Shown in pieces: positions 1-39,607 of a stretch of 39,607 nt of DNA (the stretch's first letter is position 1; each line of letters starts with the position of its first letter). The notes beneath the pieces are model-generated. The model was not told the origin of the DNA and searched no databases. It saw nothing but the letters and a program-made list of their open reading frames with translations. The stretch comes from a virus. The stretch covers positions 1 to 39,607 of IMG/VR virus record IMGVR_UViG_3300039449_000037; one strand, 5' to 3'. The translations under genes and the position numbers were made by a program.

Positions 1-453
1 ATGGCCCAAGAAGAAAACACTTACGGCGATAGAATGAGAGTGGCGCGAATTGAGGCGGGATATAAAAGCGCTGATACTTTTGTGAGTGAGGTCAATGCGC
101 ACTTAGAAGTGCAAGATGTCGCACCCATCAGTATTTCGACGTATAGAAAGTGGGAGCAACTCGGTACAGCGTTGGAAGATAAAAAGCTAAGAGCCTACCC
201 GCACCCGGTGTTCTTCCCTGTTTTTAGCGGGCTTACGGGCACGACGGCGTACTGGCTTTGGTACGGTAACGCGCATGGCATCGTGAAGAAAATCTCACAA
301 CTGCCAACGCAACACAGACGAGTTATTGCTCAACAGCTCGCAAGCATCAAATGCCCGCGACAGCTGGGTTTGATTGAAGAATTTACGCGCATCGCAGGCA
401 AGCTGGCAGACCGACAACGCCGCGCTTTATCTGCGTTTTTAAAGTTGCTCTGA
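1..453 (+). CDS. HTH (XRE-like) transcriptional regulator
   Basis: Encodes 150 residues starting at the first base of the window, so its upstream region and start cannot be checked. The N-terminal third (about residues 8-60) reads as an XRE-type helix-turn-helix: GDRMRVARIEAGYKSADTF resembles helices 1-2, and ISISTYRKWEQ looks like the recognition helix. The C-terminal part (about 95-150) is helical and basic with no domain I recognise. It runs towards the late operon and ends 10 bp from its last gene, a common place for a lysogeny-expressed accessory gene. It could equally be a flanking host gene. The HTH call is fairly safe; the role is unknown. Confidence 0.6.
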   Translation: MAQEENTYGDRMRVARIEAGYKSADTFVSEVNAHLEVQDVAPISISTYRKWEQLGTALEDKKLRAYPHPVFFPVFSGLTGTTAYWLWYGNAHGIVKKISQLPTQHRRVIAQQLASIKCPRQLGLIEEFTRIAGKLADRQRRALSAFLKLL

Positions 454-462
454 CGTCACCTT

Positions 463-690
463 TTAAACTTCAACACTCACCGCAGTCAACGCCGGGGCCT
501 TTCCTTTGATTTCACCGGCTTGAATGATGGCTTTCTCTGTTGCCGCCACGCTATCGCCTTTTACGCGCAGCGTTTCACCGCCGCGCAATTGCACTGTGCT
601 TGTACCGTCACTATGTACGGTTTGCACAGTGACGACGGTTTTAGCACCAAGGCTGGTTAGCCCTCCAAATTTTGCCCAAGGGTTGCTCAT
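463..690 (-). CDS. Small virion-associated protein, last gene of the late operon
   Basis: Encodes 75 residues starting MSNPWAKFGGL. The ATG at 690 is chosen because a GGAGG box lies at 701-705 and the previous gene stops only 4 bp upstream. The rest is a short beta-rich sequence (TVVTVQTVHSDGTSTVQLRGG) that looks like a small OB- or SH3-like barrel. I do not recognise the family. Its place at the end of the tail operon, directly after the hub-like protein, suggests a tail-tip or baseplate accessory part. No signal peptide or membrane segment is visible. Confidence 0.65.
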   Translation of the reverse strand: MSNPWAKFGGLTSLGAKTVVTVQTVHSDGTSTVQLRGGETLRVKGDSVAATEKAIIQAGEIKGKAPALTAVSVEV

Positions 691-694
691 TGTG

Positions 695-2455
695 TTATTC
701 CTCCCAGCCAATAGGCTGTTCAACGGTTACCGTTTGGCGGACTTTAGCCAGCCCCCGCCCCGGTACGCTTATGCTAACAGCGGTCACGTAGCCACGATAC
801 GATTGCGCGGCATCGTCATAGACCACTGCAACAGAATCCCCAGGCAACAATAACCCCGGCTCTGCACTACCTTCGGGTATTGCCAGCTCAAGCGAGTGAA
901 TAACACGATCCCCGCCCGCTGAAATTTCTTGCCGCCCACGGCTGGTGTTGGCTTCAAGCGAGGTGAGCCATGATTCAACAACATCAGCCCCCGGCGCATC
1001 ACCCGCCGTGCCTTGCCGCGTTATCGTTGCCGCAACCCCTTCGCTTTCACCCGAGACGAACACCGCATTGATTTTTTCACGGTACTCAAGCTGGCCGCCC
1101 TCTGAAAGTATCTGGCTTTGATGAATGGTTTTATCCATCGTCGCTGCCGCCAACTCCCACGGCACTGGCCAGTATCGAGGCCGCACCGTCAGCACATCAG
1201 CATCAAGCGCTGGCTGAACCACCGCCCCCGCCGTCGCCGCCAAACGTTTAATAACCTGAAGCGGGGCTTGCTCTTGATAGCTAAACACAGCGTTAGGCAT
1301 AGACCAATCGGGAAGATCAGACGTATTCCAGCTCAAAGTAAAGCCAGTGCCTAGCAACTCATCAGCGGCAGCCTGCACCGCCGTTGTGGTGCCGATTGAC
1401 CGCGTACGCTTGGGCGCATACGGCAACCCAAGGTACTGGCTGCGACTATAGCCCGACACACTAAAGCGTTTATCTAATTGATTGCCCGAGATGCTACGAC
1501 TGCGCCCCCAGGTAGCAATAAAAAACACCCAGGTATGGCCGTTGATCGTGATGGCGATTTCTTTATTGCCCAAGGCGTCAGGCTTCACAAGCGCAATACT
1601 GGCCTCGTTTAAAATCTCGCACGACAGCTTCCAGCTCACACTATCAGCATCGAGATTCATTTTAATATCAGCCACCGCCAACGGCGTGTTATCGGGCAGC
1701 GAAACCACATTTACAGAATTCACGATGATGTGCACCTCTCGTGCATTGGGTTCAGGGACCAGCCCGCCGGGGATGGCAGGCAAATCCACTTTGTACGGCA
1801 AATCCGGTTGATGATAGAGCGATTCACCCACGCCCCAGCGTGTGTTTGCCGGTTTACTTTTGTTTGACGCTTGATGCACGCTAAATAGCCCGCCTGCGTA
1901 AATTGGGTACGCAGGCAGATCGGTGAGTTTGTATGACGCGATTTTAAAAATCGGATTAGGTATATGCTCTGGCGTATCGAGATTAAACACCCCTGAAACG
2001 CCGGTGAGCAATTCACCCTGCCGTAGATCGTATTCATTAACGCGGACCGTGTATCGGTCAGTACCCAGTTGGCTTGTTATCGTTTCAAACGAGTGCGCAA
2101 CGGGCATGTGCACAATAAACCCGCCGTCGTGATTTAAACTCACCGACGCTTCAGCAACTGATAACGCGCCCTCGGTTTGCATTGGCACCGGCCTAACAAA
2201 CGGCAGCGCAGAGTTATGATTTAGCGTTGCCCCGGCGATGGGTACCGACATCACAACAGAGCAATTATGCGTTTGCAACGTATCCCAAGCGGTTGCCACC
2301 TCACTGGCATAATTCAACTCAGCAACAGCCACCGCAACCCGCACCCCGGTTTGAATTGAGCGCGGCTGGTGCACAGCCGCTGCAGCGTCTGCGATGCACG
2401 AAACATCGGGAGCGACGACGGGCAAACCCGCGCTAACGCGCAAACGAATTGTCAT
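695..2455 (-). CDS. Tail tip / baseplate hub-like protein
   Basis: A 586-residue late structural protein. Residues about 240-480 (VHIIVNSVNVVSLPD, then WKLSCEILN and WVFFIATWGRSRSI) have the alternating strands of a phage tail hub (gp27/gp44-like). This is followed by a region with LLPGDSVAVVYDD and RGYVTAVSISV, typical of the OB-like end of hub proteins. There is no recognisable peptidase or lysozyme domain. It lies at the distal end of the tail module, where the tip complex is normally encoded. The hub assignment rests on fold-like pattern and position, not on a named signature. Confidence 0.55.
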   Translation of the reverse strand: MTIRLRVSAGLPVVAPDVSCIADAAAAVHQPRSIQTGVRVAVAVAELNYASEVATAWDTLQTHNCSVVMSVPIAGATLNHNSALPFVRPVPMQTEGALSVAEASVSLNHDGGFIVHMPVAHSFETITSQLGTDRYTVRVNEYDLRQGELLTGVSGVFNLDTPEHIPNPIFKIASYKLTDLPAYPIYAGGLFSVHQASNKSKPANTRWGVGESLYHQPDLPYKVDLPAIPGGLVPEPNAREVHIIVNSVNVVSLPDNTPLAVADIKMNLDADSVSWKLSCEILNEASIALVKPDALGNKEIAITINGHTWVFFIATWGRSRSISGNQLDKRFSVSGYSRSQYLGLPYAPKRTRSIGTTTAVQAAADELLGTGFTLSWNTSDLPDWSMPNAVFSYQEQAPLQVIKRLAATAGAVVQPALDADVLTVRPRYWPVPWELAAATMDKTIHQSQILSEGGQLEYREKINAVFVSGESEGVAATITRQGTAGDAPGADVVESWLTSLEANTSRGRQEISAGGDRVIHSLELAIPEGSAEPGLLLPGDSVAVVYDDAAQSYRGYVTAVSISVPGRGLAKVRQTVTVEQPIGWEE

Positions 2456-2473
2456 GCGCGCTCCTCACGTGAG

Positions 2474-3214
2474 TTAGACAAAATACGGTCCCTGAGAAAC
2501 AGGTTTATAAAACGGCACTGCAACCATACGAGCCGTACCGGAAACAACCACCGCCCCGGCTTCGATTGGCCACGTTGGCTCAGCGCCCAATGTGCCGGTT
2601 TCACTCACGTCATAAACGTAGCCCGTATACACAGACGGATGAATACGCTCACCCACGCCACGCGCCTCACCGGTTACGTGAGGCACGCCGTAATCATCGT
2701 GCACCGTGATTAATATCTGCCCTGTGTAGCCGTTCCATTCCAGCGTATATGCGCCCGTGCTCGGGTCAGAAACCGTGCGGGCTAACTGGTACGGCGTTTC
2801 GCCATCGAGGGCTAATGCAACGACGTTACGCGCCGCGGGTTGATCAGCAACTAACACCGTACCGCTGAACGAATTAGGCTCCCCGGTACCGGAGTTTTCA
2901 GCGCTTGATTTGAATTCGATATTGACTTGGTTGGCGTCGTATACGTAGTTGTCTACCCACCACACGCCGTCAGCAATGCCGTTCGATATTTTAAATGCTA
3001 ACAACTTATACGTTGCGCTAGTGTCGATACCCGCGATCAAAAATCGCAGCTTGTCGCGCACGACGACTACCTTCTCCGGCTGATTGATAGACCGAAAAAA
3101 CTGCACAACAAAAAAATCCGCTGCGGGCAAATTATGATTGATTGACGCATATACCGGCGGCACGACCGCAATCGGAGATACAACAACATCAGCGAGGGTT
3201 ACTGTAAACGTCAT
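2474..3214 (-). CDS. Tail protein, unknown function
   Basis: Encodes 246 residues. The ATG at 3214 overlaps the stop of the preceding gene as ATGA, so it is preferred to the TTG two codons upstream. The middle of the protein (about residues 120-190) has GTVLVADQPAARNVVALAL and DPSTGAYTLEWNGYTGQIL. This pattern resembles the small carboxypeptidase-regulatory/Ig-like beta domains often appended to tail-tip proteins. No catalytic motif is visible. Translational coupling to its neighbour suggests a shared tip sub-assembly. Confidence 0.6.
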   Translation of the reverse strand: MTFTVTLADVVVSPIAVVPPVYASINHNLPAADFFVVQFFRSINQPEKVVVVRDKLRFLIAGIDTSATYKLLAFKISNGIADGVWWVDNYVYDANQVNIEFKSSAENSGTGEPNSFSGTVLVADQPAARNVVALALDGETPYQLARTVSDPSTGAYTLEWNGYTGQILITVHDDYGVPHVTGEARGVGERIHPSVYTGYVYDVSETGTLGAEPTWPIEAGAVVVSGTARMVAVPFYKPVSQGPYFV

Positions 3215-4239
3215 GCCCAATCACTCGCATCGAGTGATAAAAATGCGACGTTATTAGTCAGCCTGACTTTTAAAAACGTTTTACCAGCAATATTAAATTC
3301 AGTTTTCAGGTCGCCAACAAACATACGATCCAGCCAATCGTCATACAAGCATGCAGCCGGGTTAGCATATACACCAGCCATTGCGCACACTTGATTTCCA
3401 TAACGCGTATTTGATTGACCATCGGTTAACAGCCAAACGCTACACGGTAACAGCGGTAATTCAATAATCGAATCGTCTTGTTCGCCAACGCCGTTTTGCC
3501 TATTGTCGCCAGCGGCAATGAAAAACGGCCAGAAGCAGTACGACCCCCCGCCGTCGAGTATCTGACCATCCAATCCGTAAAAAACTGTCGATGAGTAGTT
3601 TGTAAAAATTCCCGCGCTATTAAAAAAACCATACGCGTTCAATGCTGCGATACGCTCGGTATTTGCACCCCCAAAAATTACAAAATTACCCGATTGTGGC
3701 GCGGCGGGACTTCCCAAGCCCCGAAAATTTCTAACAGCGCCAAATCCAACGGTGCTAACAACGCTATTAGATATCGCCGTAGTAAACACAGTATCGTGAC
3801 TCGACATCCACACCCACGCAAAATTTTCGTTAGCAACAACACACCAGTATGGGTAGTGCGTTTTATAACTAACAGGCCGCTGTGTGACTTCGCTCGAACC
3901 CTCAATAAAGTCCGTCGATATGTCTGCGATAGCGCGCTCACCGCTGCGTGCATTGACAGCGGTGAGCGCATCGATCATCGCTTCGGCGACGTACATAAAC
4001 GGCGGGTAATCCACCGTGGCTGCACGCACTAAACCGAGCACACCGGACTGCCCAGCATTTGTAAAACTGGCGTGCCCGCTTGCAGCCCAGTCATCATAAA
4101 CGACACTCCAGCCCGCAGCGGCTTTGCTGCCATAGCCATCAATCAAACACGCTTTTAATACTTGATAAAATGCATCTTGGCCGTTGGTTAAAACCGGCGC
4201 ACCGGCGTCGTCGGAGTAATAAACCGTAGGTGCTGTCAT
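3211..4239 (-). CDS. Tail-tip associated structural protein
   Basis: Encodes 342 residues starting MTAPTVYYSDDAGAPVL. The start overlaps the stop of the 1178-residue tail gene as TGATG, and its own stop overlaps the next start as ATGA, so three tail genes are tightly coupled. It is rich in aromatic residues, Gly and Ser, with no transmembrane segment. I recognise the style as a conserved phage structural protein with no assigned function, but cannot name a domain. By position it belongs to the tail tip, possibly near the adsorption apparatus. Confidence 0.6.
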   Translation of the reverse strand: MTAPTVYYSDDAGAPVLTNGQDAFYQVLKACLIDGYGSKAAAGWSVVYDDWAASGHASFTNAGQSGVLGLVRAATVDYPPFMYVAEAMIDALTAVNARSGERAIADISTDFIEGSSEVTQRPVSYKTHYPYWCVVANENFAWVWMSSHDTVFTTAISNSVVSTVGFGAVRNFRGLGSPAAPQSGNFVIFGGANTERIAALNAYGFFNSAGIFTNYSSTVFYGLDGQILDGGGSYCFWPFFIAAGDNRQNGVGEQDDSIIELPLLPCSVWLLTDGQSNTRYGNQVCAMAGVYANPAACLYDDWLDRMFVGDLKTEFNIAGKTFLKVRLTNNVAFLSLDASDWA

Positions 4240-7200
4240 CAGTCTGCATCTCCTAGAAATTCAATCACGATCACGTCGTCATCGACGGGCACGTTGCTTG
4301 GCGTTACTGTACGGATAATCTCAACCGGCGCGGCAGCGGCATCGGTATTAAACCGCACAACATTACTCGCCACCCAACCACCACCCCAGCCCGCCGCACG
4401 TACTGTGAAATACGGCGTTTCTGTCATCGGATTAATCGGTGAAAAATCAGCGTTAATACTGCCTGTACCGATCACACCACGCTGTTCTGAAATGCACTGA
4501 AAGCCGGTACTTGATGTGAATTTCAACTTCCAGCGATCTTCAACACACCCAAGGCTATCCACCAAAATCGGATTATTGAGGTCGTCATAACTTGCGACTG
4601 ACGCATCACCAACAATGTCATCAAGCCAATCTGGCGAGTCCACTTTTTGAAAAAACGTGTTTTTAATTCTCGCTTGCAGATCACCGACTTCAACGACGGC
4701 GGACACGTAACTATCATCAGCAACATAGTCGTGCGTGAGCTGTAAATTAAGATGAAGCTGCCCAGTAACTGACGCATTAGTGATAACAGCACGGTCTTCT
4801 ATTCGGTGATTTACAGAAAGCGGCAGCGTAAGTGAATTACCGTCGCTATCAACCGCACTGAACGGATCGGCCAGCGTCGCAGTACCGGCGGCTAAATCTA
4901 CGGCGTACTGATCATTTGCGAGTAACGCTCCCAACGCGTCTTTAATCACAATCACAGCGCAATCCGTACGTCCGCAATCAATCACCTGCCCGGCCACCGG
5001 GCTGGCGACGCTGACTGTATCGGTATGATGAATAACAACGAGATACCCGTCCTGCATCACTGGCACTTCACCATTGGTCGGCAGTCGCACTGGGTTTAAG
5101 CCGAGGCGTTCTGGGTCTTGCGGTAGCGTTGTATAAGCCACGGCGTTGTATGTGAGTGTTGATAAAATTACAGGCTGAGTGAATGCAATTTCAACGACAC
5201 CGGCGGTGCTATCAACGCTACCACTTGCACTGCCTGCGCTCGTTGTCGCGGGCACAAACGGCAATACGTAGCCGTTACTGACGCCGGGCTGCGGTAGCTC
5301 TGTCAGTGTGTCGCCAGTATCGAATGATCCGGTGATCACGCCGTCATTGTCTGATACCGCCCGCATGAGCGCGCCGTCTGTTGAACGTCGTGCCAGAAAC
5401 TGCAAACCCGAACTACGCAACGGAGCGGCGGCGGTACGGAATACAACCGAAGTCACAGCAACTGCCGCGCCTAAACCCAGCGCGGCGGCATCAAGCGAGC
5501 CACTGAGCGAATCAATAACACTACGCACGGCATCGTAGTTAATCTCGGCCATGCCGTTGACGCTATCAACAGATCCAGCCGTCAGGCCCGCGCCAGTCGT
5601 CGTATCAAATGCGCGATATAACACACCATCGCCACGATCAATTAATTCATCACCATCAAGCGTTAACACAACACCGCCGGGCACTAACGTATCTGTCGCC
5701 ACTTGCATTTTTAACGTTAGATCAGATACGGGGATCGTTTGTGTAACGGGTATGCCCGCCGTGGTCGAGCGGTAACTGATCACAGCAGTTTGCGACTCAA
5801 CGCGCATCGTTTTATCAGTAAAAGAATACTGCCAGCCACCCAATACGCCACCCTGCTCTGTATATTCCGGAACGCGGCGATTAAACGCTGTACCGTCAAC
5901 CGTTATAATACCACTGGCGTAATCGATAGACCCAACTACAACCCCGCCGCCCCCACGTGTTTTTAACTGTCCTTGAGTGTTAGATACAAGCCGCTGCACC
6001 GCACTAATTCGAGATTCATAAATAGTGCCGCCACTAAGCGTGACAGCGGTATAAGACAGCCTTAAATCAAAACTAATCGATCCAGCAACAATATTCGTTT
6101 GGCCTACATCAATTACAACGCTAGCACCAGTACTCTGAGCCACTGAAACACTTGACGTCAGCACCGTACCGTCGTGCTTGTCGTACGTGATAACGACGTC
6201 AGACGTCGGCAAATTCGCGGGAGTAAATGCAACACTATTGCCCGTGATTGATCCCGCGCTACTTGATAACACGCCCGAGGCGTTAGCAGTTTCTGAGTAA
6301 TTACTCGCATTACGCGACCAATCAATTTGCAGTGTTGATTCAAGCGGCACGTCATCAAGATCAATCTCAAACCACGCGCTACGCGCGCCGGTAGTTGCAA
6401 CTTCGTAGGGGGTTTGTGCCCACGTGTAGATGATCTGAGAATTTAAATCAGGTTCACCGGGCAACGTGATTGAGCCGCTTGCTGTGTTGTAGTTAATCGA
6501 CCCACTTGAGCTGGGGCCAGACAGCACACCCGTGCCGTCGTCAGTCAGCGAATACCATTTGCCCAGATACATAAAATCAATGCGCAGCGTGCCGGGAGAC
6601 GGTGGTGGCGCAAGTTGGAACGTGTACGTTATTTGGCGGTTACCGGACGTGATCAAAACCGAATCCGTATACGGCGTTAACTCAACCGCAACGCCGGGGA
6701 TATAACTCACTGAACACGAACGCGAACCCGACACACTAAACGCTAACGTGCCCGCCGTGGCATTGATTGAAACGTCACTCAGATATTCAGAACCAGACAA
6801 CAACCGCAACCCACCGTCAGCCTCATCATGCACGCCACCACCAACGGTTACTTGTAATGTGCCAGGCACCCACGCTGTCGGCAGCGTAATAAATTGCGCG
6901 CCACTTAATGTACCTAATGAGCGGGTTTTAGTGGATGCAGACGTCGGCTGTACCATTTTTTGCACAATGCCGGGCTGCTGATCAACGTAGGCCGTCTCGC
7001 TAGTAGACGCCGGAATCAACGGCTGAAAAATACTGTCAACAAACACACTGGCATCACCCGCGCTGGCGGCTGCCGCTAGCGGACGAATGCCGTAATACTT
7101 AGCCGAGTTATTACTTTGAGTTTTGAATATCTCGGTCGCGTGATTCGCCACCGGCGACGGATCAGAGCCACCAAAATCGTTGTCGAGCTGCTGTGAAATG

Positions 7201-7775
7201 CGGATCGTCATTTCCTGCGCGTTATACGTTTTATAATTATTTTGCTCGTCAATGTAGGTGTACGTCGCCACGCGCACGTCAACGCTCAACACCTTAACCG
7301 GCTGCTCTTTTGCTCCGTCAATCAAAAACAAAACCTCACCCACTTCAGGTGCGTCATTGCGATTATCCGCGTACACAACAATACTGGTCTGGCCCTGTCG
7401 CTGGGTGCCCACAGGGCGTAACGCTGAACGAGTAGACAGCACAACGTACTGTTCGATTTTGTCTTGTATTGCTGCCCGCTCAGCGTAATGGTCGCCAGTG
7501 CTGAACATCATCGTTGAGATATTAGGCGCGACGGCATCCTTGGTTAAAATAAACCCGCTACCCAAAAACATATCTGCATTAGCCGCACGGATTGCACCAA
7601 ACAACCGGCGAATCGACACACCACCGCGCACCTGTAGATTTTGCGAGATGTCTGACCACAGGTTATTGACATCGCCAGATACGATGGCATCGCCCGTCAT
7701 CATGCCGCCGCCGTCGCTTTCGTCGGTGTTGCGTTCAGCAAGCATAAGTTGTACATCGTTTGCATTAATTGCCAT
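4239..7775 (-). CDS. Large tail protein with repeated beta units
   Basis: A 1178-residue protein following the small post-tape-measure gene. It contains a recurrent short unit of the form G-S-[IV]-[DN]-x(3-4)-G-x-[IV]: GSINYNTASGSITL, GSIDYASGIITVD, GSVDSVNGMAEINY and GSVDSTAGVVEIAF. The units are spread over about residues 430-900 and suggest tandem beta-sandwich modules. This is the largest tail-tip component and the best candidate for a central fibre or tip scaffold. I see no clear lambda J signature, so receptor binding is only a guess. The TGATG overlap with the next gene implies coupled translation. Confidence 0.6.
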   Translation of the reverse strand: MAINANDVQLMLAERNTDESDGGGMMTGDAIVSGDVNNLWSDISQNLQVRGGVSIRRLFGAIRAANADMFLGSGFILTKDAVAPNISTMMFSTGDHYAERAAIQDKIEQYVVLSTRSALRPVGTQRQGQTSIVVYADNRNDAPEVGEVLFLIDGAKEQPVKVLSVDVRVATYTYIDEQNNYKTYNAQEMTIRISQQLDNDFGGSDPSPVANHATEIFKTQSNNSAKYYGIRPLAAAASAGDASVFVDSIFQPLIPASTSETAYVDQQPGIVQKMVQPTSASTKTRSLGTLSGAQFITLPTAWVPGTLQVTVGGGVHDEADGGLRLLSGSEYLSDVSINATAGTLAFSVSGSRSCSVSYIPGVAVELTPYTDSVLITSGNRQITYTFQLAPPPSPGTLRIDFMYLGKWYSLTDDGTGVLSGPSSSGSINYNTASGSITLPGEPDLNSQIIYTWAQTPYEVATTGARSAWFEIDLDDVPLESTLQIDWSRNASNYSETANASGVLSSSAGSITGNSVAFTPANLPTSDVVITYDKHDGTVLTSSVSVAQSTGASVVIDVGQTNIVAGSISFDLRLSYTAVTLSGGTIYESRISAVQRLVSNTQGQLKTRGGGGVVVGSIDYASGIITVDGTAFNRRVPEYTEQGGVLGGWQYSFTDKTMRVESQTAVISYRSTTAGIPVTQTIPVSDLTLKMQVATDTLVPGGVVLTLDGDELIDRGDGVLYRAFDTTTGAGLTAGSVDSVNGMAEINYDAVRSVIDSLSGSLDAAALGLGAAVAVTSVVFRTAAAPLRSSGLQFLARRSTDGALMRAVSDNDGVITGSFDTGDTLTELPQPGVSNGYVLPFVPATTSAGSASGSVDSTAGVVEIAFTQPVILSTLTYNAVAYTTLPQDPERLGLNPVRLPTNGEVPVMQDGYLVVIHHTDTVSVASPVAGQVIDCGRTDCAVIVIKDALGALLANDQYAVDLAAGTATLADPFSAVDSDGNSLTLPLSVNHRIEDRAVITNASVTGQLHLNLQLTHDYVADDSYVSAVVEVGDLQARIKNTFFQKVDSPDWLDDIVGDASVASYDDLNNPILVDSLGCVEDRWKLKFTSSTGFQCISEQRGVIGTGSINADFSPINPMTETPYFTVRAAGWGGGWVASNVVRFNTDAAAAPVEIIRTVTPSNVPVDDDVIVIEFLGDAD

Positions 7776-7777
7776 GT

Positions 7778-8149
7778 TTATGGCTCCACTGTAATGAGGT
7801 TTAACGTGAGTTCGTAATAGGTTGTTGCCGTGGGGTTTAGCTCTGGCGAGAGCAACGGTGCTTGCACGCCGCCCTTGGCCAGATCAAACAGCACGGTATG
7901 CGTTGTGCCGTCGGCCATTGTGAGTGTGCGTTTTACATCAGGGGCGTCTTGCAGGTCGGTAAGTTCCAGCACTTTAGTGCGTTTTGCCCACGCCCCGCTG
8001 AGCGTGATTGGTCGCCCGTATTGCAACGGTGATGACTCAACAACAAACCCACCACCAACCGTGCGTTGTGCCGACTGCGCAGACGACCGCCACGCGAATT
8101 CATCCTGCCAATATAGGTTCTCTGGCAGGGTTACAGTATCAAGCTGCAT
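7778..8149 (-). CDS. Small tail protein downstream of the tape measure
   Basis: Encodes 123 residues, beta-rich, starting MQLDTVTLPENLYWQDEF and including VVESSPLQYGRPITLSGAW and LTMADGTTHTVLFD. Lying immediately after the tape measure gene and before the large tip protein, it occupies the slot of a minor tail/tail-tip protein (lambda M position) or distal tail protein. The sequence reads like a small tail-ring protein. No enzyme motif is visible. It sits 3 bp from the tape measure stop and 2 bp from the next gene. Confidence 0.6.
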   Translation of the reverse strand: MQLDTVTLPENLYWQDEFAWRSSAQSAQRTVGGGFVVESSPLQYGRPITLSGAWAKRTKVLELTDLQDAPDVKRTLTMADGTTHTVLFDLAKGGVQAPLLSPELNPTATTYYELTLNLITVEP

Positions 8150-8152
8150 TGG

Positions 8153-11100
8153 TTATGCTCCTGAGCGATTTTTGTAGTCTTCGAGGTAATCAAGGAAGGC
8201 ATCAACATCAGACGGATCACCCTGCAACGTCACTTTGTTGCCACCCAAATTCAGGTTCACATCAACGGACCGAGACGAAGCCACATTGCCAGACGACACA
8301 CCACCGCTTGACGCAGAAGTAGTACTGCTCGCAGAATTTGCGCTCTGCGCCCTATTTTTCTTTTGCTGTTCTTGCCGAACTTGCTCTAAAAGGCGCATAG
8401 CCCTTTCAGTGCTTTTAATCGCAGCTTCGTGGCCGTAGAACTGCGCACGCTCAAGCTCTGCTTGCAGCTTTTCACGCGCGCGTTCGTATTCGCGCTGTTG
8501 AATGTCCTCGGTATTACCCCGAATGCGGTCTAGCTCGTCTTGCAAGTTGTCTGCCGCTTGCTCTGCGCTATCGCTCATTTGCTGAAGTTGGTTGTTGGCG
8601 GCGGTTAACGCATTGCGCAAGGTCGATAAATCCTGAGACCCAAGCAGGTTCATCGTGCTTAAGCTGCGCTCAGCGTTGGTGAGGAATTGCTGATTAATAC
8701 CATCGCCTGACTGCAAGGCATCGAGGTATTCAAGCGCTTTTAACTTTTGCTCACTGTAAGCCGCGACGGTTTCGTTTTTGGCTTCGAGCACGGAGTTTTT
8801 AAATCGGTTAACGCCGGTAACGTCGAACACTTGCAGATTGTCGGTGCCGATCTTGCTCAGCACATCACGCGCGCCTTGGAGGGCCTGTTTTACGGCATCA
8901 ATCTCTGTGACGGGGCCGGTGCTATCAATCCCCAGGCGATTATCAAATGCCGCACGGGCTGACTCGCTAAGCGCGGCGACTTCACCCCGTACACCCTGAA
9001 ACCATCCCGCCATTGCTGCAGCCACAGCCCTGACATCGCGTGAAGATTCTTCAGCAGCATCAGAAACCCCTTCCAAGGCATCCTGCAACCGCTGACCTCC
9101 TTTCTCTCCTTTATCACCCATCTCTTCCGATGTATCTCCGACGTCCTCCACAGAATTCCGAAGCTCATCATACTGCTCAGCAGTAATCAGACCTTCATTT
9201 CTGAATTGAGTAATTGAAGATGTAAACTCAGACTTATCAGCTTCAGTCTTGACATTCCTCAGCGCCCCAGATAAGGCCTCATAAACCTCACTTCCTGCAG
9301 CAGTAGAATCTGAACCAAGACCTTTGACAGCATCACGCAGAACACTCAAATCACTCAATGACTGCTGAAAACCTTTGGTTATCTTATTTGTCAATTCTTC
9401 TTGGGATGTGCCCAACCGCGCGAGCGCACCTTCTAATTTCGCCTGTTTTAAACTTTCGATATAACGGTTCAAGTACTCAACACTCAACCCCGCCGCATCA
9501 GCGCCGCTTTTAACTTGCGCCAACGCCTGACCAACCAAATCACCGAACTTCGATTGCTCTGGCTCGCTAAGCTTGGACAGTGCATCAGCCAACGAATCGT
9601 TTATCTGCTCAGACGTTAACCCGCCTTGCTGCTCAACAGACCGCAGCGCAATGGCCAAGCCGCCCAACCCCTCAACGCCACCATTGAGGGCTGTCAACAA
9701 CTCCGACTGCATAACACTGGCAAGCTTACTGTTATCTTCGATGGCTTCTTTCAAACCCTCCTGAGCAGTTTTATAAGAACCAGACAACATATCTGAATTA
9801 ATAACGACTTGAGATTGCGCTTCTGCCAAGTCACGTTGAGATGCCGCCAATTCATCAGCCGCCTGAGCTGCGTTTAGATATAAGCCCGCCTGCTCATCCA
9901 CAATAATATTTCCGGCTTTTATCTGCGCTTCAAGATCAGCCATATTGGATACCAACACGCCCGTAGAGGTACTAATCTTGTCAAACTCAGCCGCCAACTT
10001 TGCTTGCTGATCCATACGTGCCTGCTGCGAAGCATCTAATTCCTGAACCGCCACTCGCAAATCACGGTACGCCGTCACTACAGAGTAAACACCCTGAATC
10101 AACGCCACTCCGACAACGCCACGCAATGCCAAACCCAAAGACTTAACAGCGCCCGTCGTGCTGCCTGCCGCCGCACTAACCGAAGAAAAACCAACAGCCA
10201 CTTGCCGCAACTGCCCATACCAACTAACAATTTTTAAGCCGAGCCAAACTTTACCCAACCCAACCAGAGCACCCGACAATTGATAAACCGTCGCAGCAAA
10301 ACCTTTGGCCGTTTCAGCCATTGAGATAAAGCCATCAGAGATTTTCTTGGCCAGCACTTCAAGCTGACCATTAGCAACCATTTCATCAAAGGCGCGACTT
10401 ACTGCCTTGATTTGGCCTTTTACATAATCCCAAACACCGGCATCTGCGATCATTCGATAGAACTGAGAAAAACGGTCTTGAAGATTTGAGACCAGCCCAC
10501 CCATCGTGTCCATCTGATCAGCAGCCGCGCCCGCATTTGCGCCGCCCATCTCTTCAATCAAAAGCTTTATTTCACGACGACCTAACTGCCCAGCAGAGCT
10601 CATTTTTTGAAGCTCAGGCACCGTCTTACCGATTGCCTGAGACATCAAATCCCAAACAGGAATACCACGCTCAATAAGCTGCATGGCTTCTTCTTGCTGC
10701 AATTTTTGCTTAGACCATGCCTGCCCAACAGCAAGAATAATTCCCTCAAGCGTCTCTTGATTGCCACCCATTTTCGCGTTGGTATCGACTAACGCACGCA
10801 GACTACCCTCCATCGGATCGAGACCAAACGTACGCGCTTTAATGAAGGCATCAGCCACACCCGCTAATTGCTGAGGCGCATCTTTAGCAAACTCAGTAAC
10901 GTAGCCCAACTCTCTTGATGATAATCGCTTATTAAATAGCTCAAACTGATTACCCGTCTCGTATACTTCGCGACCTAACGATGTAAAGCCATCTCGGATT
11001 TTATCTAAAATTGCTAAACCAGCGACCAAACCAACAAGCTTGGCACCAAAGCTTTTAATACCATCACTTGATTTTCGAGCACCGGCATCAACGCCCTTTA

Positions 11101-11590
11101 AATCACCAACAACTTTACTCAGCTTCTCGCTGTGCGCCTTTAATTTACCGTTGGCGAACTCTAATTCGTTGGCGAATTTCTTTTCTGTATCAGCCAGATT
11201 TTTAATATCACCACCGGCACTGGTGATGACTTTTTCTAATTGCGCAACGGCCTTGGTGCTGCCCTGCCATTCTTTTTTGGCGTCACGCGCGGCCACTTTA
11301 GCCTTTTCGAGCGCGACGCCTAACTCTGGTGTTTTTTCTGTTTTAAAAGCTTGTTTTAATTTCTCGACTTCGAGTTGTGCAGAATCAAAAGCGGCTTCTG
11401 CATCGGTTGCGGCTTGGCGGGTGTCGTCGAGGGTTTTTACTGCGTCTTGTGCTTTGTCGAATTCGCTGAGGGTTTTTTCTAATTCAACTGTGCGTTTGTC
11501 GAGTTCGCGCAGATCGTCGGCTGCGTCTTTGGCACCGGGTGATATTGCGTTTTTTACTGACAGCAATAATGAGACGATTTTACTGGCCAT
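8153..11590 (-). CDS. Tail tape measure protein
   Basis: A 1145-residue protein that is helical over most of its length. The N-terminal 170 residues are strongly coiled-coil (ELDKRTVELEKTLSEFD). A tape-measure N-terminal domain follows (about 175-400, with NQFELFNKRLSS and GNQETLEGIILAVGQAWSK), then hydrophobic segments near residues 430-500. A charged Gln/Glu-rich coiled coil lies near the C terminus (about 1010-1090). Tape measures set tail length at about 0.15 nm per residue in known siphoviruses, so this one implies a tail of roughly 170 nm. No lytic domain is visible. Unusually, no frameshifted chaperone pair precedes it. Confidence 0.9.
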   Translation of the reverse strand: MASKIVSLLLSVKNAISPGAKDAADDLRELDKRTVELEKTLSEFDKAQDAVKTLDDTRQAATDAEAAFDSAQLEVEKLKQAFKTEKTPELGVALEKAKVAARDAKKEWQGSTKAVAQLEKVITSAGGDIKNLADTEKKFANELEFANGKLKAHSEKLSKVVGDLKGVDAGARKSSDGIKSFGAKLVGLVAGLAILDKIRDGFTSLGREVYETGNQFELFNKRLSSRELGYVTEFAKDAPQQLAGVADAFIKARTFGLDPMEGSLRALVDTNAKMGGNQETLEGIILAVGQAWSKQKLQQEEAMQLIERGIPVWDLMSQAIGKTVPELQKMSSAGQLGRREIKLLIEEMGGANAGAAADQMDTMGGLVSNLQDRFSQFYRMIADAGVWDYVKGQIKAVSRAFDEMVANGQLEVLAKKISDGFISMAETAKGFAATVYQLSGALVGLGKVWLGLKIVSWYGQLRQVAVGFSSVSAAAGSTTGAVKSLGLALRGVVGVALIQGVYSVVTAYRDLRVAVQELDASQQARMDQQAKLAAEFDKISTSTGVLVSNMADLEAQIKAGNIIVDEQAGLYLNAAQAADELAASQRDLAEAQSQVVINSDMLSGSYKTAQEGLKEAIEDNSKLASVMQSELLTALNGGVEGLGGLAIALRSVEQQGGLTSEQINDSLADALSKLSEPEQSKFGDLVGQALAQVKSGADAAGLSVEYLNRYIESLKQAKLEGALARLGTSQEELTNKITKGFQQSLSDLSVLRDAVKGLGSDSTAAGSEVYEALSGALRNVKTEADKSEFTSSITQFRNEGLITAEQYDELRNSVEDVGDTSEEMGDKGEKGGQRLQDALEGVSDAAEESSRDVRAVAAAMAGWFQGVRGEVAALSESARAAFDNRLGIDSTGPVTEIDAVKQALQGARDVLSKIGTDNLQVFDVTGVNRFKNSVLEAKNETVAAYSEQKLKALEYLDALQSGDGINQQFLTNAERSLSTMNLLGSQDLSTLRNALTAANNQLQQMSDSAEQAADNLQDELDRIRGNTEDIQQREYERAREKLQAELERAQFYGHEAAIKSTERAMRLLEQVRQEQQKKNRAQSANSASSTTSASSGGVSSGNVASSRSVDVNLNLGGNKVTLQGDPSDVDAFLDYLEDYKNRSGA

Positions 11591-11617
11591 TTAATTTAAT
11601 CCGGTTTGTATTTAATC

Positions 11618-11648
11618 AATAAAAAAGCCCCGCGTTTGCGGGGCTTTT
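11618..11648 (-). terminator. Intrinsic terminator between tail tube and tape measure genes
   Basis: The 11-bp arms AAAAGCCCCGC and GCGGGGCTTTT (11623-11633 and 11638-11648) enclose a GTTT loop, with an A/T run on each side. It is perfect, GC-rich and works on paper in both directions. On the minus strand it lies between the very highly expressed tail tube gene and the tape measure, so it could lower expression of everything downstream. Confidence 0.8.
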
Positions 11649-11690
11649 ATTTGGCAGCTATCAAGGATTCCTTGACAGCTCAGGCACCGA

Positions 11691-12437
11691 TTATGCAGGC
11701 ACCCAGATTTTACCGTAGCGGCTGAGGCCCGCGCCGGTGACTGAGGTATCAACCAGCACTTCACCGGACAGCTCTGGGTTAGCAAACTCAGAAGTAATCA
11801 AATCAAGATTTGATGCCGGTGAGAATTTGCAGCGATACAGCACAACTGGCTGCGCCACGCCACCGTTGGCTTCGTTCAGACCTTCAAACACGAGTTCGTA
11901 TTCAAAGCCTGAGTTGACGAGCATTTCCAGCGCGTTGGTTGCCAGTGTGGTGTAACTGACTGAGATCACATCACCGGAGGAAATACCGCCACCGGCAATA
12001 ATTGTGATGCCCAACTGAGTGACATTGTAATCCGTACCGGCAACGTAAGTGGTGTCCCCTGCTTGGTTTTTAACAGCGTATGCCACCGACACATCAGGCT
12101 GATCATCGAACATAACCAACGCGCCTTCGTAGGCGGTTTGTTCTTCATCAACCACCGCCGCTGCCGCCACGGCCGTCGTGCTGCCGTAGAGCATCATGGC
12201 CATGTCCGCAGGGCGTTGCTCTGACAGCGTGAGGCTTAGCCCCATTTTGGTAATACGGTCGATTTTATCGAGGTTGCCACCGCCCACCTGGGTGCGTTGT
12301 GGCTGTGTGATTTCTTCGGTTTCAATCGCTAGGCTAAGTGCGCCCGCATCAGCGATTGGCATCAAGCCAAAGTTAGTATCACGACGACGCAGGTATACCT
12401 GCCCGGCACCGATATAGGTAAAAATATTGCGCGGCAT
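11691..12437 (-). CDS. Major tail tube protein
   Basis: Encodes 248 residues starting MPRNIFTYIGAGQVYLRR behind a GGAGGC ribosome-binding site. The N-terminal two thirds (GALSLAIETEEITQPQRT, KMGLSLTLSEQRPADMAM) have the strand pattern of siphovirus tail tube subunits. The section around residues 115-165 (VSVAYAVKNQAGDTTYVAG, GGGISSGDVISVSYTT) looks like a surface-exposed insert. Position before the tape measure supports the call. A strong terminator follows, which would concentrate transcripts on this abundant protein. Confidence 0.8.
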   Translation of the reverse strand: MPRNIFTYIGAGQVYLRRRDTNFGLMPIADAGALSLAIETEEITQPQRTQVGGGNLDKIDRITKMGLSLTLSEQRPADMAMMLYGSTTAVAAAAVVDEEQTAYEGALVMFDDQPDVSVAYAVKNQAGDTTYVAGTDYNVTQLGITIIAGGGISSGDVISVSYTTLATNALEMLVNSGFEYELVFEGLNEANGGVAQPVVLYRCKFSPASNLDLITSEFANPELSGEVLVDTSVTGAGLSRYGKIWVPA

Positions 12438-12525
12438 AAAGCCTCCTAATTCATTGTTTAAGGATTGTTTGGGTTGGTTTTGTGGGTTGGTTTAGTTGTT
12501 GATCAAGGTTGTGGCCGGTGGCCGG

Positions 12526-12957
12526 TTACGGTTGCGAATCGACGATTCGCAGCGTGATTTCAAACGAGATAACAGCTTTGCCGTTGCCCTTATCTGGGTA
12601 TGCAATGCTGAGTGATTCAATGGTTACGTCGTGCGTTAGTTGCGCATCCCACTTAGCCGCCAAGCTCAGTACGATGTTTTTGCACATGGTGTCCAGATAG
12701 GCCTCCATGTCAGCGGCTTCCATGTCAACGGCCGCATTCCACGGGACGGCGATATCGACACCAAACGGACGTCGCCATATCACGGATTTTTGCCCGACTT
12801 CTTGCTTGCCATCGAGCGTCCAGACCACCGCAAACGCCCCGCTTTCTGGATGTTTTGTTTTGTCGCGGGCATCGACTGGGTTGAGCGCGGCGTCAATGCC
12901 ATCGACACTGACCAATCGCGTTTTTAGCTCGTTGCGGGCTTGCGTTAATTTACTCAT
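12526..12957 (-). CDS. Tail terminator / completion protein
   Basis: Encodes 143 residues. The ATG at 12957 overlaps the end of the preceding gene by 8 bp. The arrangement (N-terminal helix KLTQARNELKTRLVS, then strands, then MEAYLDTMCKNIVLSLAAKW and a final strand pair VISFEITLRIVD) matches tail terminator proteins of the lambda gpU type. These cap the tail tube and join it to the head. It sits directly before the tube protein, the usual order. Called from architecture and order rather than identity. Confidence 0.6.
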   Translation of the reverse strand: MSKLTQARNELKTRLVSVDGIDAALNPVDARDKTKHPESGAFAVVWTLDGKQEVGQKSVIWRRPFGVDIAVPWNAAVDMEAADMEAYLDTMCKNIVLSLAAKWDAQLTHDVTIESLSIAYPDKGNGKAVISFEITLRIVDSQP

Positions 12958-13534
12958 CAATTAGTTCATCCAATAGTTGGCCCAGCGCCACAGAGAGGGT
13001 TTGCTCTGCCTCGTTGCGCACCTGGCTGTCTGGCAATGCCTGATACAGCGCAGCCAGTGATGGCCCCATGGCATCAACCATTTTGCCCTGCCGATAGGTG
13101 TAGGTTTTGCCTTGTTTAGTGGTTTTGCTGTTGCGCGTTGCCAGTGCGGTTTTGCGCTGGCTGCGGGCGTTGATAAAGCCCGCCGCGACTTTACTACCAC
13201 CCACCCAATCGACAATGATTTGTGCCCGCGTACCTTGCCCGCCAACCACACGATGGCGATGGCTGTATTCGCGCACGAGTATGCCCGCACCGCTGAAGTT
13301 GATTCGGGCTGAGTCGTACTTTTGCGAAGCGTCATTAATCGTCATATGTCGCAGCACCACCGCCTGCCGAATACCCGTGGCACGGCTCATGGCGTTAACG
13401 AGATACGACGACCGCAGCGTGCGCGCGGCTTGCGTTGCGGCCTTGCGGGCGATGTCGTCGCCTTTTCTGCCGAGATCATCCAGCAAGCTGAGCACGTCGG
13501 TCATGCCCGATAGCCCTGCGTGATTCGTTGCCAT
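12950..13534 (-). CDS. Minor tail protein Z / head-tail connector family protein
   Basis: Encodes 194 residues. The ATG at 13534 overlaps the preceding stop as TGATG; longer versions of the frame extend far into that gene and are unlikely. The sequence (KAATQAARTLRSSYLVNAMS, TGIRQAVVLRHM, an internal Gly-rich stretch, and a basic segment SQRKTALATRNSKTTKQGK) resembles the prophage minor tail protein Z family (GPZ, lambda gpZ), which acts in tail completion and head joining. Its position between the neck and terminator genes agrees. Confidence 0.65.
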   Translation of the reverse strand: MATNHAGLSGMTDVLSLLDDLGRKGDDIARKAATQAARTLRSSYLVNAMSRATGIRQAVVLRHMTINDASQKYDSARINFSGAGILVREYSHRHRVVGGQGTRAQIIVDWVGGSKVAAGFINARSQRKTALATRNSKTTKQGKTYTYRQGKMVDAMGPSLAALYQALPDSQVRNEAEQTLSVALGQLLDELIDE

Positions 13535-13971
13535 CAGACCGGCTCCGACCAGCGAGTGCGGTGCCAATCTTTGCCCCGCCCTACAGCCCAATCAATGGAT
13601 TTAAAGCAGTGATCTGGGTCAACCTTGTCCAGCATCCAAGCTACTGCGGCATCTACCCACAACCAGTTAAATACCGGCGGGTGATGCCAGTACAATGCTT
13701 TGCCTAAGCGGCTTGAGATCGTTTCTCGGCTGTCGTGCCAAAACAGCGCATTCCACAGCCGATCAAACGCGATCCAGATGTGATACGCCTTTTTACCGGC
13801 AAAGGGTCGCCAACGCGGCACCGCGATCATCAGCGCCAACGGAATACCCGTTAACGGCAACGCCACCGGCAATAAGAGCAACAAGAGCACAACGCCCAGA
13901 CATAAAAAAACCGCCGATATGGCGGTTGATCCTTTTTCAATAATGGGCGCCCAAAAGGGTTGATTAGTCAT
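13534..13971 (-). CDS. Membrane protein encoded within the neck module
   Basis: Encodes 145 residues. Residues about 14-50 are strongly hydrophobic (AVFLCLGVVLLLLLLPVALP, IPLALMIAV) and should form one or two membrane helices, followed by an aromatic cytoplasmic-type tail. The ETISSRLGK motif and the later D-H-C-F-K-S segment recall a small phage protein family of unknown function that I associate with similar motifs. It is embedded by 4-bp overlap on one side and TGATG on the other, so it is co-translated with virion genes despite looking like an inner-membrane protein. Function unknown. Confidence 0.6.
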   Translation of the reverse strand: MTNQPFWAPIIEKGSTAISAVFLCLGVVLLLLLLPVALPLTGIPLALMIAVPRWRPFAGKKAYHIWIAFDRLWNALFWHDSRETISSRLGKALYWHHPPVFNWLWVDAAVAWMLDKVDPDHCFKSIDWAVGRGKDWHRTRWSEPV

Positions 13972-14339
13972 GGTTGTTGCTCCTGTTCGTTTCCCAGTTC
14001 AGTTGATTCAGCCGCAGCTTCTTCGCGCTTTTTCGTAACGAGAGCGTCGATTTCGTCCCAGTCCATCGGCAATGTGCGCTCGTGATACACGTCGTTTTCG
14101 TCGGCGTGTTCGAGCATTGTGCGAAGAGTGAAAAATTCTTCGTTGCTCAAGTAGCCGAGCGGCGTAACCGCTTCGCCAGCTTCGTCTTTGAACTCAAGGC
14201 CCCGCAGTAGCCAGACCGTTAGAGGCTGTCCGTTTTTAGTAACATCGACAGGAATAGGCGTGTGATTAGCGCGGGGAATAACTGATTCAGCAATTAAAAT
14301 AGAATACGTGTCCGCAGGACGGCGGGTGGAAATGCTCAT
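13968..14339 (-). CDS. Unknown phage protein, acidic C terminus
   Basis: Encodes 123 residues, joined to both neighbours by ATGA overlaps. The first half contains PIPVDVTKNGQPLTVWLLRG, a beta-type segment; the second half is acidic and helical, ending in a Glu/Gln-rich tail (AAAESTELGNEQEQQP). No family is recognised with confidence. The small size and acidic helical end are compatible with a tail assembly chaperone or a scaffolding-like factor, which would be of interest since none is found in the usual place before the tape measure. This is only a suggestion. Confidence 0.55.
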   Translation of the reverse strand: MSISTRRPADTYSILIAESVIPRANHTPIPVDVTKNGQPLTVWLLRGLEFKDEAGEAVTPLGYLSNEEFFTLRTMLEHADENDVYHERTLPMDWDEIDALVTKKREEAAAESTELGNEQEQQP

Positions 14340-15064
14340 GATGCTATCTCCAAAATATTAGACTCATTGCCAACCTCGCGCCAATAATCCCACCAACGTT
14401 TCTTTTCAATCTGCATCCAGTCGTCAGGTAATGCGTTTTGTAGTATTACGCCGCGCCAGCCGGGGTCGTTTATGTCTGTAATTGTTGACGTTAAATCACG
14501 CTGGTAGTCAGAGCCTGATTCATCGAAAGGAACGTCGAGAATTAATTCGCCAGCATCTACTACTGATAAGTTTGAGGCAATACCAATAAGCATAGGTAAG
14601 GAGGTCGTTAACACTTGACCTCCAATGGTGTTAAATTTTACCGCGTTTGTTAGGTAGACGCCTGTAGAGGGGGTAAGCTCATCACCGTTTACATAGATGG
14701 ATATGGCATCAGACTCTCTACGAAGGACAATTAAACTTAACTGCCCAGTAATCAAAGTATTTGGAAAACTGACATACCCTGATGTTGCCGAAATTACCAA
14801 AGAAGTTGAATTAAACCAAAACCGGCTTACACCTTCGCCATCCGCCAGAATGTGCATAGCGCTGCTCGTTGGGCATAAAAGAATGGAAATCTCAAAATCC
14901 CCACTCAGCACAACAGGCTCACTCAACTCACCCCATTGAGTGCCGTTGAATTCAAACACTGAACGCTTCAGGTACTCACGATAGCCGTCATCCCCAGGCA
15001 CGAACGGCTTGCGAAACGGCGAGCGTATGGCGCTGTGTGTGAATACTCGTTTAACCGCCGACAT
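14336..15064 (-). CDS. LamG/concanavalin-like lectin-fold virion protein
   Basis: Encodes 242 residues. The ATG at 15064 overlaps the preceding stop as TGATG. After a short N-terminal anchor (MSAVKRVFTHSAIRSPFRK), residues about 40-190 have the laminin-G/concanavalin-like pattern: FEFNGTQWGELSEPVVLSG, FEISILLCPTS, LIVLRRESDAISIYVNGDE and LPMLIGIASN. The C-terminal 50 residues are Trp-rich. Such jelly-roll domains bind sugars or decorate capsids and tails. Its position among neck genes rather than tail fibres suggests a head or neck decoration that could bind host glycans. The fold call is good; the location on the virion is inferred. Confidence 0.65.
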   Translation of the reverse strand: MSAVKRVFTHSAIRSPFRKPFVPGDDGYREYLKRSVFEFNGTQWGELSEPVVLSGDFEISILLCPTSSAMHILADGEGVSRFWFNSTSLVISATSGYVSFPNTLITGQLSLIVLRRESDAISIYVNGDELTPSTGVYLTNAVKFNTIGGQVLTTSLPMLIGIASNLSVVDAGELILDVPFDESGSDYQRDLTSTITDINDPGWRGVILQNALPDDWMQIEKKRWWDYWREVGNESNILEIAS

Positions 15065-15372
15065 CAGAACTGATTCCATTGAATTGTGTATTCGGTGCCG
15101 GTGTCGGTTGGGGTGATGATGACCGACGCCAGCGGCAGGTAGGTATCGAGCACAATGGCGCCGTTTTCTGCGACGATGTTTTCGCCGGCGGCACCCGGGT
15201 TGCGCGCCGTTGCACATCCAGCGGGCACGACAGTAATAGTACAGTCACCCACCGCGCCTTCGATGGCGATGGCTATGCCGGTGAGGTCTGGCGTGATGTC
15301 GCCCGCCGCAACACTCAGGGTGATTACGCCGGTTTCAGTTTTGGTGCCGCTGTAGTTGCTGACCTGTGCCAT
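15064..15372 (-). CDS. Small structural protein of the neck region
   Basis: Encodes 102 residues, all beta in appearance and without charge clusters (TGVITLSVAAGDITPDLTGI, DCTITVVPAGCATAR). It has no signal peptide. It starts 3 bp after the adaptor gene and overlaps the lectin-fold gene as TGATG, so the two are translationally coupled. It may form the base to which the lectin-like protein attaches. The family is not recognised. Confidence 0.55.
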   Translation of the reverse strand: MAQVSNYSGTKTETGVITLSVAAGDITPDLTGIAIAIEGAVGDCTITVVPAGCATARNPGAAGENIVAENGAIVLDTYLPLASVIITPTDTGTEYTIQWNQF

Positions 15373-15375
15373 GTG

Positions 15376-15927
15376 TTAAGCCTCGTGCTGTAAAAAGGTG
15401 ATCCAGCATCGCGTGAGTACGCCGGTGCTGCGTTTTGGGTCGAGTTGTTCGATTCGCCACAGGCTGCCTGCGGCGGTAAATTCTGTCCTTACGGTGGGGA
15501 AGTATTCGCCCGCGTAGAATTCGGCTTGGCGTCGTGGCTCTGTTGTTTCGAGATAGCCGTGGTCGCCTTCGGCTTCGGGCACGTAGCCCAGTAATGCCAC
15601 GCGGGTTGTGAGGTCACCGTCTACGGTGTGGACCTCGCACACATGCCCACGCAGTGCGTTGGCGTTGATGAGCGAATCGAGCTTTTTGCCGTCTGGGTTG
15701 CTGGCACTGGCGATGAGGTAGACGTCATCGCCATTGACGACCGCTAAGCTGCATCCGTTTTGGTAGTCGGCTGACCATCGTGCTCGGATGTTGACGCTTT
15801 GACCGATCAGGCCCGGCTCTCGTGCGCCGTCGGCTTTGTCGGCTGTGATGCCTATGAGCCGTGTTGCTACAACAGCACCGGCTTGGTCACGCAGTGTGGC
15901 TGAGGTGGTGAGTTTGCCCGCTCTCAT
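15376..15927 (-). CDS. Head-tail adaptor/joining protein
   Basis: Encodes 183 residues starting MRAGKLTTSATLRDQAGAVV. This opening, followed by a strand-rich core (VNIRARWSADYQNGCSLAVV, DDVYLIAS), matches the head-tail joining (stopper/adaptor) proteins of HK97-type siphoviruses, which begin with a similar MRAGKL..R-type strand. It is duplicated or extended relative to the usual length of about 110 residues. The ATGA overlap with the connector gene supports a shared neck assembly. Confidence 0.65.
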   Translation of the reverse strand: MRAGKLTTSATLRDQAGAVVATRLIGITADKADGAREPGLIGQSVNIRARWSADYQNGCSLAVVNGDDVYLIASASNPDGKKLDSLINANALRGHVCEVHTVDGDLTTRVALLGYVPEAEGDHGYLETTEPRRQAEFYAGEYFPTVRTEFTAAGSLWRIEQLDPKRSTGVLTRCWITFLQHEA

Positions 15928-16475
15928 GTGCGCACCCTGTAGGCATTTAACATGCCGTTTACGAATTTAAGTGGATTGGTAACAGCCCCGACGATTTCGC
16001 CTTCGCGATTTTCGTACATGCTGCCAATTTGCATGAGCATCCATTTTTTTATGGGCCCCGGCACTGCAGCGGCATCGGTGTAGCCTGCGCTGTATTTGAC
16101 GACGACGCGCTTGCCGTAAAACAGCGGACTTATGAGCATGGCGCTGTCGCCATCCCATAGTTCGAGGTCGTTGGCGGCCATTAGGGCGGCGATGTCTTGC
16201 TCTTCACCGTCGATGGTGAGGGTGTCCACCCCAGTGACTGGCCAGCGCACTAGCTCGATTTCTGCCGTGGCTTTTACATGCAGTTGTTGCCACTGTTGCG
16301 GCATGAGTGCGCGCCCGGTTGCGTTTTCTGCACGTTCACGCGCGGTGACGATGAGACTGTTTAACAGGTCGTCGTGCTCGCTGTGATTGATGCCACCCCG
16401 GTCGGTTTTTACCTGCTCAAGGGTGAGCGGCTCTACCGTGGGGGCGGTGGTCAGTTTGAGGTGGTCGTAGGTCAT
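15924..16475 (-). CDS. Head-tail connector (gp6/phiE125 gp8 type)
   Basis: Encodes 183 residues. The N-terminal LTLEQVKTDRGGINHSEHDD, LLNSLIVTARERAENATGRA, then QQLHVKATAEIELVRWPVT and VDTLTIDGEEQD form the classic signature of the phage gp6-like/phiE125 gp8 head-tail connector family. These form a 12- or 13-mer ring below the portal. Length fits the family. It is followed by the adaptor through an ATGA overlap. Confidence 0.8.
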   Translation of the reverse strand: MTYDHLKLTTAPTVEPLTLEQVKTDRGGINHSEHDDLLNSLIVTARERAENATGRALMPQQWQQLHVKATAEIELVRWPVTGVDTLTIDGEEQDIAALMAANDLELWDGDSAMLISPLFYGKRVVVKYSAGYTDAAAVPGPIKKWMLMQIGSMYENREGEIVGAVTNPLKFVNGMLNAYRVRT

Positions 16476-16484
16476 GGTGTGCCC

Positions 16485-16910
16485 TTAATCTACGATGGTG
16501 CCGGTTAGTGGGTCAGCGGGTTGGTCTTTGGCGTCGAAGCCTAGGACGGCAATGCCGGTTTTTACGCTACCGCCAACCGTGGTGAGCTTGGCACGCACGT
16601 AGCGGAAGCCGCCGTTTACGTCTAACTCACCCGCTTTTAGGTTGATTTGCACTGGCGTATCAGTGGCCAGATCAACCGCCGTACGGCCTTCGATGACTTT
16701 GGCACCGGTGCCTGAATCGTCGGTGGCTTGCTCAAACGCGATAGTGCCCGCGCTTGCTACGGTGCCTACCATGGCAATGGCCATAAGGTTGATAAACATC
16801 GACATATCGACCCAGCCAGTGTTGTAAGAGGCATCGGTCGCGTGCGTGTCGGATTTAAGCGCCGCAACGACGGGTGCGCGCAGCGATGGGTTTAGGTTTG
16901 GATTGCTCAT
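16485..16910 (-). CDS. Putative capsid-associated (decoration-like) protein
   Basis: Encodes 141 residues. The ATG at 16910 follows a GGAG box and is preferred to an upstream TTG. The sequence has the pattern of a small virion protein found after capsid genes in many prophages: a central hydrophobic strand (MAIAMVGTVASAGTIAFEQ), then DDSGTGAKVIEG and GGFRYVRAKLTTVGG. The RYVR motif and expected sandwich fold fit that group. Position directly after the major capsid gene suggests a decoration or head-completion role. The exact function is unproven. Confidence 0.55.
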   Translation of the reverse strand: MSNPNLNPSLRAPVVAALKSDTHATDASYNTGWVDMSMFINLMAIAMVGTVASAGTIAFEQATDDSGTGAKVIEGRTAVDLATDTPVQINLKAGELDVNGGFRYVRAKLTTVGGSVKTGIAVLGFDAKDQPADPLTGTIVD

Positions 16911-16997
16911 GGGCAATTCTCCTGAATTTTAATGGTGTTTTTAAAGGGGTTTGATAAAAGGATTAGCCCGTCCTTGGGCTGAGTTGTTTTTGCTGGC

Positions 16998-18290
16998 TTA
17001 GCCGCGCGCCGCCAAGGTCACGAATTGAGACTTGGTTAAGCTGCCTTTGGCTGGATCGACTGGCTTGGTCAGGAAAGTCTGACCATCCAAGCGTAAACGC
17101 CAGCGGAAGCACTGAAGGCCTTGGTCAAAGTAGAGATGCATTGATTCAGCGTATTTTGCCGCTTTGGTGCGCAGAGCTAAATAGTAACCCTTAGCATCGA
17201 CAAGCTGAATGTCACCCTTGCTACCAGCGGCTTCTGGGTGTTCGTTAAAAATCACCGGACGGCCTAGAAGCAAGCCGTTTGGCTCTTCTTTGTAGCCGCT
17301 GTTTAATGGCGTCCAGAGCGGCTTTCCATCTTCTGTTTTTAGGTCCATCAACTGAGGCAATAGCTCGTGATTGATCTCCCAGTGCGCGTTTTTAATGCTT
17401 GAGGCCAACATACGCGTATACATATTAGCAACGTTTTTTGCGACCAGCGTGCCCGCAGCCTGGCCGCTTTCCTTAGCAACGGTAATGAGCGCACCGCTAT
17501 TCATATAGCCTTTTGGCTTGCCAACTCCGTCGCCCGTACGAATGGCTTCATTAATTGCCCAACGCATTGCCATCGGGGCCATCTCCATCAAACGTCCACC
17601 AAGACGTGGCGCATCTTCAAGGAGGTCTTCCTCAACCGTTACAAACACACTAAGACCATTCAGGTTCATTTGAGCGGCCGTGAGCGAGTTATAAGCCGTC
17701 GGCACAAACTTAGTACCACCCTGATCCCAGTGAGTCTGAATACCAGCAGCCTGCCACGGCGTTGACACATCTTTCAAGAAAGAGACTGAGTTTGACCCAG
17801 TCACCTCGCTGGTAACCATGCCCATCATGTCGCCCGCATCAACTTCCAACAGCTTCCACACCTGATTGCGCACTGCCGGCGGCAGGCTGAAGCCTTCTTC
17901 ACCGCCATTATTGCCAACCACATTAGTTGCTGCAGCCGTTAGGCGCGGATCAATGTTGCCACGCGACGCCTGATAAACCGCTGAGAAGAATTCGCCTTCC
18001 GAAGCAAAGCCGCCCATGGCTTCTAGGTCTTCGTCTTTGGCTTGAGCACCTTGCTTGCTACCCACTGGTGCTGGTTGTGTGCGACGGCCTTGGGTGGTGT
18101 TTAGTTCTTCATCTAGGGCGTCAAACTGTTTTGCTTGGTCGATCTGGGCTTTCAGTTTGTTGCAGTCAGTCGCTAGGGTTTCCAGCTCAGTGGATTCAGC
18201 TTCAGTAAAGTCGCGGTCGGCAGATTCAGCAGCGGCTTTAATCTCCTGAGCGCGGGCCAGTTTTGCTTTGAGTTTTTCTAACAGTGTCAT
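16998..18290 (-). CDS. Major capsid protein, HK97 family
   Basis: Encodes 430 residues. The first 90 residues are a charged coiled coil (LKAKLARAQEIKAAAESADR, TLATDCNKLKAQIDQAKQF), the delta/scaffolding domain that the prohead protease normally removes. The shell domain starts near residue 115 with GNNGGEEGFSLPPAVRNQVW and includes GDGVGKPKGYMNS, KNAHWEINHELLPQL and LLLGRPVIFNEHPE, hallmarks of HK97-type capsids. The protease gene lies directly upstream. The length is typical for a capsid precursor. Confidence 0.93.
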   Translation of the reverse strand: MTLLEKLKAKLARAQEIKAAAESADRDFTEAESTELETLATDCNKLKAQIDQAKQFDALDEELNTTQGRRTQPAPVGSKQGAQAKDEDLEAMGGFASEGEFFSAVYQASRGNIDPRLTAAATNVVGNNGGEEGFSLPPAVRNQVWKLLEVDAGDMMGMVTSEVTGSNSVSFLKDVSTPWQAAGIQTHWDQGGTKFVPTAYNSLTAAQMNLNGLSVFVTVEEDLLEDAPRLGGRLMEMAPMAMRWAINEAIRTGDGVGKPKGYMNSGALITVAKESGQAAGTLVAKNVANMYTRMLASSIKNAHWEINHELLPQLMDLKTEDGKPLWTPLNSGYKEEPNGLLLGRPVIFNEHPEAAGSKGDIQLVDAKGYYLALRTKAAKYAESMHLYFDQGLQCFRWRLRLDGQTFLTKPVDPAKGSLTKSQFVTLAARG

Positions 18291-18373
18291 GGAGTGCTCC
18301 TTTTGACGGGTATGGTTAGCCCCACCGGCCCGATTTGGCAGTGTTGCTGGTTGGTAAAAATTGGGTTGGTTAG

Positions 18374-19270
18374 TTAAAAATCTTTGAACAGCTCATCAGC
18401 GGCGGCGCGTGTCATGCCGCCCTTTTGCTGACGAGCGGCTAGGCTTGCGAGTGTTGTTTCTAGCGGCTGTATGGCGTCGATCAATCCAAAGCCTTCGGCC
18501 TCATAGGCGAACCACGAGCGACCGTCGGCCAGTGGTTTGAGTTCTTTTTCTGTGATGCCACGACCAGCAATAATGACGGCTAGGAATTCGGCATAGAGTT
18601 GATCTACTACGCGCTGTACTTCGGCCACTTGTGGCTCTGTGATGGGCACGCCTTCTTGGCCGGTTGATTTGTGTTCGCCGGTGTCTACCTTGATGACTTT
18701 AATACCGGCGTTTTCGTACATTTCTGCGGTATCCCAAAGAGAGGTTCGCACGCCTATGCTCCCAACGCTGTTCATGCGGTGGCTGGCGTAGATGGCACTG
18801 GCTCCCACGGCTACGTGGTAGCCTGCGCTGGCAAGGGTGCCTTCGATTTGCACAACGACGTTTTTACTTTGCGCAGCGGCTGTGATTTCGTCGCCTAGCT
18901 CGTGCATTCCACGCACGTCGCCACCGGGGGTGTCGGACATGATGACGATGTGATCAATGCTTTCATCGAGCCGCGCCGCTTTAATCGCGGCACGCACGTG
19001 TGCTGAGCTGGCGACGTAGCTACTGGCATAGGGGTAGCTTTTGAGCATGATGCCGCGCAACGAGACGATGGCGATGTTGTCGCGCACGGTCACTGGCAGA
19101 CCACTGCGCTCTGCGTCTTGCACTAACCCAGCTGAGTAGGCGCTAATTTCTTGCAGGCCACCTTCTTGATGGCTTTTGGCCGCTCGTTCTTGTGCTAGCA
19201 GGTGATCGAGCTTTGCCAGCGCTGGCAGCGCTAGGGTGTCGAGGGCTAGGAGGCCTGATAGTTCGATCAT
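18374..19270 (-). CDS. Prohead protease, S49 (SppA-like) family
   Basis: Encodes 298 residues. The N-terminal helix region is followed by the ClpP/SppA-like core: IAIVSLRGIML, DHIVIMSDTPGGDVRGM, and GTLASAGYHVAVGASAIYAS with the presumed nucleophile Ser in LASAGY. MNSVGSIGVR then carries the region of the general base in S49 phage proteases. It cleaves the delta domain of the capsid precursor during head maturation. It overlaps the portal gene by ATGA, as in many HK97-type operons. Confidence 0.88.
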   Translation of the reverse strand: MIELSGLLALDTLALPALAKLDHLLAQERAAKSHQEGGLQEISAYSAGLVQDAERSGLPVTVRDNIAIVSLRGIMLKSYPYASSYVASSAHVRAAIKAARLDESIDHIVIMSDTPGGDVRGMHELGDEITAAAQSKNVVVQIEGTLASAGYHVAVGASAIYASHRMNSVGSIGVRTSLWDTAEMYENAGIKVIKVDTGEHKSTGQEGVPITEPQVAEVQRVVDQLYAEFLAVIIAGRGITEKELKPLADGRSWFAYEAEGFGLIDAIQPLETTLASLAARQQKGGMTRAAADELFKDF

Positions 19271-20562
19271 TCTGAGGTTCCTTTGGTTGTGTCTTTGCTT
19301 AAACCTGTGTTGCCGTTGGTTTTGGCGTATTCGAGGCTGGCCATGTTCATGGGTATAAATCGCTGTTCACCGAGGCCGTCTTCGAGTGGGTTCATTTCTT
19401 CAAATGCGCGCACTTCGTCGATGTTGTAGACACCACGATCCAACATAGATTTGTAGAATGCTTCACGGGCTTTTAGGTCACCACGCAGCAACGCTGACAG
19501 GTTGAGCTTGGTGTAGCGATTGGTTTGGGTGCGGAATACTTTGAAGTTGTATTCTTGCTCCATTCGCGTTGCCCACGGCAACAAGCAATCGGTGACATGC
19601 TCAATGTTTTGCGATTCGATGTTGTTGTTGGTGCTGCGTTCAAGCGACATGACCTTGTGAGGCTTGACGTTCATCCAGCGGCAAATGTCAATCACGCCGT
19701 TTTGGCGCGATTCGAGAAACTGAGCTTCACCTGGGGATACGCTGATTGCTTTGAATTTTTGCCCGGGCTCGAGTATTTCAACACCGCCATTCTTGCCGCC
19801 GGCGTTGCTGTTGCGTTTTTGCCAGCCGCGCTTTAGATTTTTTGCCGCATCAGAACTCCAACCGTCAGGCGCGGACCACTCGTTTTCTGTTTCAATCACC
19901 CCGCTTGGCATGGCGCCATTGCCGAAAAATCCCGCGCCAAATTGTTCCATCGCAAGGCCAAGGCTTATGCTTTTCTTGGCGTATTGCAACACGCTTAGAC
20001 CACTAACGCCGTCGTAGGTTGGGCCGCCACGCAGGTGGATGACATCAGAGGCTTTGAGTACAGTGTTTGGCCCGTTGGTTTCGCTTATGTCGTAGATCAA
20101 ACGACCACGGCGGTCGCGGTCGGGGTTAACGCGATCCCAGTCGAGGTGCCATTGTGCAGCCGCTTCACCGGTGTTCAGGCGTTCTATTTCTGCTATGCCG
20201 TTGCCTTGCGTGATGGCCGAGACCATCAGCGCAACACGAAATTCAAACGAGTTGGTTTCGTCGTTGGCGGCGCGGTATAGCATGGCGTCGGTCGGGTGAC
20301 CTTCAGCAATGTTGCGACGACCGTTTTTGGCTTCGTACGCGCGCCACGGCAGCATGGCGATGTTTTCTGAGATCAACCTCACACAGGCGTAGTAAGCGCC
20401 GTAGGTCATTGCGCTGTCGCGATCTACAGGGATGCCTGCGACCGGACGACGAAATGACAAGCCAGAGAAGTAGCCGCCCAGACCGGTGCCGTCGGTGACG
20501 TTTTGCTCACCCGTTTGACGAGCATCAAAGTTGAGACCCGCGCCTAAGCCGTCAAAAATCAT
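19267..20562 (-). CDS. Portal protein, HK97 type
   Basis: Encodes 431 residues. The core contains AMTYGAYYACVRLISENIAM, LPWRAYEAKNGRR, MLYRAANDETNSFEFRVALM and GNGIAEIERLNTGEAAAQW. These are classic HK97 portal segments from the wing and stem. The later FRTQTNRYTKLNLSALLRGD and GVYNIDEVRAFEEMNPLEDG is the canonical C-terminal portal motif. It forms the dodecameric DNA channel at one capsid vertex. It overlaps both neighbours by 4 bp. Confidence 0.93.
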   Translation of the reverse strand: MIFDGLGAGLNFDARQTGEQNVTDGTGLGGYFSGLSFRRPVAGIPVDRDSAMTYGAYYACVRLISENIAMLPWRAYEAKNGRRNIAEGHPTDAMLYRAANDETNSFEFRVALMVSAITQGNGIAEIERLNTGEAAAQWHLDWDRVNPDRDRRGRLIYDISETNGPNTVLKASDVIHLRGGPTYDGVSGLSVLQYAKKSISLGLAMEQFGAGFFGNGAMPSGVIETENEWSAPDGWSSDAAKNLKRGWQKRNSNAGGKNGGVEILEPGQKFKAISVSPGEAQFLESRQNGVIDICRWMNVKPHKVMSLERSTNNNIESQNIEHVTDCLLPWATRMEQEYNFKVFRTQTNRYTKLNLSALLRGDLKAREAFYKSMLDRGVYNIDEVRAFEEMNPLEDGLGEQRFIPMNMASLEYAKTNGNTGLSKDTTKGTSE

Positions 20563-20753
20563 TCAGCACCGCCTTGTGTTGTCCCACGAGCCATGAGCAA
20601 TCCCAGCAGCAACGTGAGCACGCCCACGGATAGCATTGCGCAACCACTGCCCAGCTCTTGATAGACGCCACCACCGATCAGACCTAGGGCGATCAGTAAA
20701 ATGATGTCGAGCTTTGACAGCGGCAAGCGGATGTTGCTGAGGTTTAGTTTCAT
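20559..20753 (-). CDS. Small membrane protein between terminase and portal genes
   Basis: Encodes 64 residues with two hydrophobic segments (about 16-30, IILLIALGLIGGGVY, and about 38-54, MLSVGVLTLLLGLLMA) joined by a short Gly-rich turn. It sits in ATGA overlap with both the large terminase and the portal, so it is certainly translated in the packaging operon. Tiny two-helix proteins at this place occur in other HK97-type phages, but I know no function. It shows no charged C-terminal tail typical of holins. Confidence 0.7.
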   Translation of the reverse strand: MKLNLSNIRLPLSKLDIILLIALGLIGGGVYQELGSGCAMLSVGVLTLLLGLLMARGTTQGGAE

Positions 20754-22468
20754 AGTTCACCGTCTGCGTAGATTGATCGAGCCCGCTTTTTCTCGGGCAT
20801 GAGTATTTGCACACCTAGGGCCATGATGGTCGCGGCTGCCGGGTCGATCTTTTCTTTGATTTTGGATTTATCGGGCTTTATGTCACCCGCCGGGTTGATG
20901 TCGGCCACGAGGTTGCCCATCGCCCAATAAAGTACTGGGTTGCTGTACTCAAACATGGTGTTGAGCACTCGAATCATTAGCTCTTTCATTGGCGCTGACA
21001 TCGAGCCGAAGCCTTGCCCGAATTCAATCATGGGCACGCCTTCGCCTAACATGTCGTTGACTAGCTGGTTTGAGTTCCAGCGGTCAAACGCGATGCCTTG
21101 CACGTTGAAGTATTCGCACGCGGTGCGCATGTCTTTTTTAATGTATTCGTAGTCTACGGTTTGCCCAGGCACTACTTGCAGGTGCCCAGTAACCACGAAT
21201 TTCTCAAGCGATTTATCACCCTTGGCCAATCGTCGATCTAGCGCCCCTTGCGGCAAGTAGGCGCGAACAAATGTGCGGGTTTTGCCGTTGACCACGGTGG
21301 TAAATGACAGCGCTGTCATGTCTTCGACGCTGGATAGATCGAGACCACCCCACGCCGCTTTGCCTTTGAATTCATCACAGCCTGACCACGGCGCTTGGTC
21401 GTCGTAGTCTGTTTCGCAGAGCGCTAGGCGCTCCATGTTCATCCACTTGGCCTCACCGCGTAACGCGATATTGAGGCGCTTGGTCATGAACTCTATGCGC
21501 TCAGTGGGTATCTCCTTGGCCATGCGGCATTGTTCGCGCATGTCATCTGGATTTACCGACACACCCAAATTAGGGTTTGCCTTTTTCCATTCTTCCTCGT
21601 CGTCCCATTTTTCTGGATCATCGACGGTGTAGATGATGGCAAAGTAGCTGTCATCATCAATGCTGCCTTCGAGCACTTTTGTCGCGTAGGCGAGCTGGTC
21701 AGCGTCAATACCATCGGGGATAAAACCTGCGGTGGTGATGGTCCATATCAGCGGTTGCTTTCGGGCACCCCGCGCCGATTTGATCACATCCCAAACGGCT
21801 GACGTTGGGTGTGCGTGCAATTCGTCGATCAGGCCATAGTGAACGTTGAGGCCGTCCATCGATTTTGAATCTTTAGACAGCGCCTGCAATCGTCCACGAC
21901 TTTTAAGCGCTACGACTCGATCAGCATAAGACTTAATCAAAGACGAAAGCTTGGGGCTTTGCTCCAGCATGGCCAGCGCAGCGTCGTAAAGTTCTTTGGC
22001 TTGGTCGCGTTTGGTCGCGGCTGAGTACACACGCGGACCACCTTCGCGATCACCTAGCAAACCATAGTTGCCTATGTACGCGAGCTTGGTCGTTTTGCCG
22101 TTTTTGCGCGGCACCCGCTCGTAAGCGATACGAAAACGACGAGTACCGTCGGCACGCATCCAACCGTAGATATTGGCAATCGTGAAGCACTGCCAGCCTT
22201 GCAGCTCTAACGGCAGGCCCGCAAATTCGCCCTCATACTGACGACAGTAGCCGGAGAATCGAAATACCCGCGCAGCTTCGTTTTCATCGAAGTACAGGCC
22301 GCGCTCGCCACCCGTTTCAAGATCACGAAACCAGCGGTCAATGGCTAATTTAGTGAGCCGACAAACGGGGATTTTTCCATCACGAACGTCGTCAGCGTAC
22401 TGATACGCCATGTCGATGTACTTGCGGCCAAGATCGACCGCAGGCACCGACTTAACAACGGCACTCAC
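20750..22468 (-). CDS. Terminase large subunit
   Basis: Encodes 572 residues with a GTG start in GTGA overlap with the small subunit. The ATPase half carries an HK97-type Walker A at about residues 120-126 (PRKNGKT) and a Walker B at about 213-216 (LIDE in YGLIDELHAH). A C-terminal RNase H-like nuclease begins near the GGLDLSSVEDMTAL segment, with its first acidic residue in GLDLS. It cuts concatemers and drives DNA into the prohead through the portal. Length and motifs are those of the Terminase_1 family. Confidence 0.93.
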   Translation of the reverse strand: MSAVVKSVPAVDLGRKYIDMAYQYADDVRDGKIPVCRLTKLAIDRWFRDLETGGERGLYFDENEAARVFRFSGYCRQYEGEFAGLPLELQGWQCFTIANIYGWMRADGTRRFRIAYERVPRKNGKTTKLAYIGNYGLLGDREGGPRVYSAATKRDQAKELYDAALAMLEQSPKLSSLIKSYADRVVALKSRGRLQALSKDSKSMDGLNVHYGLIDELHAHPTSAVWDVIKSARGARKQPLIWTITTAGFIPDGIDADQLAYATKVLEGSIDDDSYFAIIYTVDDPEKWDDEEEWKKANPNLGVSVNPDDMREQCRMAKEIPTERIEFMTKRLNIALRGEAKWMNMERLALCETDYDDQAPWSGCDEFKGKAAWGGLDLSSVEDMTALSFTTVVNGKTRTFVRAYLPQGALDRRLAKGDKSLEKFVVTGHLQVVPGQTVDYEYIKKDMRTACEYFNVQGIAFDRWNSNQLVNDMLGEGVPMIEFGQGFGSMSAPMKELMIRVLNTMFEYSNPVLYWAMGNLVADINPAGDIKPDKSKIKEKIDPAAATIMALGVQILMPEKKRARSIYADGEL

Positions 22469-22938
22469 AAATCAAGCGAACCCTGATTAGGGTTTTCCAG
22501 TTTGATTGCTTGGCGAGCGCGCGGAGTCATACCCAATTGCTGCTCAAGTTTTGCTAGCTGCTCAGCGGCTTGCTTACGCAATACAGCTTCAACAGACATT
22601 TGACGCGCGCCCGTGGCAAATTGCTGGATCGACGCTTCACCACGATTCTTTTGGCACTTCGTGTTCCAGTGCTGCCACTCGCAATACGTCACAACGTAAC
22701 GATGAAACACAGAGGTATCAATCTCAGACAGAATGCCCAGCTCAACAAGCTTGGCACCCATCGAGTCCCACAACGCAGACTCAGGTGCCTTCAAACCCTT
22801 AGGCTTATCAGGCAAACCAGCTGTCACGCCTTGGTATAAATCATCACCCGCAGCCGTAGCCGTATCAGAGCCCGCGCTGGTTTGTGGTTTTTTGGACTCC
22901 AGCGGAACGACATTAGCGCGAATATTGCTCTCGCTCAT
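22465..22938 (-). CDS. Terminase small subunit, P27 family
   Basis: Encodes 157 residues. After a low-complexity N-terminal 45 residues, the segment PKGLKAPESALWDSMGAKLV, LGILSEIDTSVFHRYVVTYC and EWQHWNTKCQ is the P27-type small terminase signature. It recognises the packaging site and recruits the large subunit. The AGGTGAC ribosome-binding site lies in the gap that probably includes cos. It overlaps the large subunit gene as GTGA. Confidence 0.88.
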   Translation of the reverse strand: MSESNIRANVVPLESKKPQTSAGSDTATAAGDDLYQGVTAGLPDKPKGLKAPESALWDSMGAKLVELGILSEIDTSVFHRYVVTYCEWQHWNTKCQKNRGEASIQQFATGARQMSVEAVLRKQAAEQLAKLEQQLGMTPRARQAIKLENPNQGSLDL

Positions 22939-23130
22939 AAGTCACCTCACTGATAAAAAAAATGCTCAATCACATACATGACTGAGCATCTATCAGAAGA
23001 GAGTCAGTTAACCCCCCCCCCTAAAAATTAGAAATCTCACACGAACGATTACCTCTTCGTTCGCGGGAAAAAACGGGCTGAAGGAATTAGATACCCCCTA
23101 CCCTTAGATATTCTCACCGGTTTACTTTGA
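22939..23130. other. Candidate cos / terminase-binding region
   Basis: This 192-bp non-coding gap separates the HNH gene from the small terminase gene, the usual place of cos in HNH-bearing phages. It contains an uninterrupted run of ten C (23012-23021) and an inverted repeat CGAACGA/TCGTTCG (23042-23048 and 23057-23063, 8-base loop). A terminator-like hairpin lies at 22955-22989. The C run stands out from the surrounding composition and could be the cohesive-end sequence. This is inferred from position and structure only. Confidence 0.45.
22955..22989 (-). terminator. Hairpin with T8 tail before the small terminase gene
   Basis: On the minus strand an 11-bp stem with one G-T pair (+ strand arms 22962-22972 and 22979-22989) encloses a 6-base loop. 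It is followed by eight T (22955-22962 read in reverse). This is a good intrinsic terminator separating the lysis/HNH genes from the head genes. If real, late transcription must read through it by antitermination, or a separate head promoter exists. Confidence 0.6.
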
Positions 23131-23499
23131 CTAGCTCCGAACCTTCGCACCAATACGGTTGTGGCAGTCATGACACAATGCCCGCAGGTTGCTCCACTCC
23201 CAGAACAACTCAGGGTGCGTCTTTGTGGGCTTGATGTGATCGACTATCTGCGACGGTCTTACCAAGTCATTCGAATCACATTCAACACAACAAGGGTGAC
23301 GCCGCTTAAATACAATACTCAGCTTCTTCCAACGCTGAGTACCATACAACGCATCAGACTCAGACCGACGCCGGTTATAATCCTTCTGACCCTCAAGCCG
23401 ACCAGCATTAGCCACTGGCTTGTGTGCATCACAATAACCAGCCAATACCAACTCACCACAACCCGAATGCCTGCAGAATGTCGGAGCCTTACGACCCAC
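23131..23499 (-). CDS. HNH endonuclease (packaging-associated)
   Basis: Encodes 122 residues with a GTG start overlapping the preceding gene. Residues 1-40 hold an extra Cys/His cluster (FCRHSGCGELV, GYCDAH). Residues about 50-120 hold the HNH core: LYGTQRWKKL, CVEC, VDHIKP with the catalytic His, NLRALCHDCHN with the Asn and second zinc pair, ending in a His/Asn-type terminus. In HK97-like phages such HNH proteins act with the large terminase in cos cleavage. Adjacency to the terminase genes supports this rather than a homing nuclease. Confidence 0.88.
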   Translation of the reverse strand: MGRKAPTFCRHSGCGELVLAGYCDAHKPVANAGRLEGQKDYNRRRSESDALYGTQRWKKLSIVFKRRHPCCVECDSNDLVRPSQIVDHIKPTKTHPELFWEWSNLRALCHDCHNRIGAKVRS

Positions 23500-23785
23500 C
23501 TTTCATCACCCAGATAACCAACGCAATCAAGACGGCAACGGCAGCACCACTGACCGAGGACTGAAACGCCGAGGAATGCCCTGTCTTAATCTCGACCTTG
23601 CCGTCGCTAATCTCAAGCACTCGCACGCGATCCTCGCACTTCTCAATACGATCAAACGCACGCTTGATTGAATCATCATGTGTCGCCTGACGTTCTTCCA
23701 GACGAACTAAGCGGTCGAGCTTCTGATTGATTGCCCGCAACTCTCTCAAGTAATCTGACAACCCCGGATTTTCATCACCGCTCAC
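23489..23785 (-). CDS. Coiled-coil protein with C-terminal membrane anchor (lysis module)
   Basis: Encodes 98 residues, GTG start in GTGA overlap with the holin gene. Residues about 8-55 form a charged coiled coil (LRELRAINQKLDRLVRLEER, DSIKRAFDRIEKCEDRVR). Residues about 75-94 are a single membrane helix (AAVAVLIALVIWVM). This is the layout of XhlA/hemolysin-type or DUF1515-like lysis accessory proteins. No lipobox or Rz-like signal is present, so a spanin role is not supported. Probably a holin partner or regulator. Confidence 0.6.
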   Translation of the reverse strand: MSGDENPGLSDYLRELRAINQKLDRLVRLEERQATHDDSIKRAFDRIEKCEDRVRVLEISDGKVEIKTGHSSAFQSSVSGAAVAVLIALVIWVMKGGS

Positions 23786-24207
23786 TTGAACCTCTCAGTC
23801 GAATTACCTTTGGCTTTATCAAATGAGCGCATGCTACCAATGCCCAACATGCCAGACACAATCACCCACAGTGCATCAGTAGGCAGTACCGGCGGTGGTG
23901 TCACACCGTCAGGCACAACGCCCGACGCCTGCAACCACGCCCAACCCCACATCAACAGCGGGTACACAATGAACTGATAGGCCAACGCGAAAGCGCCGAC
24001 CCAGCCGATAGCAGGACGCCAACCGGCAACAAACACAGACTTATGCTGTGCTTCTGTTTTGTTTATATCGAGCTGACCCATAACCAAGCCAGCATCAATC
24101 TGCTTATCCTTAAGCGCTATCTTCAGGCGCTCTTCATCAGACGTGGTGAGATCATCAGCAATCGCGCCAATACTCTTAAGCAGAGAGCCAATACCTAATA
24201 GGTTCAT
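23782..24207 (-). CDS. Holin, 3-TM family
   Basis: Encodes 141 residues. The N-terminal amphipathic region is followed by WRPAIGWVGAFALAYQFIVY, then PLLMWGWAWLQASG, and a third hydrophobic segment TDALWVIVSGMLGIGSMRSF. The W-R-P-x-x-G motif and the ending G-M-x-S-F/FDK are the marks of the three-helix phage holin family (Holin_3TMs). It forms membrane holes that release the endolysin. It overlaps the endolysin gene by 4 bp. Confidence 0.85.
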   Translation of the reverse strand: MNLLGIGSLLKSIGAIADDLTTSDEERLKIALKDKQIDAGLVMGQLDINKTEAQHKSVFVAGWRPAIGWVGAFALAYQFIVYPLLMWGWAWLQASGVVPDGVTPPPVLPTDALWVIVSGMLGIGSMRSFDKAKGNSTERFK

Positions 24208-24719
24208 TGCGCCCCCTTCAACGTACGATTAATCCAACCCAACAGGAACTTACCCTGTGATCGGTCACGGTTAACGATGGCCGCATAGCGCGCCACCTTA
24301 GCCAACGAATAACGAGCAACAAACAAATCAACATCAAACGAATTAATCGCGCTCAATGTTTGCGGCCCAATCCAACCATCGGCATTAACACCCACCGACA
24401 GCTGAGCCAGCTTAATAGCCGTGGCGTTACCCGCATTCACAGCAAAATCAAACAGAGACCCAGCTACCACATCAGAATCAATCTCTTGGCCGTTAATGCG
24501 ATCCCAAAAGTTAGCCTGATAAAAGCGCTTAACCATCGCATGCAATCTCGCATCATCAGGGCCAACACTATCGATAATGGCCCAACCATCCCAACTGCTG
24601 TGAAACTTGCGAGCAATCCCCGCAAACGTCATACCACCGCGATCATTAGCAACGGCATGCAGAACATAGCCACCTTCGTTCCGAATCATTGCATCGAATG
24701 CCGGTTCAAAGTACGCCAT
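24204..24719 (-). CDS. Endolysin, glycoside hydrolase family 108 muramidase
   Basis: Encodes 171 residues. The N-terminal half starts AFDAMIRNEGGYVLH, where the Glu of the EGGY motif (residue 15) is the GH108 catalytic acid. It continues with GGMTFAGIARKFH, YQANFWDRINGQEI and LFDFAVNAGNATAIKLAQ. The C-terminal part (about 95-171, GVNADGWIGPQTLSAIN) is the PG_binding_3 peptidoglycan-binding domain. It lacks a signal peptide, consistent with holin-dependent export. It is the first gene of the late operon after the tandem terminators. Confidence 0.92.
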   Translation of the reverse strand: MAYFEPAFDAMIRNEGGYVLHAVANDRGGMTFAGIARKFHSSWDGWAIIDSVGPDDARLHAMVKRFYQANFWDRINGQEIDSDVVAGSLFDFAVNAGNATAIKLAQLSVGVNADGWIGPQTLSAINSFDVDLFVARYSLAKVARYAAIVNRDRSQGKFLLGWINRTLKGAQ

Positions 24720-24732
24720 ACAGCCTCACAAT

Positions 24733-24757
24733 AAAAAATCCCCAGCGAACGCCGGGG
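24733..24757 (-). terminator. Intrinsic terminator just before the endolysin gene
   Basis: On the minus strand the 8-bp stem CCCCGGCG/CGCTGGGG (one G-T pair; + strand 24740-24747 and 24750-24757) has a 2-base TT turn and a following run of six T. It lies 14 bases upstream of the endolysin start, so late transcripts begun upstream must pass it. This is a tR'-like arrangement. Confidence 0.7.
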
Positions 24758-24808
24758 CAAGATGTAAACAACAGCGGAAAGAGCCCAGAAACGTACAACC
24801 AGAAACGC

Positions 24809-24840
24809 AAAAGGCCCAATCGTTTCCGACTGAGCCTTTT
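24809..24840. terminator. Second tandem terminator upstream of the late operon
   Basis: The 14-bp arms at 24809-24822 and 24827-24840 form a hairpin (two G-T pairs on the minus strand, GAAA tetraloop). It is flanked by AAAA and TTTT, so it reads as a terminator in either direction. Together with the one at 24733-24757 it forms a double block between the late regulator gene and the lysis genes. Confidence 0.7.
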
Positions 24841-24870
24841 CTCTGAGCGCGTTATCTGACGCTAGGTAGC

Positions 24871-24898
24871 ATTTTCCAGAATCCGGACACGGTTGCAA
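24871..24898 (-). promoter_or_regulatory. Candidate late promoter
   Basis: On the minus strand a -35 box TTGCAA (24893-24898) and a -10 box GAAAAT (24871-24876) are 16 bp apart, with TG one base before the -10. It lies just downstream of the late regulator gene and upstream of the two terminators. An inverted repeat CACGGTT/AACCGTG (24888-24894 and 24909-24915) overlaps the -35 side and could be a regulator site. Box matches are moderate. Confidence 0.4.
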
Positions 24899-24930
24899 GC
24901 ACTTTTTGAACCGTGGACAAGATTAAATAA

Positions 24931-25296
24931 TTAATCTAAGCCCTGACCAGAAGAAATAAACATAAAAATCATATACATACCGCTTTCCACCCACCGACGA
25001 TAAGTTCTATCAGAAATCCCTAACGCCTTACTACTTTGAACATCAGTACTGTCTGGCCGCTCGTACCGCTCCTTAATCGCCATACGCTCATTGCTTGGTA
25101 GTGACCTCAGCGCCATGTTCGCCTGACGTGCCTCTGAGTCTTCCAGAACCACCGCTGTTGAATCGTAATGAGTAGCCTCACCCAATCGCCCCAGCACACA
25201 CGGGATACCCACCGGCCCAGCATAGACAGCGGCCCAGTGAGCCATGCACCGATCCACGTACGCTTTCTGATCTTTCGTCAACATTCCAACAGCCAT
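24931..25296 (-). CDS. Late-gene regulator, sigma/antitermination type (putative)
   Basis: Encodes 121 residues. The middle and C-terminal parts (MALRSLPSNERMAIKERYER, then SSKALGISDRTYRRWVESG) have the layout of a sigma region 4-like helix-turn-helix, as in phage ArpU/RinA-type and Q-type late activators. The N-terminal KAYVDRCMAHWAAVYAG is also typical of these small proteins. It sits last in the replication operon, immediately before the candidate late promoter and tandem terminators, the place of Q in lambdoid phages. Whether it activates initiation or antiterminates cannot be told from sequence. Confidence 0.6.
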   Translation of the reverse strand: MAVGMLTKDQKAYVDRCMAHWAAVYAGPVGIPCVLGRLGEATHYDSTAVVLEDSEARQANMALRSLPSNERMAIKERYERPDSTDVQSSKALGISDRTYRRWVESGMYMIFMFISSGQGLD

Positions 25297-25327
25297 AAAA
25301 ACTCCAAATAAACAAAAATCAAAAAAG

Positions 25328-25601
25328 CCTAGGGACGCCTAGGGTTTAATTTTTAACCCTAGGCGTCTACAACCCGCATAAACTCTACAAATGCCTAGGG
25401 GCCTAGGGTGCCTAGGGGGTTTTCTCTCGCGCGAGAGAAAAAAATAAACTCAAATAAAAACCGTTAAATAAATGCGCGCACGTGCGCGGGCGCGTAGAAC
25501 CCTAGGCCCCTAGGCATTTTTACTGGAACCCAGAAACCACGTGGCCTACAGACGCCTAGGGGTACACCGCTAAACCCTAGGCACACCCTAGGCACCCTAG
25601 G
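25328..25601. repeat. Array of twelve GCCTAGGG octamers (candidate origin or partition/regulatory locus)
   Basis: Within the 306-bp gene-free gap at 25297-25602, CCTAGG occurs twelve times, always in the octamer GCCTAGGG or its complement CCCTAGGC. CCTAGG starts are 25328, 25338, 25358, 25394, 25402, 25411, 25501, 25509, 25555, 25576, 25587 and 25596. Octamer orientation is ++-+++ in the left group and --+--- in the right group, so the two halves oppose each other around an AT-rich centre (25442-25473). The centre is flanked by two palindromes: 25420-25441 (22 bp, TTTTCTCTCGC and its complement) and 25475-25488 (14 bp). The gap adjoins the helicase gene, as origins often do. Confidence 0.85.
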
Positions 25602-25602
25602 C

Positions 25603-27276
25603 TTATTCACCCGTAACACCATTCAACCCAGCCTGCATACGAAACTCCTTCACACAATCAGACAGCCATTCACTCTGGTTCTTACCCTCAGGCTTCGTAT
25701 GTATGATGAAAAACGTCCCCTTGCGATCCTTACGCGCAGTCTTACCGGCCCCGCCGGGGTCATCGTACCTAATCGACGACCGCCGTTTTAATCGCACCGC
25801 CATCGCGTTACTAAATTTCTCACGGCTCATGGTTCGTTCGTGGCCTGCCTTACACCATGCGTCGTACACCAGAAACAGATCATCACTCAGACAACTGAAA
25901 TACGGCGCATCCAAGTTGCCCGCGGTCCACTCTCGATAGAATATCTCCCACGACGGCAAACCAAACTCAATTAGCCGCTCTTTGGCTTTAGTCATTGGGG
26001 CTTCGGTGTAGGGGTCAAACTCCCCCAGGTCAACGCGCAACAACCAATCATAAAAGGCCTCGATGCCGCCATGCTTTAGCTCATAGCTAACACGCGCCTT
26101 TAACTCAGGGTCTATTTTTTCATCAGGCCAGATCACCAAAAACCGGCGATCTGTCGTTTCAACGGGGAACGGCTGCAACTCGTTAGAGAGGAACACCGCA
26201 TTCATGTGATTGGCTTCTTCCCAACCGGACATGAATTTCTTTTCGATGCGGGTTTTTTCACCCGTGATCATTTGCTTGATCGTACCCATCTGGGAGTATT
26301 TATTAGATCGAGAGAAAATCTCTTCAAACAACCCAAACAACAAATTACTTTGCCAATCCGTGTACTGAGATTCCATTTGATGCTGCCCAAGCGTTGCCGC
26401 ATAACGACCATACAAAGGCCGCATCACACCTTCAAAAAACAGACTCTTACCCGAGCCTTGCATTTCCGAGTGCATCAACACCGCCGTGCGCAGCTTCGCA
26501 CCAACGTGCTGCAACGGGTACGCCAACCAACGCGTAATCCACGTCCATACCTCATCTTCTTTATTGCACAACGAATACAGCAAATGGCGAATACCACGGC
26601 ACGCATCATCATCACGCACTGGCTGCAACGGCAACCCCTGAAACATATTGATATAAGTGTCTGGGTCAACCCGTTGCGACGGATCAAACACCACATTCTT
26701 TTTCAGCACCATCTGACGTTCTGGTGACGTATTCCAAAAATCGAAAGCAGCAGGAATCACACAGCGAACTTGCTCCATCGTGATTACCTCTCGCAATTCA
26801 CGATCCCAAACCTCTTTGCTCGGCTCAAGATACACAAATCGCTCTAGGGCACGGTCTAACCCCTGCACCCCTCTCTTTTTGGCGGCGAGCACCGCGGCTG
26901 AAATATCATCCTCATTGACCTGACGTTTAACGCCAGAATCAAGCCACTCCTGCCCGATCTTCTTACCGGCAATACGCTTAAACGCCGTAACCTTCAGCTT
27001 GCACTGCTTGTGCATATCCCAGACGTCACCGCTTGGAAAGATCAACGCAAACCGCTTAATTGCCTCATCAAGAGTCATCTCACTGGCTTCAACCGGCACA
27101 ACCTCGACCGGCACATCAGCCTCGTTTAAAACCTCACATTCCGCGTCGCCGTGCGAAGGGGGTTCGGGGGATGGAGATACAGAGGACCGCGCTTTTTCTA
27201 TCGCAGCATTTACTTGCACAGCAACAGCAGCCAGACCTTCAGCAACATGCAAATCATTAAAATCAACACCCGCCAT
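25603..27276 (-). CDS. Phage replicative helicase, SF3-like (DUF5906 family)
   Basis: Encodes 557 residues. The N-terminal 70 residues are variable and proline-rich. The helicase core has a Walker A at about 271-278 (EMQGSGKS), then LLFGLFEEIFSRSNK as Walker B region, and AVFLSNELQPFPVETTDRRF as sensor/SF3 motif C with the following Arg finger-like RRF. This is the DUF5906/primase-polymerase-associated helicase group used by many phages and plasmids to unwind DNA at the origin. It overlaps the primase gene as TAATG, and its stop abuts the octamer array. Confidence 0.85.
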   Translation of the reverse strand: MAGVDFNDLHVAEGLAAVAVQVNAAIEKARSSVSPSPEPPSHGDAECEVLNEADVPVEVVPVEASEMTLDEAIKRFALIFPSGDVWDMHKQCKLKVTAFKRIAGKKIGQEWLDSGVKRQVNEDDISAAVLAAKKRGVQGLDRALERFVYLEPSKEVWDRELREVITMEQVRCVIPAAFDFWNTSPERQMVLKKNVVFDPSQRVDPDTYINMFQGLPLQPVRDDDACRGIRHLLYSLCNKEDEVWTWITRWLAYPLQHVGAKLRTAVLMHSEMQGSGKSLFFEGVMRPLYGRYAATLGQHQMESQYTDWQSNLLFGLFEEIFSRSNKYSQMGTIKQMITGEKTRIEKKFMSGWEEANHMNAVFLSNELQPFPVETTDRRFLVIWPDEKIDPELKARVSYELKHGGIEAFYDWLLRVDLGEFDPYTEAPMTKAKERLIEFGLPSWEIFYREWTAGNLDAPYFSCLSDDLFLVYDAWCKAGHERTMSREKFSNAMAVRLKRRSSIRYDDPGGAGKTARKDRKGTFFIIHTKPEGKNQSEWLSDCVKEFRMQAGLNGVTGE

Positions 27277-28316
27277 TACGCCACCTCATCAGCAGCAGTA
27301 AACACAGGCACAACAACAGAAGCACCACAGCCATTCGCCGCACGGGTCGCGTACTTAATGCCCGCATTTTCTTCTGTTGCAGAGTCATCATCAGCACAAA
27401 TCAACAACGTCGCGTTAGGCTCCTCAACACGAACAACCGGCAGCACATTCACCAAATTGCCCGCATCAATGGCCACCACACAGGCATAACCCGTGGCCAT
27501 ATGAATACTGGCCGCCGTGGCATACCCCTCAGCGACACAAACGACATCGGTATTGCCAGAAATCACATGAAAACAGCCAGACTTACGGCCATGACGAAAA
27601 AACGACTTTTTACCCGACGGGAAAATGATCTGAACCGACCATAAATCACGACCATCAAACAACGGCACTAACAACGAACCGCGCTTGATATTACGCACAG
27701 ACACATGCTCAGGCTTGCCCGCTTGCGCGTAATCAGCAAAAAACGCCTGAATGTCAGCCTCACCCGTCAATACCTGAAACGACTCAGCCTTATCATCAAT
27801 CGCGACCACAATCGAATGGGGCACCACATACACACCAAACGCACCGACCTGCTTAGTCGCTAAATACGGGCAATCAATACCGCCGTATTCACTACCGCCA
27901 ACAACGCTCAATAACTCAGCAGTCGCCTGAGCAACCACCAACGCCATTCGATCCTTCCACGCCTGACGTTTCTTTTCTTCTTCTTCACGCTTGCGCTTAT
28001 CAGCAGCCACCTTAGCGCGATAGGCATCACGCTCAGCATCCGACCACTCTTTATCAGCAGGACGCCAACCGGCATCCTTCGCCATCTTAATCAGCGTGCC
28101 AATACCCACGCCCGACTTACTAAAACTCTTCCACACGGCTTTACAGTCAGCCGCTTTATAACTCTCAGACCCCTGAGACCAACTGTCGAAAATATCCCAC
28201 GCCACATCACCAAACTCAGCACGTAGCGCCATACCGACCTGTAACCAATCTTCACGCGCATCAGACGACAACGCCTGCACCGCCTGCCTGGCATCATCCA
28301 ATGTAAAATCATTCAT
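27276..28316 (-). CDS. Primase with PriCT and Toprim domains
   Basis: Encodes 346 residues. Residues 1-75 (DDARQAVQALSSDAREDWLQ, then FDSWSQGSESYKAADCKAVW and GVGIGTLIKMAKDAGW) match PriCT_2. The centre has a Lys/Glu-rich linker. Residues about 245-340 form a Toprim fold: VVCVAEGYATAASIHMATGY with the catalytic Glu, and LLICADDDSATEENAG with the Asp pair. It would synthesise primers for the adjoining helicase. There is no N-terminal zinc-binding domain, so template recognition may depend on a partner. Confidence 0.85.
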   Translation of the reverse strand: MNDFTLDDARQAVQALSSDAREDWLQVGMALRAEFGDVAWDIFDSWSQGSESYKAADCKAVWKSFSKSGVGIGTLIKMAKDAGWRPADKEWSDAERDAYRAKVAADKRKREEEEKKRQAWKDRMALVVAQATAELLSVVGGSEYGGIDCPYLATKQVGAFGVYVVPHSIVVAIDDKAESFQVLTGEADIQAFFADYAQAGKPEHVSVRNIKRGSLLVPLFDGRDLWSVQIIFPSGKKSFFRHGRKSGCFHVISGNTDVVCVAEGYATAASIHMATGYACVVAIDAGNLVNVLPVVRVEEPNATLLICADDDSATEENAGIKYATRAANGCGASVVVPVFTAADEVA

Positions 28317-28399
28317 TCGTCAGACTCCCACGAATTCGCCGCTGCACTACAACAGCAAACACCCTAAAAAAACGAAAATCCCGCCGAAAGTCGGCAAAA

Positions 28400-28585
28400 T
28401 TAATCACCAGACCGAACAACCCCAGCCCGACTCAACAACTCCTGAAAAACAACATCCAGTACCAAAGGCCGCCCGCGCTTATCACAAAAATTGCAAGTCA
28501 CACGGAAGTAATCCAATATTTCGGCCTCAGACATCGCAGAGGTAACACCAGATGGGTTTACAGGGCTGGAAACAGATTTCGTCAC
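28400..28585 (-). CDS. Small unknown protein with CxxC
   Basis: Encodes 61 residues. The GTG at 28585 is chosen because GGAGG lies 4-5 bases upstream; the longer frame from 28615 has no such signal. The core ILDYFRVTCNFCDKRGRPLV has one CxxC pair, too few for a normal zinc knuckle unless it dimerises. Its first 34 bases overlap the start of the opposite-strand KTSC gene. It lies in the replication operon between the CII-like gene and the primase. Function unknown. Confidence 0.6.
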   Translation of the reverse strand: MTKSVSSPVNPSGVTSAMSEAEILDYFRVTCNFCDKRGRPLVLDVVFQELLSRAGVVRSGD

Positions 28586-28773
28586 AATACCTCCGAGCAG
28601 TACGCTACAACGCAATAAAACAAGAACTAGAAATGAGCTTCAAAGACGGTGGCTACGAAACATACTTCGGAGTACCACCCAACACATTTGAAAGCTTCAT
28701 AACCGCCGCAAACAAAGACCAATACCACCAAAACCACATACTGAAACACTACCCAGCCATGGCCCGCAGATGA
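28552..28773 (+). CDS. KTSC-domain protein
   Basis: Encodes 73 residues. Residues about 10-68 (SSQYLRAVRYNAIKQELEMS, YETYFGVPPNTFESFITAAN, then HILKHYP) match the KTSC domain, a small fold first noted beside lysyl-tRNA synthetase-like and phage genes. It is the only plus-strand gene inside the minus-strand replication operon. Its 5' end overlaps the start of the CxxC gene and its stop abuts the CII-like gene. GAGGT about 10 bases upstream of the ATG may be its ribosome-binding site. Role unknown; RNA or nucleic-acid binding has been suggested for the family. Confidence 0.75.
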   Translation: MGLQGWKQISSQYLRAVRYNAIKQELEMSFKDGGYETYFGVPPNTFESFITAANKDQYHQNHILKHYPAMARR

Positions 28774-29250
28774 TCAATCAGGCATACCCGCAGCGATACT
28801 CACCAACTTATTAATCTCAGTCGCCAGCTCAGTGCGCGACCGCTTGATGTCATTCATTTCAGAGACAGTCACCCGCCGATCACTAATCGCCACCGCAATC
28901 GTCTGCGCTAAATCACTCACCCGCGACAGCGACTTACTCAACTGCTCAAACAAATCAACACCCTGAACCGGATCAACCCCAGGTACAAAAAAACCGCCCG
29001 CAATCTCAGCGACTGCATGGGCGGTATATTGGGCATTAGTCCATTCAAGCAACGCCTCAAACTGATTCAGACTCATATCATGGGTATCGCGTTTCGTATC
29101 GCAGGTATAATTCAACACCGTTTGATGGTGCGACACCCCAATGATTGCCGGGGCCGACTTCATGCCTTGAGGCATACGTTTAATATCCTCACGAATCGCC
29201 TGACGTAACGACGTACCCGGCAAAACTCTTACAGTAGCGAACTGATTCAT
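28774..29250 (-). CDS. CII-like phage regulatory protein
   Basis: Encodes 158 residues. Residues about 1-40 are basic and helical (RVLPGTSLRQAIREDIKRMP). Residues about 60-95 (HDMSLNQFEALLEWTNAQYT, then AHAVAEIAGGFFVP) carry the pattern of the Phage_CII_2 family. The remainder is a long helix (LSKSLSRVSDLAQTIAVAIS). Gene order Cro-like, then this, then replication genes equals the cro-cII-O-P order of lambdoid phages. It probably activates lysogeny functions, but its target is unknown. Confidence 0.65.
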   Translation of the reverse strand: MNQFATVRVLPGTSLRQAIREDIKRMPQGMKSAPAIIGVSHHQTVLNYTCDTKRDTHDMSLNQFEALLEWTNAQYTAHAVAEIAGGFFVPGVDPVQGVDLFEQLSKSLSRVSDLAQTIAVAISDRRVTVSEMNDIKRSRTELATEINKLVSIAAGMPD

Positions 29251-29280
29251 CGCGTCTCACTCCAAATAATCAAAACGTTT

Positions 29281-29544
29281 TTAAGCCGCTGAGCTAGAGG
29301 CATCATTCACACTCACAGGCCGCTCACCGTACACATCAGGCCGCAGGTCATAACGATCAATCCCCGAACCCGCTTCAACAAGAAGGCGCTCAACATGCAA
29401 AACATGCTCAGCAGGAATACGACCCTTCTTAGTCACCCAATAACCAACAACTTGCTGCTTCACGCCAAGAGAGCGACCCAAACCAGCCTGACCACCCAAT
29501 TGAGCAGTCACCTTTTCTGTAATCGATTCGATGGTGTCAGCCAT
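29281..29544 (-). CDS. Cro/YdaS-like HTH regulator
   Basis: Encodes 87 residues. The ATG at 29544 follows GGAGG (29551-29555) and replaces a longer non-ATG start. The segment LGGQAGLGRSLGVKQQVVGY, followed by WVTKKGRIPAEHVLHVERLL, is the YdaS-type helix-turn-helix typical of Cro analogues. The gene is divergent from the repressor and first in the leftward early operon. It should bind the shared operator palindrome at 29584-29597 and drive the lytic choice. Confidence 0.8.
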   Translation of the reverse strand: MADTIESITEKVTAQLGGQAGLGRSLGVKQQVVGYWVTKKGRIPAEHVLHVERLLVEAGSGIDRYDLRPDVYGERPVSVNDASSSAA

Positions 29545-29577
29545 ATCAAACCTCCAATCAGTCAAACATTCACCGCA

Positions 29578-29606
29578 ATAAAAACAGAATATTCTGTATT
29601 TAACAA
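29578..29606 (-). promoter_or_regulatory. Leftward early promoter with operator in its spacer
   Basis: On the minus strand, -35 TTGTTA (29601-29606) and -10 TTTTAT (29578-29583) are separated by exactly 17 bp. The perfect 14-bp palindrome ACAGAATATTCTGT (29584-29597) fills most of that spacer, directly against the -10, so a bound repressor would exclude RNA polymerase. The same palindrome recurs at 31222-31235. The rightward repressor promoter may use TTGTTT (29620-29625) and TACCCT (29643-29648), a weak match. Confidence 0.65.
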
Positions 29607-29674
29607 CAGATTTTTATGTTTGTTTGAATACAAAAAGATTTGTACCCTATCGAGCAAACGGGCAGGGGATTGAT

Positions 29675-30295
29675 ATGAGTGACTTTGGAACGCGACTAAA
29701 AGCCGCAATTAGCGACGCTAAAACAACTCAAAAAGAACTTGCCGAAAAGATTGGAATAACACAGCAATCAGTTCAATACCTATGCTCTGGAAAAGCCAGA
29801 TCAAGTAAAGACATCACAAAGATTGCCAAAATATTAAACGTTACGCCCGAATGGCTAGAAACGGGCACATTATCAATCAATGAGCCAAAAACAATTTACA
29901 ACGACGAACACAGATTGCCACTGTTTTCTATAAAAGAGCTGGATCGAGACCTGCCCGCATCAAAAAAAGCAAAGTGCCCTTTTGATTGCTCACCAGAAAC
30001 ATTTGCACTACTAATCGAAGGCGACCCAACCGCTGCCAATGCGATGCACCCATCATACGGCCGAGCCTACCCTGTCGGATCAATAGTATTTGCCGACCCT
30101 ACCCAGGCGAACGAGTGCAAAAGCGGAGACATAGTTATCGCAGAACTGACCGCCCGCCAAAACAAAGTGACGGCATTCAGACAGCTATATCAAGAAGGCG
30201 GCAGCGAATTGTTATTACCGCTAAACCCACAATTCCCGCCGGTATTAGAACCGTTCAAAATAACAGCAAAAGTGATTGGGGCGATACTACCCTAA
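29675..30295 (+). CDS. CI-like repressor (HTH plus S24-like domain, probably non-cleavable)
   Basis: Encodes 206 residues. The ATG at 29675 has an AGGGGAT box; the longer frame lacks support. Residues 3-65 are an XRE helix-turn-helix (TTQKELAEKIGITQQSVQYL). Residues about 105-205 are an S24/LexA-like domain (PVGSIVFADPTQANECKSGD, IVIAELTA, LLLPLNPQFPP). Where cleavable repressors carry the nucleophile Ser (SMxP), this has AMHP (Ala123). The usual Lys before the RQL segment is absent (TAFRQL), and no Ala-Gly or Cys-Gly cleavage pair lies in the linker. It should hold both early promoters off in a lysogen. Confidence 0.88.
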   Translation: MSDFGTRLKAAISDAKTTQKELAEKIGITQQSVQYLCSGKARSSKDITKIAKILNVTPEWLETGTLSINEPKTIYNDEHRLPLFSIKELDRDLPASKKAKCPFDCSPETFALLIEGDPTAANAMHPSYGRAYPVGSIVFADPTQANECKSGDIVIAELTARQNKVTAFRQLYQEGGSELLLPLNPQFPPVLEPFKITAKVIGAILP

Positions 30296-30480
30296 CCACA
30301 CTCAGAACAACGCCACCCACCGATCTTAGCGTTCAGAAGCTTCCAAACAACAATAACCAACAGCCACGCACCCACTGTCATTAAGATCAAAATCAAATGA
30401 ACCAAGATCATAAAACCACTAGATTTAGTATTGTTGCGATAATGTTTAGTAATTTTTTTACACTTTCGGCACTTAATCAT
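30292..30480 (-). CDS. Small membrane protein with zinc-ribbon-like ends
   Basis: Encodes 62 residues from the ATG at 30480 (a TTG at 30501 would add 7). CxxC near the start (KCRKCKK) and CSECG at the C terminus flank a single hydrophobic segment (ILVHLILILMTVGAWLLVIV). The two Cys pairs could form one zinc site if the helix folds back, or a pair on the same side. It overlaps the repressor stop by 4 bases in convergent orientation and follows a secreted protein gene. The position suggests expression in the lysogen, perhaps for superinfection exclusion. Not a recognised family. Confidence 0.55.
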   Translation of the reverse strand: MIKCRKCKKITKHYRNNTKSSGFMILVHLILILMTVGAWLLVIVVWKLLNAKIGGWRCSECG

Positions 30481-30497
30481 TTGCTCTTCAATTATTT

Positions 30498-31121
30498 TCA
30501 AAAAGGCAACCCCTCACAAGCCATCAACTTCGAAAAAGCACTAGAAAAACCTGAATACTTAACATTAAAAGTATACCGTTCGTCATAAGGGAAAAATTTT
30601 GCTCTATACATAATTTCCGGCGAGCTTTTGGCAATAATTTCATCAATAACTGCCTTAGAGTCTTCAGCAGAAAACGCCACAACATTCGATTTTAACTCCA
30701 CAGCTCTCACCGGATCCAAATCGCCAACTTTAAGCATTGGATAGAAATCAGACTGAAAACGTTCAGAAGTCTCTGAAAAAGTAGGGCTGGAATATAATCC
30801 CAAAATAGGAACATTATTAGAGACAACTACTGTCATCTGAAGCCCCGCAAATGAATGATACGGCAGGCTTTTAATAGATTTTTCGGAACGTATCAAACAA
30901 AAAGACTCGCCCGTCATTGCATCTTTAGTTTCATAAAACTGCCAGTCACGACCAGCGACAACATCACTTCCAGACTCATACTCCCGCACCTCAGACGTGA
31001 CCGCACCCGCGCACGGCATAGCTTGGAAAGACTTTTTACCCGCACCGTCAGTACACACATACAACTGGCCAGCAAACGACAGCGATGGAAACACCGCCAA
31101 CAAGGCTAGAAAAGAACGCAT
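30498..31121 (-). CDS. Exported protein with DUF4124-like N terminus
   Basis: Encodes 207 residues. A signal peptide is clear (MRSFLALLAVFPSLSFA, cleavage after SFA). The next 20 residues (LYVCTDGAGKKSFQAMPC) follow the DUF4124 pattern Y-x-C-x-D-x-x-G...PC. The rest is beta-rich with no named domain. A GGAGG-type box precedes the ATG. It is a minus-strand gene between two plus-strand phage operons, the typical location of a lysogenic-conversion gene, and it may alter the host envelope. That role is inference. Confidence 0.65.
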   Translation of the reverse strand: MRSFLALLAVFPSLSFAGQLYVCTDGAGKKSFQAMPCAGAVTSEVREYESGSDVVAGRDWQFYETKDAMTGESFCLIRSEKSIKSLPYHSFAGLQMTVVVSNNVPILGLYSSPTFSETSERFQSDFYPMLKVGDLDPVRAVELKSNVVAFSAEDSKAVIDEIIAKSSPEIMYRAKFFPYDERYTFNVKYSGFSSAFSKLMACEGLPF

Positions 31122-31191
31122 AAAACCTCCTTATTTATCAGCAGTTTCAATACTACCGCCGAAATAAAACAAGAAAAAACAAAATTTACTG

Positions 31192-31220
31192 TTGACACAA
31201 CAAAGAAATCTGTTCATAAA
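31192..31220 (+). promoter_or_regulatory. Rightward early promoter
   Basis: The -35 box TTGACA (31192-31197) is perfect, and CATAAA (31215-31220) follows after 17 bp as the -10. Half-site AATCTGT lies inside the spacer (31208-31214), and the full operator starts two bases after the -10. This is the strongest sigma70-type promoter I see in the window. It heads the operon of 31254 onwards, which includes the cassette array and integrase. Confidence 0.75.
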
Positions 31221-31221
31221 T

Positions 31222-31235
31222 ACAGAATATTCTGT
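31222..31235 (+). promoter_or_regulatory. Operator palindrome (second copy)
   Basis: Perfect 14-bp palindrome ACAGAATATTCTGT, identical to the one at 29584-29597. It lies immediately downstream of the -10 of the rightward promoter, a position that blocks initiation. Two identical 14-mers at the two early promoters, 1.6 kb apart, point to one repressor controlling both. Confidence 0.8.
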
Positions 31236-31253
31236 TTATGTAGGGCAAATCAC

Positions 31254-31436
31254 ATGGCAACACAACAACCAAACACCGCAGACATCGTGATTCACCCAGC
31301 GGTATTCGACCGCCCCGACTTCATGGCCGTGCTCGATAAAATCGAAGACGACTGCCAAGGCCGGATCGTCATTGCCGACACCGACATGCTGGAAATCAAC
31401 CGCTTTGACGAATTCGACCCGGAGCCAGCCGCATGA
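31254..31436 (+). CDS. Small acidic early protein
   Basis: Encodes 60 residues, rich in Asp/Glu/Ile (DIVIHPAVFDRPDFMAVLDK, then GRIVIADTDMLEINRFDEF). First gene of the rightward early operon, 19 bases after the operator. The stop overlaps the next start as ATGA. Small acidic early proteins often inhibit host enzymes, but no family is recognised. Confidence 0.7.
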   Translation: MATQQPNTADIVIHPAVFDRPDFMAVLDKIEDDCQGRIVIADTDMLEINRFDEFDPEPAA

Positions 31437-31780
31437 GCCGATCTATCGACTACCGCACAGCGGCATGGCAACTCAACATCAGCCCCGTTGCGCTACTCAA
31501 AAAGCTACGCAACGCAGGCGCGATCCACAGCCACGGCCCAGAGCGCAACCAGCCAAAGCCGGGCTATGGCCACCTATTTGACACCGAACTAACTCAATAC
31601 AAATGCGGCTTACGGTGGAAACCCCACCACACGCTACTCGTTCGTCCGGCAGGCCGTGACTACCTCAAAGCCCTACTTGCTGGCGACACCCAGCGAATGA
31701 AAGCCCTGACGATATTCACGATAGACCGAGACCACGCACATCAGCAGATAGCGGCCATCACCGCCCAACTGCGTCACTAA
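31433..31780 (+). CDS. ANT/KilAC-like DNA-binding protein, possible antirepressor
   Basis: Encodes 115 residues. Residues about 5-75 (DYRTAAWQLNISPVALLKKL, RNAGAIHSHGPERNQPKPGY, then a strand pair with HTLLVRPAGRDYLKAL) follow the winged-helix layout of phage antirepressor C-terminal (ANT/KilAC) domains: helix, LxxxLR, a basic/proline loop with a GY, and a final strand-helix. No N-terminal Bro or KilA-N domain is attached. It is the second gene of the repressor-controlled operon. A role in overcoming the repressor is inferred and would fit the apparently non-cleavable CI. Confidence 0.55.
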   Translation: MSRSIDYRTAAWQLNISPVALLKKLRNAGAIHSHGPERNQPKPGYGHLFDTELTQYKCGLRWKPHHTLLVRPAGRDYLKALLAGDTQRMKALTIFTIDRDHAHQQIAAITAQLRH

Positions 31781-31798
31781 CACGCACCCGCGCTAGTA

Positions 31799-31842
31799 GG
31801 CAGGACGCCTGCCCCGTTTAGCCCGCCACGAGCGGGCTTTCT
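31799..31842 (+). terminator. Two adjacent hairpins after the ANT-like gene
   Basis: GGCAGG/CCTGCC (31799-31804 and 31808-31813) is followed by AGCCCGC/GCGGGCT (31820-31826 and 31832-31838) and the tail TTTCT. The second is terminator-like but its T tail is short, so it may only attenuate. A similar AGCCCC/GGGGCT plus TTTC hairpin lies at 33205-33224, so the operon may be stepped. Confidence 0.5.
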
Positions 31843-31919
31843 GGGTGCCAGAAATTGAAAAATAACGAGAACGCCGCTCGGCAGTACCGGCGCAAAAATA
31901 CACAACTGAGGAAAGAGCC

Positions 31920-32300
31920 ATGACCGACTCAATATCTGTTCGAGAAGATTTATTTAATGCCACCGTTGCCCAACTTCGCAACGGCGCAACCCAAATCGAA
32001 GCCAGCGAAATGCTGAACGAATTGGTACGCGCATGCCGCGACACCAACAAAGTTGGCGAACTAACGCTAAAAATCAAAGTGCGCCCAGACGGTGCAACCG
32101 GCCAATACTTTTTGGAAGACCAATTAAGCGCCAACACACCGAAACCTGAACGCGGCAAAACGCTGTTCTTCGGAACACCTGAAGGCAACCTACAGCGCCA
32201 AGACCCGAATCAAAAAGAGCTTGAACTGCGTGACGTTCAAGACGACCGCAATGTTCGCACCTTGGATGACGACAAGCCAACGGTTCAGGCGATCAACTAA
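31920..32300 (+). CDS. Conserved early phage protein, unknown
   Basis: Encodes 126 residues. The helical N terminus (REDLFNATVAQLRNGATQIE, ASEMLNELVRACRDT) is followed by beta-type GELTLKIKVRPDGATGQYF and a charged, disordered C terminus. It directly precedes a DUF2303 gene, and I recall small proteins of this type paired with DUF2303 in other phages. Function not known. Confidence 0.6.
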   Translation: MTDSISVREDLFNATVAQLRNGATQIEASEMLNELVRACRDTNKVGELTLKIKVRPDGATGQYFLEDQLSANTPKPERGKTLFFGTPEGNLQRQDPNQKELELRDVQDDRNVRTLDDDKPTVQAIN

Positions 32301-32343
32301 ACCAACCCACCCCAACCTTTTATAAATATTTAAGGAAAGAACG

Positions 32344-33183
32344 ATGCCAGAATCAGCAAAAAAAACCGATCTTCAAACCGCCCTAGAGATTGGAAAAAAC
32401 CAAACTCAAGTGATAGAAGTTGACGGAATCAAAGTACTCGTTACACCAAGCGGCCATAACGTTGACCTGAAACTTGAAGCAGAGCTAGATCGATTCAGAG
32501 ACCGCCCGGCTCAAATCAGTGCACACGTCGAACTTCACACAGCTCAAGCATTTATCGACTACGTGAATGACTTCAGCGACGCAAATACCGCCATCTTCAT
32601 CAACGAAGAAGACGCCAAGTTTATCGCCGTACTGGACTACCACGAAGGCACGACCCAACCCCGCCACGGTTACCACACAGCCACATTCCAGTGCAAACGC
32701 ACTGACGAATGGTCGGTATGGATGCGCCACGATGGCGAAAAAATGGAGCAAGAAGCCTTTGCCCTTTTCATCGAAGACAACGCTGACGAAATCGTGCAGC
32801 CAACCTCAGCCGAAATGCTTGAAATCGCACTAACGATCAAAGCCAACACCACGTGTGAATTCCGTCAAAGCCTACGCTTAGACAACGGCCAAATTCAATT
32901 AACGTACAACGAACAAATTGATGGCCGCGCCGGAGCCTCTGGCCAACTTGAAATCCCGCAAGAAATCAGCGTTGCGATGCAGCCGTTCCAAGGCAGCAGC
33001 AGCTACACCCGCAAAGCCCGCTTCCGCTACCGCATCAGTCACGGAAAGCTCTCTATGTGGTACGACCTGATTCGCCCTAAAAAGTGCATTGAAGAAGCAA
33101 TCAAAGACACGCTGACCCAGATTAAAGACCCAACAACCGGCGCCAAAGTTAGTCAGTTCTACATGGGCAACCCGCCCAAATAA
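32344..33183 (+). CDS. DUF2303 (YfdQ-like) protein
   Basis: Encodes 279 residues with GGAAAGAACG before the ATG. Matches the DUF2303/YfdQ pattern known from prophages: VELHTAQAFIDYVNDFSD, AIFINEEDAKFIAVLDYHEG, the Trp-rich DEWSVWMRHDGEKMEQEAFA, and a C-terminal segment FRYRISHGKLSMWYDLIRPK. The family has no proven activity; it is usually found in phage early or recombination regions. Confidence 0.8.
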   Translation: MPESAKKTDLQTALEIGKNQTQVIEVDGIKVLVTPSGHNVDLKLEAELDRFRDRPAQISAHVELHTAQAFIDYVNDFSDANTAIFINEEDAKFIAVLDYHEGTTQPRHGYHTATFQCKRTDEWSVWMRHDGEKMEQEAFALFIEDNADEIVQPTSAEMLEIALTIKANTTCEFRQSLRLDNGQIQLTYNEQIDGRAGASGQLEIPQEISVAMQPFQGSSSYTRKARFRYRISHGKLSMWYDLIRPKKCIEEAIKDTLTQIKDPTTGAKVSQFYMGNPPK

Positions 33184-33204
33184 CCACCACCCAACCTGCA
33201 ACAC

Positions 33205-33224
33205 AGCCCCTTCATTGGGGCTTT
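33205..33224 (+). terminator. Weak terminator-like hairpin
   Basis: AGCCCC (33205-33210) pairs with GGGGCT (33217-33222) around a 6-base loop, followed by TTC. The short stem and poor T tail make it a partial terminator or processing site after the DUF2303 gene. Confidence 0.45.
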
Positions 33225-33255
33225 CGCAGTAGAGAAACCCGCTGAGGAACATGAC

Positions 33256-33462
33256 ATGAGCACAACAGACCTACCGCTAGCAAACCACAAGCCCGGCCGC
33301 GTATTCACCGCCCGCGAATTGCAGCCAGACGAAATCATCACCCCCGATTGCAAGCGCCTGATCGACGGCGACTTCATCGGCGTGTTCTCAACCGGCGTAC
33401 CCGCGTCAGAATCAGCCGTCGCTGTATACAAATTCGTAGACGTCACCGCAGAGGGCCTATAA
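33256..33462 (+). CDS. Small early protein
   Basis: Encodes 68 residues, starting MSTTDLPLANHKPGRVFTAR with GAGGAA about 10 bases upstream of the ATG. The composition is mixed, with strands near the end (ESAVAVYKFVDVTAEG). It runs 2 bases into the spacer before the next gene. No family recognised; it is kept because it is well spaced and translated in operon phase with neighbours. Confidence 0.55.
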   Translation: MSTTDLPLANHKPGRVFTARELQPDEIITPDCKRLIDGDFIGVFSTGVPASESAVAVYKFVDVTAEGL

Positions 33463-33464
33463 CC

Positions 33465-33830
33465 ATGACCACACAATCAATCACCACCGCTAAAGCCGCA
33501 GCCCACAGCGAAATCGAACAGCAAACCACTGAGTTTTTGGCCCAAGGCAACAAAATTGACGAACTGCCCTACAGCCCCGACGGATACACCCCCACCGGCG
33601 AACTTGAAGCCGTGGTGAAAAAGAACTCCGCCGCACGCGCCAAGGGCATGACAAACCGGAATTGGAAAAAACTGAACGACCAAGAAATGGCAGCCAAAGG
33701 CCTAACCAAAACCCCGAAAAAAGCGGGATGCAAAGCCGAAGGCAAGCGCCAACACGCTGTCACTGTATGCAGCGAACCAGCCAGCCGCCAACGCGCCAAA
33801 AAATCAGGATTCAAGGACAAAGCCGCATGA
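33465..33830 (+). CDS. Basic early protein, unknown
   Basis: Encodes 121 residues from the ATG at 33465, two bases after the previous stop. It is basic, with a Lys-rich C-terminal half (TPKKAGCKAEGKRQHAVTVC, RQRAKKSGFKDKAA) that suggests nucleic-acid binding. The N-terminal half is Gln/Thr-rich and helical. The longer upstream frame has no ribosome-binding site. Its stop overlaps the next ORF as ATGA. Confidence 0.55.
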   Translation: MTTQSITTAKAAAHSEIEQQTTEFLAQGNKIDELPYSPDGYTPTGELEAVVKKNSAARAKGMTNRNWKKLNDQEMAAKGLTKTPKKAGCKAEGKRQHAVTVCSEPASRQRAKKSGFKDKAA

Positions 33831-33898
33831 CGCCACACTTCTCAGCAATGTTAACCGTACTCATCATTGCCGCCGTTATCGGCTGTATTGGTGCCTAA
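33827..33898 (+). CDS. 23-residue membrane peptide
   Basis: ATGA-coupled to the preceding gene. The peptide is MTPHFSAMLTVLIIAAVIGC followed by IGA, a single hydrophobic helix. Too short for most gene callers, but the coupling and the pure membrane composition make it plausible. A product of this size could be a regulator of a membrane protein such as the anchored kinase-like gene just downstream. Confidence 0.4.
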   Translation: MTPHFSAMLTVLIIAAVIGCIGA

Positions 33899-33915
33899 AT
33901 AAACAAGGAGCTCAA

Positions 33916-34581
33916 ATGAACGACCTACTCATGCTGTTTTTTATCATCGCCCTAGCGATATGCGCCCTAGTAGCAATTTTTCTAGGTGGTGCTTACGTCA
34001 TGGCAAAACGCTGCGTTGAAGTGCTGCAGGGTTGGATACCGCACAGCGAGCCAACAACAATAAAATTAATGATCATGGGCCACGCCCGCCACGGCAAAGA
34101 CACAGCGTGCGAATACCTACGCGACAAGTACGGCCTAACATTTAAAAGCAGCTCAGAAGCTGCCTGCGAATCGATCATCTATCCAGCGCTAAAAGACGTG
34201 CATGGATATAAAACGATTAAAGAATGCTTCAACGACCGCGTGAATCATCGCGAAAGCTGGTATGCATTAATTAGTAATTATTGTCACCACAACCCAGCCG
34301 TATTAAGTGAAATAATATTTCAAGACCACGATATTTATTGTGGAATTCGAAGTAAAAAAGAGTTTGATGCAACCGAAGCCGCCAGCCTCTTTGATCTATC
34401 CATTTGGATCGACGCCAGCAAACGCTTGCCCGCAGAAAGCGAAGACAGCTGCACAGTCACAAAAGAAGATGCCGACATCGTAATAAGTAACAACGGCACT
34501 CTTGAGCAGCTATACGCTGCACTTGATCGAATGATGCTCACCATCGCAACACCGAAGAAAAAAATCGGGATGGCCATCTAA
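33916..34581 (+). CDS. Membrane-anchored deoxynucleoside monophosphate kinase-like protein
   Basis: Encodes 221 residues behind a clear AAGGAG box, so the N terminus is real. Residues about 4-28 form a membrane helix (LLMLFFIIALAICALVAIFL). From residue 50 comes a P-loop domain: LMIMGHARHGKDTACEYLRD with G-H-A-R-H-G-K-D-T as Walker A (55-63). The later helices and IVISNNGTLEQLYAALDRMM resemble phage dNMP kinase/NMP kinase folds. It would phosphorylate dNMPs for phage DNA synthesis. An N-terminal anchor is unusual for this family. TAATG overlap with the methyltransferase gene. Confidence 0.65.
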   Translation: MNDLLMLFFIIALAICALVAIFLGGAYVMAKRCVEVLQGWIPHSEPTTIKLMIMGHARHGKDTACEYLRDKYGLTFKSSSEAACESIIYPALKDVHGYKTIKECFNDRVNHRESWYALISNYCHHNPAVLSEIIFQDHDIYCGIRSKKEFDATEAASLFDLSIWIDASKRLPAESEDSCTVTKEDADIVISNNGTLEQLYAALDRMMLTIATPKKKIGMAI

Positions 34582-35468
34582 TGCAAATAATCGCCAACTC
34601 ATATTTTTGTGGTGCCGGCCTTTTAGACGTAGGACTACAACGCGCGGGCGTTCAAATCGGCCAAGCCTTCGAGCTGGATCGTGACGCCTGCAAAACCTAC
34701 CGCGCCAATAACAACCACAAACTGACCGAAGGCGATATCTGTAATCAATTAGTCTTAGAACAAGACGGCTGCGATTTAATGGTGTTCACCTACCCATGCA
34801 CAAAATACAGCCGCATGGCCGACATACACGGCACCCGAACCGGCGACGAATTATTTCTTCATGCGTTACGTCATTTAGCCATCGCGCGCCCCGAAGCTTA
34901 CACCGTCGAAAACGTACCAGGCATGCGAGCATTCCCCATCGTCATGGAAGCCATGAGCAAAATGCCTGATTACTACATACAAATATTCTGCCCAGTAAAA
35001 GCAGAGACATGGCTACCACAACGCCGCAACCGCTTAATTATTATTGGCACCAAAAAGCGCTTTAATATTCGCCCACCCGAGGGCACCAAGCCGATTAAAT
35101 TGGCCGACATATTAGAACACGATCCATGCGTCACCATCCCCAAAGCCGTACACGAACGCATGATAGGGAAATACCGCGATTTACCAATCATCAGCGACCC
35201 CAAAAAAGGCGACATTGCACCCACATGCGTCGCTCATTACGCAAAAGATAAAAGCACCCGCCTAGTTGCTGACAAACGATTTAATCTAGGCGTTCGCCCC
35301 TATAGCGTTCGCGAATACGCACGACTTCAAGGTCTGCCAGATTCGTTTATTTTTCCGGTTTCTGATACCGCCGCCTATCGCCAAATAGGCAACGGCGTTG
35401 CCGTACCAATGGGTGAATGGATAGGCACAGAAATGACACGTTATTTTAAAAACCGGAGGGCAGCGTGA
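34581..35468 (+). CDS. DNA cytosine-5 methyltransferase
   Basis: Encodes 295 residues. Motif I (FCGAGLLDVG, residues 9-18), motif IV with the catalytic Cys73 (TYPCTKYS; most enzymes read PCQxFS), motif VI (ENVPG, 110-114), motif VIII (QRRNR, 147-151), and IX/X (YSVREYARLQGLP, QIGNGVAVPMG) are all present. The target-recognition region is about 155-235. No restriction partner adjoins it, so it is an orphan enzyme, probably protecting phage DNA or regulating expression. Its specificity is unknown. The cassette array starts 7 bases after its stop. Confidence 0.92.
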   Translation: MQIIANSYFCGAGLLDVGLQRAGVQIGQAFELDRDACKTYRANNNHKLTEGDICNQLVLEQDGCDLMVFTYPCTKYSRMADIHGTRTGDELFLHALRHLAIARPEAYTVENVPGMRAFPIVMEAMSKMPDYYIQIFCPVKAETWLPQRRNRLIIIGTKKRFNIRPPEGTKPIKLADILEHDPCVTIPKAVHERMIGKYRDLPIISDPKKGDIAPTCVAHYAKDKSTRLVADKRFNLGVRPYSVREYARLQGLPDSFIFPVSDTAAYRQIGNGVAVPMGEWIGTEMTRYFKNRRAA

Positions 35469-35473
35469 AAGTG

Positions 35474-35554
35474 GTTAGTTCTATTTTGGAACGTACCACT
35501 AACCCTAAGCTAACGGGCTGCGAAGCAGTCCACATTTGAGCGCCTTGTTATTTG
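35474..35554 (+). repeat. attC-0 and 73-bp gene-less cassette
   Basis: The presumed insertion point G/TTAGT at 35474-35479 pairs with ACTAAC (35498-35503), 6 bp. Beyond it, TAACGGGCTGCGAAGCAGTC closely resembles the interior of attC-1 (TAACGGGCTGGAGCG...). The site ends in G/TTATTTG (35547-35554). It reads as a cassette reduced to little more than its attC, or as the remnant of a deleted one. Confidence 0.65.
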
Positions 35555-35568
35555 GCGCGGGAGGATTT

Positions 35569-35784
35569 ATGGCAAAGACACACTTTAAAATTTGCGGGGT
35601 AGACGCTCGCGCATTAGGTCAAACCGAATATGAGTTTAGTCACCAAACCGCGTGCGGATATGTAAGAAAAGAAGTTACGACCGATGGTGATGCCGTTGAT
35701 TGTTTCTACTGCCTAAGATCAGAAGAAATGAAGCATTACCACCATATAAATTCCACTTTGACAGATTCTAGCGGGTGCTACTAG
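35569..35784 (+). CDS. Cassette 1 protein, Cys/His-rich
   Basis: Encodes 71 residues. The ATG at 35569 is preceded by GGGAGG. Cys and His are spread along the chain (HFKICG, HQTACGYV, VDCFYCLRS, KHYHH, SGCY), including a CxxC, as in small zinc-binding domains. The gene fills the cassette, its stop lying 3 bases before the R'' box. I do not recognise a named family. Having its own ribosome-binding site, it depends on the phage early promoter only for transcription. Confidence 0.75.
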   Translation: MAKTHFKICGVDARALGQTEYEFSHQTACGYVRKEVTTDGDAVDCFYCLRSEEMKHYHHINSTLTDSSGCY

Positions 35785-35787
35785 CGA

Positions 35788-35855
35788 CCAAATAACCCAG
35801 ATTTTAACGGGCTGGAGCGACAGCGACAGTCCACCATTTAAATGTTTGTTATTCG
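35788..35855 (+). repeat. attC-1 recombination site
   Basis: R'' CCAAATAAC (35788-35796) is the exact complement of GTTATTTGG at the start of cassette 1 (35547-35555), 9 bp. The interior contains an imperfect GGGCT/AGTCC pairing, and the site ends at the crossover G/TTATTCG (35848-35855). Length about 68 bp, within the usual attC range. Confidence 0.85.
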
Positions 35856-35867
35856 TCAGGAGGCGAT

Positions 35868-36143
35868 ATGAAAAATCAGCAGTTAAAAGTATTTGAAGAG
35901 AATGGAGTTTTATCTATATCAATCGGCGTAAACACTTTACGTCATGCGTGTGAGATTGGTCGTCGGTATGGAACTGGCGAGATTGAAATAACAGATGAAA
36001 AACTATTTCTAGAAAATCTCATCAATGAAATTGAAAAAGAAGACGAAGACGGCTCTACGTTGGCGCACGTCATGTTTGATAGCGCAGTTACATCAATGCT
36101 AGAAAACGGGGAAGAAGGGGTGGATTTGCTAGAAGACGAATAA
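35868..36143 (+). CDS. Cassette 2 acidic protein
   Basis: Encodes 91 residues with CAGGAGG upstream of the ATG. It is strongly acidic (GEIEITDEKLFLENLINEIE, KEDEDGSTLAHVMFD, ending GVDLLEDE), with an N-terminal strand pair (VLSISIGVNTLRHACEIGRR). Small acidic proteins are frequent in chromosomal integron cassettes; some mimic DNA or act as inhibitors, but nothing specific shows that here. The TAA stop is inside the R'' box, so gene and attC are fused as tightly as possible. Confidence 0.75.
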   Translation: MKNQQLKVFEENGVLSISIGVNTLRHACEIGRRYGTGEIEITDEKLFLENLINEIEKEDEDGSTLAHVMFDSAVTSMLENGEEGVDLLEDE

Positions 36144-36202
36144 CCCAAATTTTAACGGGGCTAAGCGCCAGCGCGGCTCCACTTTGAAAGAATTGTTATT
36201 TC
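36135..36202 (+). repeat. attC-2 recombination site
   Basis: R'' GACGAATAAC (36135-36144) is the exact complement of GTTATTCGTC at the start of cassette 2 (35848-35857), 10 bp. The interior holds a GGGGCT/GGCTCC-type imperfect pairing and ends at G/TTATTTC (36195-36202). Same AACGGGG-type core as attC-0 and attC-1. Confidence 0.85.
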
Positions 36203-36221
36203 ACGAACTGAGGACTTAAGA

Positions 36222-36476
36222 ATGTATTTTTTAAGATGGGTATCAGCTTTTGTTTTGCGACTATTTTTAGTAGTCCCTTTTATTATTCTGCGTCATATAT
36301 TTCACGGAGTTTCCGAGTTCTTTGCCAGCTTGGCTCATGGCTTCGGTGTGGCAGAGCGGGCACTAAAGCAGATTTCTGTTGCGCCGTACATTGCCCCTTG
36401 GAATAAGCAGCTTGCTGAAATGAAAGAGGAAAAGAGGCTAGCAACATTGCAGAAACTGAAGGACAGTATTGAGTGA
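36222..36476 (+). CDS. Cassette 3 membrane protein
   Basis: Encodes 84 residues with GAGGA upstream of the ATG. Residues about 4-27 (LRWVSAFVLRLFLVVPFIIL) form a membrane-spanning segment; the rest is amphipathic and ends in a charged helix (EMKEEKRLATLQKLKDSIE). The layout is a single-pass inner-membrane protein with a cytoplasmic coiled tail. The TGA stop lies inside R''. No family recognised; a superinfection or envelope function is possible but unproven. Confidence 0.75.
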   Translation: MYFLRWVSAFVLRLFLVVPFIILRHIFHGVSEFFASLAHGFGVAERALKQISVAPYIAPWNKQLAEMKEEKRLATLQKLKDSIE

Positions 36477-36536
36477 AATAACCCGGCGCTTATTTTTAAG
36501 CGCCAGCGAAATAAACTTACAGCGCATTGTTATGCG
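36473..36536 (+). repeat. attC-3 recombination site
   Basis: R'' GTGAAATAAC (36473-36482) is the exact complement of GTTATTTCAC at the start of cassette 3 (36195-36204), 10 bp. L-box pairing GCGCT/AGCGC is visible 3 bases inside R'' and R'. The core differs at only two positions from attC-4, while the R'' tips differ to match each cassette's own end. Confidence 0.88.
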
Positions 36537-36549
36537 CAAGGCGGAAGCA

Positions 36550-36789
36550 ATGACAAAGCAAGAATGGGAGCAGATGACAGGCCAGCAGAAGTACGACTCG
36601 ATACTCGCCGGGACATGGAGCGTGCAATCCCGTATGGGTATTGATGCCAATTCAAAAGTCGGCGATTCAGGCGCAGCATTTAGGGCGTATGCGACGTTTA
36701 GCGATGATATACAGATTAGCGGATGGAAAGAGACAAAGCTGAAAGCAGCGGAGGAGGCTGTATCTAACGTAAAGGAGCTGATTGCATAA
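36550..36789 (+). CDS. Cassette 4 protein
   Basis: Encodes 79 residues from the ATG at 36550, preceded by AAGGCGG; an earlier ATG at 36532 lies within the recombination site and is unlikely. The segment MTKQEWEQMTGQQKYDSILA is helical, followed by GDSGAAFRAYATFSDDIQIS and a C-terminal helix KLKAAEEAVSNVKELIA. It is soluble and has no Cys. No family is recognised. The stop lies inside R''. Confidence 0.72.
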   Translation: MTKQEWEQMTGQQKYDSILAGTWSVQSRMGIDANSKVGDSGAAFRAYATFSDDIQISGWKETKLKAAEEAVSNVKELIA

Positions 36790-36844
36790 CCCGGCGCTTA
36801 ATTTTAAGCGCCGGCGAAATAAACTTACAGCGCATTGTTATGCG
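36784..36844 (+). repeat. attC-4 recombination site
   Basis: R'' GCATAAC (36784-36790) pairs with GTTATGC at the start of cassette 4 (36529-36535), 7 bp. The L boxes GCGCT/AGCGC each sit 3 bases inside. The interior CCGGCGCTT/AAGCGCCGG is a perfect 9-bp inverted repeat. Ends at G/TTATGCG (36837-36844). Confidence 0.9.
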
Positions 36845-36859
36845 AAAGGATAAAGAAAG

Positions 36860-37216
36860 ATGAACGAAGTAAAACTGAATAAGATCGACCTGCTTCAGGT
36901 GCTGAAAGATAACCTTGCGAAGCACACTGCTGAAGTTGCGGAATTACGAAGTGAGCGAACCGGCAAGGTACTTGACCACATGGAGTCAGAATTAGAAAAG
37001 GCACTGAGTGATGCGAATTATCAGCCTGTGACGAAAGACTTCCCGATGATCGAAAGCCACGAAGGTGATTACAAGAAAGTTATTCGCATGGTCGAAATGT
37101 CGGTCGATGAAGCGATTACTTTGGACTCTCGTAGTTTTGATCAGTATGTGATGGATAACTGGGCATGGAAGTCGGCGCTTGATTTTACTAAGACGCTATA
37201 CGGCAAAGGCGCATAA
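36860..37216 (+). CDS. Cassette 5 protein
   Basis: Encodes 118 residues with AAAGGA well upstream and AAAGA close to the ATG. Helical, charged N terminus (KIDLLQVLKDNLAKHTAEVA) followed by DYKKVIRMVEMSVDEAITLD, SFDQYVMDNWAWKSALDFTK. This pattern recalls small phage/bacterial proteins of unknown function with a conserved HxEDYxxxIRMLEMSVDDEI-type stretch and a following QYVMDxWxWK. It is the longest cassette gene. The stop is within R''. Confidence 0.75.
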   Translation: MNEVKLNKIDLLQVLKDNLAKHTAEVAELRSERTGKVLDHMESELEKALSDANYQPVTKDFPMIESHEGDYKKVIRMVEMSVDEAITLDSRSFDQYVMDNWAWKSALDFTKTLYGKGA

Positions 37217-37269
37217 CAAAGAGTTCGCGCGTCGAGGAACGAGATCGACGCGTAACGAGGTGTTATTGA
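37210..37269 (+). repeat. attC-5 recombination site (array end)
   Basis: R'' CGCATAAC (37210-37217) is the exact complement of GTTATGCG at the start of cassette 5 (36837-36844), 8 bp. The interior has CGCGTCGA/TCGACGCG, a perfect 8-bp inverted repeat with a 9-base loop. It ends at G/TTATTGA (37262-37269). The complement of this last half (CAATAAC) is not found nearby downstream, so the array ends here. Confidence 0.85.
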
Positions 37270-37292
37270 ATGAATTTAACAGAGATTTAAAA

Positions 37293-37805
37293 ATGAAAAA
37301 ACTTCAAAAAAAATCGCGAAAAGCCCGCGCCGCCCGAATTGCGCAACGACATCGTGACGACGTAAAAGCCACCACTTTTTACATGCACGGCACAATGATG
37401 TCCGCACTAGGCGCTGAAGTCGGCAACCCAAAACACCACATCAGTACCGCCCAAGCCATTAAGATATTAAATCGAAAAAACACGTGGTCAATCATGCTAC
37501 TCGTGTTTCTCGATACCGGTTTTGAATGCGGCACAAAAATCGAGTTGCATACTATCGACGTGCCGCAAACCCGCGCCGACATCAATCAAAAATTAGACGA
37601 CATGCACTGGCATTTTGTCGAGCAACAAAACTTCAATCACGTATGCAGTAGCGGCTTCTTCTTAGTGCCAGACCACCACGTTGATCTCGAAAAAATCCAA
37701 CGCGACATCATCAAACTATTTACAGCACACAAACCGTGGGACAGAGACCACACAGCTAACGCGACATTAATCAGACAGCTCGAACGAGCACTAGAAGCAG
37801 CGTAA
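37293..37805 (+). CDS. Basic early protein, unknown
   Basis: Encodes 170 residues. The ATG at 37293 is chosen because the frame upstream runs through the attC-5 hairpin. The N terminus is very basic (MKKLQKKSRKARAARIAQRH), suggestive of nucleic-acid binding. The remainder is mixed (SIMLLVFLDTGFECGTKIEL, KLDDMHWHFVEQQNFNHVCS) with His/Trp-rich patches. Not a recognised family. It begins 30 bases after the array end, so it was probably once next to the methyltransferase gene. Confidence 0.6.
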   Translation: MKKLQKKSRKARAARIAQRHRDDVKATTFYMHGTMMSALGAEVGNPKHHISTAQAIKILNRKNTWSIMLLVFLDTGFECGTKIELHTIDVPQTRADINQKLDDMHWHFVEQQNFNHVCSSGFFLVPDHHVDLEKIQRDIIKLFTAHKPWDRDHTANATLIRQLERALEAA

Positions 37806-37817
37806 CAGGTAACGACG

Positions 37818-38039
37818 ATGGCCAGTTATTTTTTATCAGACGCAGACATGACGGCACTCACCGGCAAACGACAAAAAGCCGCCCGCATCGCTGCGCTTAA
37901 TAACATGCACATTGCATACATTTCAGCTGCCGACGGCAGCCCCCTCGTGCCCTGCTCTATAATCGATACAATGGCCGGAATCGAATCAGCAAAAATCGCA
38001 GAAGAATCAATACAAGACGACGGTTTCAACCTCGCATAA
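37818..38039 (+). CDS. DUF4224-type excisionase-like protein
   Basis: Encodes 73 residues. The sequence FLSDADMTALTGKRQKAARI, AALNNMHIAYISAADGSPLV fits the DUF4224 pattern FLsxxxLxxLTGxxxxxxQxxxLxxxGIxxxxxxxGxPxV found just before many phage integrase genes. Such proteins are believed to bind DNA as excisionases. It ends 33 bases before the integrase start. Confidence 0.7.
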   Translation: MASYFLSDADMTALTGKRQKAARIAALNNMHIAYISAADGSPLVPCSIIDTMAGIESAKIAEESIQDDGFNLA

Positions 38040-38072
38040 AAAAAACAGCACACAACACCCGCAGGCCCAACA

Positions 38073-39197
38073 ATGACACCACGCAAGCGCAAATCAACCG
38101 CCGACAACTGGCTACCGTCCCGAGTCTATCGCGGCAAATCGTCCTACGAATATCGCCCCAAGGGTGGCAAATGCCAGGTGCTCGCTAAACTACAACGCGA
38201 CCCAGCGGGAAACATCGTCGAACCCGTCGAACTACGCCGCGCAGTGATGGACGCCTACGACCGCGCTGTCATCGAAGCCCGACCAGCCAAGGACGTAAAT
38301 TATTGGCTTAACAAATTCATGGTGTCCGACAAATTCATAAGCCTGAGCCACCTCACGCAAGAAGACTACCGCCGTTACATCGAAGTGATCGTCGATCCAA
38401 GCAACCCAGCCAGTAAAGCCACACACAACGGCATACGCTACGTATTCGGGGCAATGACCCCTACTAACGTCAAACCGACGCACATACGCCGCTATATGGA
38501 CTACTGGAACACCCCGCAAACCGTCACTCAGGCATCTGGCCGCATACTCGATGGCAAAGCCAAGCCAACCACCGCAAATCGACACCTGAGCTGCCTCCAA
38601 GCGTTTTTCAAATGGCTGCGCCAATATCTAACCGGCATGGAGCAAAACCCCGCTGACGGCCTGATCAAATTCCCAGAGACCGTGCGACAGGTATACATCA
38701 CTGACGATCAATACCTAAACATGCTTGAAGCATCACTCAACAGCACCACACCGTGGTTTTTCTCGTTTCTTGAAATCGCGTACCTTTGCGGCCTGCGACG
38801 TAACGAAGTGTGCAAGCTGAATCACGACGACATCATCACCGAAGACAACACCCAATACCTGCGCATAATCCGCAGCAAAGGCTCAAAAGGCGAACTGATC
38901 GAAATCACCGACCGCTTGCAAACCGCCATCGATACCGCCATCAGCTTATATCCAGCCGGAAAGATCGAACCGATACGCGAGCGCCCCATCATCCGCAACA
39001 CCCGTGGCGACCGAATCAGCAAATCAGCACTACAAAAAGCACTCGCAAACGTGAAAACCGCCACCGGCATCACAGACGTGACACTGCATGACATGAAGAA
39101 AAAAGCCGGAACAGACGGAAAAGACCTAGGCCACAAAACCAAGCGCATGGCCGAGCTGTATAATCTAAAACTGAAAAAAGGCACCGCGACGCGATGA
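38073..39197 (+). CDS. Phage tyrosine integrase (Arg II replaced by Lys)
   Basis: Encodes 374 residues. The catalytic domain shows Arg I (R242 in CGLRRNEVCKL), then LHDMKKKAGTD with H339 and Lys342 where Arg II is normal, H354 (LGHKTKRMAELYN) and the nucleophile Tyr363. HxxK boxes of the HDxKxKG type do occur in phage integrases, so it may be active. The core-binding region (about 75-190) lies before it. It has no IntI-type insert, so it is unlikely to process attC sites. It integrates the phage; the DUF4224 gene just upstream probably directs excision. Confidence 0.9.
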   Translation: MTPRKRKSTADNWLPSRVYRGKSSYEYRPKGGKCQVLAKLQRDPAGNIVEPVELRRAVMDAYDRAVIEARPAKDVNYWLNKFMVSDKFISLSHLTQEDYRRYIEVIVDPSNPASKATHNGIRYVFGAMTPTNVKPTHIRRYMDYWNTPQTVTQASGRILDGKAKPTTANRHLSCLQAFFKWLRQYLTGMEQNPADGLIKFPETVRQVYITDDQYLNMLEASLNSTTPWFFSFLEIAYLCGLRRNEVCKLNHDDIITEDNTQYLRIIRSKGSKGELIEITDRLQTAIDTAISLYPAGKIEPIRERPIIRNTRGDRISKSALQKALANVKTATGITDVTLHDMKKKAGTDGKDLGHKTKRMAELYNLKLKKGTATR

Positions 39198-39216
39198 ATA
39201 GAATAACCTTAGACTA

Positions 39217-39239
39217 ACTGGCTTGTATGATAAGCCAGT
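39217..39239 (+). terminator. Hairpin after the integrase gene
   Basis: ACTGGCTT (39217-39224) pairs perfectly with AAGCCAGT (39232-39239) around a 7-base loop, with no T tail. It could end the early transcript through another factor or lie within the attachment region. Which of these is right cannot be told here. Confidence 0.35.
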
Positions 39240-39268
39240 GAACATTTCAAATATTTGGATGAGCGACA

Positions 39269-39607
39269 ATGGAAGAACAAGAACAAACCAACGAAACAAC
39301 AACCCCAACTGAGCCTGTTATTCTGTTCTTCGTCTTTGGTGGTTCTCATTATTACGCGTCCGGGGGCGCTTGGGACTTATTAGCCAAGACTGACGACATA
39401 GAAGAAGCCACAAAAAAAGCAGAAAGCTTTATAGGCAAGTATGCGGTTTTTGAAATTGCAGATTGGAGTGATGATAGAGAAGATGATTCAGGCTTTGAAA
39501 TAGAGTGGACTCACGTAGTGAATGCACAAGACGGAAGCATTGTTGCTGAGTTTGGCGGTCATCCCTTTGGCGGCGGACAACCAGTATTGCAGATCAGAGA
39601 AAAATAA
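39269..39607 (+). CDS. Acidic protein of unknown function at the window end
   Basis: Encodes 112 residues; the stop is the last codon of the window. N terminus EEQEQTNETTTPTEP is disordered. The middle (VILFFVFGGSHYYASGGAWD, LLAKTDDIEEATKKAESFIG) and end (VVNAQDGSIVAEFGGHPFGG) look like a small alpha/beta domain. It has no signal peptide. Lying beyond the integrase, it may be a phage moron or a host gene past the attachment site. No family recognised. Confidence 0.6.
   Translation: MEEQEQTNETTTPTEPVILFFVFGGSHYYASGGAWDLLAKTDDIEEATKKAESFIGKYAVFEIADWSDDREDDSGFEIEWTHVVNAQDGSIVAEFGGHPFGGGQPVLQIREK

Follow-up and report, generated by a model that had tools for sequence, protein, structure and literature searches.

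A putative iteron-based replication origin adjoining the SF3 helicase gene of a temperate tailed phage

The window analyzed here is the whole of a 39,607-base virus record (IMG/VR record IMGVR_UViG_3300039449_000037). The genes that frame the putative origin, together with the integrase-family gene, are as follows.

27276 to 28316, negative strand: primase-like protein with PriCT-2 and Toprim domains and the EGYATA motif that P4 alpha also has
25603 to 27276, negative strand: SF3/D5-type helicase (PF19263 DUF5906, phrog_2249 DNA primase)
25297 to 25602, no strand: putative replication origin as a whole, from the helicase stop to the start of the late-regulator gene
24931 to 25296, negative strand: late-regulator gene 3' of the origin, with a weak phrog_248/HTH match
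38073 to 39197: integrase-family gene

The helicase matches PF19263 with an E value of 4e-17. The match of the 24931 product to phrog_248, a family of phage transcriptional activators, is weak (E = 0.0014), and no homologues of this product were found in searches of phages or IMG/VR viral contigs. Beyond the regulator gene lie genes for an endolysin and a holin. A gene for a C5 cytosine methyltransferase (PF00145) is found at 34581 to 35468 on the positive strand. Given its integrase-family gene, the element is a temperate phage. PICI satellites are defined by helper dependence and few particle genes, a description that does not fit the 39.6-kb record. The endolysin, holin, and integrase genes, the long open reading frames (1,178 and 1,145 amino acids, in a block read as structural from the frames alone), and a gene order like that of the complete temperate phages PG1 and H4907 all argue against its being a PICI satellite.

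The gap contains twelve exact copies of the octamer GCCTAGGG, arranged as two opposed half-arrays with an AT-rich region between them.

25327 to 25417, positive strand: half-array A, six GCCTAGGG iterons in the order ++-+++, at 25327, 25337, 25357 (negative), 25393, 25401, and 25410
25420 to 25441, no strand: perfect 22-bp palindrome TTTTCTCTCGCGCGAGAGAAAA
25438 to 25474, no strand: stretch of 84% AT between the half-arrays, a candidate DNA unwinding element
25475 to 25495, no strand: alternating CG-rich element that includes the 14-bp palindrome CGCGCACGTGCGCG at 25475 to 25488
25500 to 25602, negative strand: half-array B, six GCCTAGGG iterons in the order --+---, at 25500 (negative), 25508 (negative), 25554 (positive), 25575 (negative), 25586 (negative), and 25595 (negative)

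These exact-match positions bear out the number and order of octamers given in a first-pass annotation, which had also held that the octamer is unique to the gap; indeed, all of its exact copies in the 39.6 kb scanned are confined to positions 25327 to 25602. The clustering reported there is real, but the array spans 276 bp rather than 274 bp. Likewise, CCTAGG does occur singly at 16540, 20814, and 39125, as listed earlier, but a fourth single site in the record, at 20683, had been overlooked. The array is centered at about 25458, with the innermost sites 45 bp away on both sides, and the first octamer directly adjoins the helicase stop codon. In 100 Markov shuffles, the biggest cluster of any 8-mer per 300 bp comprised 4 copies, as opposed to the 12 observed, so the array is far above chance, as had been claimed.

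The AT-rich center described by the first-pass annotation between the two opposed groups is distinctive within the record: its core is equaled in AT content by only 54 of 39,575 33-mers. Both palindromes that had been noted in the spacer exist, but perfect palindromes are not kept in relatives. The 22-bp palindrome is imperfect in most of them, and one relative (L023) has a 26-bp palindrome in its place. At least most relatives, in contrast, retain the AT-rich spacer and a run of alternating CG; this run is of the CGCGCGCG type and lies beside the inner iterons. Neighboring inverted octamers at 25333 to 25368 may form a hairpin with a 13-bp stem (DNA z-score of -8.5), and further hairpins within the array resemble terminators. 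GC skew had been proposed as a check on an origin at this site; no switch was found at the array, and the skew here may be mostly driven by transcription. A comparison of the gap with plasmids at the DNA level revealed no similarity.

The first-pass annotation had also proposed looking for the array in related phages. Eighty loci whose helicases are related were taken from IMG/VR, and most of them have opposed short repeats directly after the helicase stop. Scores were given to 38 nonredundant loci, with an array score above 5 defined as strong. A strong opposed repeat array was present in the gap 3' of the helicase gene in 33 of the 38, as opposed to none of 109 control stretches from the same loci (0/37, 0/37, and 0/35), which were taken from within the helicase gene, from the gene upstream of it, and from 900 bp further on. 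A nucleotide search for phage relatives matched only the primase-helicase coding region. Mapped with position-weight matrices, the typical array had medians of 6 repeats on the left and 6 on the right, separated by a median gap of about 93 bp. The 6+6 arrangement was the commonest layout (12 of 31), and the inner spacing was 9 bp. The repeat word differed between lineages (CCTAGGC, GGCCGGAGG, TTACCGGAC, TGTGCAGGGT, TGTGTTGGGT, AGTTGAAG, and others), whereas the layout was constant. Most of 62 loci in bacterial genomes showed the same pattern, the nearest being an Oceanobacter locus with 67% identity and the word CCCTAGGC. Repeats were also seen by eye in the same place in the named phages PG1, S1, H4907, and Mcat7.

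In two relatives the array is displaced. In L025 it is intact but has been moved 0.5 kb by an inserted gene; in L044 a reduced array with three copies of AGACCTAG is found 0.5 kb further along, past an additional gene. The small gene between helicase and array occupies approximately positions 4626 to 5078 of L025 and 4629 to 5100 of L044, and its product is a stand-alone relative of the C-terminal DNA-binding region of the helicase. For the L025 product, identity to that region is 35% over 78 amino acids (E = 2e-15; hhalign, 97%). The gene possibly encodes a paralogous origin-binding regulator.

The helicase was modeled with AlphaFold2 from a 33-sequence alignment (mean pLDDT of 78.6). The predicted structure has a D5/SF3 helicase fold, and its best match among solved structures is the helicase region of NrS-1 (6k9c, Z = 24.7). 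Further fold matches include ASFV PrimPol, the SaPI5 primase-helicase (Z = 16.3), poxvirus D5/E5, AAV Rep, and papillomavirus E1. Modeled alone, the C-terminal 133 residues form a predicted winged helix (pLDDT of 88) with a predicted recognition helix at residues 485 to 492. A fold search with this domain returned only middling winged helices: the DNA-binding domain of RFX1 (Z = 5.5), Cdc6/Orc1 (Z = 5.2), and the C terminus of AsfvPrimPol (Z = 4.7). 1KA8, which we take to be the solved origin-binding domain of P4 alpha and to have a winged-helix fold, was absent among the matches listed, and the C termini of P4 alpha and the window helicase align weakly (hhalign E = 0.009).

We compared motif similarity with helicase identity in sliding windows across 31 sequences, controlling for whole-protein identity. 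Motif similarity rose with identity in residues 481 to 510, which contain the predicted recognition helix (partial r = 0.42), and residues 61 to 80 scored on a par (partial r = 0.41). Correlations were weaker for residues 301 to 330, 351 to 370, and 401 to 420 and near zero for most of the ATPase core. Partial correlations of 0.41 to 0.42 were matched by none of 1,000 label permutations; since the permutations did not model phylogeny, the covariation of motif and helix is suggestive rather than proof. Individual loci point both ways. In an Oceanobacter prophage (L094; helix TREKFS, word CCCTAGGC) and in L095 (helix SETKLITIY, word ACCCTGTA), the word is in keeping with the similarity of the recognition helices. 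On the other hand, a Hahella locus (L096) and L045 have the identical predicted helix LTQTKFSLLLSVK but different words (AAACCCTGCACA and AACCTGTGGC). Thus, the helix alone does not fix specificity, and other contacts matter.

The gap doubles as the 5' region of the late-regulator gene, and it holds six terminator-like hairpins as opposed to 1.2 expected. Both facts would fit an operator or late-gene control site for the 24931 product or another phage regulator, a reading that we nevertheless consider very unlikely. For the most part, the hairpins arise from the opposed arrangement of palindromic octamers, and no sigma-70-like promoter was found. Moreover, different relatives encode, 3' of the array, regulators from several families that are unrelated to one another (phrog_79 and 127, which are Q-like, 248/36, and 4300), while array and helicase stay; three relatives (L009, L010, and L012) have the same CTAGG core yet diverged regulators. 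The regulator is therefore not a likely binder of the array, and the earlier suggestion of a site bound by the 24931 product is not supported by these comparisons. The first-pass annotation had also raised the possibility that the orphan methyltransferase acts on the array; from phage to phage, the repeat word changes in step with the helicase.

The P4 crr element lies just 3' of the alpha gene and holds type-1 repeats, with the P4 ori 4.5 kb away, so the array might be a crr-like secondary element that aids replication from another, unseen origin. Only one array exists in the whole record, however, and it has an AT-rich center and a 6+6 geometry, one half of which resembles P4 ori and not crr; we accordingly give this reading hardly any weight. 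ParB-type proteins and terminases, too, act at short sites that are repeated, as would be expected of a centromere-like partition site or a pac/cos packaging site. That the array is such a site strikes us as scarcely credible, given that it adjoins the 3' end of the helicase gene in nearly all lineages and has an AT-rich dyad center, which would be unexpected. As for packaging, the presumed terminase genes of the window lie elsewhere (20750 to 22938, presumed from size and gene order), and in PG1 and H4907 the helicase-array order is found apart from the terminase genes.

The locus as a whole is best explained as the replication origin of a temperate tailed phage, bound by the phage's own helicase, and we regard this as very probable. 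The first-pass annotation had proposed an iteron-bearing origin beside the helicase gene; that proposal is well supported by sequence comparison, in which the array keeps its place and geometry and the word tracks the helicase. We infer the following course of events. The helicase, encoded immediately upstream, would use its C-terminal winged helix to bind the GCCTAGGG iterons, at six sites per side, and would load itself, probably as two opposed hexamers. The hexamers would melt the AT-rich stretch lying between them, from which bidirectional unwinding would start, and priming would fall to the PriCT-2/Toprim protein, which is encoded in the operon of the helicase. More tentatively, each iteron might be bound by one helicase subunit, the 6+6 layout serving as a loader-free template for a double hexamer, and the domain and its twelve sites might co-diversify into incompatible origin "codes." We hold this extended proposal with low confidence; if true, mutually incompatible codes could partition co-infecting phages and satellites.

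Putative origins of this kind occur both in complete temperate phages and in prophages, whose hosts include Pseudomonas, Stutzerimonas, Marinobacter, and Halomonas, among others. The dozen or so natural word variants, each paired with its helicase, offer material for deciphering a winged-helix DNA code, and array variants could serve as a test of one-site-per-subunit loading of a double hexamer. They also raise the question of whether the satellites' replicons came from phages or the reverse. A literature search outside subscription journals and bioRxiv turned up no prior account of an origin of this sort in this group of phages.

Among the closest known systems are the origins of SaPIs and PICIs. 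They too directly follow the 3' end of the gene for the initiator helicase (PMC7581432, PMC6092414), a position that most relatives of the window phage share, and consist of short iterons grouped in two sets of opposite orientation, with an AT-rich region between them (PMC7581432, PMC6092414). Their helicases have a C-terminal DNA-binding domain, as is predicted here (PMC7581432, PMC6092414). SaPI Rep uses its C-terminal domain to recognize the iterons that directly follow rep, apparently in the form of two hexamers (PMC7581432). In PICIs of Gram-negative bacteria, the AT-rich region is always between two iteron sets, and the pri-rep-ori segment of EcCICFT073 supported plasmid replication in E. 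coli (PMC6092414). Unlike these satellites, the window phage is complete and temperate, carries lysis genes and an integrase gene itself, and has 12 octamers in its array. It has a primase separate from the helicase, of the PriCT-2/Toprim type, whereas the primases of SaPIbov1 and SaPI5 are of the AEP type (PMC7581432). SCCmec Cch2, too, is a helicase of the self-loading type; its C-terminal domain binds direct repeats in a putative origin that lies downstream of its operon (PMC7581432), but SCCmec has only three 5-nt iterons, and its primase is the polymerase-like CCPol-MP. NrS-1, the closest solved fold, is a prim-pol fusion, unlike the window helicase.

The similarity to P4 extends to spacing. 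In P4 ori, the 8-bp type-1 repeats number six and lie at offsets 0, 10, 21, 43, 86, and 96 in the orientation ---+--; half-array B, read in the direction of the helicase gene, has the same orientation, with offsets (0, 9, 20, 41, 87, and 95) within 2 bp of these. P4 alpha also combines a PF19263 helicase with an EGYATA Toprim primase and has repeats 3' of its gene. However, the primase and helicase of P4 are parts of a single fused protein, its iteron word is TGTTCACC, and its sites are split between ori and crr, where the window has a single array. Thus, the array is most probably an origin of a known kind, SaPI/PICI- and P4-like, extended here to a large group of complete temperate phages.
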